From Diplosphaera chodatii (lineage: Eukaryota; Chlorophyta; Trebouxiophyceae; Prasiolales; Stichococcaceae), in contig JAALGY010000012.1 in the NCBI GenBank assembly GCA_032358165.1, forward strand, positions 2,170,001-2,234,000: a DNA stretch of 64,000 nucleotides. Direction: 5' to 3'. The notes beneath the pieces were generated by a model. It made no database searches, was not told where the DNA came from, and worked only from the letters and a program-made list of their open reading frames with translations. The translations under genes were made by a program, and so were the position numbers. Of the stretch, positions 1 through 64,000 are shown piece after piece; position 1 is the first letter of the stretch; each line of letters opens with the position of its first letter.

Positions 1-1
1 C

Positions 2-178
2 CCAGCATTGCACGCTGGTGCAGCTCAGGCAAATGACAACGCAGCAAAACTGCTGGCAGACACACAGCGGCAGCTGGCAGCAGCAATGCCTAGGCCGGCT
101 CGGCCGCAAGCACGCAGGCGCAACCTGGGCACAGCCGGTGGGGTCACAAAAACAAAGGAAAGGAAGCGGTACACATAG
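2..178 (+). CDS. C-terminal end of LINE ORF1 (partial)
   Basis: An open frame runs from the window edge to a TAG at 176-178, giving 58 residues of an Ala/Gln/Arg-rich tail that ends in a Lys/Arg-rich stretch (KTKERKRYT). A basic C terminus is typical of the nucleic-acid-binding ORF1 product of LINEs. The stop lies six bases before the ATG of ORF2 at 185, an arrangement that suits re-initiation or coupled translation of ORF2. The N terminus lies outside the window and no zinc knuckle is visible, so the assignment rests on position and composition. Confidence 0.5.
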   Translation, partial: PALHAGAAQANDNAAKLLADTQRQLAAAMPRPARPQARRRNLGTAGGVTKTKERKRYT

Positions 179-3100
179 ATAGCCATGACTAGCAACCATC
201 AGCATGCAAGTGGGACCGACATAGCCTCCAACAGGGCTACAGGGCTGGACACACAAACAATACTTGATATGTTAGCGGGATACTCACCCGAGCTGTTTGT
301 CTTGGTGAAGGATGTGTTGCAGGAGCCGAAACTTAAGTGCGACTCGGAAGCAGCTGCTCTCAACAACCTTATACATGTCATCCTTGAACCATCAGACGAG
401 ATACTGCTTTTGTGGTCGAAGGAGTACGATACTGGCAATGACATGGTGGCCCATCTTGCTTCACACCAGCATGTACTGCCACATCTGCAACGTGCCTTGG
501 TGCAACAGCTGCCACATGTCACAGCAGCCAGCCCGTCGCACCCTGATTGGCTACCTAACTCCCAATTATCATTTGTGCTATGGAACTGCAGGAAATTTGA
601 CCCACAAAGCTTGTTCATGCATGACCTACTAAACAAATTTCAGCAACGCCCTGCGGTCATTGTACTGACAGAAACAAAGCTGCGAAAGCAGGACCTTAGG
701 AAGCATTGGCTGCAGGCACAGCTGCCCGGCTATAGATTGATTGGGTCTTGCCACCCTAATTCTACAGCCATCAGATGGGCGCCCTCACTTCCGAAGGCTC
801 AGCGGCAGGGCAAGAATTCCACTGAAGCCGCGGCCAACAGCACTGCCGCACGCGCCTGTGCGGGCGTGCTGCTGGCAGTCCAGTCCGAGTTTGCAGAGCA
901 GCACTTGCTGCAGGTACACCAGCCGCCACCCACCTGCAGGGATATGTCTGCCATGTCAGCATCACGCTGCCAGACAATCAGCCGCTCCATGTCATGGCGG
1001 TGTACCAGCCCAACCATGCTGGTTGGAAACCTGTGTGGGCGGACATCAAATCATACATCACCTCTGCTAAAGAGACTGCAGTTGCAGCAGGCAGCAGGCT
1101 GCTCCTGGCCGGGGATTGGAACGGTGTGCAGGCCCCTGCAGATAGAGGGCCGCATCCTCACATGACGCAGATGGACAGAGCATTTGTGGCAAACATCGAT
1201 GCGCTGGAGTTGCAGTCAGTGTTTGCGGATGACAACGGCAGACTTGGTCCACAACGCCGCCAGCCATCCTATGAGCGTGTGTGCAAACAGGGCGTGGAGT
1301 CGAAATCAAGGATCGATGACTTCCTGTGCATGCGCAGGTGTGGGCTGGCAACGGCTGCCAGGCGCATGGAGCAACCACAACTGATCACTGATGACTTCAC
1401 AAGGTGCTCTGATCACAGGCCGGTGGTCCTGCACCTGCGCTACGGCGACGTGTTCTCATGCCCCCCGCCGCAGCGTGCGCAGCGCCCAGCCCCACGCCCA
1501 GGCCTCCAGCGGCCGCTCACTGCGCTGCAGCTGCAGCGCTTCCAAGCGGGCATGCTGGCACGCTCAGGCGTTGCAGCCTCTGCTGCGGCGGCCCACTTCA
1601 AGGCGCTGGCAACATCCACCACCGCCGTGTCGGAAGGTGACAGGACTGCCTGTGACACCAAGATGGAGCAACTCGTCATTGACTGCATTACTGAGGCCAC
1701 TCAATGCGGCGGTGACTTCACACCTCCTAAGACAACAGAGCTGCAGGGCCACAGGGCCAAACGAGCATGCCCTGTGCATCTGACCCGCACCCAGCAGTGC
1801 CGTTATAATGATGCCTGCAAGAAAGAAAGCCTGTGCAGATCGTTCCATCGACTCGCGGTGGAATGTCAGAAGGGGCAGAAGACCCCAGAGTGGCTACAGT
1901 TGCATACAATAACCCAGGAGTACTCCCAGGTCTTCCCAGAGCTTGCAGGGCCCTTGACAACGATGGCAGAGGCGGAGCATGCACGCGCAGCCGCCGCCGA
2001 ACGACTGGACCAGGAAAGGGCCGCAAAGCGGGCGGTAGTTCAGGAGCAACGCGACCAGCGTGCGATGGTAGAGCACAAGCTATACCACAAGAAGCGGCAG
2101 CTCTCCATCCGGAAGGCGAACCAGTGGGTACTCGGCAAATCAGGCGGGAACACAGGCCAACCACCCGGGGCTATGTCGGTTGCTAAACACGTGCTATATG
2201 GAGCAGTCACAAACCCTGCGCTAGTGCAACAGGCACATGTCCAATACAATGCCAAGTTGGCAGCACCTGTGGTTCCCACGCAGACGGCCGCTGCCTACCC
2301 CTGGCTGCCCGGCGGCAGCCTGGATCCACTGCTGCTGTGCGCCCGCGGGGAGGACCGGCGCCTTCGCCACCGCCTCACGCCTGAACTGATGCACACCTGC
2401 GTACGCACACTGGCAAATGGTAAGGCGGCGGGCGCTGATATGCTGACGAACGAGATGCTCAAGCACCTGCCTCAGCCACACCTGGACATGATATTTGCAT
2501 ACTTCGAGCTGTGCTGGGCCACTGGCAAGACGCCAGCCAGCTGGAAGCACAGCGAGACAGTGCTGTTTCACAAGAAGGGTGAGGTGTCAAATCCAGCCAA
2601 CTATAGGCCGATTGCATTGCATCTGACAATATACAAGCTTTGGACCAGCATCATCACACAGGTGCTGCAGGGGTATGCAGAGGAGGTCGGGATGATCAGC
2701 AGCGCTCAGGAAGGCTTTCGCAAGTACCGCAGCTGCGAGCGGCAGCTGCAGCTGTTGACGTGCGTCATTGAGGATGCGAAGCTCAGCAAGAAAAACCTGT
2801 TCCTCCTCAAGGTGGACTTCTCTTCTGCATTCTCCTCAATAGATCATACTCGCCTGTTTAACATCATGGCTGACCTTGGATTCCCGGCAGATGCGGTGCG
2901 GGTAGTGAAAGATTTATACGCTGGCGCAACGACCAGCATCTCCACATCAGCCGGCCAACAGGATACGATCCGCATCAAGAGGGGTACGATTCAAGGAGAC
3001 ACGCTCTCACCTTTCCTGTTCCTCATCTTCATTGAGCCGCTGCTGCGGTGGCTGAAGGTTGGCGAGCGCGGGTACCGCTGCGGGAGCGTGCCTGGTCCGG

Positions 3101-4639
3101 CATGGCGTTGGCGCCCTCCAAATGTGACGCGTCAGGAATTTTGCATGGTGCCGCAGGGAGCTCCACGGACTGGACCGTGCTGCAGCCGCTCCTGCCAGGA
3201 GAGCAGCTTGGCTTCAGGATGAAGTCGCTGCTGCCGGCGTACGCGCGGTTGTCAGGGGAGACGCTAGTGCACGCCCTGGACGACAGGGGGCAGCTGGGTG
3301 CCCTCACGCGCGCTCTGGCATGTGCCCACCTGCAAGCACAAAACAAATCTGGTGAGCTGTTCACGATGGCCAGGCCCAGCACGAAATGGTTGAAGTATGC
3401 CAGGTCCGCCATGAGCCTGAGAAAGGCAGCCTGGGTCCGCAAGATGGAGCTGCAGGTCGATATGCCCCTACAACCATACAGCCGCGCTGCAGGCAAATCA
3501 GACCTCTCAGAGGTGGTGCATGATGCAAACAGAATGCATGATGTTTACGGGGACGTTGTGAGCTTACATGTTCACATTTTGCAGCCACTATGGGAGCTGA
3601 GAGTTTTCAACCTCCACCAGTTGGTGGCGGTGTCAGCAGACTGTCAGCATATATTGAGCTGGCGCAGGGTACAGACATGCTTTCCACAGGCTGGGAGAAC
3701 TCAAAAGAAGGCCATCTGGCTGTTGACCCAGCTTCTTTGCAGTGGCAAGTTCAGGCTGACAGACAAGGCTGCTGAGTACGAAAGGGTTGGGCACCTACCT
3801 TTCCGTCTGGATCAGCGCCTCCTGCCACGGGATCTCTGGGTGGGAGTGCCGGCGCACGCACCAGCGGCACCGCCAGCTCCACAACAGCGACCCCAGCGAA
3901 CAGCCGGCGGTTTGCCGTGCAACATCACCGCCCGCCTGGTCAACCTGCTCCAGGTGGACACAGTCCTAGGTGAGCACACTACTGCCACAGGCAGCCATGT
4001 CTATGCAGTCAAATGGCGCCCTACCAACATGATCAAGTTGACGGATTATAAACACCTCATCAGGCTCGGGTTTCAACCGAGCATCCCCCCGCAAAACGAC
4101 CCAGCCACAGGGCAGCCGCCACGCACCGTGTCGGCGCATTGGCACGACAGCTTGAGGGCGCCCGCCAGCCTCGTGGAAGGAGGGTGGCCGTCCCAGGTGA
4201 ACGCCTATCTTGCGCTGAAGGCGGGAGGGGGTGCAATGCGCGCCAGCAGGAGGAAGGCGGCGGATGAGGCTCAGGGTGTGGACGGTCGCGCTCCAATGCA
4301 GCCCATTCCCTCAAGCCTGCTGCAGGGCAGAGTGAGCATTGATAGGCGCGAATGCAATCCAGATAGGGATGTCGAGCCAAGTGGGGCACACCATCTGGCA
4401 CGAGTCTCGCAAGCACGCATCTATGAAAGCTTTGACAATGATGGCTGCTATGCAGGTTCCTTGTTGGAACACAAGGCCAGAGACCTGCATAAGCTCTTTT
4501 GGCATGCAGCTCCTCACCAAGAAAACGGCACCGGGTTTGGTGCTGCAGTGCACAACCTGCTGCTACGCAGCCGCATCGGCAGAGCGGAGGCGCGAACCAG
4601 AACGTACGCACGCGACAACTGGTACCTGCCGGGCACAAT

Positions 4640-5115
4640 CAGGACAAGTGTCCAGAGCACCTTCCAGTCGCAGACTGAATGGTTTGCATCACCATTGACC
4701 CACTGCCAGTGCTTCGCCCAATATGCAAGCATGGATATGCATGATCAATGCTTTGGCGCACTAACAGATGCATTCAAGTACCAATGGACCGGCTCAGGGT
4801 ACTTCAACCCACCTGCACAGGAGGCGGTGACGGTTGCTGCGGTGAAGTGGGCGGTGATGGCCACCAGGTCGGGCACGCCCACCTGCAATGTTGGCATCAT
4901 CCCAGACTTTGGGGACATGCATGGTATCAACACGATGATCCGTGAGCACGACTGTATTCACGTACTGTGCAGACTGCCAGCAGGGTGCCTGAAACTGGAG
5001 GATGAACATTTCTGGCACAACAAGCAGCGGGCACCGGGGCGCCTCAAGTTTGGAATTAAAGTAGTGATCATCGCCAATGCACAAGGGTTCGAGAAGTATG
5101 CACGCAGGGCCAAAC
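4640..5115 (+). other. PCIF1/CAPAM-like N6-adenosine methyltransferase domain inside LINE ORF2
   Basis: Within the 3048-7232 frame, about residues 530-690, the order of motifs follows the catalytic core of PCIF1/CAPAM, the cap-proximal m6Am methyltransferase. It has FASPL (4679-4693), then an FG...DAF segment, then NPP (4806-4814) at the place of the catalytic NPPF box. A hydrophobic strand ending IPDFGD, a CRLPAG segment and a VVIIANAQGF strand follow, as in the family. The fourth residue of the box is Ala rather than Phe. The domain sits between the RT thumb region and RNase H and is open throughout this copy. I matched it by recalled family motifs only. Activity, substrate and a role (capping or modifying element RNA, or evading surveillance) are inference. 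Confidence 0.65.
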
Positions 5116-6129
5116 TCGAGGACCAGGAGGAAGCCATAGATGGCGTAGTTCGGGGCAGAGGATCATGGGTGTGGTGTCCGAACATGACCAGCCCGGGCCC
5201 GCGGCGGAGGCCGCCATCACAAGCATTCACGAAGGCAATGATCCCGCCTGCGCCAGGTATACACCCACCTTTCATCACAGACCACTCGTTTGAGGCGGCC
5301 ACAATGCCAATGCAGCCACGAGCATTCCCAAACCCCAAGGACGTTGCATACACAGACGGCAGCAAGAAAGGCACATCAGTCACAGGTGCTGTCGTCCAAG
5401 AAGCTGAGGGCATTGAGATCTCAGTGAAGATGCAGGATCATGCAGGGCAGCTCAACACATGCCTGCATGGGGAGCTCGGAGCTATCCACCAGTGCCTCAC
5501 AGATATGTCTGGCCTCCGCCACAGGGCCAGCGATACACTGATGACAGACAGTCAGACGGCACTGGACCTCATCAGCATTGGCCTGCATGCACCAGAACGG
5601 CTGAGAGTCAATAAACATAGGGATATCGTGCTGCAGATCGCCCAGATGGTTGCAGCATGGCCCCGCCAACTCCACATGCACAAGGTGAGAGCACATGTAG
5701 ACATCACAGGCAACACGCAGGCTGACAAGCTTGCTAATGAAGCGCACACCGAGCAATTTCCGCAGATATTTGCGGCAGCTGGCGAGGCAGGCCGCGGCCA
5801 GCACTGGATCATGTACACGCCACGGGGCACTGGAGGAGCGGCGGGAGCTGGCGACCCGTGGGCTGTCAACAACCTCAAAGGCCACGTCCTGGCGTTGGCG
5901 ACAGCTGCACAAGGGAAACAGGTACTGCATAACTCCAAGCATTCTGTCATCAGGCAGATCAACCACCTGCTTGAGCACGATGACGGCATTGCCACAAGCA
6001 TCTCGAATGCCTTCTGGTGGCATCGACACCTGACACCGCTGGAGATGCACAACGCCATGCACATCCGATGCCACCGCCTGCATACCAAGTGTAGAGACGC
6101 CAGATGGGCAGGGACTGCCAGCGCTCTTC

Positions 6130-6760
6130 TGAATGCTATATGCCCCCTATGCAAGCGTTCAGCAGATGATGCTCAACATGCGCTGGGGGAGGAATGCTTG
6201 CACAATGACGTCAGGCCACTCATCACCGCAAGGCATGACATGGCGGTAAGGGTTTGCTGGGACGCGCTGAAGATGGGCGAACACGGTGCACTGCCTATGT
6301 GGACTGACCTTGATCTTCGGTCCAAGTCACAGCGGTCGCAGGGACGACCACGGCGGAGGAAGCTCCCCAGCTTCTTGCTGGACCGCTCTGCACAGCACAG
6401 CATTCCTGACATCGTAGTGATGCAGATGCATGACGACTTCGAGCCCAAGGATGCGCACGGGAACTTGGTGGAGAAGTTGGACTGGTTGAAGGCCCATGGG
6501 GACCATCCCTGGGACCGCTTCCCCAGTGACAGAAGCAAAGTGACCATTCACCTGCTGGAAGTGAAGTACACCTATGACTTGCAGGTCCACGCCCTGGTGC
6601 AGAAGGCGGAAAGGCAACACTCTGGCCTTGCTGCTGCAATGACCACCAAAGGTTGGGGTGCAGTGAAGGTGCACCCCATCATCATTGATGCAGCAGGCAT
6701 GATGCGGCAGAAGACCTGTGATATTTTACAGGAGCTGGGAGTATCACCAATTGCTGTGAC
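6130..6760 (+). other. Zinc-finger-like cluster plus PD-(D/E)xK restriction-like endonuclease of the LINE
   Basis: A C-x2-C-x7-H pattern (CPLCKRSADDAQH, from 6142) lies just upstream of PDIVV (6406-6420) and LLEVKY (6553-6570). The PD...ExK spacing is that of restriction-like endonucleases of R2/NeSL/Dualen-type LINEs, which nick target DNA for target-primed reverse transcription. With the N-terminal APE domain this gives the element two nucleases. Function is family knowledge; the key residues are visible. Confidence 0.7.
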
Positions 6761-8230
6761 AACCGTGCTGACCAAGTTGTCTCTGGACAGCATCAAGCAC
6801 ACCTCGCAGATAATTACGAAGAGACGCCCCTACCTCAGCCGTGAAGGGATCGACTCGCACGGCGGCCCTGGAGCAGAGGAGGAGGAGGAGCAGCCCCACC
6901 CTCCGCCTGACATGCCAGCACCCGCCAGCCGCCGCGCGCCCAGCCGGCGCACACAAGGATCCCCGATGGAGTCAGCCACCGCCGCCCCTGCCCGTCGTGA
7001 CATGACAACTACGAGTACTAGAGGCAGATGCATTGTACTCACACAGCCTGCATGTGAACAGATGCTGCAGCATCACACAGCAGCAATCAAGATGGACCCT
7101 GCTGATGCTACGCCATGGCGCCTGCGGGCAGTTTCTGATGCAGTTCTGAGCCCTGCTGTACTACCCCGCAGGTCAAAAACGACAGGCAGCCAAGCCAGCA
7201 AGGTATCAAGACGGTGCACCACCCAGCAGTGATGAAGCTGAGGCTCAGGAGCAGCCCATGTCGTGTGCACCTGAGGGTGCAAAACGCCTCAAGTTGCCAT
7301 CACCGGCAGCAATTGCGTCATCAGTGCAGGACATTGCACACACGGACAACGATGGATCCTGCGGGGGTACCGCAGATGAGTCCCAGCTCCGCAGGAGCAC
7401 CAGGGAGAGGCGGCCCAGTTCGAGGGCCGTGGCAGCATCAGCACCTGCGGGTGCCGGCGATCGGGGCGAAGTGCCCCTGAAGAAGCGCTGTGCACAGTCA
7501 CAGCTGTCGCTCCAGCACGGCCGCAGGCCGCAACGACAACGGCTTGATACCTCCATGGATCAGCGACAGACCCCTCAGGACACTGCTTCGCGACATGCAT
7601 GCATTGCTGCCTCATTGTACGCACATGCTAATGACGAGCATGGGGTGGGACACCGCCCAAAACGTGCCCGCAAGGCTCCAGCCAGATTTGACGAACTCAC
7701 CTTTGCCCCGGCTTCTGAGGCACAGGATACGACCACACGAAAGACGCCCTCTGCTCGAGTTGGAAGGGGCTCCCGCCGCTCCCAGCATCGATGCCGCTGC
7801 CACGCCTCGGTTCGAGCCTCGCCAGGGCGTCGCAGCGCCCCGACACAGGCCGACAGCCGCAGAGCTAAGACTAATTGCTTGCCATCGCTTTACTCCCAGT
7901 CTGCTGAGCAGCATGTCACCTCGTGTATGGGCACTCCTGTGTCCCCTGCCCAAGATGATGGGCTGCCATTCGACAGGGGTAAAGAGTCGCCCAGATCTGT
8001 GAAGCGAAAACGCAGTGCACCACACTGATGTTGCTTGTGTTTGTGTCTTCAACCTGTAGGCAGGGAGACCTGCCGAGGGATGGCAACCTGAGACCCAGTG
8101 GCTTGATGATATATTGGGCCTGGACTTCTCAAGTCCACCAGCTGGGAATCGGGATAGTCATCGCTTTATTCACGCTGGCTGCCTCCTAATCGAGACACTT
8201 TGCGTCGTACTTTCTACTTTCTAAGCGCCG

Positions 8231-8797
8231 CTGTTTCCCCTTGCTGTATGCTTATCAGACAAGCCCTGACACACTGATTAACGCTCCTGCACTTCGCCAG
8301 AGTGCAAAATTTGGCAACTTGCATCCAAACCACCTGCAGTACAACAACAGTGTGCATGACCTGTACTCGCGAGTTGACACAGTCTCCAGTGTGTCACACC
8401 CAGCATTAGTGGGACTGACATGCTGAGATCCTAGCTGGCGTGTGATTGAGTTGCCACGAACACCTGGTACGTGCCACAGCAGCAGCGCACTCATTTGGCG
8501 GCACCGCAGGCCCCAGGATGCTAGGCCATCGGGGCGCAGGTTGCAGGCGGTAGTCCATGGGTCAGCCGGTCCCTGGAGACCCAACCTCGCCGCGAGGGCA
8601 CAAGTGCGGCAGCATCCCCCGTGAGTCTTCTGTCAACAGCCAGCACATGGACTGTCTTAGTGTCCACGCCTCCCCCGTGATGCGTCTGTCACCAGCTGGC
8701 GCACAGACCGTCTCAGTGTCCACGGGTGAGCTTCCAAGCAATGCGGACCATGTACGTATGTGCGTGTGCGCCAGGCTTGCTGCGGCAGCGACGTGGG
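8231..8797. other. Intergenic: LINE 3' flank to glycosyltransferase gene
   Basis: No convincing gene. Short open frames here have no recognisable domain. The segment just before 8798 probably holds the promoter and 5' UTR of the next gene, but no TATA-like box is distinct. Confidence 0.4.
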
Positions 8798-11700
8798 ATG
8801 GCGGCGAGCGTAGTGGCTGCGGCGCTGCTGCTGTCGTTGGCGCTGATGAGCCGTGACCGCGGGCCAACTTGGGTCGCTGCGGCGGTGCCCCACAAGGTGC
8901 AGCTACACATCATCCTGGGCGAACCAGAGTGCTGTGAATTGTAGGGGCTGAATGCCGGAGTCCCAGCTGAAAACCGGCTGATAAGGGCAACCTTTGTGCA
9001 CTGATAGGCGGAGGCAGAGGCGGTGCCAGGCAGCGGGCAGAGCACCATTGCGGAGTTACGAAGCGGCGCAGCAGATGTGTCCGCTGCCGAGGGCCAAGCG
9101 CACCCCGCCGTGGACCGGCGTGACGCCCTGCAGCAGAGCGCCGGTGACGCCAGCGCAGCAGGCAGCAGCGGAGCGAGCTCAGTACTGGCACGGCTTGCAG
9201 ATGCTGACGTTGCAAGTGGCAGCGGTGTCAGCAGCAGCAGCAGCAGCAGCAGCCACACGCGCAGCAGCAAGGCAAGCAAAGCCGGAAGCAAGGCGGCTGG
9301 TGGTGCTTCCGCTGCTGCGGCCGATGAGAAGCCGTCGTCGTCCCCAGCCCAGCCAGACGAACAGCCGAGTGTTGCCTCAGCGGCTGTGGATCCAGCTGGC
9401 GATGCTGCAGATGGCGGATCTGCAGATGCTGCAGGTGACAGCAGGAGCGGCTCTGGCAGTGGCGAGAAAGGCGATACTGCTGCTGGTGATGCAGCAGGTG
9501 ACATTCCAGCCAGTCACCCGAGCCAGGCACGCAGTGATCGCAGCGAGGCTGATGGCGCAGCAGCCGACGGTGCAGTGCAGCACGCGGGAGACACCAGTGC
9601 CCAGCTGCAGGCAGACAGCGAGGCGACAGCCGCAGATCCAGGTGTCCACCAGAAGAGCGAGGCACACGACCTCAGCCCGGCGGCAGCGTCAAAGGACAGC
9701 CAGCAGGCAGACACTCCAGCCCCTGCACAGCAGGCTGCCGAGGACAGTGCTCAGTCAGCGCCAGCTCCGCAGAAGCGGGAGAGGAAACAGCAGCGGCAGT
9801 CGAAGAAGCCAGGCAAGCGGCAGCCCGCCAAAGCAGCAGGGACGCCAGTGCAGGGCAAGGGGCCTAGGAAACGCCCTCGTCCGGCGCATGATAGCTTCGG
9901 TCCCATCCAGCCAGAGCTGCTGGCCGCTGTCGAGGCCGCAGTGAACCCTGATGGGGCTGTCATGCTTGCGGTGCGGTGACCCCTCACCTCCAGTTCTGGT
10001 GCTGCTTGACAGCAGCACAATCTTCGTCCTGCTTCATACTGCAGCTTGGCAGCCGCATCTGAATAAACCTGTTGACATGACAGGTAAATGCATGTGCTGC
10101 CTCAGCTGCCTTCTGGTGTGCTGCAGTCGTTTGCCAAGACTACTTGCCACAAACCAGTGGCATGGTGCAGGTGACGAACAAGGACGGGGCGCTCTTCCAG
10201 CTGCCGCAGCTGCTGTCCAGCATGAAGCTGGTGCCGCAGGAGGACATCACGCAGTACCTCGTCATCGTCACGTACTCCGCCCCTGCACAGGTGGGCGCAG
10301 TGCTGGGTCGCCTTTGTGGCACAAGCTGCCCACGAGCCTTGACATGCCAAGCAGATGTCACAGCAACAGCAACAGCTTGCTTGGCTGCAGCACGCAGGAG
10401 TGGCACGAGTATATCTATGCAAGTGGCTCATGCAAGTGGCCCACCTGCAGCAGTGCAACAGCAGCGGCCATCTGCCAGTGATCGCGTTCGGGTGACGCGG
10501 AGGGGGCGGCACTGGAGACACCCATAACCAGAACGCCCCACACGCGTCAGGTGTGTTCGCAGGTGCACTTGGGTCTGAGCTCCTGTGTGGTGGTGACGCA
10601 GGCGGCGTGCCTGCGGCAGCACAGGCTGTGCGTGCTGGACGACTTTGGGACGGGGGGGCTGGGCGGCGACGGCGGCGACGGCATAGACGCCTTTGCGGGC
10701 TGGGGCTCCCGCCGCTTCAAGGGCATCACCTGGCGCAAGATCCAGCTGGTGCAGGACATCCTGCTGCAGGTGACCCGCGCCAGATGGTTGGTGAGACATG
10801 GTGGTCTCCAGCCTGCCAGTCTGCAGAGGCGGCAGCATGTTTCAGTTGCTTCAGAGAAGGAACATGCCAAGGACTTCTCTGAAGTCCTTGGCATGGCATC
10901 TCCAGTCATTTGTGCCGTGTGTCTGACTGACGGTGCGGGAGGGTGCCCCAAAGTTGCTGGCGTGCTTTGCTTCTCCCGCAGATGCGGACAAACAGGAGTT
11001 TTCGAGCGTGTTTGCTATCAATTTGCTGCTGCAGGGGTACGCGGTGCTGTCGGTCGACCTGGACATCGTGCTGTTCAAGAACCCGCTGGACCCCGCCTTC
11101 AACCCGCTCATGAACCGGGAGCTGGACGCGTGGGTGGCCGTGGACAACGGCAAGATGCTCAACTGCGGCTTCTACTTCATGCGGCCCACCGAGCAGGTGG
11201 GCACAAGCAGGGTGCACACTCCCTGAATACAGGGTGCTGGAGCTCTTCCATGCAGAATGTGCTGCGTTTTGCTCAGCAAAATGTCAGTATTGCAGCAAAG
11301 AAGCAAAGAAGCAGGTGCACTGGCACATGGTAGGATTGAACAGCCGCCCTGTCAGCAATGTGTGTTTCCGCTAGTTCTGCTGTGGGGAATGCAATGCCGG
11401 CGGTAGTTCCCGCTTGCCTGAAGCATACTCATGTAGTAACGGCAGGCTTCCAACAGCAATGGCAGAACAGTGTTTGGCAGCACTGGCCATGTCTCCTGCA
11501 GACCGACAAGTTCATGAAGGAGTGGCTGGGGCGCTTCAACCTGGACGCTGCGGATGACATCTGGGAGCAGGCCGAGTTCAACCAGATCCTGAAGGGGGCG
11601 CACGCCACCATGCCGCAGCTCAAGTGGGACAAGATCGACGAGGAGTGGTTCGTCGACCTGTGAGTGCTCTGCAAGCTGCTCTTGTGGCGCTGTCCCTCTG

Positions 11701-12191
11701 TCTATGAGATGGCATCCATTGCTGACCAGCCGTTCCTGGCAGAATTACTAGAGCATCAGCATGACTGCCCTGAAGTGCCCACCTCCTCCAAAGTGGGGCA
11801 TCCAGCAGCAACCTCTTCAGACCAATCAGCCAATCCAACAAGGATGTGCTCGCCTGTCGCAGGTGCTTCTATCTGGACGCGCGCGCAGTGCTGCCGGACC
11901 AGCGGCAATTTGGGGAGCTGTTTGCCGCCACCAGCGACAAACTGGGCAACTGGTGAGTCACGGTAGCAAAGCTGCCAGCATCGCTCCTCTACGCCATACC
12001 AGCTTGCTGGCGCTGCATTGCCAACGTCTGAGGCAATCTGCTGGTTCGTGATGTGTAGGGACAAGATGTTTGGCTTCCATGCAGCCTGCTGCAAGGGCGG
12101 CGGCCCAGCGCTGCCCGAGTGCAAGCGGTCCACAGCGACGGCGCTCATGATGTGGCAGCTTCATGTGCAGCCATCCGAATGGCCACTGTAG
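8798..12191 (+). CDS. Nucleotide-diphospho-sugar transferase-like type II membrane protein
   Basis: Proposed exons: 8798-8896, 9014-9975, 10158-10290, 10563-10769, 11035-11196, 11502-11659, 11863-11952 and 12059-12191. They total 1,944 nt (647 aa), and every junction except the first two is well supported by frame. ATG 8798 opens an Ala/Leu/Val-rich hydrophobic stretch suiting a signal anchor. A 300-residue Ala/Ser/Asp-rich linker with a basic end (KRERKQQRQSKK) follows. The C-terminal 290 residues resemble the Nucleotid_trans family (DUF271; Arabidopsis RRA/XEG113-like): a YLVIVTYS strand, WRKIQLVQDIL, SVDLDIVLFKNP with the DxD-type metal motif at about residue 475, then CGFYFMRP, DIWEQAEFN and KMFGFHAACCKGG near the end. 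Such enzymes usually act in the Golgi; donor and acceptor sugars cannot be told. The extension and the 8896/9014 splice are the least certain parts. Confidence 0.75.
10864..10894. repeat. Perfect intronic hairpin (14-bp stem, 3-nt loop)
   Basis: Bases 10864-10877 are the exact reverse complement of 10881-10894 around a TCT loop. It lies in the intron between exons 4 and 5 of the glycosyltransferase model. Confidence 0.9.
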
Positions 12192-12385
12192 GAAGGATCA
12201 GCCTGCCCACAGTGAGAAGCAGACACATGACACAATGCTCTGCTCCGCAGCCGCAGCATTTGGCATTGCCAATGTCATGCAGCACAGAGCTGCACCTTGC
12301 TAGAGACTGAGCGCTGTCATGCCCTCCTAGTGAAGTAGGGATCGTGAGAAGGGTGACTGTGGTTGCGCACTAAGTGTGTGAAGTG

Positions 12386-12390
12386 TGTAA
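12386..12390 (+). terminator. TGTAA polyadenylation signal of the glycosyltransferase gene
   Basis: TGTAA, the usual chlorophyte poly(A) signal, lies 195 bases after the stop codon at 12189-12191. It sits only about 30 bases from the oppositely oriented signal of DAPF, as expected for convergent genes. Confidence 0.6.
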
Positions 12391-12419
12391 CTCTGATGGT
12401 TCCTCTGTTGACGATTGGT

Positions 12420-12424
12420 TTACA
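12420..12424 (-). terminator. TGTAA polyadenylation signal of DAPF
   Basis: TTACA on the + strand reads TGTAA on the - strand, about 80 bases past the DAPF stop at 12505-12507. Confidence 0.6.
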
Positions 12425-12504
12425 AAATGATGCTGCTATCTACCAACATATGCGGTGCCAGCGGCCTGTCTGCAGAGGCTCTGAGGGCTGCACGAGGAAT
12501 GATG

Positions 12505-13030
12505 CTAGAGTGTGACGCTGCCGGCGAACACCAGCTCCGCGGGGCCCGTCATGTACACGTGGCCGTCCGCCTCCCGCCACTCGATGTGCAGCGGCCCGCC
12601 CGGCAGGTCCACCCGCGCCGAGCGGTCGATGTGCCCCTCCAGCACCCCGGCCACCACCAGCGCACACGCGCCTGCAATCAGACACAGTGTGCCCTCGGCT
12701 ATATGCCGACCAGCCTTGATGAGGTTGATCAGGATAACGATAGATGCTTGGTTTTGGAATGGGCTGTCAAAGAACCGCCATGCCGGCGTCCTGCCAGCAG
12801 GGCAGCTGCTGCGGATCTGTTGCACGGGGGGTGCCTCACCAGTGCCGCAGGCGAGGGTGCGCCCAGCGCCCCGCTCCCATACCACCATCTTCACGTGTTG
12901 CCTGTCCACCACCTGCGCCCAGGCGACAAGACATCGAGTTGGTGCTGATGCAAAAGCAGTAAGTTTCGGCAGATGACGGCACTAGTCCGGATGCACCCAT
13001 CAAGCAGACTTCACCAGTTGAGGTATCCAT

Positions 13031-13102
<72 letters not shown>

Positions 13103-14800
13103 AACTAAATGTGTGGCATGCCAGATCTGAGCATACCTCTACAAATTCGGTGTTGGTCTTTGCGGGAAAGACAGGATGGCTTTCGAACTGTGGGCCGATG
13201 CTGGGCAGGTCCAGCGCATCAATCTGAATACGTAGACAGCATTGGTTGAGCTGTCGTTTGAGCAGGACGCATCAGACACACTCTGCACTACGCATCACAG
13301 GGTTTCAACAAGCAGTCCCACAGGGCTGTAATCTCAGCTGGGCATCTGGATCATGGTGGGCATGCTAGCAGCTCGCAGGGTTTGCACCTTAACAAGACCA
13401 TCTGAGTTGCTGTACACAATTGCGTGCGGGTTGCCCATGCTGACGCAGGTGACATTCCACGTTTTGCCTGCAACCTGTTGCAGCAGCGCATTAGCCAGTC
13501 TGCAACTTCCCAGAACACTGCAGATGCAACCAATGTATGCAAGTGTGCCATGCGAGACTGAGCTTTCACAAGCACACTTCTTCCACAGCCTGGAACCCTG
13601 CAACTGGTACCATTGCACTCCACACCGCCTCAGCATTTGCAGTGCAGGGCTGGCAAGCGCTGCTTGGCCACCTGCAGCTCGGCGGCGACGGCGGCGCCGC
13701 TGTCCCGGGTGGCCGGCAGCGTGGTGGGCACCTGCGCCGCCGCCAGCGTGGGCGGCCCCATGTCCACGCACACCTGGCCGTCCTCCAGCAGCCGCGGCTG
13801 CATCATGCCTGCAACGCAAGCAATCACACCAGGGTGCCGGCCCTGCATCGCCTACTGTGGCATGGGCTGCACCTCCTGACTCGGGTCGTGACTGAAAAGC
13901 CCGACCCGGGCATCAGATTGTCCAACATGGTCAGGCACCTGGGCAGTGCGCAGTGCACCCACACGCTTCGAGGCTAGGACATACACACCAGCACGCCAGG
14001 GGACGTGCTGATGGGGCAGGGCGCACCTGCGAGCGTGTGCACACGGTGCGAGGTGGTGCCGCTCGCGCCGTCGCGCTGCGCGATGAAGCGCGCGAGGCAG
14101 CGGATCCCGTTGCCGCACATCTCCGGCTCCGAGCCGTCGGAGTTGAAGATGCGCATGCTGTAGTCCTCGCCATTCTGGGGCGGCAGCGCAAAAATGACCT
14201 GTGCAGCACACAGGGCACACGCTGACATCCGTACCCTGCAGCGTGCTCCCTGCAGAGTGCATGATGCGCGTGATCAGCCCCTGCCCAAGTCGTCTGAAAG
14301 GGCCGTTACATCGACGGGCCTTGATGTCGCAGCACATGCACAGCATGGGCACGCACAGCAGCGTACCCCGTCGCCTCCTATGCCGAAGTTGCGGTCGCAC
14401 AGTTCGACTGCCTGCTCCGCCGTCACCAGTGGGTCCTCCTGCTGCCGGTTATCCACCTGCAATTGTGCGAACCCTGGTGAGCTAGTTCCCTTCCAGATGT
14501 GCGGCATGAGCACACGCCTCGTCATGCTGTGGTAAAGCTCATGTGGACGGCGGGCGCTATGGGGCCTGGAAAATAGAAGCATGGGCCCATCTCTCCCACC
14601 AGGATGAAGTCGTTGCCCAGGCCCTGGTACTTTGCAAACTCTACGGTGGCTGCCGCCCTGACATTGGCAGCCTGCCGCCGCCCAGCCTGCCGTGTGCGCG
14701 ACGGTTGCGGCTGCCTCACGTTGTGGGTCATGTGCGAGTCGAAAGCTCTCTGTGTGCCGCCAGTGTTGGCAGAGGCGCCTGCGCAGCGCTGCCGCAGCAT
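12505..14800 (-). CDS. DAPF: Diaminopimelate epimerase, plastid-type
   Basis: Eight exons on the - strand: 14800-14600, 14456-14367, 14198-14027, 13808-13672, 13474-13388, 13223-13137, 12912-12840 and 12671-12505. They total 1,014 nt and encode 337 aa with matching phases. The enzyme interconverts LL- and meso-diaminopimelate in lysine biosynthesis, in plants inside the plastid. KYQGLGNDF lies after about 55 Arg/Ala/Ser-rich residues that suit a transit peptide. Catalytic cysteines are in MCGNGIRC (about residue 125) and LACGTGACA (about 280). MGNPHA, NTEFV and WERGAG are also in place. GAGRT replaces the usual GAGET, a non-catalytic change. An upstream in-frame ATG at 14923 is the alternative start. 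One intron (12913-13136) holds a long CTG-repeat on the coding strand. Confidence 0.92.
13031..13101. repeat. (CAG)n microsatellite, about 23 units, in a DAPF intron
   Basis: Uninterrupted CAG on the + strand, thus CTG in the DAPF pre-mRNA, 30-35 bases inside the sixth intron from its 5' splice site. It is noncoding in the model. Confidence 0.95.
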
Positions 14801-17026
14801 GCTGCCTTGCGCACAGGGGAAGCGGGATGTGGTGTTGTGACCTGCAGCGCGTCGCTGCAGCGCTTCCTGACCCTGCTCCGGATACCCAAGGATGAAATGT
14901 GTGATGATATTGGCAGTTTGCACGAGATGGCAGTTTCATGCCCACATCACACGCTCCGGGGGGGAGGTGTCAAACCCTGAAATCTGAGCAGTCTGCCCGA
15001 TCTGCAATGCGAGGGTGTCTGAAGCGGATCGGAAGGAAAGGCTCAGGTGTCACGGCCGGTACACACTCTCCATGAGCGACCGTAATCGCGTGTAGCGGTG
15101 GCTTGCAGCACTTGCAACTTCGTCTTGTATTAACAAGTCAACAGTCATCAGCTAGCTTGGTCGCCATCTTGGGAGCAGGCTGCCAAACGCTTTGTGTGGT
15201 CCAGTCAAGCACCAGTGCACCTGCCCGTAACAGTTGTTGACCGGCAGAACGCTCACTGCCAATAGCCAGCACGCGTTGAAGTACGCATTGTAGGAGCCTG
15301 CATTGCAGTGTGCTGGAAGTAGCCATGACGGCCCCGTGGCAGTGGCGGAGCGGAACCAAGACGGCAGGCACGGCAGCATCCGCACGGCACGGGATCAGCA
15401 ACAACAGCGTCGACAGCCAGGCATCGCACACTGAGCGGGACAATGCAGGAAGCTGCAGCTCGCCTGCCCCAGACGACGGCGCCCAGGCGATGGAGCTCAG
15501 GTGTGGCAAACCTCAAACGCCTAAGATCGATGAGTCAACGTCTGACACAGGCGCAGCACACAACGCATAGAGAGCGTGGCATCGCACGCAACGATGCCCT
15601 TGGCTCATATTGACGGCAATAAAGCAGTCTTCACTCTGCGTACTCGGAAAGAGACTGAGCGACTGGGGCGTCATGGGCTTCCGTGAAAATGTACCACTTG
15701 CCACGCTTATGTTCAGGGCACTGCAAGCCTCTTGACAGACGGCAGCTGCCATGTGTATGAACGTCATCGGCTGGCAGCCTGCACATCCGGGGTGGCAATC
15801 TGGTATGCCGGGCCTGCAGCAGTGGCGTGCAGTGGCATGATATCTGGCCAGAGCCAGGGCACATCAGCCTAGGGTGCCCCACCGTGTGGCAATGGTTGCT
15901 GGCGAGTCATACGGAGGCAGGTTTCGAGGGAGTGCCCGTTAGTGTGCATGCATGTGCTCGGCTGGCAGCTCTCTTCGGGGTGTCAAACCTACACAGCTGT
16001 TCACCCCGCGAGACTAGGCAAAGAAGCCACGACATGCGCGTCAGTGCAGTCACAACCAACAAGCAAACGACGCTATCATGTGTCCCGTGATCCGCCCGCG
16101 CTGTGCAGCATGTTCAGTATGCCCAATGTGTGACACTGCAGCGGCGGCATATGATTCTTAGCATGCATACAGGCATGCTTGCCACCCGAGTGGGAGCCAT
16201 AGGAGCAGTCCACATGTGTACTGTATCAGTGGTCGTCACTGCTGCGGCGGCTGCCGTTTACTTTGACTGTCGAGCTGCCGATCAGTGTGGTGGGGTCTGG
16301 GCAGTCTCGCAGTGGCCCCAGCACATGGCTCGAGGCAGCTTCAGTCTCAGGCCGCACGCACCAGCTGTTGACCAGCTCTCATACTAACGCCGAGCACATT
16401 CCTCGTCTCGTCAGCAGATTGCCGGAATTTCACGCCGTCAACCCCCTAACAAATCCGCTGGAGCAGATTGCACTTGGCACGTGCGGCAGGGCATCGTTCG
16501 TCAGCAATCACTGCAGATCACAGTCTACGACATTCGCCGGGGTGCAGCCGCTGGTGTCAAGCACGCCGTGCCCGCGATAGTGTGCACAACCGTGAGCGCA
16601 TTCGTTCGCCACGCCGCCGGGCAACTCTGTTGCAGCGAGCACAGCCCCGGCCCAGTCAACGCTGAGCTTCACGAGACGCCACCCAGCTACTGCAACAGCT
16701 CAAAGGGCAGCTCAGGCCGCACCAGCACGGCAAGCAGACTGTGTTGGGGTCAGTGCATGCTACGGCGAGCGCCTGTGCGGCGCCAGGGCGCTGCTTTATG
16801 CCGGCAGGCTCTAGCGTCAGGACCGGGGGTTGCCCCTCCAGAAGCACCCCAGCGGCCCGGGCCCAGCACCATCTGCAGCAATGCCTGCTGAGGTCGCCGT
16901 CCGCAGGCAAGCTCCGTTGGGTGTGCTCCGGTGTAGCCCGGCCCGGGTGTCGCTGTTTACACAACCCGGAGGTACAATTGACCAGCGGCTGCGGACAGCC
17001 CTTCCCTACCGCCGCACGGGTGCAGG
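14801..17026. other. Intergenic between DAPF and the SnRK2-like kinase
   Basis: This 2.2-kb stretch lies between divergent genes and should hold both promoters. Open frames at 15310-15570, 16481-16891 and 16830-17165 are GC-rich but match nothing I recognise. Those ending near 17165 overlap the kinase start and could be an extra 5' exon. No transposon ends or RNA genes were seen. Confidence 0.4.
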
Positions 17027-20000
17027 ATGTACATGCAGGCCGTATACCCGGCCGCGCACGGCCTCAAACGCCCAGCGCGGACCCGTGACGCTATCTGCAA
17101 CCCTCCAACCGAGTTCCGATGGTCCTGGCTCCGCAGGTCCGACAGCGCGTTCAACGGGCTGGTGAAGGAGCAGGGCATGGGCTACATGGACGTCTCCGCG
17201 TGTTCAGTGCGGAGCAGCACCACCTGCGAGGCGGTGGATCTGGGCAGCAGCCAAACGCAGCCAACAGGGCTGGACCAGCCCGGAACGCCTGCCCTGGGCT
17301 GCCAGGCCAGGGCGGCCTGCTCACCCAGCGACAGCGGTGCCGAGGGCGGCTCGCCCGCCGCGCGGCGGTCACGCAGCCGGCGGGATATGAGCTGCGATAT
17401 CCCCTCGTCCGCGTCGGGGCACACCACGTTCCAGGTGGGGCAGACGTGCGGTGATCCTGCGATGTTGAGGCATGCTGCGAGCGTGTAAAGCATCTGGCTG
17501 GCTGCAGCAGCTTGCAGGTTGTCCGAGCTGGTGTGTCGCACTGCACACTGCTGCAGTCCACGCCGCCGCAGGTGTCCGCAACAGGGGAGCTGCAACAAAT
17601 CCACCCGCCTGCGCAGCCACAGCAGCAGCAGCAGCAGCCCCAGCATCAGCACCCAGACCAGCAGTTGCAACAACAACAACAACAACAACAACGACAACGA
17701 CAAGCACAACAGCAGGAGCAGCGGCTGCCGCAACAACAACAGCGGCAGCGGCGGCACACCGCACCGGCCGCCCCAGTTGGCGCCACATACCAGCAGGACA
17801 ACGAGCCGTTGTGCAACCATGAGCGCTACTACAAGCTGCGCGACCTCAACAGGTAGGGCCTGCAGGCAGTGCGTAGCTCATGCACCCTGATCCATTTACC
17901 CGGCTTCTGGCCGGCTGCCAGCCGGGGCAGCAGGATTTGCGCCACAGCAGCTGCGACAGCCAACCAACGAGCAGTTCTGCAGCTCGTTGTGGATGGTATG
18001 GACTACACAGCAGAGGTAGAATTACAATCAGTTACGCAAATGTTTGCTGGCGGTCTGCAGGGGGGCGCATGGGTTCGTGCAGCTGGCGCTGGATATGCAG
18101 ACGGGGGAGCAGGTCGCCATCAAGTTCCTGGAGCGCACGGGGCGCAAGATGAAGACCAAGCACATCCTGCGGTGCGGCGCTGACACACATGCAGTGGCAC
18201 ACAGGGCCTTGACACCACACCAACGGCTGTGCATGGGCCATGCCCTTTTAGGTCATGCACTGGTTTTAGCCCCGATTGAACGGCCTGTGTATTGCACTTC
18301 ACATCTGGTGTCAAGTATCATGTCAGAACACGTAGGGAAGTGAGCCTGGACTCGCTCGTGAATGTGCAGGGAGCTGCTGAACCAGCGGCTGTGCGCGCAG
18401 CACCCGCACATCGTGCACCTGCGGGAGGCGTTCCTGACGCCCGGCCACCTGGGCATCTCCATGGAGTACGCCACCAGCGGCGACCTGCTGGACTACGTGG
18501 AGGCGCACATGGCCCACGTGCATATAAGATGCCGCCTGCAACAGCTGCCCATCTAGGCTGTGCCACGCCGACATGTGCCGTCAATCTGCTGAGGTCTCGT
18601 ACCCCTATGAACCAGGCGTACACCTTCGTAGTCTGCTGAACGTGTTGTTGCGCAGGGCATGATGGTGCCGGAGGCGGACGCGAGGCTACTGTTCCAGCAG
18701 CTGATCGTGGCAATGGACTACTGCCACCGGCTGGGCATCGTCAACCGCGACGTCAAGGTAGGGCGCCGTGATCCAGCCTGTTGCCGACAGGTCACTTTGT
18801 TGTAGCTGCAGCTGTCTGGTCAGCTTGGTGAGGTGTGCTCCATGCATAGCCTACATGTGCTGCTGGGACTCGTCTGCACTGGTGCAAGCGCTGTCCAACA
18901 GAAGTCTTGACATGGTTGTCATCGACTGCTGCAGCTAGACAACATCCTGCTGCATGGCGACGCGCCCGCGATCCTGAAGCTGTGCGATTTTGGGTACTCC
19001 AAGGACGGCGAGACGGAGTCAGACTGCAAGACCGCCTGCGGAACGCCTGAATACATGGCTCCCGAGGTGCACACAATATATCATGTGTGTCGAAGTGTAT
19101 GCTTCCAATTTGCTAGTTTTAGAATGGGGCTGAGAGTACCGCCTGTGTTAGTTTGGTCATCCAAGACGCTGTTGCTTCAGCTGCTGCAGCTGCTGGCCAG
19201 GATCGGAAGCAGCATCTGTGTCAAACCTGTCCCTCGCCAAATGCGCAGGTGCTGAAGGGGGAGGCGTATGACGGCAAGGCGGTGGACGTGTGGTCCTGTG
19301 GCTGCAGCCTGTACATCCTGTTGTGCGGCGACTACCCGTGAGCTTCCAGCTTGTTTGTGCACTTGATGCATTGCATTTTCGTGCCCGAATGCTATATCAT
19401 TGGTGGCTCCTGCGCAAATGTGTACAACAGTTGTAATCGGTGGCATCACCACAGAGCTGCCAACCCTGGCTGAGGTCTGGCGCCGTGGCTGCGCAGGTTC
19501 CGGACGGCGGGGCACCACCAGGCGCAGACGCCCATCAAGCGCATGCAGGCCATGTTCCCGCGCCTCGTCGCCGGCCGCTACAACCCGCTGCGCCCCGAGG
19601 TCCGCCACGTCACGCCAGCTGGCGTCGCGGTCCCGCTGCAGATAGCTGCCAGCCTCCTCACCATGCGCGTGACCCTTGCAACTGATTGCCGTCGTGTCAT
19701 GTGCGCTGCAGGCGTCGGAGGGGGTGCGGGACATCATGCACCGCATGCTGAACCCGGACCCCAAGGAGCGCATCACGGTGCCCGAGATCATGGCGCACCC
19801 CTGGTTCTGCACCGACCTGCCCGCCGGCGTGACCGAGCTCAACGAGACGCTCCTGGCCACCGCCGCAGCGGCGGAGGTGGACGACTACGACGCCAGCTGC
19901 AGCCTGAACCCTGAGGTGAGCGCTCCACAGCTGAGCTGCGTCTGGGATTGTATATGCATTGGTATATTGCATATACCAATGCATATGGGTTGGTGATATC

Positions 20001-20272
20001 AAGGCCCGAGCCAATCCACCCTTCTGTCATTGCAGCACCTGACCGCCCTGAGATGTTGGTCCCTGTAGATGGATTCATAGCATCGCACCTGTGCTTCGGG
20101 CTGAATTGGGAGTTTGCTGCAGGGCATGCGGCCGGAGGAGATATGGCGGTCGCGCGGCGTGGACGGCTACAACCGCCAGACCATCGCTGAGCTGGTGGCG
20201 CTGGTCGAGGAGGCCGCTCAGCCGCCGCCGACCGACCTGCCCTGGTCGCTGCCCCGCCTCAGCCTGCGATGA
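17027..20272 (+). CDS. SnRK2-like serine/threonine protein kinase with Gln-rich N-terminal extension
   Basis: Exons 17027-17434, 17518-17852, 18061-18171, 18370-18517, 18656-18757, 18935-19066, 19249-19337, 19497-19599, 19712-19915 and 20123-20272 total 1,782 nt and encode 593 aa with consistent phases. The first 240 residues are low complexity with long Gln runs encoded by CAA/CAG. The kinase domain begins YYKLRDLNRGAHGF. It has VAIKF (catalytic Lys at about 269), NRDVKLDN where HRD is expected (about 364), CDFGYSK (DFG Asp at about 386), GTPEYMAPE and DVWSCGCSLY. CDFGYSK and the AYDGKAVDVWSCG segment are SnRK2 signatures (osmotic-stress/ABA kinases of plants). The tail is short and lacks an obvious acidic ABA box. 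The start is tentative because no upstream stop fixes it. Confidence 0.85.
19952..19986. repeat. Perfect intronic hairpin (16-bp stem, 3-nt loop)
   Basis: Bases 19952-19967 pair exactly with 19971-19986 around a TGC loop. It is AT-rich against a GC-rich background and lies in the last intron of the kinase gene. Confidence 0.9.
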
Positions 20273-21556
20273 ACTTCGAGCTCGTGACAGCCGCACACCT
20301 GGGCCGCACCTGGCTGCCTGCGCCGCACCTGCCACCGCCACCGCTGCGATTCAACAGTAGGTGGCTGATTAGGGCGCAGACGGCATAGGCGGTCGAAACA
20401 GCCAGTAGCACCAACATTTATGGGGTCCCTCGGGACTGCGATGCACACAGCACGCTAGCCGCAACAGCAGACGTGGTGGGAGCGGTGGATGCAGGCAGGG
20501 GCTTGCAGACACCGCCACCTGCTCACTATGATCTCATGCGGTGGGGCACTCAAATAAATTACCGAAGCTGAAGTTGCAGTCTCAAACTATTGACGAAACG
20601 AATGTATCATTCAAGCATTCTGGCAGGCGACAGCTTGTGACACGCTGAGCTCAGGTGCTGGGTGACGGACATTCACCGAATATGACAGCTGGGCAGGTAG
20701 CCAGCATAACCCACAGCAAGGGAGTGGTTGCTTTCTGCATACTGTAGCTATGCAGCCCACTGGGCTAGCTCACAGGCTAGGACATGTGGCGTCAGCAGCA
20801 GCATATGCAATGCCCTGCAGGGCAACGATTGTTGACGCGCTACACGCAGTCCTTGACTGTCAGGCAGTTTTTCTGGTTACGTTACCTATACATGATTATT
20901 GGTCCAGGCGTCACATTGGTGGCTGGACATCTTCTCCTATTCCAGTGTTTATCCATTGCAGATGTTTGTTGGTTAGAGGTCGATTAGCCTCTGTACACGA
21001 TCTGAACATGTCAGCACACCAAGTGTAACGACCTGAATAATACAAGCAGGTGTGATCCTGTATGGACTCTGTAAACCGCAACAACGTGCAAGACCGCACT
21101 GCCCAAGGCCAAATAGTTCAAGCCCTTTGATACAGTGGCCGGTCGTCAGGCCGTGCCATCATCATGTATCTCATAATGTCGGCTGCTGGCATAAGTAACT
21201 GCTCCTTGACTGGTATCAGTGGAGCTAGAGCCAAGCTACAGCCCTGGGGCGATTGGCTCGACTGATCAAGGGGCCTTTGTACCAGTTACCCCTTGCCACT
21301 CATTTATGCCTCCCCACCCTGCAGCGTTTGCTGTTGCCATTTGCCTCTGCAATGCGTGTGGCAGAGACACACTTGCACATTCGCTGAGATTGAAGGCTTG
21401 AAAGTGAGTCACTTTGTGCGCTGCTGAGTGCAGGAACGTTTACTTGTGGTTGGACTGCTGAACACAGTCACCGTCGCTTTCACTTTACAGCTTCCGAAAC
21501 GGTCACAGAGCCACAACACATTGGCAGTGGACCAACCCTCATAGCGTTCAGGGGCA
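20273..21556. other. Kinase 3' region and RPF1 upstream region
   Basis: No gene recognised. TGTAA occurs at 21024-21028 and 21068-21072, which would give the kinase an approximately 750-base 3' UTR, long but normal for chlorophytes. The rest should contain the RPF1 promoter and 5' UTR. Confidence 0.4.
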
Positions 21557-23732
21557 ATGCCGAAGCCTGGCAGAGCCCCTGCCGCAAAGTCACCCGCAGA
21601 AAGAAAGACCATCGGCCAGCTCACCAGCGGCATCCGCAATAAACAGAAGCGCAGCGAGGAGTACGCAAAGCTCAAGCACAAGCAGCAGGTGAGATGTTTC
21701 AAGACAACCGGTGAGACCGGCATGTGATGCTGCGCTGGGAGGAAGCGCCCGCAGCACTGCCGCTGCGCGGCTGCGACGGCTGACCAAACGGCGCAGCACA
21801 GCAAATCAGCATGTGCATGTCTGATCATGCTTCGACACGCTGACAGTACTCAGACGTGAGTGCTGCTGCGGTGTCGTGTTGCCACGAAGCGCTGCGCATG
21901 TTGCGTCGTGCAGAAGGAGAAGCGGCGGCGGCGGGAGCAGGCGACCAAGGATGTGGCGAAGGCCGTCAAGGCGGGCCTCGAGCCGCCGCCCAAGCAGGAG
22001 CCCAAGGTGGGATGTGCTGCAGAAGGTGATGGCAGCGGCGACGTGCGACCAGCAACTGGGGATCAGGACGCCCTCCCAGTCCAGGCTGTCAGGGACCCGG
22101 CGCCAGTCTCAGGAGCTGCTTGTGGGCGCCTTCATGCTTTTGTGCAGAGCATAAGAGGAGCCGACAGCAAGTTGATATCATGCTGATGCCATGTGAAATG
22201 TGTGATCTGCTGTTGCAGACCATCGAGAACACTCGGGAGTGGGGCGACACTCGGGTGGCGGCGGACGACGCGGAGCTGGTGGCGCAGCAGGCCCAGGACG
22301 AGTTCGCGCCGCACTTTGACAAGGTGCAAACATGGCGCAGGTCACACAGCAGTGCCCCACAGCAGACTTGTTGTCGTTGCTGCTTGTCCAAGTGCGAGGC
22401 AGACGCCCTGTGGCGCTGTTGGCAATGCCATATGAGCCCCCGCCACAGCGGCTTCTGTCCCGTGCAGGAGCGGCTGCCGCACGTGCTGCTGACGACCACG
22501 TACAAGCCGTCCAAGGTCATGTTCCACTTCCTGGCGGACCTGCTGGAGGTGAGCTACACTTTGGTGTGCCCACTGTGGCTGACGATGCTCCTCAAGCCGA
22601 TTTCGTCCTCTGCTGAGGAACGACCACACGACAAGCAGCACAGTGGCACTGAGCGCCGTTGTACGTCGTGCAGGTGTTCCCGTCTGCGCAGTACTACAAG
22701 CGCGCCGGCTTCCCGCTGAAGAAGATCTGCCAGTACGCGAGTGCGCGCGGCTTCACCGATGTGCTGGTCGCCAACGAGGACCGCAAGTCCGTCAACGGCC
22801 TGCTGCTGGTCCACCTGCCGGGCGGCCCCACGGCGCACTTCCGCCTGTCCAAGCTGGTCCTGTCAAAGGACATCAAGGTCGGTGCTCTTGCCGTGTTTTT
22901 TTGTGCTTCTCAGATGGTGCTTGTCAGCATGAGATCTCGCAACATCCGCCTGCTCTGTTCGGCCAGTAGGTGTGAGAGTGCCGTTGCTGCTGCCTGCAGG
23001 GCCACGGGAGGGCAACTTCGCACAAGCCGGAGCTCATCCTCTCAGGGTTCGGCACGCACCTGGGCCACCGGCTCACGCGTGTCTTTGCAGCCCTGTTTGC
23101 GCAGGCAAGTACCTGGGTCCCTTAGTCCGGCGGTGCAGGTCAACGCTTATCGTGCGATGTGCGTCGGTGGTGGCAGACCATGGTCGATGCATAGCATGGG
23201 TCGTTTGGCGTGCAGGACCCAGCGTACAGGGGGCGGCGGGTGGTCACATTCCACAATCAGCGGGACTTCATCTTTTTCAGGTGATGCACGGCAGTCAAGT
23301 GGCCACTGCTTGTTGTGCATCGTCACTTAGTCCCGATGACAGTCTGTAAGACTTTGTGTGGCAACCGTGCTCACCTGGTATCTTTCAGGCATCATCGGTA
23401 CATTTTTGAGGAGAAGGAGCTCAGGAAAGCGGGTGAGAAGACAAAGAAGCAGCGGGTCATTGCCCGCCTACAGGTGCTGTCCCACGGCAGCACAGCTGAA
23501 GGCTTCTAGCAGGGTTGCTGACTGTATTGAATCACAGCCTGTTCATTGAACCCAAGTCAGCTGCGAACTTGTGCTGATGCGGCTGTACGTCACCCTGGCG
23601 CAGGAGCTTGGGCCGCGCTTTGTGCTGCGGCTGGTCAGCCTGCAGAAGGGCACCTTCGACTCCAGGGGCGGCGAGTTCGAGTGGGAGCCCAAGAAGGAGA
23701 AGACAGGCAGCCGAAGAAAGTTCAACCTCTGA
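21557..23732 (+). CDS. RPF1: Ribosome production factor 1, Brix-domain protein
   Basis: Exons 21557-21688, 21914-22006, 22219-22323, 22468-22548, 22674-22877, 23000-23104, 23216-23280, 23389-23473 and 23604-23732 total 999 nt and encode 332 aa in phase. RPF1 is a nucleolar assembly factor of the 60S subunit needed for processing towards 25S rRNA. After a lysine-rich N terminus ([27 protein letters not shown]) comes KTIENTRE-like [10 protein letters not shown]. The Brix domain follows with [91 protein letters not shown] and a final RRKFNL. Length and order match the eukaryotic family. The intron after 23104 starts with GC rather than GT. Confidence 0.93.
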
Positions 23733-24225
23733 CAGCAAGGGAACTCGCTGTCGCTGCCACTGCAGCCTGAATGTTACGCAGCGGATGACGACCCGACGGC
23801 TGCCACTTTCAGACTCAGGCAGCTGCGTCGTTCTCGACTACCCCAGTGGCGCAGAATGTAAAACACCTCCAGGAGAGCAAAATGTTGCAAAATGTCATCA
23901 CCCACACGTGCCAGGCTGGCTCAACCATGCTGCATGCCACCACATGCCGATGGCCAGTCCTGCCCATAGTCAATGTTTCACTTGCGACTTGCGATGACAT
24001 CAAGCTCCAGCGTCGCACCTCTTCAGGCGGGCCACCAAAGCTGCTTGCTGTTCATCAGTGCGATCAGGGATTGGCCACACATAGCATCCACACGGGGACC
24101 TCAGCACAGCAGCGTTATTTATGAGCTAACCATCGACTCGCTTGTCTGGGATACAAGGCATCCACAACGCTGTGCATCGAAAGCCACCGGGCATTGGCAG
24201 CATACTGCCATCAGTGAGTTGCCGC
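23733..24225 (+). other. RPF1 3' UTR and CDK8-type gene upstream region
   Basis: TGTAA at 23857-23861 is a good poly(A) signal 125 bases after the RPF1 stop. The remaining 360 bases before the next gene show no feature beyond an expected promoter. Confidence 0.5.
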
Positions 24226-26663
24226 ATGCAGGCGCATGCCGTGCCAGCGTACCTGTCACAGTGGTATGACATCGAGTGCCAGATCGGGGAGGGCACGGTG
24301 CGTAATGCATGCTTGCACGCTGTATAGGCGCGCCACTTCGCATTGATGATGTGAGCCTGTCAGTTGGTAATGGCGCGGATCTGCTGATGTGTAGTTTGGA
24401 GTGGTGTACCTTGCCAGAGCCAAGGGCAACCGAACCAGACTGCTAGCGGTGAAGACCATGAAACCTGGGAAGGTACGACATGACAGCAATACATCCTGGA
24501 GAGCAGCCGGTCAAATGCTGTGCCAAGCTGAGTCGAAGGGCGCATGCCGCTGATGCAGGAATCTGACGGCATCTCGCCCACTGCGATCCGGGAACTGATG
24601 CTGCTGGAGCTCAAGCACGAGCACCTCATCCACCTGGACAGCGTCCACCTGAATCGGCAGGCAAGGCGGTCGCTGCCATCAACTGTACACGGCTGCATAG
24701 TGTATGCCCCCCGCTGTACCAACTACCCAGTGTACCCTGGCAAGGAACCTCATGCGGGCCTTTGCTGCACACGCAGGACCCGTGCCTGTCGCTGGCCTTT
24801 GACTACGCGGAGCACGACCTGTACGCAATGATCGCATACCATCGGGAGCGGCTGCGCAGCGCGCCCATCTCGGCGTACACCCTAAAGTCCGTGATGTGGC
24901 AGCTGCTCAACGGCCTGAGCTTCCTCGAGCAGGTGCCCTGCTGTGGATGTACGCAGCCTGACGCAGACCTGCAGCCCGAGTAGGATGCCATCGGGCAGAG
25001 CTCCCGTCTGGGAAGAACGCTGCGTGACATGTGTGGGCTGTGCCACCTGCAGAACTGGGTCATCCACAGGGACCTGAAGCCGTCAAACATCCTTGTGATG
25101 GGCGAGGGGCCTGAGCAGGTGCAACTTACCACCCACATTGGCGCCCTGCTCCATTGCCGCGCTGGCATGATGGAAGAAGCCAGTCACTGCTGCTGGGTGG
25201 TTGGTGCCGCCAGTCCGCAAAACCTGCTGCACACAGGGCAAGGTGAAGGTCGGGGACTTCGGGCTGGCACGCTTTGTTCGGGAACCGCTGCGGCCGTTGG
25301 CCGAGAACGGCGTTGTGGTGAGCGGTGCATGCATGAGCAACCTGTGCCACCCCGACGCAGCGCGACGACATTGGTTCCACGCACGGCGCTGCCGCTCAAG
25401 CAGTGGCTGCTGCGGCCGCAGGTCACCATCTGGTACCGGGCGCCTGAGCTGCTGCTGGGCACGAAGCACTACACCAGGTGAGTGGCAAAAGTGCCTAGCA
25501 CCCCAAGAGCAGTAGGATCTCAAGCGGCAGCTGGTGTGCCGGCATGGCCACATGCAGGGGTCAAAGGCTGTTGGGTTGCACTCATTGCTCCATCGCTTCG
25601 GTGCCTTTAGCAGACAGGCTGGCACGAGCACTGTTGCACCTTGAGGCTGGCCAACGGTGGGTGCCACCCTGCAGCGCTGTGGACGCCTGGGCGGCTGGCT
25701 GCATCATGGCGGAGCTGCTGATGCTGCGGCCGCTGTTCCCGGGCGAGGAGGACAAGCGCGCCCCCGACGCCTTCCAGGCCGACCAGCTCGCCAAGTGCGC
25801 AGGCTGTGTCCTGCTCTATCTTGATGATGTGCACATGTCATGGGCGGTTGGGGCGCTGCCACATGCAGGCCAGCATTTACCACGCCTGCCTGGCACCACA
25901 TCCCACCATGCTCGGCACATGTGTGTGCTGCACGATCAGCCATCAGCGTTTGGATGGTTCAGCATTTCTGCAGGATCTTTCGTGTTCTGGGGCACCCGTC
26001 ACCGAAAGTGTGGCCCACCCTGGAGCAGCACTTTCACTGGGCCGACAACACCGGCAACATCCGGCTGCGTCGCCCCGACACCGGCAGCACCACCCTGCAC
26101 GAGGTTTGCTGCTCTGCTGGCAGTATGATGTCAGTGACGGCAGTTGCCTTCGCGCAGCCAGCCAGCACAGCGCGCACACCTGCACCCTCACAGAACGTCA
26201 CCCAAGCGGGCACAGCATCCTGCGACGGGCGCAAGCTGAGTGCAGGATCGGATCGTTGTGCCTTTCGTGTACCAGTTGGCTGCGCTGCATGCAGCATGTG
26301 CGCGCCGGTGCCCACGGCCACAGCCTGCCGCCGGGCTGCGCAGCGCTGGACCTGCTGTCGCAGCTGCTGACCTATGACCCGGCGCAGCGCTGCACCGCAC
26401 AGCAGGCCCTGCGCCACCACTACTTCACAGAGGTGCCCGGCCGCCTGCCCGGCAACCACCCTGCGTCACCCTCTGCAAGCTGCAGTCTGGAGTTGGTTGC
26501 AGCAGCACCGTACCGATTACCAGTTTGCAGGCCGGATCCAGTGCTGTCCACGCTGCAGGACCCGCTGCCGGGACCGAATGCCTTCCGGCACAAGGGACAG
26601 GTGGCACGCTACCCGCGCCGCGCGCGCGCCACAGACGGTGCGCTGCTTGGTGCAGGTTGCTGA
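24226..26663 (+). CDS. CDK8: CDKE/CDK8-type cyclin-dependent kinase (Mediator kinase module)
   Basis: Exons 24226-24297, 24395-24472, 24559-24660, 24777-24932, 25053-25118, 25237-25317, 25422-25477, 25675-25794, 25974-26103, 26295-26432 and 26559-26663 total 1,104 nt and encode 367 aa in phase. The kinase phosphorylates RNA polymerase II and transcription factors as part of Mediator with cyclin C. Family marks are [13 protein letters not shown] in the cyclin-binding helix, [65 protein letters not shown] and DPLPGPNAF after the kinase domain. Together these separate CDK8/CDKE from cell-cycle CDKs. The catalytic Lys is at about residue 44 in LLAVKTMK. The intron after 24660 is GC-AG. The last exon may instead splice into coding-looking sequence at about 26775-26970, so the C terminus is uncertain. 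Confidence 0.9.
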
Positions 26664-28407
26664 CATGTGCACAAAGCACAAAACGTGTGTTGCCTGCCAG
26701 TGTACCCATGCTGTTCAGCTGCTCATGATGAGCACGGCATCTGCTTGGTGACGACGGCATCATTTGCTGGTGCAGCTGCCCATTGGCAAAGGTGACGAAG
26801 GTCGCTGGGACAACATGATACGGCCACCACCGTCACCGCGGCGGAATCCACGCAAAGGCATCCGCTCTGCACACAGCAGTCATGCCGAACAAAGGTGCCC
26901 TGTCATGTCGCTGTGCAAGTCGGATACAACTGTCGGTGCTGCCGATGGCCCACTGCAAGATGTTCGGCGCTGAGCGCATTGCGAGCAGGGATCTTCAACA
27001 TCTAACACGTGTTTGGGCGTGACCATCCTTTCCTTGACTTTGCAGGACGAAATTTGCAAGAACCAGTTGTGCGGCATTGGCTCAACCAAAGGCGCACATC
27101 ATTAGCGATGTGAAAGACCTGCGACGCAAAGCGATGTATGTAGGTCCCATAATGAATGCTGGCTGTGCATCCCCCTGGCATGGCTTTGAGCCATGGAGCC
27201 AGCAATACTTTGGGGAGAAGCTCATGCCAGTATGATAGCGCTCCATGCAATCCATTGCATGCATGCATGGTTTTGGGATGGCATCATAGCACTCGGCAGA
27301 ATATTATTGGGTGGAGCACATTGTGCATGGTACGCTTGCAGCCTGGGGTTGAGGCACTGAGATGCCGATCAGCATTCCTCGCTCAGATTGCCAGGGAGCC
27401 TGCCTGGAACTCAAGGGCACAATCACTCCCTGCTCCAGCCCAAGCAGCACCGCCGATGCCGCCGCTTCCACTACAGCATCTGCTACTGCGGGAAGGGCGC
27501 GCCATGGAATTTTGCTGGGTTTGGAAGATTGGGGTCATATGTTGCAAGATTGGGCCAGTTTATCACAAATCAGCAAGCCTGCGGTTTAGTGTAGGGGTCA
27601 GCATTTGCCAATGCCAGCGCGGAACCCCGCAGGTTGATGTACAGAGTGGTGCTGCATTGGTGACTGCAATAGCTGCAGTCTGTACCACAGCATGTGCAAA
27701 CTGCTGTTGACGACTCGAAACGAGTGTGGCACACAGCTGACCGAAGCAGCAGCAGAGTGAAAGGCTGTTGCCAAACGTGTGTGATGCAGGCTGGCGGGGT
27801 CACTGCTGCTGCTGCAGAGCCGCCTTCCTCACCAACCGCACGCACATGATTTTGCACCAGCTGGCAGCATGTTGGCGTGGAGTGCAGTGTCAGGTCGTGG
27901 GTTGTGTGTCATGCCAGAGCTGGCATCATAGCACAACATCTTTTTACAAGCCACCTCAATCTGCCTAGGCGAAGCTATGAAACTGACCAGCGCGACCGCC
28001 GACACGGATGTGTTGCATATCCCCATCGACTGTTGCCATTTGCTGCAACTGATATGCAACCTGATGCACACCGATGCCACCTACCGATGCACTAGGGCCA
28101 GCCAGATGCACAGCGCATGGCTGTGGTGACGGCATGAGATGCGCCATGGATCCGCACAGTCGACCATCCGGCGCGGGCGCCGCCCTCTTCCTTAAAGGCC
28201 GCAAACACGCCGGTGTGCCGTCCGCCATACCACCTGTCAGCATTGCACAGCCGCACAACTTTGCAGTGGAACTGCGCCCATCGGATGCTTTGGAACGTCA
28301 TGTGCCAGCATTGGCAAATTTCCCACATGGCGCTGGCTTGTGTCCCATTGCGATGAACTCACAGCGTTGATTCCAAGTGCAAGCAGCAAAGGTTGGGTGT
28401 CAAAAGC
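26664..28407. other. Intergenic between convergent CDK8-type and 481-aa genes, with one dispersed repeat
   Basis: 26775-26970 is open, basic and proline-rich and could be a further CDK8 exon. A copy of a short dispersed repeat lies at 27477-27610. Nothing else was recognised. Confidence 0.4.
27477..27610 (+). repeat. Dispersed short repeat, copy A, ending in a 5' tRNA-Gln-like half
   Basis: This segment aligns by eye with 31568-31705 and 44855-44970 through a shared core (CATGGAATTTTGCTGGGTTT here). From 27580 it repeats the first 30 or so bases of the tRNA-Gln-like gene at 44971 with a few changes, then diverges before the anticodon arm. It is therefore a partial tRNA-related sequence, not a tRNA gene. 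Confidence 0.6.
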
Positions 28408-30654
28408 TCACTTGCCCAGGCCACGGAACACCAGCGCGAGACTGCCAGGTTTGCGATCCGTCCTGACAAACTCAAGCCGCACCCGCAGGAATGCAGGCGG
28501 CATGCACGTCTCGCCACGCTGGCACTGGAAGTTCACCTGCAGAGGCATGCATACTTGCTCTAGCACTTGGCATGTCTGTGACACATTGGATGGCGGCCCC
28601 GCTCACCTCGTGCTGATGCAATGCCAGCATAGCGCAGGCAAGCTGTTCAGGACTGACATCAGAGTGAGCTACGCACGTGAAACTGGGCGCCGTTCACGTC
28701 CAGTCCGAATGCCGCCCATGAGTGTATCGTCACGCCGCCCGGCAGCGCCTCCTCATGCACGGCGACGCTGAGCTTCTCCAGCAGCATGGTGATGCTGCCG
28801 CCCGCATCGCCTGCATCGCACGAAGGGGCCTGCATGGCAAGGGGTCCGAGCGTCTCAGTCGCGGCTGCTCGAGTAGATGCATGGTGGAGCCTTCTGGCCA
28901 CCACTCCCCGCTGATGGCAATGCAGTACATGCAGGATGGATGCAACACTGTTGCATCGTGCACAGCAACTCCATTCGGATTTAGGGGATGTCCATTGTCT
29001 GTCGCTGGCGGAGCAGTTCTGGGCAGAGGTAAAGTTGCTTGCATTCCGAGACGTGCCAAGGCGCACTGGAGCCTTCTTGCATGACACACCTGATGCTGTT
29101 CAAGGACCTTGATGGTGTCCGATGTCGATCTTGGGTCCACCGCATTGGGGTACCGCCGCCGCAGCTCAGTGACGCCCGGCCCTCCTCCCGCAAAGTCGGG
29201 GTCCCACTCCTGCATAGTGAACGGGTGATCCTCGTTGGTATGAACAATAAAGTACATTTGACCCCAGCCTGGCTGCAATCCTGCGTCATCCTGCTGCTCT
29301 CCAGCGAGCATCCAGCACGCCAGGCACCGAAGAGTTGTGTGCTCAGGGCATATGTGTCACATGTGACATGATCTCATCCGAACAGCAGCCCTCACATGCT
29401 CCGACGAGGGCCCCGCTGTTACCAAACAAGGACATGCTTTCTCTGCATGCCAACCGCGCCTGTGCTGCAAAACTGGGTGCGGCGGCGGCCGCTGGCCGTT
29501 GCCGGGCGTCCGAGGCGGCATCAGGCCGTTGAGCGGGCTCTGCCCCTCCAGGCTGTGGCTGCTGAACAGTCTGCACCGCTGCACGTGGCGGCGCCATCGG
29601 CACAGCTTGCCCCCACCCCCCTGCTTGGCGCTGCTGCCGTGGGGCTGCGCTCTGCATCGCCGACGGCAGTGGCTGCTGGCTGGCCACCGTGCTGTGCGAC
29701 TGCTGCTGAGCGCCGCGCTCTGCTGTGGTCGCTACCTGTTGGACATCTGGTGGCCGCTGTGCAGCATGCGCTGCTGCCACGGAAGGCTGCACCTGTACAT
29801 CCTGTCTCTGCGATGTGGCACGAGCCGTGGGTGCAGCGGCCGTGGGCGCTGCCGTGTGCTGCTGAGCAGGCGCTGCAGCCAACCGTGGCTGCATCGCTGG
29901 AACCGAGTCGAGGGGGGCAGACCCCGGGGCACCTGCGGGCGAGCTTGCGGCCGGCGTGCCGTCATCGCCGCCGGCAGCCGGTGATGCTGTTCGCCCCCGC
30001 TTGCGGCTCTGCCGGTCTGGCTCCTGCTGCAGCTGCCCTGGTAGCCGTTCAATGGAGCGGCGATTGGCAGCTGCGCGGGCAGCCTCCGGCTCTGGCTCTT
30101 CCTCGATGTCGTCATCTGAATATGCGTCTGTCAGGTCGTACAGCCTGCGTCTGCGGAATACGCCTACAGTCTCAGTGCCGGCCTGGCAGGAGCCGTTCAC
30201 CGACAATGGTCGCCACTCGGGCCCGCGTCTGCTGATGCGAGCCTGGACGTGTTGATACTCACTTTGCTGTTTCGACCATGGACACCGCTCGGAGCACCAG
30301 CACGCCGAAGTTGTCGGTGAACATCTCCAGCCTGTGCTGCCGAATGAGCGAGTTGCCGGAAAACATGATCTCCAGCAGCGGCAGATCCGGCTCCGCCTCC
30401 TGAATGGTCTTCTGGGTAATGCCCTGCAACGATGTGCATGGTTCTAGAGCGTATCGCCTGCCCTAGTGCACAGTTTGCCGACGTACGCAGTCCAAGCAAG
30501 CGTGGCAACGATGTAAACGCTGATGCTGCAATCCTCAACGACTCGACAAGAACACAACACAGAGACTCACATTGGGTGACTCCTCGCACAGCTTCAGGAT
30601 GGTGTCCTCCACTTCAGAGGCGCGGCTCTTAGCAGCTGCTGTGCCCCGCGACAT
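28408..30654 (-). CDS. Unrecognised 481-aa protein: winged-helix-like N terminus, Gln/Ala/Pro-rich middle, conserved-looking C-terminal domain
   Basis: Six exons on the - strand, 30654-30571, 30423-30263, 30150-29423, 29280-29090, 28829-28677 and 28536-28408, total 1,446 nt (481 aa) with every phase consistent, so the model is credible though unnamed. Residues about 14-82 (EDTILKLCEESPNGITQKTI ... GVLVLRAVSMVETAK) look like a winged helix and recall the first one of RNA polymerase III subunit RPC6, but the rest does not fit RPC6. An acidic YSDDDIEEEPEPE stretch and 200 low-complexity residues follow. The C-terminal 155 residues look globular (MYFIVHTNEDHPF, SITMLLEKLSVAVHEEAL, FHVNFQCQRGE, FLRVRLEFVRTDRKPGS). 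I would guess a nuclear protein, but no function should be assigned. Confidence 0.65.
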
Positions 30655-32663
30655 GCCGCCTGTCAAGTGCAGCAACACAGTGGCGCATATAGGTGTAAAT
30701 TTGGCTGCTTTATTGCTATTTTGCTCTGATAGGCAATCTGCTTCTGCGGTAAAAAAAGGTTCGCATGCGCCGAGCTGCCTTGCAATCTGCTGTCTGTACG
30801 TTTTTGTGTAAATTCTGCATTTGCAAATCGGACTGCTAAGCTTTGATGCACACCAGTGCGTTGGTGTCAGGGAAGCCCTTCGCCTGCACTATCCCGCGCG
30901 CGCTGATTCCAGGTGCGCTCCGCGCTCACCTGCGCACATGATGGGCTCGCTGCATGACACCTGCTTGACCTTGACATGCCACAGCACTGCATGCGATTGC
31001 TATCAACAACACTGGTCCCACTTCCTCACCTTGGCTACTGAACTGTCCTCCAAGACTGTATGAGTTGAAAGGTGGAGTGTCTCTGTGTCACCTGCACATA
31101 GATCAAGACTTCACTATCGGAGTATGCCTATATACTGATGATTTCAGCCTCCATTCTGCGCAACCCTGTCTGTCTTACACTTGGTACATCGGTTCGCCAC
31201 GTTCACTCACCTTGCATCTGCCAGTCGCACGGGCGCTCACAACGCCGCACTGCTTACAGCCACGGCTCTTTGCTTGGCGCCGAGGACTGAACAACCACTG
31301 CCTGCTTAGCTGGTTACCTGCGCATACACAGCAAGTTCACGCTTTTGACAGCAGAAGGAATGCTACAGGCCTGCCAGAATATACAGCAAGCTGGTGGATT
31401 GTTGCCAACTCACTGCTTCCTGGTGCCCATGGCTGCTTGTTGAGGCTGCCTTCATCAGGAAGACAAGCAGGGCTGCAGATGACACTGTGGCGGCGAAACC
31501 ACGATGAATGACCCCCACGACCCAGGGAGTCCTTGGCCCGCCGGTGCCGCCGCTGCTACCACGGGCGTCTGCCACTGCGGGAGAGGCGCGGCGTGGAATA
31601 TTGCCGGGTTTGGAAGACTGTGGACATATGCTGCAAGAATGCATGGTTAGCACAAGACAAGCAGACCTCTGGTTCCGTGTAGGGGTGTTAGCACTTGATT
31701 CTTCATCATTGAATGACACAAACTGATTGGTAATGCGGGGCGCACCTGGTGGCAAATGTGCTCGGCGCAGCAACCTCTGGATCCCCGGAAAGTGCTGATC
31801 GGCAGCTGGCTTTCCGGGGTCTCAAGCGCACCTGCAAGAGAGACTATCATTCAACCAGCTTCGCGCACAGGACCGCATGCCATACGCAAATCCACGGCAG
31901 GGTGCGGCAGGTGCCATGGCCATCGGGCCACCCACGCGCACCTTGACCAGCTGTGCCAAGGCTCCGTCACAGGCGTCTCAGACTTCACCCCAGCGCAGTG
32001 CGTGCATGACGCTGTCAAGCGGGGTATCGATACAGTGCACACACAGCAGCACAGTCGGTGGGTGCAGTCGTCCAACCCCGACTCCAACAAGCAGTGAACA
32101 GTCTGCCGTCAGCCACTGTCGTCGACACGTAGTAAGGGAAGACATGCTTGTGTCCAATGGATCCCTGATGTCGTTCTTCATGCTGTGTGCACGCGCAGGT
32201 CCAAGGCGATGATTTCAGCCTACCACGTGTGATGAGGGCTCGTCCCAGAATGGATCGGGACTGACTCGAAGGGCGCATCTCGCACCCACCCCTCAATCTG
32301 TTCGGCCCTGCCATGCGCGCCAATCGTCCAGTTGATCACCAATAAGCCGAAGAGTGCGGGCCTCCGATCGTGGCACAGTGCAAGCCACCGAGCTGTGAAT
32401 TGCGACATCACAACCGTCGGTCCTGAGGCAGCCCATGTTGTCCAACTCCTGCCGACTTGTCCTCGGCAGGCATGCCCCGCATGGCTCACATCGAGCAGCA
32501 AATGCTGGTGTTATGAACGCCGCTGGTGATCGACGGTGGGTGGCAATGCTGCACCGCGTCGTTGTCGCCCTCGGAGATGCTGCGGACATCGCCAAGCAGA
32601 GTCTGCACTCTGTTCATCTCTTCATGCTGCTGCATGAGCTGACCTCGCCTACTCCGCGCGCAG
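30655..32663. other. Largely unassigned 2.0 kb with one dispersed repeat
   Basis: Upstream flank of the 481-aa gene and of the SNM1-like fragment. Repeat copy B lies at 31568-31705. The frame ending at 32749 may contribute an N-terminal exon to the nuclease fragment. No other domain was seen. Confidence 0.35.
31568..31705 (+). repeat. Dispersed short repeat, copy B
   Basis: Shares with copy C a continuous block through the core GTGGAATATTGCCGGGTTTG, CTGCAAGAATGCA and GGTTAGCACAAGACAAGC. It then reads GTGTAGGGGTGTTAGCACTT, resembling a tRNA D arm. No full tRNA can be folded. Confidence 0.6.
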
Positions 32664-33022
32664 ACTTTGGCAGCTGGCCATCTGGCAAGCGCGAGCGGTT
32701 GCTGACGCATGCTCATCTAGACCACTGCCAAGGCAGGTCATGGTGCTGACACGGTTGGCGTGTATGTACCACGCAACATCAGGTCCGAGCAGTTTTTTGC
32801 TTTGCCTGCAGGGCTGTCGTCAGGTACAAGCACGGCCTGATCTACTGCACGCCCTGCACCGCCGGCCTGGTGCAGGCCTTGCTGGACGTTCCTGCCGGCA
32901 TCCTGAGGATGCTGGAGTTGGACACGGATTACCTGATCGCGGGCTGCACCATCACGGCCATGGATGCCAATCACTCGCCCGGATCCTGCTTGTTCGTCAT
33001 CCAGACGCCGCCCAGCGGCGAG
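32664..33022 (+). pseudogene. SNM1/DCLRE1-like metallo-beta-lactamase nuclease, fragment
   Basis: Two exons, 32664-32736 and 32812-33022, join in frame. The first ends LLTHAHLDHCQG, the HxHxDH metal-binding motif. The second reads GLIYCTPCTAGLVQALL and then TAMDANHSPGSCLFVI, matching the DANHCPG strand of the beta-CASP DNA cross-link repair nucleases (SNM1/Artemis). The expected next motif, a TGDFR-type segment, is not found. A possible third exon at 33230 gives no family signal, and repeats begin soon after. Either the gene continues through exons I missed, or the fragment is truncated. With only 95 residues and no beta-CASP region visible, activity cannot be claimed. Confidence 0.55.
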
Positions 33023-34971
33023 GTGCGCGCTTGGCTTCCCTGGACTGTCGACGCTTTTTGGGTATTCATTGTAACAAGGCGGGTGCATTCTTATAAACAT
33101 CAATGCGTGATTTGCGATCCGCCCTGCACCAGGCGGTAGGCAGGTCACACGCCCGCTTATGCATCATCAACGCCACCTGCCATGCCATGCCATCCTTCTC
33201 CAGCTGACTTCATTTGCCATCTCTTGCAGTGTAGACTGGCAGGTCGCCAAATTGAAACATCTCACCCGGCTGGTTGGGGACAAGTCAAAAATCACATCGT
33301 TCTTCAGGGCCGAGCCCACCGCTGGCAACATCTAGATGCAATTTTAGAGAGGGATGTTGTGTTTTGTCGCCTCGAGCTGTTCCATTTTAGCACCGACATG
33401 CACACGACTGCAGCATCTTGACAATGCATGGAGGAATGAATGCAGGCGATTACATCCCATCCCACTCCACTGGTCACACAGCAGTCAATGCTGGTGTCTC
33501 TGATGCGCCGCAGAATTTCGCGAATACTGGCATGCAAACGATATGATTGTTATTATCTGTTGATGTTGAGCAGCAAGAGGGGTGGCTTGGTGTAGGGACC
33601 ACCATTGCAGGGCCGACTTTGGGGATCCACTATTGACGGGCGGCGTCTGCGTTTTCTAGCGCTGGCCGCGCACAGGGCGCCTACCATGACCCGCCTGCGT
33701 GCTATTTGGTATACAGGTCGAGGTCAGCAGACTGCAGGCTGTCGAGCTGGACCACGAGCCCTGCTGGCTATAAACTGCAGAGTCGTCACTCCTTCCTGAC
33801 GAGGTGACGAACCCCGTTGCCAGGTACCGGCCATGATGTCATGCTGGGTGCAGGTCCTCGCTGCGGCGGGATCTTTCTGCATAGCACATGCAGCATCGCA
33901 GCTTGGCTTTTGCCTGCTGTTCTGGGCGCTATGCGTGCTGCCGAGGTCGAAAAGGCCCCAAAGGGCCACACCCTTCGCGAGCTGATCGGCCCCGGCAAGC
34001 AGATCGACTCCCAGCGCGGCGTGTACAAGGTTGCGCACAACGACAACCTGTCTCCGTCAGGGGTCACCCTCCGGGTGCAGCCACCGCGCGGCACGTTTAC
34101 CGGGTCTCATACTCCCTAAAAGCGTACGAAAATGCGCTCTGTCCCATCAGCTTTGATCCGCGCACTTCTCGCTTTGCAGGGCGGCCGCACAGTGATGCCG
34201 TCATGGGAGATGGCGTGCTGGGGAGGGCGGATTCACCGTTTTAATGAAGAGCAAATGCGCCTGTCTCAGCAGCCTCCGGCCTGCAACGCAGTCTCGTGCG
34301 CTCCCTGAAGCGCTCGTGGCCTGGCAAGCTGCGTATGCATCTGAGCAGCCGCCGAACGTGCCACACACCCAGACTTCCATTGGTGCACCGATCGCTTCCA
34401 TCGATTGTGGACAAATCCATCACACCGCGGTACCGCGCTCCAATGGATTCTTTCGATCCATCCAGTGTATTGACACGATGGAATTGCATCGCGTCCGTCA
34501 TGTCGATGAAAGACGATTGAAGTGCGATGGAAGTGGGAGCTGCCAATCCATCACCCGGGAGGCCTCACCTTCCATCGCAGGTCCCAATTGAATCCATCAA
34601 CGCATTCCTGGAAACGCAATAGAAGCGCCTCTTGCCATGGAATTCCATCGATGGAATTTATCGCACCCAACTTTCCAACGTGTTTCCGCCTCGGCATGTA
34701 TGAAAAATCATGTACACAACTGCCAGCTGCGCCGCTGCCACGATCCTGACATGGCGGGCGTGGGGAGCAGCGGTCGTACTGAAGATGACGCTGACGTCTC
34801 CAGCAAAACATCTGCCTTCTATGGCTGCGGCGGGCATGACCCCATGCATCATCATGTGCAAGGGTCGCAGCTGCCATGATGACCTCGTCTCCGAATGGCG
34901 GCGCTTCTGCTAGTTTTGATGGCACTCATTCAATGGTGCACCGCCATCGGGGGTCAGCAGCGCCAGCCGCA
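33023..34971. other. Unassigned 1.9 kb with a repeat fragment and a cluster of CGATGG/CCATCG motifs
   Basis: 33440-33490 repeats the ATTACATCCCAT...CCACTGGTCACACA sequence seen at 42170 and 44636. Around 34370-34670, CCATCGA/TCGATGG words recur on both strands, including an 18-bp perfect palindrome at 34641-34658. The frame 33817-34119 contains a coherent-looking C-terminal stretch but matches nothing I know. Confidence 0.4.
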
Positions 34972-34974
34972 GCT

Positions 34975-35300
34975 CACTAGCCATATACATCAGCTCTCGT
35001 GTAGGTTAACACGGTGTTGGAGTCGAGCTATGAAAATTTTATTGGATTTCAGTACATATGTTAACACGGTGATGATCAACTGGCCTTGAATAACATAGCC
35101 GACAGCACACCTGTGTTAACCCTTGGTTGACAAGTATGTTAAGGAATTTGTCTAACTTTTCCAACATGGTTGGCGGTGGCTACTGTCTGCATTAACACGG
35201 TGTTAACGGAGGTGTTTGATATGGGAAATTGCCGCCAGATTCCCCGCCACACTGGGACTATTTTGTATGTTAACGGTATGTGAACGAGTGCAATTCTGGA
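34975..35300. repeat. Subterminal TTAACA/TGTTAA motif array of the CACTA element
   Basis: At least six GTTAAC-containing words occur in both orientations within 300 bases of this end, several as GTTAACACGGTGTT. A similar density is found at 35541-35910 and in the inverted counterparts. Subterminal repeats of this kind bind transposase in known CACTA elements; binding here is inference. Confidence 0.7.
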
Positions 35301-35540
35301 GTTTCAACAGCGCAATCTTTAGACGTTCATCGCAGACCAAATGCTTGCTTGTACAAAGCTCAAAACCATCTTGAACACCATTGTGCAAGCCAAGCTGCAC
35401 ATCGCCGCTGCCACCCATGCTTGCTCTCTTCAATGACTCGACTACGGCTCGCTCAAATTGCTACTCGTCTATCGCAACAAGCTGAGTGCCGTCTCCTTCA
35501 AAACCTGCAGATCCAGCACCACCACTTCATCGATGTCATC

Positions 35541-38233
35541 CACTAGCCATATACGTCCTATGTTAAGGCCATGTTAGAGGTGGTTAACACCGTGTCACAT
35601 ACATTGCTCAGCTTTCCAACGTAGCAGGAAGGCGTTAACATAGTGATTGAGTCGGACCGGCTCTCATGTCAATTTTTCAGTATGGTGTCAACATTATGTT
35701 AACATAGGCATAGCGGCTTTCATTTCGGCACTTTCATAAAGTTGGGCAAATTGGGTGTGAAAACACCCTGTTAACATACTTGAACACGGGAAGACCGAGA
35801 ATCGTCATGGAAGATCTAACATGTTTACTAACACCTCATATGTCGCGACTTTGCTGAAGTGCCGAAAATTAGAATTTCAACACCCTGTTAACGTAGTGCA
35901 TGTTGGAAATGCTCAATAACGAGTCGATTGGAGATTCAGGAACCATCGACCTTAGCGACTATACCGTATATATATCGAGTGTGAGCGTGGGTGGATGCGG
36001 CCTACCGACGTCTCATACATCCCTTTATATGTATGTGTGATGATCATCCACCGTTCTAGACATCTACCAACGGTTTCGTTTGATCATGTGTCTCGAGGTG
36101 GCACGACCGTTTGACCGGATGACCGCACGAGCGAAAGGGGCCTACGCCCTTAAGCTTCAAAGGGCTCAATGGTCAACGCTCGAGAAGTCGAGATGATCAG
36201 GTAAAGCCGTGAAGGGGAAAGCACCTCTCTTTGGCCCATGGAGGAGACCCGGCGACGTGCCTATCATTCAAAAGCATGTCGTGCCACCTGTCGCATTGGT
36301 GAAGCGCAAATCTGCACCATCCACATCGCAGCGCAAGTACTGAAGCCGTGTACCTCCGTATCAGCTCAAGCTAGGGCACTTCTTCTGGTGCACGGCAGCC
36401 ATGGCTTCCTGTGGCCGCGCGCAGCAGGACGGGGAGCGTCAGCTGCCGACTATCCAATGTACCAGATCAGCGCAAAACAGCCGCGCGCAACGAGGTGCTT
36501 CTGCACATCATATCAGGGTGGGCTCTCAGCCTAGCTTTGTCGGGGGCGTGGGCTGGATGTGCCACGTTTGTGCGCAGCGGTTTGACCGTTGTGTGACTGT
36601 CGCCCACAGCCACAACGCTTGCGCATCCACTGAATGGCAGTCTGCCGCCGCAGATGTCAGCATTCTATCGATCCTTGCTGCTTTCGACTTGCTAAGGATC
36701 CCCTGGTTACCCCCGGCATTATTGTTGCCATGCAGATGCGAATGGAGGTTGGCACACAAGGGCAACCTTGCCGTTTTCGCGTATCATACAGAGCGACAGC
36801 TACATCTTTCAATTGCAGGATACCACGGGGCTGATGCGGGAGCGTGCCGCGACAGCTGCACGCCTTGCAGGACAGCCAGCATTGGACAGGTCAGCCGCTT
36901 CGCATCCACCACCAGTGGCTGGCATGAGTCCTCAAGATACAACATGCAAATGCTGCTGAAGTCTAGCTGACCGTTGCATAGCGCTATGCCTGCCCTGGCT
37001 GTTTGCATCAATTGCATAGCGCGTATGCTTGCTGTCTGCATCAAACTGATCAGCGGCGCTGCGTGGCATCGCATGGCGGCATCATGACAGCTCTGCTGTT
37101 CACCTCTGCTGTGCAGTGTCCGATCTACAGCAACCGCTACGTTGTTGCCATGTCAGACACCGCTGTCAAGCTGATGGGGTGGTGGCTGAGCAAGTGCTAG
37201 GCTGTTCAGTGCATTGGCGGCATGCACGCACCGCTTGGATCAGCAGGCGTCACAACGGCATTGGAGGGCCAGTCGAGGGCAACATCAATTGCAACATAGT
37301 CAAGGTGAGAAACATGCCAGGCATCCACCCAAGCTGACCCACTTTTGGCATGCTTTGCAGGGTTGTCTGACCACCATGTTGTCTGTAATGAACAATCATC
37401 AGTGCACTCAGCAGACAGCACATCTTCCAGTTGCTGCGCTCTGCAGATCTAAGGCGGCTGCCTCCTACACCGCATTCAGTGCTTGATCCCAGCTTCAATG
37501 CGCACGGAGTGGAAGGTAAACTAGGAACGCGACGACGTTGCACTGCCTTGCGATTGTGCCTCAACTTGTTGGAATCGACGTTGCCACCTGTCATCATTGT
37601 CATCAAAGCGTGCATGTTGTGTATGTGTCCAGTCACTAGTCTAAGCGCCAATTTGCAAAGTCAGGATGACATCGATGAAGTGGTGATGCTGGATCTGCAG
37701 GCTTTGAAGGAGACGGCACACAGCTTGTTGCGATAGATGAGTAGCAATTTAAGCGAGCCATAGTCGAGTGATTGAAGAGAGCAAGCATGGGTGGCAGCGG
37801 CGATGTGCAGCTTGGCTTGCACACTTGTGTACAAGATGTCTTTTGAGCTTTGTACAAGCAAGCATTTGGTCTGCGATGAACGTCTAAAGATTGCGCTGTT
37901 GAAACTCCAGAATTGCACTCGTTAACATACCGTTAACATACAGAACAGCCCCAGTGTGGCGGGGAATCTGGCGGCAATTTCCGATATCAAACACCTCCGT
38001 TAACGCCGTGTTAATGCAGAGAGTAGCCACCCCCAACCATGTTGGAAAAGTTGTCCAAATTCCTTAACATACTTGTTAACCAAGGGTTAACAGAGGAGTG
38101 GGGTCCGCTATGTTATTCAAGGTCAGTTGATCATCACCGTGTTAACATATGTACTGAAATCCAACAAAATTTTCAGAGCTCGACTCCAACACTGTGTTAA
38201 CCTACACGTTACAGCTGATGTATATGGCTAGTG
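35541..38233. mobile_element. CACTA element, inner copy, intact and inverted inside the outer copy
   Basis: CACTAGCCATATAC starts at 35541 and GTATATGGCTAGTG ends at 38233. The 3-bp target duplication ATC flanks it (35538-35540, 38234-38236). At 2,693 bp it is complete. Its internal junction, read in reverse (CATCGATGTCATCCTGAC around 37670), shows what the outer element looked like before insertion: the outer copy is split exactly after that ATC. The orientation is opposite to the host copy, so the region forms a large inverted repeat (35541-37670 against 38237-41208). Confidence 0.92.
36401..36970 (+). other. 189-aa open frame inside the inner CACTA copy (mirrored at 38915-39484, - strand)
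   Basis: The same 189-residue frame is open in both nested copies with only a couple of substitutions. It is Cys/His/Ala-rich and lacks DDE-transposase motifs. With the nearby segments at 37080-37200 and 37360-37480 it might be captured host exon sequence, but no source gene is recognisable. Confidence 0.3.
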
Positions 38234-40123
38234 ATCCTGACTTTGCAAATTGGCGCCTAGACTAGTGACTGGACACGACATGCACGCTATGATGACAATG
38301 ATGACAGGTGACAACGTCAATTCCAACAGGTTGAGGCACAATCACAAGGCAGTGCAACGTCCTAGTGTACCTTCCACTCCGTGCGCATTAAGCTGAGATC
38401 AAGCACTGAATGCGGTGTAGGAGGCGGCCGCCTTAGATCTGCAGAGCGCAGCAACTGGAAGATGTGCTGTCTGCTGAGTGCACTGATAATTGTTCATTGC
38501 AGACAACATGGTGGTGAGACAACCCTGCAAAGCATGCCCGAAGTGGGTCAGCTTGGGTGGATGCCTGGCATGTTTCTCACCTTGACTATGTTGCAATTGA
38601 TGTTGCCCTCGACTGGGCCTCCAATGCTGGTGTGACGCCTGCTGATCGAAGCGGTGCGTGCATGCCGCCAATGCACTGAACAGCCTGGCACCTGCTGAGC
38701 CACCACCCCATCAGCTTGACAGCGGTGTCTGACATGGCAACAACGTAGCGGCCGCTGTAGATCGGACACTGCACAGCAGAGGTGAACAGCAGAGCTGTCA
38801 TGATGCCGCCATGCGATGCCATGCAGCGTCGCTGATCAGTTTGATGCAGACAGCAAGCATACGCGCTATGCAATTGATGCAAACAGCCAGGGCAGGCGTA
38901 GCGCTATGCAACGGTCAGCTAGACATCAGCAGCATTTGCATGTTGTATCTTGAGGACTCATGCCAGCCACTGGTGGTGGATGCGAAGCGGCTGACCTGTC
39001 CAATGCTGGCTGTCCTGCAAGGCGTGCAGCTGTCGCGGCACGCTCCCGCATCAGCCCCGTGGTATCCTGCAATTGAAAGATGTAGCTGTCGCTCTGTATG
39101 ATACGCGAAAACGGCCAGGTTGCCCTTGTGTGCCAACCTCCATTCGCATCTGCATGGCAACAATAATGCCGGGGGTAACCAGGGGATCCTTAGCAAGTCG
39201 AAAGCAGCAAGGATCGATAGAATGCTGACATCTGCGGCGGCAGACTGCCATTCAGTGGATGCGCAAGCGTTGTGGCTGTGGGCGACAGTCACACAACGGT
39301 CAAACCGCTGCGCACAAACGTGGCACATCCAGCCCACGCCCCCGACAAAGCTAGGCTGAGAGCCCACCCTGATATGATGTGCAGAAGCACCTCGTTGCGC
39401 GCGGCTGTTTTGCGCTGATCTGGTACATTGGATAGTCGGCAGCTGACGCTCCCCGTCCTGCTGCGCGCGGCCACAGGAAGCCATGGCTGCCGTGCACCAG
39501 AAGAAGTGCCCTAACTTGAGCTGATACGGAGGTACACGGCTTCAATACTTGCGCTGCGATGTGGATGGTGCAGATTTGCGCTTCACCAATGCGACAGGTG
39601 GCACGACATGCTTTTGAACGATAGGCAAGTCGCCGGGTCTCCTCCATGGGCCAAAGAGAGGTGCTTTCCCCTTCACGGCTTTACCTGATCATCTCGACTT
39701 CTCGAGCGTTGACCATTGAGCCCTTTGAAGCTTAAGGGCGTAGGCCCGTTTCGCTCGTGCGGTCATCCGGTCAACCGGTCGTGCCACCTCGAGACACATG
39801 ATCAAACGAAACCGTTGGCAGACGTCTAGAACGGTGGATGATCATCACACATATAAAGGGATGTATGAGACGTCGGTAGGCCGCATCCACCCACGCTCAA
39901 ACTCGATATATATACGGTATAGTCGCTAAGGTCGATGGTTCCAGTATCTCCACATCGACTCGTTATTGAGCATTTCCAACATGCACTACGTTAATAGGGT
40001 GTTGAAATTCAAATTTTCAGCGCTTCAGCAAAGTCGCGACATATGAGGTGTTAGTAACCATGTTAGATTGTCCAGAACGATTCTCAGTCCTCCCGTGTTC
40101 AAGTCTGTTAACAAGGTGTTTTT

Positions 40124-40951
40124 GGCCCAGTCAAGAGGACTGGGCCCTTAGTGTTTCCCCGGAATCGGGGTCGGTAATTGGCCGCAAATGCTGGCCTCTC
40201 GTGCGTCGAAGGGTCGGTAATTGGTCCACATGCAAATGCTGCTCTCTCGTGCGTTTGGGCTCACTTAGCGCTCTGCAGGCTACCTTGAGCTGGCACACAC
40301 CCTGTGAAGACTTGACACCATACAGTTTAGGTCTGTGCGTGAGGCCGCATGCTTATAACGGCCGCCAGTGTCTCCTGACGGTCACCGGCTGAAAGGCCAC
40401 TGCATCTGCTTCAGCCAATACTGGCCACTCACACTCTATGTGGGTGGCGCAAAGCGAGATGTAGCTACGCAGAACTACTGTATTCCTTGAGGGGAGCCGT
40501 ATTGCCCACAACGCCCTGCAACACGCGCTGCAACAAGCGAAATCGGAGGTGGCAGGCTGATTGCTGCCCCAAGCTTGTGTAGCAGCAGAACCTATATGAC
40601 GCGCCACACCCCACGATGATATATCACAACTGACAGTCGTGATGATACGCCACCAGGATGCTTTTGCAATTGCCGACTGCTTGCCAACTGCACCACCAAT
40701 GCATGAGCTAGGTGCACTGCGTCTGCGAGCCCCAGAAGCCAACATGCGGCTCACTAATAGGCACGCTGGTTCTTAACCCTTAACAACATCACTGTGAAGC
40801 TGATGGTGTGTCATGGCACGCCTGCTGGTGGTCGCGAACTTCTGCTTTACTTGACGGGCAGACAGTCGACCGGCATTTCCTACTATAGTTTGACGGGATG
40901 ATGCTGGCCCCAACACCCCTACTGTAAAGGGGAAGAACTCCTGACTGGGCC
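40124..40951. mobile_element. 828-bp transposon-like insertion in the outer CACTA copy
   Basis: It begins GGCCCAGTCAAGAG and ends with the inverse of GGCCCAGTCAGGAG, giving short terminal inverted repeats. It is flanked by a 6-bp duplication GTTTTT (40118-40123, 40952-40957). The inner CACTA copy lacks this block at the corresponding place near 35760. The left end folds into a hairpin (GGCCCAGTC ... GACTGGGCC). An open frame at 40353-40754 (-) has no recognisable domain. The superfamily is unknown to me. Confidence 0.75.
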
Positions 40952-41249
40952 GTTTTTGAGGCTCCATAGGAGCCTGCCTGCCTACTTGTCACACCCAATT
41001 TGCGCAACTTTGTGAAAGTGCCGAGATGAAAGCCGCTATGCCGATGTTAACATAGTGTTAACACCATACTGAAAAATTGACATGTGAGCCGGTCCGACTC
41101 AATCACTATGTTGACGCCTTCCTGCTGTGTTGGAAAACTGAGCAAGCTATGTGACACGGTGTTAACCACCTCTAACATGGTCCTAACATAGGACGTATAT
41201 GGCTAGTGGCTCCTCCACCTGTAGATTTCACCACCGCAGCTTGCCACAG

Positions 41250-41561
41250 TTCTGCGGTGGAAAAGCGTGTGCCACGAGGGCGGACCAAAAGCCCATGCGG
41301 GCTGCCAGGTGCCCGAACGGAAAGGCTTGGTTGCAAATGGGCAGCCTCCATAGCGCATGATGCTGACCGCGAGCAATGTGCCTGATGAGGCGTCACAGCC
41401 AGCGCGCAGGTACTGCTGGCCAATGCGCAGGCAAGCTCAATCAAGTCCAAGCGCTGCAGTCTGAAGTTTGCACAGCGCCCCACCGCCGCTGCTGACGCTA
41501 GCACATGCTGAGAAACCACCCCCCAGACTTGCAGCTAGGCTTCACCTACCACCCGGGGCTC
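41250..41561. repeat. Direct repeat unit 1 (about 312 bp)
   Basis: From GGTGGAAAAGCGTGTGCCAC to CACCACCCGGGG-like sequence, this block is repeated at 41835-42149 with roughly 90 percent identity by eye. It begins about 40 bases outside the right end of the CACTA element. Confidence 0.75.
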
Positions 41562-41834
41562 CACCCATTGTTGCTGAGACTGCTATTGACATCTGACTGG
41601 CCCCAGTTGGTGCAGCCTTTTTTGATTGAGGTGGTTACATCCCATATACTCCACTGGCTGGTGCAGCGGTGGTGGTTACATCCCATATACTCCACTCACA
41701 TAACAAGTCAATGCTGGCAACCAAGAACTGTGGAGCACCAGTCTAGACTGCAGGCCAATCTGTCCTGGATGTGCTCGAACACACGAATGCGCCGAACACA
41801 CGGGGAAACAACTGGATGGACGCAAGCAATGCGT

Positions 41835-42149
41835 CTGGCTGGTGGAAAAGCCTGTGCCACGAAGGCAGACCAAAGCCCATGCGGGCTGCCAAGTGTCCAA
41901 ACGGAGAGGGCTAGGTAGCAAGTGGGCAGCCCCCATAGCGCATGATGCTGACCGTGAGCAATGTGCCTAATGAGGCGTCACAGCCAGCGCGCAGGTACTG
42001 CTGGCCAAGTGCAGGCAAGCTCAATCTAGTCCAAACGCTGCAGTCTAAAGTTCGCACAGAGCACCGCCCCACCGCCGCTGCTGACGCTGGCACATGCTGA
42101 AAAACCACCCCCCAGAACTGCAGGTAGGCTTCGCCTACCACCCGGGGGC
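41835..42149. repeat. Direct repeat unit 2
   Basis: Second copy of the 41250-41561 block in the same orientation. Between the copies are two tandem occurrences of TTACATCCCATATACTCCAC (about 41634 and 41673), a word also found at 42171 and 44636. Confidence 0.75.
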
Positions 42150-42783
42150 GCGCCGAATGAATGAAGGCGATTACATCCCATATACTCCACTGGTCACACA
42201 ACAAGCAATGCTGGTGTCCGAGAACTGTGGAGCACCAGGGTTTAGCACAAAGGCCGACACCCTGAATGCACCCGAAGGCACACGGGGAAACAACTCAAAA
42301 ACCATCAAGGCTCAAATGAGTGCAGCCGACATGCATGAAGCAGGCGGCGGGCTCAGCCCGGCAGGAGGAACCCGGCGGGCACACATGCAGAGCACAGCAG
42401 GTGTCTAGCAATATCACCACCAATGAGCAATGAGCCTGATGAGGCGTCAAGGGCAGAATGCTTGCCGGCCGCAACACAGATGCATGACAGCGACACAATC
42501 AGCGAGCCGCAAGGCTGTGGGGGCCAGCAAGGCTGGAACGTGCGGGGAAACCTCCTAGAAGGGTGGGCGGCGCACTCAAGGTGGCAAGTGACTGCGCTGC
42601 CGCTGCTGGGGCCCGGCCCCAGCGAGCGGCATGCCGCCCTAACGTCATCCCGCAGGTCTCATTGTCAGCACTGTGGTGCAGCAGACAAAGCACCCACCAT
42701 GCGCCGCTGTATGTCCAGTCCAAGTCTCAGTCGCTGGGATGTGACCGCCGCCTCAAAACACACAAAACAACCGCCGCCAAAAC

Positions 42784-44385
42784 TCACAAGCCGCCGCCCG
42801 CCAACCGGACGACACCCCAAGAGCCCGACACCTCGCAGAACCTGACAAAAGGCCCCTCCGCCGCACGCTGCCGCCACAGAGCAGAGGCCATGCCCAGCTG
42901 GCAGAAATGCTGCAACTGAGCCCAGAACACCGCCACCGCTCGCCTGCCAATGCCCACATGGTCAACCTGCTGACCAGGGCGGTGGCAGGCAAACGCAGCG
43001 CGGCGGGCATAATCACAGGCATACACCGCACAGAGGCATGCCAGCCTCCAAACACCGCCAAACACCCCCGGCTGTGGGCGTGCCAGCCAGATGTCAGCCG
43101 CCCGCAGCTGAGGGGCCTGCGCCCTTGCCGCCGGTGCCGCTGCCGCCGCCGCCGGCTGCTGCTGCTGCTGCTGCTGCCGCTGACTCCATGCCTGAAGCTC
43201 CGACTGCACTGCGGCGATCACCGCCTGTGCCATGGGACACTGCCAAAAGATGTGCGCCCGTGTGCACCGGGGCGGGTTGGCACCGCCGCACATGCACGCC
43301 GCCTCTGGTATCCTGTCGGCGGTGGGCAGGGCATTCCCCGCAAGCCGCCAGAACACCTCCTTGGTGCTGTTGCGGCAGCGCACGCTCCACATCTTAGGCA
43401 GCAGCTTGTACATGGTGTCCGCCGCCTCATCATCCCGCGGCGCTGGCAACTGGCTGAGCTCTGCTGCAAGCTTGGCAAACTGTGCATGGCGTTGGCGCCG
43501 CTGCTGGTGGTCCATCTGCAGAGCTGTGGCTGTCCTGACCGTGAGATGCGCCGCTGCCACCTGCAAGCGGCCGCGCTGCCACCCCACGTGCCGGAGGGCC
43601 AGCTGTGCAAAAGCTGAGTGGGTGGGCAGCGGCCCTGCTGCTGCTGCTTGGGCCGCCGCCACCCACCCTTGTGGCAACAAAGTGCAAGCTTCCGCCAACG
43701 TCAAGAGCAACTCGGACCGGTCGAAGAACCCGCCATCAAAGAGCGCGCCATTGGCGCCCAAGACCTGCGGCCTGCGGTGCCACCAGTGGTGATGGGGGCA
43801 TGCCTGCACCCGCTGCTGGACGGCGAGCAGATCGCCGACCGTGTGCAGCTGCGGGATGCCCCGCAGGAAGGCGACCTGGGAATCCTGGTGGCGGGCCCTG
43901 AGCCCCCCGCCAGGGAGCAAAGGGTTCTGCCACAGGGGTGCAATCGCGCACCAAGGACCAGGGTCAGGTGCAGCCTGCAAAGGCTGAAGCGGGCCCAGCG
44001 CTTGCAGGCCTAGGCACATGCGCAGCACTGTGGGGTGCATGCTGTCAAGCACGTGCTCCTCAGGCTGCCATGTCAGCAGGGACAGTGGGGAGGGCGCATG
44101 CCGAACACAAGCTTGTACCTCCCTCGCGACAGCGGTGACCCAAGGGGCGGTGCTGCCAGCAGCCCAAGCTGTGATGAAGCGGACGCCCAGACGGGCGTGG
44201 CGCGCAAGGATGTGCTGCTCCAGCGGCAGCACGCCAAAGCCGCCTTCCGCTGGGCGGCTGAGAAGCATGTCGGCGGACAGGCCGGCAAACACTCGTGCCT
44301 GGCGCTGCCGCTGGTCACGCCGTCCCCGGGGAGGTGGCTGTCCAGGAGCAGGGGCACCAGGCAGCCGCCGCTGCGGCGGCTGTTG

Positions 44386-44444
<59 letters not shown>

Positions 44445-44583
44445 GCCGCAGCCGCCTCGCTGCTGCCGCCTGCTGCCGCTGCTCAAGCCGCCGTCGGCGG
44501 TCGACGGGATCTTCGCTGCGATCCGTCAAGGCAGTGGTGGCACGCTGCAGCTCTGCAAGCACGGCAGGTGGCGGCAAACCCAC
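42784..44583 (-). pseudogene. LINE ORF2 C-terminal remnant (5'-truncated)
   Basis: A 599-codon open frame lacks endonuclease and RT cores but resembles the region downstream of RT in plant/algal LINEs. It has LLSRPAEGGFGVLPLEQH near residue 110, then an alpha-helical Ala/Gln-rich region. A zf-RVT-like segment follows, with VFWRLAGNALPTADRI followed by a CMCGG...CTRAHIFWQC zinc-binding pattern. An approximately 20-residue Gln run encoded by CAG units lies near the N terminus. Truncation at the 5' side is normal for LINE insertions. Related repeat blocks lie on both sides (41671-42290 and 44636-44850), so the remnant may sit inside another repeat. The open frame is intact, but nothing suggests a host function. 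Confidence 0.65.
44381..44443. repeat. (CTG)n microsatellite coding for polyglutamine on the - strand
   Basis: CTG units with an early TTG interruption lie inside the LINE-remnant frame. A second CAG-type tract occurs in a DAPF intron, 31 kb away. Confidence 0.9.
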
Positions 44584-44635
44584 AAACTCAGCATGGTACA
44601 GCAGCTGTGAGAGGTTTGATTTGATCTGAGGTGGT

Positions 44636-44850
44636 TACATCCCATATACTCCACTGGTCACACAACAAGTCAATGCTGGCAACCAAGAACTGTGGAGCAC
44701 CAATCTAGACTGCAGGCCAATCTGTCCTGGATGTGCCCGAACACACGAATGCGCCAAACACACGGGGAAACAACTGAATGGACGTAAGCAATACGTCTGG
44801 CTGGTGGAAAAGCATGTGCCACGAGGGCAGACCAAAGCCCATGCGGGCTG
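44636..44850. repeat. Third copy of the 41671-41890 repeat block
   Basis: TTACATCCCATATACTCCAC, then CACAACAAGTCAATGCTGGC, GACTGCAGGCCAATCTGTCC and CACACGGGGAAACAACTG, recur in the same order as at 41671-41890. Confidence 0.75.
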
Positions 44851-44854
44851 CAAA

Positions 44855-44970
44855 CACACGCGCCGTGGAATATTACCGGGTTTAAAAGATTGTGGAGATG
44901 TGCTGCAAGAATGCACGGTTAGCACAAGACAAGCGGGCCTCCGGTTGCGTGTGATGGTCAGCACTCGACC
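44855..44970 (+). repeat. Dispersed short repeat, copy C, directly abutting a tRNA-like gene
   Basis: Closest to copy B: GTGGAATATTACCGGGTTTA, GTGCTGCAAGAATGCACGGT and TTAGCACAAGACAAGCGGGC. It ends with a D-arm-like GTGATGGTCAGCACTC immediately before the tRNA-Gln-like sequence. Confidence 0.65.
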
Positions 44971-45042
44971 TGCGGTTTAGTGTAGTGGTTAGCACTTGAG
45001 CCTCTGAAGCTCGCAACCTGGGTTCGATTCCCAGAACTGCAA
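44971..45042 (+). tRNA. tRNA-Gln(CUG)-like gene
   Basis: A complete cloverleaf can be drawn. The acceptor stem is TGCGGTT with AACTGCA (one G-U pair). The D stem is GTG/CAC with a GG-containing loop. The anticodon stem is TGAGC/GCTCG with loop CTCTGAA, giving anticodon CTG. The T stem is CTGGG/CCCAG with loop TTCGATT. The discriminator is A. A box (TAGTGTAGTGG) and B box (GGTTCGATTCC, 45021-45031) are intact, and TTTT follows at 45066-45069 as a Pol III stop. There is no intron. The U1-A72 first pair is odd for a glutamine tRNA. With related partial copies in the repeat family, it may be a tRNA-derived pseudogene or SINE head. Confidence 0.65.
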
Positions 45043-45413
45043 ACGACACTAGCATGGTCCTAGTCTTTTGTTGATTTTGTGTGGGCCTCGGCGCCGCGCA
45101 GACCATGATGTGATGCACAGTGCCGTCTGTGGCCTTGCTGGTGTCTGCTGATGCTTGATGAGCTGTGACGTCGAGGAAAGGCACCAGGCCGATCGGCGCT
45201 GGCGATTGGCTGAGGCCTCGTCTGACGCCGACATCACCATCACCGAGCGGCTGCGGACAGCAGTTCGATGTGCGTGGTGCAAGGTGTCGTTTTGACGTTG
45301 TGAGTATGCTGCTGCGCCTCCGGGAGCCGTTGCACACTTGCTGCACATCAGGATCTCCGGCGGCAGCAACTGGTGAGGCTGGTCAGCAGTGCAATGGGAA
45401 CGACTACGCTATG
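45043..45413. other. Short gap between tRNA-like gene and LTR element
   Basis: No gene recognised; a - strand open frame crosses it without a known domain. The 5-bp target duplication CAAAC of the next element starts at 45414. Confidence 0.4.
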
Positions 45414-45418
45414 CAAAC

Positions 45419-45695
45419 TATGACCATCGCACAGGTCATGGATGAGTTAACACAATAGCGCCATGTTAGATCACTCACGATGGCGGGGATGCACTTGCAT
45501 CACGCGGCGTTCAGTCCATGCAATGCATTGGTACAGCGTTTGTAGACAGGAATCGAGGCACTACGATGTTTTACAAAGTAAGTAAGAGGACGAATGAATG
45601 CGAGTCAATCGTCAAGATCAGGCTGCGATTAAACCCTATGAGTCATATACCCCAAGGTTCATAATTAGCATGCAACTAGGTGTATAACTGCTACA
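45419..45695 (-). repeat. 3' LTR of the deleted chromovirus
   Basis: 277 bp; ends TGTAGC...GGTCATA on the - strand, matching the other LTR. Confidence 0.9.
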
Positions 45696-45755
45696 TTCCT
45701 CCCCCCTCCAATTAAGTGTCGTCCCGACACTTTCCTTGCCGCTACTAAGGTGTTT

Positions 45756-46418
45756 TCATTTCTTGAGTGTGCCCGAATACCGCTGCTCCACCAGCTCCTT
45801 TAGCGGCTTGCTGAGCTTGCTCAGTGGTTCGTATCGGTCTTCAGACTCATCATAACCTTTGTACCGAAGTAGATATCTCCATGAAGAGATCCCGTTCTTG
45901 TTAGTCATCATCTTGCGGCCGACTATGTCATCGACCTCCCACATCTTCCGCTTTTGTCTCATGTCTGTTGCCGTTGTCATCTTTGGAGTCGCTGGTCGGT
46001 TTGGGAACTTCTCCGTCTCAAAGAAAGGCACCAAAGTGCTCACGTGAACAACGTCATGGATCGTCCAGTCTTTGGGTGAGACAATTCTGTACGCCACTTC
46101 GTTGATCGCCTTTGACACTGTGAATGGTCCCGCGAACTTTGCACATAGCTTGTATGCAGGGCCCACGTTGATAGGTGTGTGCTATATGGCTATCTGTGTG
46201 TGCTATATGGCTATCTCGGTGGATAGCCGCACTTTGTCTCCGACTTTGAATGTCAAATGCCTCCTAGTCTTGTTAGCACGAGTGGGTGGTGATGAAATTA
46301 GGTTGTTCACGACAGGGACTTCTGTGGTGCCTTGGCTGTCGGGCGTACTTGCCTCTTCCTCAGCTGAAACGAATTCCGAGTGGTCAAGCGAAATGCCTTG
46401 AGTATCTCGCCAAGCCAC
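45756..46418 (-). pseudogene. Integrase C terminus with chromodomain, frame-disrupted
   Basis: The upstream part (46418-46203) ends FKVGDKVRLSTE, the conserved start of the integrase C-terminal module. The continuation GPAYKLCAKFAGPFTV ... WTIHDVVHVSTLVPF lies in another frame (46166-45756). A tandem duplication of about 22 bp (TGTGCTATATGGCTATCT occurs twice, 46178-46220) separates them and explains the break. A chromodomain follows (WEVDDIVGRKM, YLLRYKGYDESEDRYEP), which in chromoviruses directs integration to marked chromatin. Catalytic DDE residues are absent. Confidence 0.8.
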
Positions 46419-46977
46419 ACCTTGCGCTCTTTCTTGGGGTCGACGATGACCGACTTATGGTACGTTGACGAGAAGTCAGGGTCTCAGCCAGCTCACGGTC
46501 TTCAGTGGGCGGTGTCGGTGGCTTGGCCGACGCCGGGGTTTCAGCCTTCTCGCCCCACCGGGACGGGCGGTCTTCACGGCTTGAGCTACGGTCGCGCTTG
46601 CGGCTGTGGGCACGGGGCTGGTCGCCGCGGCCCTGGTCTCGGCGCTTTAGCCGCTGGAGCTTGTCCTTCAGTTCCTGAATTAGATTGTCTTGGTCACGGA
46701 TGGTCTTCTGTAAGTTCGTGATGAGTAGATCCTTCTTTGCCACCCTCTTGAGCACGTTCTCCACTTCCTTGTCCTTGTCCTTGGACAGGGCGTTGATCTG
46801 GTCTTGGAGTAGCTGCTTCTCCCCAGCGCGGCCAGCCTTGTAGCCACGGTCGAAGAAGCCCTTGGAGATGCCCCCGAAGTCTTCATACATTTGGATGGCG
46901 ACCCCGAACTGCCCCTTGCAGCTGGAGAAAGCCTCGGCGTAGGACGGGAGCTTTGTCAGGTCATCGGCGCCCGCCAT
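46384..46977 (-). CDS. Truncated Gag-like protein of the deleted chromovirus
   Basis: 197 codons from an ATG at 46977. A short folded N terminus (KLPSYAEAFSSC, VAIQMYEDFGGISKGF) is followed by a coiled-coil-like segment (LLQDQINALSKDKDKEVENVLKRVAKKDLLITNL, given here only as its limits 46810-46690). An Arg/Ser/Pro-rich tail ends at the deletion junction. No CCHC knuckle remains. It starts about 180 bases inside the 5' LTR, as expected for gag. Confidence 0.6.
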   Translation of the reverse strand: MAGADDLTKLPSYAEAFSSCKGQFGVAIQMYEDFGGISKGFFDRGYKAGRAGEKQLLQDQINALSKDKDKEVENVLKRVAKKDLLITNLQKTIRDQDNLIQELKDKLQRLKRRDQGRGDQPRAHSRKRDRSSSREDRPSRWGEKAETPASAKPPTPPTEDRELAETLTSRQRTISRSSSTPRKSARCGLARYSRHFA

Positions 46978-47141
46978 CTGCCATCACGTGAAGATGAGTC
47001 ATCAGAGTCTTCATTGGTGTCTTCATAGCGCGTCACTGAGTCGTCCGAAAAGTCAGTTATCCTTTAATGGTGACAACACCACCGCCGAGCACGGCGCGGC
47101 CCAACGCACAAGCCCATGCGTTCACAAATGATTTAATAACA

Positions 47142-47154
47142 GGCTCTGAAACCA
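47142..47154 (-). promoter_or_regulatory. Primer-binding site of the deleted chromovirus
   Basis: TGGTTTCAGAGCC on the - strand, two bases inside the 5' LTR; same word as in the second LTR element at 48803. Confidence 0.7.
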
Positions 47155-47156
47155 AA

Positions 47157-47444
47157 TATGACCATCGCACAGGTCATGGATGAGTTAACACAATAGCGCC
47201 ATGTTAGATCACTCACGATGGCGGGGATGCACTTGCACTACGCGGCGTTCAGAGCGCCGCGGGGGCCACGCAATGCATTGGTATAGCGTTTGTAGACAGG
47301 TATTGAGGCACTACGATGTTTACAAAGTAAGTAAGAGGACGAATGAATGCGAGCCAATCGTCAAGATCAGGCTGCGATTAAACCCTATGAGTCATATACC
47401 CTAAGGTTCATAATTAGCATGCAACTAGGTCTGTAACTGCTACA
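47157..47444 (-). repeat. 5' LTR of the deleted chromovirus
   Basis: 288 bp. It differs from its partner mainly by about 11 extra bases around 47257-47270 (GAGCGCCGCGG region). Confidence 0.9.
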
Positions 47445-47545
47445 CAAACCGTGTGCAAAGCGTACATAAATGCCATGCTTTGCACATGGAAACAGGCAGA
47501 GGATGAGTATGGAATAGGTAGCGGATGTGTAGGCTGCTTGCTATA

Positions 47546-47936
47546 CCGTAGTGCCCAGCATCTAATGCGCATAAATAATTCGAGATCTCCTGCGCGGAGT
47601 GTATCGCGCACCTAAAATTGAATATTTGGCGGCTGCGCGATCAGTGCGCGAAGGGGAAAATTTATTACCAATCGAGGGTGGACAACCAAAACCAGGACAA
47701 ATCTGCCACTTTTCGGCCAGCAATGGTGCCAACCACCGTAGAGGATGTAGAGTGTACCATTCTGAACATCCCCAAGGCGATCAGACACCAATGCAGACCA
47801 GTATGATGAGTATGAGTACAGTTTGCAAGTGTCCGCGCGAAGCCACCAGAAAATCACTTGTTGCCCGCGCGGATGTGCGCGGAGGCCCAAAACAATTCAC
47901 TTTAGCTGGGTGCGCATTAGATGCTGGGCACTACGG
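47546..47936. mobile_element. Tc1/mariner-like MITE
   Basis: The first 26 bases (CCGTAGTGCCCAGC...) are the exact inverse of the last 26. The 391-bp unit is flanked by TA on both sides (47544-47545, 47937-47938), the Tc1/mariner target duplication. It has no coding capacity. A related partial copy lies at about 59450-59596. It separates the two LTR elements. Confidence 0.85.
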
Positions 47937-47938
47937 TA

Positions 47939-48267
47939 GGTGGAGAGCGAGCAGAAACCGACGTCGTGCTAAAATAAACTCGATTTGCAGTGCCCGATGG
48001 GTACAACAATGCGGGAGGTTCTTGGTCGAAACGATGCCCCAATGCATGCCGTGCTCCTGACAGGAGGGGGATGGTGGCATCAATGCTGGTGGATGGTCCA
48101 TGAACCAATGTGCAGGTTGGTTGTCAACACCTTGGTTAGCTGCGGGGGCTGCAGACTGCATGCTGAGCAGGGTGAATGGCGAGCACTGCTGAAAATGATC
48201 AATTGCGCCAGTAGTATCGCTGCGCAGCTTTGGCGGCGGTGTTGCGCACGCGACGCCGGGCGGCAGC
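47939..48267. other. Spacer between MITE and LTR element, possible - strand coding tail
   Basis: Just left of the LTR element a - strand frame would continue from 52472 across the insertion (GCAGC target site at 48263) and end soon after. This suggests the element interrupted transcribed DNA, but no protein family is recognised. Confidence 0.35.
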
Positions 48268-48800
48268 TGTAGCACACTTGCTACCAATACCGCCTTATAC
48301 CCTAACAACAGTACTTAAAAATGTGACACGGGGTGGCACGTGCAGTCTGTTGAATGAATGGCAAAATACTCATGCTTATGGAACATGATTTCCGATGCAC
48401 ACACTTGCATGCATGTTGTTGCTTGTTAACACTCCTCTAGGAGTGTACGCTTATTGATTTGCTTTGTGTTTGGCGCACATACTGAGTCACAGGACATGTG
48501 CCTGCACGTGCCAGTGGGCACGTGCCAGCAGGGTTTGAGACTTCCGGACTTTGCTCCAGACTGTGGCAATGTGAGCACACAATTCCATTTGCGCCGCCTT
48601 CACAATTCCAGCGCCTGTAAACAGTAATAGCACTACTACTAGTCCATAGCACTAGCCCACCTCCTCGGCGAGAGGTGCGGAGACGTACATCGCCACCAGC
48701 AGTGCACGCAGTGCCTGGCTGACGATGCATCACTACTACTACCCCTCATAATGCATACTCCCTGTCTTATGTATCACTCCTAAGCCTAACGCGGGCTTCA
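48268..48800 (+). repeat. 5' LTR
   Basis: Starts TGTAGCACACTTGC and ends GGGCTTCA. It contains two overlapping CACGTGCC words near 48498-48525. Confidence 0.92.
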
Positions 48801-48802
48801 CA

Positions 48803-48815
48803 TGGTTTCAGAGCG
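48803..48815 (+). promoter_or_regulatory. Primer-binding site
   Basis: TGGTTTCAGAGCG, two bases after the 5' LTR; one mismatch from the usual initiator-Met-type sequence. Confidence 0.7.
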
Positions 48816-48879
48816 CCCGGAGTAGGGGCCTGCGGCAAGTGGGACCACCACGCACCGTAGCAGCACGCAGTGGTCGCGA

Positions 48880-49430
48880 TCAGAGCAGGTGCAACCCCTG
48901 ACAAGGGTACCCCTGCTTGCGCACACCACGCTGTTACTACGCAACTCTGGTAAACAACACTAGACTGCCATCCGTAGTGCTCGCTGGGCATTAGCGCACC
49001 TCGACATACCAGCTGTACTAGTAGTGCGACATCAGCTGAAGTATCATGGTGCCTACTGCAGGGCTTCATGCCTGGGCTCAGGCTCACGGAGGCTGAGTTG
49101 AAGGAGCTCTGCAAGAAGACTGCATCGTGTGACGGGAAGACGCTGCAGAGAGTCTTCCTCGCATCCAACAAGCGGCTCCAAGCGCTCAGCCAGACACCGC
49201 AGCGGCACTAGACGTGAGCACAAAAAGGTGCAACCCCTGAGAAGGGCGCCCTTATTTGTGCACGCCACGTTTGTGCTGCACCACAAAAGATAGCTGAAAC
49301 CATATTCCAACCCTGGTGTTTGCTAGGCTGCGCTAGCACTAGCTGCACACCCTGAGTTGATGATACCAGCTGTGTAGCCACTACAAGTGCAACCCCAGCT
49401 GAAGCACCATGACTGCCATCATAGGTCGCC
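48880..49430 (+). repeat. Degenerate tandem duplication in the leader/gag start
   Basis: GGTGCAACCCCTGA occurs at about 48888 and again at about 49228, and CAGCTGAAG occurs in both units. Each unit leads to a similar peptide: LTEAELKELCKKT (near 49080) in the first, LSNNEVTRLCRQT (49440) at the start of the Gag-like frame. The first unit's frame closes at 49208. Confidence 0.55.
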
Positions 49431-50687
49431 ATGGACACCCTGTCCAACAATGAAGTAACACGGCTGTGCCGGCAGACCAACCTGTGTAACCGCAAGCAGC
49501 TCCACCGCGTCAGCTTCGCTGTCCACACGCGGCAGGGTCAGCTGTTGAACCTGCACGAGGACCGTGTCAGCACCGACCCTCCCAGCGAGGACGGTGGCAG
49601 CGCACCTGCTTGTGGGCTGCCCCACTCGTCACACGTGCCGTACGGCAGGCAGTGGCAGCCGCGCCCCCAGCAGCTGCGGCCTCCACCACCGCCGCCTCAG
49701 CAGTCCCAGCAGCAGCGACAGCAGTCGCACGCACAGGCTGGCCTGCAGACAGCACTTGCGCCACAGGAGCGTGTGAGGACAGTGCCAGTTCCCCTCTGGG
49801 ACACAGGCGCTGGTACTCGTCAGGTCCAGTGCGGCAGCCCAGGCGGCCGCATCAGCCGTGACAGTGCCACAACGCGTGAGGTCCGCCTGCGTGAACAGAA
49901 GGCAAAACAGAACGTACTTCGGGACGCACAGCAGGCTGTGGCAAGAGCCACCGCAGCAGCAGCAGCAGCAGCAGCGGCGCCACCACCAGCTGGTGAGGCG
50001 CCAGCAGCAGCTGCAGCGGCAGCCCAGCCGCTTCAGTATCCCAGCGGCCTCACAGGAGAGGGAGAGGCCAAGGAGACCACACCGCCGCCTGCAGCTGACA
50101 CTGCAACTGGCACTGCAGCTGGCAGCGAGCGGTACGGGTCTCCTCAGCCCAACCGTCGCTCCGCCAAGGCCACCGAGGTGACCCTCCACCAGGCAGCGGC
50201 ACAGGCAGCCCTCCTGCCGCAGGCCCAGCCAGAGGCCGTGCCCGACAGTTCGGCAGAGGCAGAGGCGGGGGTAGAGGCAGAGGCCCCAGCCAGCCCTTCG
50301 CCGGCAGAGGCACCGGCCGCGGAGGCGGCAGAGCCGGCAGACTCACTGCTGGAATCCGGCGAGCTAGAGCCTGGAGAGAGCGACAGCGAGCAGCACACAC
50401 CTGGCGCCGACCCAGCACCTGGGACAGGCCCGACAATCTTGCTTGACGTGGAGGCAGAGGAGGCCGAGCCCAGCAGCAGTGGCGGCACCACAGCCAGCGA
50501 CCCAAGCGACAGTGACAGCGAGGACGGCAGAGTAGCTGCAGCTGAGGCAGCACTCGCAAAGGCAAAGGCAGAGCTCAAGGCCTGCAGGAAGCAAAACAAG
50601 TCGTCACCAGCCAAGGCCAGCAAGAAGCGCAGCAAATCACCACCAGCCAAGATCTGCAAGAGGCAGCGAAAGTCCAGCCACTCCTAG
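49431..50687 (+). CDS. Gag-like protein of the LTR element
   Basis: 418 codons from ATG 49431. A short N-terminal helix region (LSNNEVTRLCRQTN) is followed by Pro/Gln-rich sequence, then Ala/Glu-rich acidic repeats and a lysine-rich C terminus with three KS(P/S)PAK-like units. I see no CCHC zinc knuckle or capsid signature, so it is called Gag from its place between the primer-binding site and integrase. The basic tail could bind nucleic acid. Skewed composition makes a homology call unreliable. Two in-frame stops separate it from the integrase frame. Confidence 0.55.
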   Translation: MDTLSNNEVTRLCRQTNLCNRKQLHRVSFAVHTRQGQLLNLHEDRVSTDPPSEDGGSAPACGLPHSSHVPYGRQWQPRPQQLRPPPPPPQQSQQQRQQSHAQAGLQTALAPQERVRTVPVPLWDTGAGTRQVQCGSPGGRISRDSATTREVRLREQKAKQNVLRDAQQAVARATAAAAAAAAAPPPAGEAPAAAAAAAQPLQYPSGLTGEGEAKETTPPPAADTATGTAAGSERYGSPQPNRRSAKATEVTLHQAAAQAALLPQAQPEAVPDSSAEAEAGVEAEAPASPSPAEAPAAEAAEPADSLLESGELEPGESDSEQHTPGADPAPGTGPTILLDVEAEEAEPSSSGGTTASDPSDSDSEDGRVAAAEAALAKAKAELKACRKQNKSSPAKASKKRSKSPPAKICKRQRKSSHS

Positions 50688-50699
50688 CAACCTAAGTAG

Positions 50700-51830
50700 T
50701 GGACAATAACTTGGGTTGGCACTAGGACTGAGGGGGACTGTGCAACACAGCTACCTGAGACTCAGGCTGGCCATGATGCACTGATGGTGGTGGTGGACAG
50801 GCTGTCACGGATGGTGATCTTGATACCCACACGCACTACGGTCTCAGCATCTGAGGTTGCCAGGTTGTACTTCGACCATGTTTTCGTGGACCATGGCATG
50901 CCCGAGTCCATTGTCTCAGACAGGGACCCTCGTTTCACGGGCAAGTTCTGGCAGGAATTGCACAAGTGCATTGGCACCACCCTTCGCATGTCAACTGCCT
51001 ACCACCCTCAAACTGATGGGTTGACGGAGCGAACGAACCGCACGGTGGAGCAGATGCTGCGCAACTCGGTCAATGAGCTGCTGGATGACTGGGACGACCA
51101 CCTGGCAGCTATACAGTTTGCCATCAATTTTTCCCAGCAGGCCTCGACCAAGAAGAGCCCCTTTGAGCTCGTGTATGGCAGGAACCCGCTCGTACCGGCA
51201 TCACTGTTGGTGCCTACGGCCACCCAGATGCCCGCTGTCAGTGAGTTCCTGACCACACGAGCAGATGATATCAAGATGGCAACACAGAATCTCCGAAAGG
51301 CACAGGCACGTCAAGTGAAGCATGCAGATGCAACTCGGAGGGATTTCGAGTTTGACGTGGGTGATCAAGTGAAGCTCTCCACAGAGCACACCCCACTCAA
51401 TGTTGGGCCAGCTTACAAGCTCAAAGCCAGGTTTGCCGGGCCCTTCATTGTCAAGAAGAAGCTCAGCCGCGTGGCATATGAACTCGAGCTACCTGCAGAC
51501 TGGCGGATCCATCCAACGTTTCGCATCAGCAAGCTCTTGCCATTCCACAGCACCGATCGTTTCAAGGGCAGGCCCAAGGCACCACCCGTCCCTTCGCTCA
51601 AGGAGGCGTTGGGGAGGACTGGCTATTGGAGCATCGAGGATGTTTTGGCCAAACGGAAGGCACCCGGGCCCAGCGGTCGGGAGCGTGTTGAGTACCTGGT
51701 CCGATGGGAAGGATATGGGCCAGAGGACGACACATGGGAGCCCGCCAGCAACCTAAACTCACACGGCAGAAAGTTCATCAAGGACAAGGACCTCACCTTC
51801 AAAGCATACGGGGGCAGCCGCAGGACGTAG
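50700..51830 (+). pseudogene. Integrase with chromodomain, N-terminally deleted
   Basis: The open frame begins after a stop near 50698; the first Met is at 50784. GHDALMVVVDRLSR normally follows the strand carrying the first catalytic Asp, which is missing with the zinc-binding HHCC domain. Present are VSDRDPRFTGKFW (second Asp), TAYHPQTDGLTERTNR (catalytic Glu), FELVYGRNP, the FDVGDQVKLST and GPAYKLKARFAGPF C-terminal module, and a chromodomain (WSIEDVLAKR, EYLVRWEGYGPEDDTWEP). The second half is uninterrupted to 51830. Lack of the first Asp should make it inactive. Confidence 0.85.
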
Positions 51831-51919
51831 GGGCGGTTCAAGCCGACCACCGCTGATAATTTCGGCGGAATTTGCAAGGACTTAGCGCCGGGACGGCGCT
51901 TTGTTGGAGTGGGGGAGAA

Positions 51920-52466
51920 TGTAGCACACTTGCTACCAATACCGCCTTATACCCTAACAACAGTACTTAAAAATGTGACACGGGGTGGCACGTGCAGTCT
52001 GTTGAATGAATGGCAAAATACTCATGCTTATGGAACATGATTTCCGATGCACACACTTGCATGCATGTTGTTGCTTGTTAACACTCCTCTAGGAGTGTAC
52101 GCTTGTTGATTTGCTTTGTGTTTGGCGCACATACTGAGTCACAGGACATGTGCCTGCACGTGCCAGTGGGCACGTGCCAGTGGGCACGTGCCAGCAGGGT
52201 TTGAGACTTCCGGACTTTGCTCCAGACTGTGGCAATGTGAGCACACAATTCCATTTGCGCCGCCTTCACAATTCCAGCGCCTGTAAACAGTAATAGCACT
52301 ACTACTAGTCCATAGCACTAGCCCACCTCCTCGGCGAGAGGTGCGGAGACGTACATCGCCACCAGCAGTGCACGCAGTGCCTGGCTGACGATGCATCACT
52401 ACTACTACCCCTCATAATGCATACTCCCTGTCTTATGTATCACTCCTAAGCCTAACGCGGGCTTCA
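51920..52466 (+). repeat. 3' LTR
   Basis: Matches the 5' LTR along its whole length, with one additional 14-bp unit in the CACGTGCC array. Confidence 0.92.
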
Positions 52467-52471
52467 GCAGC

Positions 52472-55400
52472 ACGCCACGGTCTATACACCGGCCCCGTCA
52501 CCGCCGCCGCCACCGCCGCAACCACACACTCGAGCGCCCCCACCGCTGCCAGGTTTGGCAGGGAACCTGCATCAAGCAGCAAACTCAACTCAGGGCGCCC
52601 GTCACAGAGCTGGACATGAGGTGCCATGATATTGTGTCGAGGGGGTTTGGCAGCACACAGCACAGCAGTAGGGTTGCTCACCTGCTGGCCGGCGCTGGAG
52701 CACCACTTCGGCGGCAACACCTCTGAGCCACGGCGGGTCTGCTGGCTGCGACGCGTCCTGGATGCACACTCGTCTCCCGCAGCACCGCCAACCCCCATCT
52801 GTGCGACACTCCCTTGCGAGCCTGTGTGTACAGCACCGGCAGTGCGGTATCGCGCCCTGCTGGAGTCCTATCTGCAGAGACACACCACATGTGCACGTGG
52901 CATGTGTTCACGTGGCAAGCGCACTCCAGGGTTGTCGTGCCGCACCTGGGAGAGATCAGCTGTCGCGTCCCCAGACGCCTCGTGCAGGAAACGGTGATGC
53001 CGGCCGACCTGCTGCTGACGGCGGCGGTGTCAATCAGCATCACAGCAGCGCTTGCCTGCAGCAGGTCAGGAGCGGATGGTCGGCTTGCTTCACAATCATC
53101 CGAACTGCGCAGATTCAAGTGCCCAATGCCAGCGATTTGGAATTGCACAAAGGTGGGGGCAGCTCGCGCCTGCTGTGAGCATGCTTTGCAGGAATCACCA
53201 GCTTTCGCCAAAACTACGCTGGGCACAGTGTGCCTTGTTGAAGGTTGTCAGTCTCGGGCTCACCCTGAAGCACATTGAATTGCAGTCGGGCAGGTCAGCA
53301 CCCACCGCCTTGGGCAGGGGTGGCGGGCATCAGGCACAGCCATCGCGAGAGGCGATGGGCGCCAGCTGTGGCCCAGCAAGCGGCGGCGCCAGCGTTCGTC
53401 GGGTCCCACGCCTGGCGGGGATGCGGGCACTGCGGATGTGCCAGCGCACGCCCTGCCACTGCCAGTGCTACTGCATGTGCGCCTGTCGCTGGCTCAGCTG
53501 CTGGCTGAAAAGGTGGCACCAGTTGATGCTGACGCGGCGTTGGCTTTGCATATGGTGCTGCTGCCGCTGGCGCTTCCCCACTTCCTGCAGCAGCATAAAT
53601 ACTGCCGCCTCTGTGCACCTGCTTTGCGGTTGGGCATCTTGAAGGCTACCAGACATACCCGGCCATACCCGGACTTGCCGGGCATATGACTCAGGCGGCA
53701 CCACACTTGACACAACCGAGAGGGGTATCCACTCACCGGGTGCCGGCGGAGCACAAGCAGGACTGCAATTTGCTGATGGCCTGCGCTCCCTGCTGCGGCA
53801 CCACCCCAGTCCAGGCCGAGCACCGACGGCAACGCCTCCTGCAGCCCGGGCAGCATGCCCATCTGCAGCGCAATTAGAAGGGGCGTCGGCTGACGACAGA
53901 AATCTGCACCATGACATGCAGAGGCGCCCGTCAACTGCTATGTGCTGATAGATGCTGCACAAGTGTCCACCCAGATGTACATCCGCTGGGTTACACTTGC
54001 ACCTGCGAATGGACTAAGAGTACACGGCTCCGGTCTCACCTGAACGGGTTGTTGGTGTGCGTCGCTGAAGGGGCTGGGTTGCAGCGACGCATCCCCAGGC
54101 CTGCAGCGGCGATCCGCTATTGCTGCTGCTGCTGCTGCGGCGGCGGCGGCGCTGAGAGATGCCGAACTCGCGATCGACTGGGATTGCTGAGCTGTTGCTG
54201 AGCCTGGCGCTTCCCTATTGGACGCTGCACCCCAGACTGCCAGGTGGGGGGCTGCGAGAGCATCGCCCCCCGGGCTGCTGCTGGAATGCAGGAGCGGCAA
54301 GCGCAATGGGCCCGTGGCGCAGTGCCGGGGTGCACAGCTCGGAGGTCCGCAGCAGCGCCTGCGGCTGCGCGAACGGGACCTGCTGTCGTCGGCGGTGTGG
54401 CGCAGTGCGCGGCTCGCTGAGGCTTCCGAGTTCGATGTCCACCCGATTAGGGGACTCGTACTGCAGATCGAGAGCAGGCATGCTATATCCTCTGTCCCAC
54501 GAGGTGGGCCACGATGGCATGGGCAACGGCAACGCACACACCTGGTTCAGTGTGGAATGCTTCATCAGGCGCACCTTGGCTTTACATGACGAGCAGATTC
54601 AGGGCGCCATTCACAAGATCGCCGCCATACACACGCCCTGCGTCCCAAGCAGGGCAGCAAGAATCCAGGTCCTACGTGTTTGCCGAAACGAAAGTAACGC
54701 AACATGCAGAAACTGCGATAGCCAGCACAGCTCACCACGCCGCGACTCACGGCTGCCACTGGCTGCTTCACGCTTGCCTTTGACGAGCCCATTCAGACAT
54801 GCACACCACTGCGCCAGCGCATGTTGAGCGCGCTGGCATGCGACAAGCATGTGGGTAATGTGCGTGCGTGTAATCTGCTGCAGCACAGCGGACCTGGCAA
54901 TGCCAACGAGAAACGACAGCTGATGCGCTGCTCTGCAGTTGTATCATAGCAGTGCAAGCTCAGCAGCCTGGTCACGCTTCGCTGGCACGCACCCAGATGT
55001 TGGTTGCATCATTTTGGGTTCGAATCACAATCAGATCGCTCAGCTGACACTTGTGAGCATTGTAAAAACATAGTCCTGCAGTGCGATGATACGCCCGCTG
55101 GTGTCGTGGCACCGCTGGCTGCTGTCACCACACTTCTGATGCAGATGGGCTCCCCAGTCTTGTGATCGCCACTCGACCTGGTGTGCTGCAGACCACCTCC
55201 GAAGCAGTGCAAGCAGCTGCACAGACCAGGAGGATGGAGGATCACACTGCGCAGCGTGGCGTTCGGGGCAGCAGCGACCGGCAGTAGCATGCGCACTGCG
55301 GTCTTGCTGCAGCGCATTGCAGCCCCCGCTCCACCAACCACACAGCATGCAACATGCAAGCTCATCATGCCCAACTGTTTCCGGATGCTCCTCGTGATCG

Positions 55401-57780
55401 GCATGACGCCCGGTGAATGCAGCATGTGAGGCGTCCTGTCTGCCTCCCGCTATCTCTGCAGCGGCATCGTGACGCTGCTCGGGCTACACGGCCCTGGGCT
55501 CCCGGGAGGTGAACGCGGTCGACGTTGTGGCGCTGCACGGTGGTTTCCGGGTGTCGCATGCAATGAGCCGTCACTGTCCCGGAGGGAGCGTGCGGACCAA
55601 GTGCTCACAGCTTTGTGAGCATGTGCTGACCCGATTGTGGTTGCGTGCAGATCGACTGGCACATGCAGCGTTTCCGCCGCTAGCGTTGTCAGTGGAGAAT
55701 GGCATTCCCGGCAAGGTGCCGCTGCCTGCTCTGCAAGTTGTCTCGCTGGCTGTCTGAACGGCAGCAGAGCTACCAGCGCGCCGCAGTGTTCCTGGTCCCC
55801 GAGCTCTACCTTGCCCACTATGGTCTGTGCCTGACACATGCCCCTTGAAGGATACCTGCAGATCGGACCCCTTACATCGTGGAGCGTGATGGCGAGCACA
55901 CAGCACACTATGAAAAGATGGCAACCTGTTGTGCGGCGTTTGCAGATGTGAATGGGCTTCACCTGGGCCAAGGGTGGCTCTGCCGCTGTTGCCCCTGGTG
56001 CGCATTCTGCTGGGCTGTGCCTTGTTAGCACACACCGCCTGCGATGCTGGGAGACACGTCAACTGCAATCAGTATGTCATCACGCTGCCATGTTGTGCAG
56101 ACGCCCACCTCCCAAACTTCTGGCTGGGGTCGTCATCGGGTGCAGCTCATCACGCTGCAATGCTGCTGCATCCGCAGCATCAGGCAGCGGGCCACAGCGG
56201 GGGTAGGCACCACGCCGCTGGCACTCGTGGTGCGTGTGTATGTCTTGGCGTAGCATCCAAGGCGGGTACTTGGGGTCATCCTCACCGACGAGCGTTCGTG
56301 CTGTCTGCAGCGTGTGGACACGAGGACACCCGGCGTCCTTGGCGCCGTCCTGCTCTGCAGCGCGGTCAGCTCCGCTGCCGCCGCACGACTGCCCTGCAGG
56401 TGCCTTCCCTCGATCCCACCCTCCACAGCATGCAAACTTCACCGCCAGTGGATAGCCAACAGCACAGTGAGCAGTAGCTGGTCGACTGCCAGCCCTTCAC
56501 CTTGCAGCAGCCGGATGAGGACGCTGGCTCGCGGCCTGCCGTCGACTCCCAGCGGCGGCGGCGGCTGAAATGACGGCGAAACCACCCGACGCAGCACCAT
56601 GCGGCGGCGGCTCACATCAGCGGACAGAGCCGGTGCCAAATGTGCTCTGTGCGTGTGCTTGAGAGTTGTATGCAGATCGGCAACGCCACAGTTCTTGAGC
56701 ATGTCTACAGCAGTAGGCGCCGCACTTTGGTTGCACATTTCCAACGCACCTGCTGCCCTCGCTGCAGCTGGGGGGCGTGCTGCAGCGGCGTCTGCACAGA
56801 CATAGCCTCAAACCGCAGGCCGCAGCCGCCGCCACTATGCCAGCCTTGCCAGCGACGACGGCAGGTGGACAGCGATGGGAGGCACAGCACGGCGCACGAT
56901 GCTCTCTCTCGCCGCTGCAGAGGCGGCAGCGGCTCGGTCTGTAGCAAGCAATGCCAACAGTGCAAGTGCTGCTGATCAGGCAGCGGCCACAGCCCTGAGC
57001 CGGCGGAAGCTGCTCAGAAGTCTGTACACCCAGCGACGATGCGAGCCTGGCGCAGCACAGCAGTAAGCTGCTCGCAGACAGCAGCACGCCCGACGACCTC
57101 AGGTGCCCTACGTGCTGGGTGTACATGCAATAGACTAGGTTATCTGCAGCATGAGAAGGTGCGCAGATCCAGGGTGGCATGTGGCACACCTGTTTGCTGG
57201 CCTGCCAGTCGGCAGCACGGACTCGGGCTGTGATGCCCTCGCAACAAACGCTGCCATGTCTCACGTCGGTCTCACGTCGCTCCAGCCGACCCTGCGCCCG
57301 TCACTGCTGCATTGTAGGCCATTCTGGTGGGCGTGCTGCATCCGCTGTTCCGCCAAGAGGCGGCGCGGGCGGGTGCAGCAGAGGAAACATGAGCGAGCAA
57401 GGAGTGCAGCCCCGCAGGCAGGGGCAACGGCGACAGGCTCGTCTCAACAGCCGCGGGGCAGCTTGCCGGCGGTGCAGCGCGCCGCTGACGCAGGCAGCCG
57501 CCCCGGCGGAGGCGCTGCCACGGCGCAGGGCGGACAGTGACAGCCCGTGGCCAGGCATGCTTCGGGTAGGTGACTGTACTGCTCGCCAGTACGCACATGG
57601 TCATGGCCTGTGCTGCATACTGCACGTCTGGCTGGTCTGCTCAGGGTGCAGACGCCAACTTCACTGCGTTTATGAGAGGCAATTGCTAGCAGGGAGCGCA
57701 CATGCACAACATAACTTTTTCTCGAGGACCATTGATCCGGCGTGTCACTGAGCACACGCCAGGGATATTGCAGGGGCAGC
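52472..57780. other. 5.3 kb of unresolved coding character
   Basis: Several stretches look exonic but I could not build a coherent gene. On the - strand these are 52480-53230 (for example VMLIDTAAVSSRSAGITVSC at about 53000), 54120-54570, 55040-55190 (ending RIIALQDYVFTMLTSVS), 56130-56440 and 56440-56600. On the + strand they are 56875-57066 (Ala/Arg-rich) and 57340-57540. The 55040 segment looks like a terminal exon. No domain is recognisable; + strand pieces after 56880 may be 5' exons of the transposase-derived gene. Confidence 0.35.
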
Positions 57781-59230
57781 GTGCTGGACGATGAGGCGGC
57801 GGCCTCGCTGCGGCGCAGGCGGCAACAACGGCGGCAGCCTGCCGTCCATATCAGCAGACAAGGTGCCACCTGTACACCTGAAGCACTCGGGTACGTAGCT
57901 GGGGCCCGGCATCGTGGTGCCGTCTCCTGGCTTCCTGCTCTCTGTGACGCCAAATCACTGGCAGACCGCAGAGTCAGTCTTGGAGTACATCACAGGCATC
58001 GTTGTGCCCTACTACAAGAAGGTAGGATGCAAGCCTCTCCAGTTGGCGGCAGTGCAATTGCAGATGCAGCAGCCTGCCACTTGAGCTGTGCAGCTCATGT
58101 TCTGTGCTGTTGTTCAACTTGGCAGGTGTGCATCGAGAAAGGCCTGGAGGTCGGCACACAGCACTGCATTCTACAGTGGGATGTCTACGCGGTGCATCGC
58201 AGCGCGGCGACACGCAGGTGGCTGGCAGAGGAGCATCCGTACATCAAGGTCGTGTACGTGCCAGGCGGCTGCACGGGGGAAGTGCAGGTGGCGGATACGG
58301 TCATCAACGGTGAGCATCATATCACACCAGCAAACTGGTGTCCCTGCACACCTGCTAGCATGCCTTACATATGCATCGACAGTGTTCGTAGTGTGGTCAA
58401 GTTGCTGCTAAGCGGTGGCCGTCTAGCCCTGCGATACATGTCCTGCAGGTGTCCTATAGTTGCTCAGATCATGCCTGATAAAATGAGTGTTGTGTTTGCA
58501 TCTGCCACAGGCCACTCAAGGCAAGTACACAGCCCTGATGACCGAGTACTTTGCAGACCTCGTGGAGCGGCAGTACCGAGAGGACGGGCCAGCGGCCATC
58601 AACCTCAACTTGCCGCTCCCTCAGCTGCGTGACGTCAGCGCTGGCATCACAACGACAGTGTTCCAGCACCTGCAGCAGGACAACATGCGCCAGGGTATCG
58701 TGCGTGGCTATGAGAACGCTGGCACATTGCAGGTCAGTGTTGCTGAAGCCCTGTTGGCTGCATACAGCATGTCTGACCAGACTCCGTGACGGAACACAGT
58801 ACAATGTGCTACACAGGCGGGCTGTCATGCATGTTGTGAGTTGCAGTTTCTGTTGCTATGTTCTATAGCTTTTCATTCGTGTGTGGCCATCACATACGCA
58901 GGCATTCGATGTAGACTTCCAGAGGGCAGCACTTGCGCAGCATGGGATGCGCTTGCTGTTGGACGAGGATCCTTGGCGGGAATCAAGGACGCCCTGTATG
59001 ACATGTGCATGGCGGATGACAGCGACGACTTCGCAGACCAGGTCCTGAACAACCTGCTGGTCATCGACTACGCAGTGGAGCAGGCAGTCGCCGCTGTTAG
59101 CGAGCTCAGCCAGGACTGTGAGCACTTTCTGCCACCTGCAGCGGCGAAGCTGCCAATCCTGGTGTTGCTTCAGCGGGTCAATGCGGATGGAGATGTTGTG
59201 GATGATCTACAGATGTTCGAGGACGATTGA
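57781..59230 (+). CDS. pogo/DDE_1 transposase-derived gene, multi-exon
   Basis: Supported exons are about 57781-57862, 57899-58021, 58126-58309, about 58510-58732 and 58902 onward. They read VTPNHWQTAESVLEYI, then CILQWDVYAVHRSAATRRWL and YVPGGCTGEVQVADTVIN, then a helical region (ALMTEYFADLVERQYRED, TTTVFQHLQQDNMRQG). This is the second half of the DDE_1 catalytic domain (pogo/Fot1/jerky type): WD...H gives the second Asp and VAD the third. The segment with the first Asp was not found. An acidic C terminus (MCMADDSDDFADQ ... LQMFEDD, stop 59230) lies in another frame from the 58902 exon, so one junction is wrong or a frameshift is present. TGTAA signals at 59295 and 59303 follow. No terminal inverted repeats were seen, so it may be a domesticated gene. 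Confidence 0.6.
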
Positions 59231-59294
59231 GCCGCAGCTGAACTGTTCAAGCAAGTGTCTAGTGATGGTACAATCAGACCGGGTGTTTGCTCAA

Positions 59295-59307
59295 TGTAAG
59301 GTTGTAA
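59295..59307 (+). terminator. Paired TGTAA poly(A) signals of the transposase-derived gene
   Basis: TGTAA at 59295-59299 and 59303-59307, 65-75 bases after the stop at 59230. Confidence 0.55.
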
Positions 59308-59449
59308 GCATGAAGAAGTGAGGGCCTTAGGCAGGGTGTTGACTCGATGCCTCGAAGTGTGTCCGAGTACGGTATTCAGTAGGGCATTTGCATTGTGATC
59401 TGGCTGTTGCTTGTGAGTCAGGTATGCAAATGAAAGCAGCTTAGCATCT

Positions 59450-59596
59450 TGGGACCGGCTGCGCGATGGCCCTAAACAATTTAGCTTCTGTTGCGCATAG
59501 CCATCCAGAAATTCATTTTCGCCTGCGCGAAGGTGCGCAGAGGCAAAAAACAATTCAGTTTGGCTGGCTGCGCACTAGATCCTGGGCACTACGGTA
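59450..59596. repeat. Partial second copy of the MITE family
   Basis: The right end, TGCGCACTAGATCCTGGGCA followed by CTACGG and TA, matches the 47546-47936 element with few changes, as does the GCCTGCGCGAAGGTGCGCAG interior. A matching left inverted repeat was not found, so this copy is truncated. Confidence 0.65.
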
Positions 59597-59599
59597 TGC

Positions 59600-60113
59600 C
59601 TTTGCTGTCAGTGACATGACAATTGATGATGGACGTGAGCCGGTGGGTTGTTTGCCTGATTGTTTTACACAAGCCTGCACACACAGGCAGATATACGGCC
59701 AACAATGTCATGCATGTTGAAAAGCCTCTATACGGTACATCATGACAGCACCTCAACGTGAAGGCAAACTGCAGCAGACTTTCCCCATACCATACTCAAC
59801 GCAAACCACACCTCAATCCCTACTCACTGCCTACACGTCCTCTATCAATGGAAGCCTACACGTCCACTACCTTCTCCACGTGCACAGCATGACATATGTA
59901 TATGGTTTGTGCAACATGTCGTTGTTATAGTGAAACGTTACAGAACAGAACAGAAATATGCCGACGCACCGCAGCTGCTGCTGCTGCAAATCATCACATC
60001 GACTCTAGCCGCCTGGAAAACGTCACAGACAGGAACACACCGAGCTGCCTTCTTACGGGTGGGACGATGGCACGCTTCCAGCTCCGGAGCGAGCCAGCAG
60101 CGGCTGCACCACA
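59600..60113. other. Intergenic, 3' flank of the - strand gene
   Basis: No gene recognised. It is AT-richer than its surroundings and contains TGTTATAGTGAAACGTTAC near 59922 without clear meaning. Confidence 0.35.
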
Positions 60114-61710
60114 TCACCGATGCTCTGTGCTTTGTATCCCCTCGATGCTTGCGGATGCGGCGGCGGCCTTGGCCGCCTTCTGTCGAGCTCGCTTTGCCGC
60201 TTTCTTGCTGCAGCCCGGTGGCTGCTGTGCGTTCGTTCTTTCTTGGCCTGCTGTGGCCTGCTGCTCTTCCTCCTGCAGTGGCAAGCAACGTGATGATCAA
60301 TGTTAGCGATGCAACACGTGTCCCATTCAGCTGGCCAGCCTGCTGAAGGCTTGCACACTCACATTTCACACACGCCAGCCCTGCTGAAGACCACATGTAT
60401 GGCTGTTTGCCCCGGAGCAGGGACACACGGCAGATGACCTGCGCAGCACAGGCAGGCGGAAAGGCGGTCCCAAAGGCCTGACGCCTTGCCTGCAGCGATG
60501 TCTCCGCTGCTGCGTTGGCGGCGGCCTCGGCAGCGGCCGCGGCGGCGGCGGCGGCGGCGGCGGATGCGGCCTGCTGCTGGGGCAGGTCGGCGGCGCGGGA
60601 TGCGATGCGGCTGGTGCCTCCCCGCAGCGCCTCCTCCACCTGCGGGCGTATGGCACTGTGGCATCATACGGCAACACTGCGGCTGTGGATGTCAAGCTAG
60701 AGGTGCAAAGGAGTGAACAACCCTGCTGGCTCGGATCTCGGGTTGCGTATACCACAGGTAGACTGCAGAGTGCATGCGCACCTGCCAAAACATCGGCTGC
60801 AGGCGAACGTGATCCGCCGCCCCAAGCGCTCGCTGCAGGCTCCCTTGGTGTTTGTGCCAGAGGGCTGCGTACTCCTGTGCATTGCTGCAGTCGACTGCGG
60901 CCACGCCGGCCACGACGGCGCAGCCGCTCTGATACAGGACATTGCGCAAAATAGCATCACCACTGCCCAGCTCATGCATACATGCATGTGTATGTGCTGT
61001 GTCGCACGCAACATAGGCACGTTGCTGCACTGGCAAAAGCTGTACAGCACGGCCATGCTCGAGATGCCTGGCTGCCTGGACTTCGGGACAGGTGTGCAGG
61101 AGCGGGAAGGCACCTCGATCAGGGACGCCGCAAACTCCGGCATGAGCTTCGCAAGAGCCCATGCGTGCGTGGCCAGCCGAGCGCTCTGCCGCAGCAGCGC
61201 CGCTTTGTCTGCCGGAGGCTGCTCCGCCATGGCGCCCTCCGAGGCGGCAGACTGATGGGCAGCGACTGCGGCGGCAGTCAGCCACGCCAGCCCGGCTGCG
61301 GCTGTCGCCAGCAAGCGCCCGACCTCCTGGAATGACGCCTGCCGCCCTGCGGCGGCCGCCACCATGTCTGCCCTGCTGCTTGTGCCGCTCTCTGATGGCC
61401 CGACCTGTGCCACATCCTGCACGATGCACCTTGCCTGGTCCCCCAGCACCAGGCAGCACTGCATGAGCCGCATCAGAAGCTGCGGGTTTGCCGGCGTGGC
61501 AGCCGCTGCCGCCTGCTCTGCCGCTGCAGCTTCTGTGCTGCTGCTGTCGAGCTGCGACGCTGCTGTAGGTGACAGTGGTGCTGTCCCTCCGCCGGGAGGC
61601 TGCACCGGCTGTGCGCCAGGTGAGGGTGGGCAGATCGCCAGCTCCCCCGCTGCAATTGCCGCCACAAGCGCCTGAACAGCCAGGCCGCAGCCGCCTGACA
61701 GCCTCTGCAT
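60114..61710 (-). CDS. Unrecognised Ala-rich helical protein, 367 aa
   Basis: Exons 61710-61114, 60928-60782, 60639-60439 and 60272-60114 total 1,104 nt in phase. The N-terminal 200 residues are predicted mostly helical by composition (LLMRLMQCCLVLGDQARCIVQD, cited by its position 61480-61415, and LLRQSARLATHAWALAKLMP). The next exon holds SGCAVVAGVAAVDCSNAQEY. An alanine run follows (about 60575-60535), and the C terminus is basic (KKAAKRARQKAAKAAAASAS). No domain is recognised. The ATG at 61710 overlaps a good acceptor site (GCAAATGCAG), so the true start may be an exon upstream, possibly the F-box segment at 62062. Confidence 0.55.
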
Positions 61711-61741
61711 TTGCGTGGTGCAGGCCTACAGGGAAGCAACG

Positions 61742-62062
61742 TCAAACTGCGCAGCTCAGCGTGTGACCGCATCCATGCCTTGCACGTGTGCAAAATGCAC
61801 AACTGACAATGGTGCCTTGCAACGTATAAAGCACAAAGGAGGACCCTGAACTGCGTCCACCTGTGCAACGTCGAGTGATGGTACTTAGCTCAGCGGCGTC
61901 CACGTTGGGATGAAAGGTGGCTTGTTTCGCGGTGAGATCCACAGCAAGGCGCAACGATCGGCACACGCTTCGTAGGGCTGCAACATCGTCTTGCTCTATG
62001 TGACGTAGGATTGAGCTGAGCAGATCTGCCGGCAGGTTGCTGATCGTTGTGCCCGGCGCCAT
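61742..62062 (-). CDS. F-box domain segment (small gene or first exon)
   Basis: ATG 62062 opens ISNLPADLLSSILRHIEQDDVAALRSVCRSLR, a clear F-box of about 45 residues (limits 62042-61944) that would bind SKP1 in an SCF ubiquitin ligase. The sequence then loses similarity to anything and stops at 61742. It may be a stand-alone 106-aa protein, or the first exon of the 61710-60114 gene, which lies in the same direction 30 bases away. Leucine-rich repeats usually follow F-boxes in algae, but here the repeat units are upstream. Confidence 0.6.
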   Translation of the reverse strand: MAPGTTISNLPADLLSSILRHIEQDDVAALRSVCRSLRLAVDLTAKQATFHPNVDAAELSTITRRCTGGRSSGSSFVLYTLQGTIVSCAFCTRARHGCGHTLSCAV

Positions 62063-62529
62063 GTGATCTGGCATGCAGGCGCTATTGGCAGCAAGGTTTG
62101 CACAGCTGCGTGTGCTCCGGCGATGGCAGTTGTCAAATCTGAGCAATGACTCTGCGAATGGCGATTGACGGCTGATCGAGAAGTTCTCCTGGTGCCCTGG
62201 ATCCAGGGGATGGCCCATCAGAGCATGCAAAGATGCATGCAGTCCGTGGTGTTTTGAGGCGGGCAGCCGTTGCAAACACTATGAACTGAGTGTTTCAGTT
62301 TTGAATTTTACATGGTGGTCGGCATGTCTGCAAGGGTTTCAGGCAGCTGACAGCATGCTGACTTGTGCTCACGTGTTAGGATGCATCCCAGAAGGCTGAC
62401 AGCCAAACATGGCCACAGCCATTCATCACCGAAACAAGGCGTCACTTTGAGTTGCCACCTGGTCGCCAAGTGCAGGCTACATAACAACCCGCAGGGGCCA
62501 TGCTGATGCAGAAATGCTGCCTGCAGCTC

Positions 62530-63053
62530 CCTCACATGGCCGCTTTCCACCTCGGGGCACCCCCTGATGCACTGCGCAGGCTGGCGAGGGCATCGAGCTG
62601 CAACAGCTGCGTCACCAGCTGCTGTCCGTCCAAAACGACGCAGTGCTGGAGCGAAACTTCATGCAGCCGCCGGCAGGCGCTCAATGCCGCCAGCCCAGCG
62701 CCGCACAGGCCTTGCATCGAATGACGGTAACAGGCGCGCTCAGACGAGTAGATGGCCAGCCGCCTCAGGTCTGGCAGCGCCCCAGCCGCCGCCGCCAGCT
62801 CCTCGTCCGACAGCCGCCCCACGCACTGCAGCGTCAGCTCCTGCAGGCCTGTCTTGTAACCCGCAGCAGCAGGGCCGCCGCCGCCGCTGCCGCCACTGCC
62901 CAGAGCTCCACCGCAGCCCAGCAGCTGTAGCTGCAGCGGCGGGGACTCCGGCAGCACCTCGGTGGTGGACTCGCGCTGGTGGGCCCAGTCGATGGACAGG
63001 TGTAGGTTGGTGAGGTGGCGTCAGCCGGCCGATGGCGGCCTCAGTGCCACACC
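62530..63053 (-). pseudogene. Leucine-rich-repeat unit 2, frameshifted
   Basis: It starts GCGTEAAIGRLT, then needs a one-base shift near 63018 to continue HLTNLHLSIDWA...ESPPLQLQLLGCGG. It then reads GLQELTLQCVGRLSDEELAAAAGALPDLRRLAIYSS and LCGAGLAALSACRRLHEVSLQHC (limits 62850-62640), closely matching unit 1. The end is shorter than in unit 1. An extra C in the - strand CTGACGCCACCTC run explains the break. Confidence 0.7.
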
Positions 63054-63297
63054 CTGCAACGTGCAGCAGCATGTACAATACATGGTAAATAGATGACAAG
63101 CCAGAATAGCAGTACTCATATATGATATGGAAACAGCAGGTGCAACCTGCTGGCACATAAGGACACCCTGCTGCTCTCACATGCATACGCCATCATTGGC
63201 ATCGTAGCAGCAGTTGACTCAAAGGCCATTCCCTGGCCGGCTGTTGACAAACCCAGCTTTCGTTGCACTTCTAATGTACACGCACTATATGTCATAC

Positions 63298-63931
63298 CTG
63301 GGCAAGGATTGACGCAGCTGCACATGCAGATGGCGCAGGTTCTCGGCCTGGAATGCTGCTTGACACTTCTCCACTGAGTCTCCGCTCAGCCTTGGACAGT
63401 CTGAGAGGTACAGGCTGGCAAGGGCGCGCAACTGCGGCAGCTGCGCCACCAGCTGCTGTGCCTCTAGATCGATGCAGCCCCCCAGTGACAGGCGCTGCAT
63501 TCGACGGCAAGCGCTGAACGCCGCCAGCCCCGCACCGGACAGGCCTCGCAGCTGAGGTGCACATTGTGCACCGGCAGAAACTGACAGCCACCTCAGGTCC
63601 GGCAGCGCTGCAGCCGCCGCTGCCAGCTCGCCATCAGACAGCCGTCCATTGCACACGAGGTTCAGGTCTTGCAACCCTGTGTTACGCCTGACAAAGCTGC
63701 CGCCGCCAGTGCTGCTGTCGCAGCTGGAAGTGTCCGAGGGGATGCCGGCAGTTTCCGCCGCTGCGCTGCAGCCGAGCAGCTGCAGCTGAAGCTCAGGAGG
63801 CTCGGGTCCGCTGGCCATGTCGCAAATGGAGGTTGGCAGCGGCTGCACAGCGCGATCCCGGGCCCGGTCGATAGACAGATCCAATCTGGTGAGGCGTGTC
63901 AGCTCCCCGATGGCAGCCTCGGCGCCGCAGC
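63298..63931 (-). CDS. Leucine-rich-repeat protein (AMN1/FBXL-like), unit 1, partial
   Basis: One exon bounded by an acceptor at 63931 and a donor at 63298. It begins GCGAEAAIGELTRLTRLDLS, has a variable Ser/Gly insert, then regular repeats: LQDLNLVCNGRLSDGELAAA, LPDLRWLSVSAG, LSGAGLAAFSACRRMQRLSL, LRALASLYLSDCPRLSGDSV. The cysteine-containing LRR type is that of F-box/LRR (AMN1-like) proteins that bind ubiquitination substrates. Upstream exons, perhaps with an F-box, lie beyond the window. Confidence 0.7.
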
Positions 63932-64000
63932 CTACAGTATGCAGCAAGCAACTTCCATAGATTGCTGTTGCTGCTGGTCACAGCATGCTGCGCTCAAGCA

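Follow-up and report, generated by a model that had tools for sequence, protein, structure and literature searches.

The cap methyltransferase PCIF1 (CAPAM; PF12237), which forms m6Am, is described in the part of the literature compared here as a protein of eukaryotes only, with a catalytic motif IV reading NPPF (PMC8868631), and one Glu and two arginines of the helical domain are given as its cap-ribose contacts in the relevant passage of a review (PMC11550742). The motif varies among hosts. For example, the fly protein, in which the F of NPPF is replaced by H, is described in the cited passages as inactive (PMC9479742, PMC9916840), and a methylation-independent role has been suggested for it, while honey bees have NPPY and yet, according to one of these sources, no m6Am (PMC9479742), so that motif and activity do not correspond one to one. 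Retroelements are also reported to carry modification enzymes. The pol of DIRS1-like retrotransposons, which are tyrosine-recombinase elements, is described as RT-RNase H-MT (PMC3266345), with a DAM-type methyltransferase-like domain of unexplained function, and DAM/DCM-encoding DIRS and Gypsy elements have been reported in green algae (PMC6338049). Similarly, an orchid Ty3/Gypsy element encodes, in an additional ORF, an AlkB m6A demethylase described as active in vitro (PMC9289625), and a DNA transposon of a brown alga is reported to carry an adenine or cytosine DNA methyltransferase (PMC12477816). Dualen/RandI LINEs combine RT, RNase H and RLE/APE motifs, and the descriptions compared name no PCIF1-like domain in them. 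Among the matches listed for PCIF1 together with retrotransposon or LINE terms, no title dealt with PCIF1 in a retroelement, though an earlier mention is possible.

The window, by which we mean the whole 64,000-nucleotide stretch of the green alga Diplosphaera chodatii that was analysed, lies on contig C10 of a genome of 85.6 Mb in 55 contigs. A LINE copy occupies its first 8.2 kb, spread over three frames that overlap (179-1165, 826-3222 and 3036-7232), and the frame at 3048-7232 stays open for 1394 codons (Table 1). On its sequence the element is classed as a Dualen-like LINE, as had been predicted, with RT and RNase H found by profile and the RLE and APE motifs by eye alone. The APE-like motifs GDWN, SRIDDF and SDHRPV (by eye) run on into the next frame and so reveal a frame change in this copy; the frame changes twice in all, once within the endonuclease and once at the RT end, marking the copy as broken. 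The C-terminal end of the RVT_1 match is damaged near the frame change, in 3036-3222. Scanned alone against Pfam, the APE-like stretch (826-1530), the stretch with the RLE motif and positions 3915-4400 gave no match. The zinc knuckle is of a form that we take to be typical of RLE-bearing LINEs. Of the conserved segment that precedes the PCIF1-like domain, about 260 bases are missing in a second long copy on contig C47 and present in a copy on C13.

Table 1 Features of the LINE copy, in positions of the window.
Feature	Position	Strand	Basis
LINE copy, minimum span common to the C47 copy	539-8221	+	blastn to L007 in three blocks, 80-87% identity
Frame with first part of APE-like endonuclease	179-1165	+	Exo_endo_phos only at E 0.091
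Reverse transcriptase, RVT_1	2569-3057	+	PF00078, E 3.9e-20, profile 2-142 of 205
Conserved segment upstream of PCIF1-like domain (VKW..P / SL..WP / NPDRD)	3915-4355	+	aligns with P0004 and P0015
Counterpart of C-terminal part of PCIF1 helical domain	4356-4676	+	structure model made with PCIF1 rows; dN/dS 0.48
PCIF1-like class I methyltransferase domain	4677-5219	+	PF12237, hhalign, Foldseek/VIA fold matches; dN/dS 0.27
E-W-FASPL motif	4677-4697 (FASPL at 4683)	+	E and FASPL kept in 5/5 element proteins
Motif IV, NPPA (codons AAC CCA CCT GCA)	4806-4817	+	
IPDFGD, counterpart of PCIF1 (F)IPEWR	4899-4916	+	
VVIIANAQG strand and N..G motif	5061-5087	+	N and G kept in 5/5 element proteins
RNase H	5343-5744	+	PF00075, E 3.7e-10
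Zinc knuckle, C-x2-C-x8-H-x5-C	6141-6197	+	by eye
Restriction-like endonuclease (RLE) motif PD...EVK	6405-6569	+	by eye

Between RT and RNase H, positions 4356-5219 of the window encode a diverged homologue of PCIF1/CAPAM, corresponding to its C-terminal half, and the original prediction of a PCIF1-type class I methyltransferase domain at this place is borne out by profile and fold matches. The interval first proposed, 4640-5115, does cover the methyltransferase core; the homology runs on beyond it, over about 4413-5141 by structure, and 4640 read as a frame start is out of frame and meets stops, the coding frame being that of 3048. Within the frame 3048-7232 the domain occupies residues 437-724. 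The PF12237 (PCIF1_WW) match takes in residues 481-603, and somewhat more in the genome search, running through FASPL and NPPA, and the PCIF1 alignment continues to IPDFGD and VVIIANAQG, the four motifs standing in the order that had been claimed for them. Against a Pfam cut-off of 31.1 bits, PF12237 scored 30.7 bits (E 2.8e-7) with the domain alone and 27.3 bits (E 3.1e-6) with the whole protein, and it was the sole Pfam family listed for the domain stretch at E <= 10. When all six frames of the entire 85.6-Mb genome were searched with the family, the window locus alone appeared at E <= 10, at 32.0 bits and thus over the cut-off (one candidate scored), so that membership of the family by cut-off is a borderline pass. 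The same search, which reads exon by exon and could miss a strongly split gene, gave no host PCIF1 as a donor within the genome. A weak match (E 0.43) was seen on C46, where one frame was looked at.

Could an ordinary connection domain between RT and RNase H have acquired this motif order by chance? Taken by itself, the pairwise score is modest: 27/2000 and 7/2000 shuffles reached the real score in alignments to human and zebrafish PCIF1, respectively, and on account of this weakness the case rests on profiles and structure. Likewise, no PCIF1 appeared at E <= 10 in PDB sequence searches, whether the query was the entire protein, its domain or alignment A1, which argues against a close relation and makes profiles and folds necessary. 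In contrast, hhalign placed an element-only alignment (5 proteins) against animal-type PCIF1 (21 proteins) over 210 columns with a probability of 95.5 and a single-comparison E-value of 1.6e-8, and HMMER profiles searched both ways between the same groups found 4/5 element and 20/21 animal-type proteins at E < 0.01 (Z set to 1e5). An accidental order is contradicted by the profile, genome-wide, profile-profile and fold tests alike, and we regard both this reading and that of an RT connection as ruled out by the genome profile search, hhalign and the fold matches, the residual chance being very small.

The fold comparisons point in the same direction. A structure model built from element sequences only, with no PCIF1 row and of low confidence, matched three PCIF1 chains in the PDB at E <= 1e-3 and nothing else, and in a second model, for which PCIF1 rows were included, residues 20-262 match residues 424-668 of the human protein. 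PCIF1 heads all four fold lists (Foldseek/VIA), so that a class I methyltransferase match, the lack of which had been named beforehand as counting against the prediction, was found, and the neighbour ranked next is RlmJ, an rRNA m6A methyltransferase. The domain is nearer in fold to the PCIF1 methyltransferase than to other m6A enzymes, clearly so for the second model and more weakly for the element-only model, and in one list all but one of the six PCIF1 entries stand only 1-2 Z units above RlmJ. Foldseek also uses sequence letters and not fold alone, and the absence of a family from the VIA lists does not in itself exclude it. Relative to PCIF1, the element domain shares the class I fold, the motif order, E-x-FASPL, a G-S before motif IV and the N..G after the last strand, but has neither a WW match, the Pfam scan of the element frames giving none, nor a match to the N-terminal helical part with the arginines for the m7G ribose, and it is fused to RNase H.

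Further element proteins were gathered by a protein search with alignment A3, from which the best 120 of 343 proteins at E <= 10 were used (7994 candidates scored). As the A3 query contained a human PCIF1 row, its recovery of PCIF1 is no evidence, and P0003, P0004, P0006 and P0015 were therefore judged by Pfam. PF12237 lies over the cut-off in P0003 and P0006 (36.5 and 40.1 bits), where it is fused to RNase H, and below it in P0004 and P0015 (29.9 and 21.2 bits), which have the upstream NPDRD segment in common with the window; profile scans gave no RT or RNase H match in the latter two, which are classed as element proteins from the common segments alone. P0027, considered as a possible element protein, proved to be an ordinary PCIF1. 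A protein search with region 440-750 of P0001 yielded none of 1167 candidates at E <= 0.01, P0002 alone among 764 candidates reached E <= 10 when the 311-residue domain was the query, and no relatives of the domain were confirmed in the viral and prokaryote collections. Mutual identity among the five element domains is 32-62%. In a tree with 22 PCIF1s, which has long branches and includes no protist PCIF1, they are separated from all of these by a branch with 100/100 support, and this suggests one capture of the PCIF1 domain by elements.

Since DIRS1 elements also place a methyltransferase beside RNase H, the domain might instead be of Dam type, a DNA N6-adenine methyltransferase with element cDNA or the host's DNA as its substrate. 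This would accord with the DIRS1 architecture (PMC3266345), with the green-algal DAM/DCM elements (PMC6338049) and with a match of P0006 to PF05869 (Dam; 14.9 bits, E 0.022), which lies below the cut-off of 28.1. However, P0006 scores 40.1 bits with PF12237, neither the window protein nor the whole genome has a PF05869 match, and PCIF1 leads every fold list; moreover, the DIRS1 domain as described follows RNase H in a tyrosine-recombinase element, whereas the present one precedes RNase H in a LINE and is of PCIF1 type. We consider a Dam-type enzyme highly improbable.

Other copies of the element occur in the genome. The C47 copy is 80-87% identical in DNA to that of the window and carries stops, a distant and damaged copy lies at C10:2461 kb, and C28 holds fragments. 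A 5'-truncated copy (L026, C10:2816001-2821000) is 96.9% identical over 2169 bases, and this near-identity points to fairly recent activity of the element. The copy on C13 (L027, C13:2930501-2934500, together with C13:2935111-2935733) is ~90-94% identical to the window's, has RT pieces upstream, and is without window stretches 4240-5923, that is, the PCIF1-like domain and RNase H, and 6921-7438. In an RT search of the genome, with 150 of 237 candidates scored, most matches were LINE copies 28-31% identical, many with 1171-residue frames. These distant copies are often bunched, for example at C15:1742-1786 kb, C52:987-1038 kb, C24:885-929 kb and C22:1342-1415 kb, in an arrangement that, as we assume, resembles the Zepp-type centromere clusters of Coccomyxa.

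The catalytic box differs from that of PCIF1 in all the element sequences sampled. A survey of motif IV, as the original prediction had proposed, gave NPPA in the window, SPPA in C47, NPEY in P0003 and P0006, and HPPH in P0004, P0015 and the C10:2461 kb copy, so that NPP[FY] is present in 0/7 element sequences, three of them from one genome and two (C47 and C10:2461 kb) damaged, versus 112/114 retrieved PCIF1 proteins. The latter comprise 105 with NPPF, 7 with NPPY and one each with NPPS (P0060, Pseudonaja textilis) and HPPY (P0074, Diaphorina citri); they are the 121 records minus the elements P0001, P0003, P0004, P0006 and P0015 and minus P0002 (a metagenome piece) and P0058 (84 aa), which lack the motif IV stretch, and include many proteins with animal names, some without a name, and several isoforms or near relatives. 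The fourth-position Ala had been thought a possible sign of decay, but decay of a single copy is not the best reading of it: the window and C47, with 85% identity over 118 residues, have Ala in common, NPEY occurs in two proteins 62% identical and HPPH in three sequences 51-54% identical, and such sharing between diverged sequences suggests that the replacements predate these copies and were fixed in their lineages. The Asn-to-Ser change of C47, by comparison, may be decay in that copy. Beyond the box, 16 of 73 columns near-invariant in 18 PCIF1s are kept in all element proteins that cover them, including E and FASPL, G-S, the first Pro of the box and N..G, while 36 are kept in none. The cap-ribose Glu is placed two residues after motif IV (human-zebrafish numbering offset 5), where 6/7 element sequences have E or D, and the cap-ribose arginines lie outside the part matched by the element domain, which starts at human residue 424.

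Despite the altered box, the domain appears to be under constraint. By the Nei-Gojobori method with Jukes-Cantor correction, applied to the single pair of window and C47 copies, both partly decayed, dN/dS was 0.27 for the methyltransferase part, 0.48 for the helical part and 0.34 for both together, alongside 0.31 for RT, 0.16 for the post-RT region, 0.20 for RNase H, 0.31 for RLE and 0.64 for the tail. The linker before RNase H gave 1.44, and the methyltransferase stretch read out of frame gave 1.84 and 0.93. The domain is thus constrained much like the neighbouring enzymes, and the catalytic letters are not. These values bear on whether the methyltransferase is a relic, captured once and now drifting without function, as the variable catalytic letters, the loss of the entire stretch 4240-5923 from the C13 copy and the frame changes of the window copy might suggest. 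A relic nevertheless seems improbable given the dN/dS of the domain and the 16 PCIF1-invariant columns retained in spite of 32-62% mutual identity.

Whether the domain could still methylate is a separate question. It had been proposed that the element encodes a cap-adjacent or internal m6A writer, and of this the PCIF1-type domain stands, while a working writer is disfavoured by the lack of NPP[FY] in 7/7 sequences and by the unmatched cap-arginine part; among the functional readings, m6Am writing at the cap is least probable, with both catalytic box and cap arginines missing. Alternatively, motif IV might have been relaxed or re-worked in an RNA N6-adenosine methyltransferase that is still active and that marks the element's own RNA internally, rather than at the cap, and so stabilises or disguises it. 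E, FASPL and N..G are kept in 5/5 element proteins and NPEY retains Asn as well as an aromatic residue, so that catalysis is conceivable, and RlmJ is the nearest fold after PCIF1. In addition, m6A on L1 RNA is said, in the portion of the source compared, to facilitate retrotransposition (PMC8324889), and the orchid Gypsy demethylase is described as a working enzyme (PMC9289625). However, NPEY has lost the third-position Pro, and HPPH is without Asn and has in fourth position the His of the fly protein described as inactive. No example of the re-worked boxes, NPEY above all, is present among the 114 PCIF1 proteins retrieved. Judged on these sequences, an internal writer with a changed box is possible but less likely than an RNA-holding role, and that a LINE lineage uses a captured, cap-independent PCIF1 core with such boxes to place N6-methyladenosine on its own RNA appears rather unlikely.

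We therefore favour, as probable, the view that a PCIF1 core was captured and has been retained for handling RNA, with its catalysis lost or strongly altered. The C-terminal half of a PCIF1-type protein, namely the end of the helical domain and the class I methyltransferase, would have been inserted into the ORF of a Dualen-like LINE at a point between RT and RNase H. In these elements the domain would no longer be mainly an N6-adenine methyltransferase; it may be retained as a module, perhaps still able to bind SAM, that grips RNA and keeps either the element's own transcript or the RNA-DNA hybrid in place between polymerase and RNase H. Its charge is nearly neutral (33 K+R, 29 D+E), so there is no strong positive charge in favour of RNA binding. 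The closest parallel is the fly PCIF1, in which the fold is kept and the catalytic aromatic replaced, although that is described as a host protein binding the Pol II CTD, whereas here the domain lies in an element polyprotein and the Asn too is replaced in HPPH and SPPA. As in the orchid Ty3/Gypsy element, an RNA-modification enzyme fold has been captured by a retroelement, but what is described there is an active eraser, and here it is a writer fold inside the pol ORF that is probably inactive.

PCIF1 has been treated as a eukaryotic host enzyme, and its core is now found inside LINE-type polyproteins of three motif types, the second kind of methyltransferase-like domain in retroelements after the unexplained MT of DIRS1. 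Were the domain an active writer after all, these LINEs would carry a retroelement-encoded epitranscriptome writer. Element domains that are under selection with the catalytic box replaced amount to natural separation-of-function variants, and from them one would learn which role the PCIF1 fold has apart from methylation, something that the inactive fly protein had already led one to ask.
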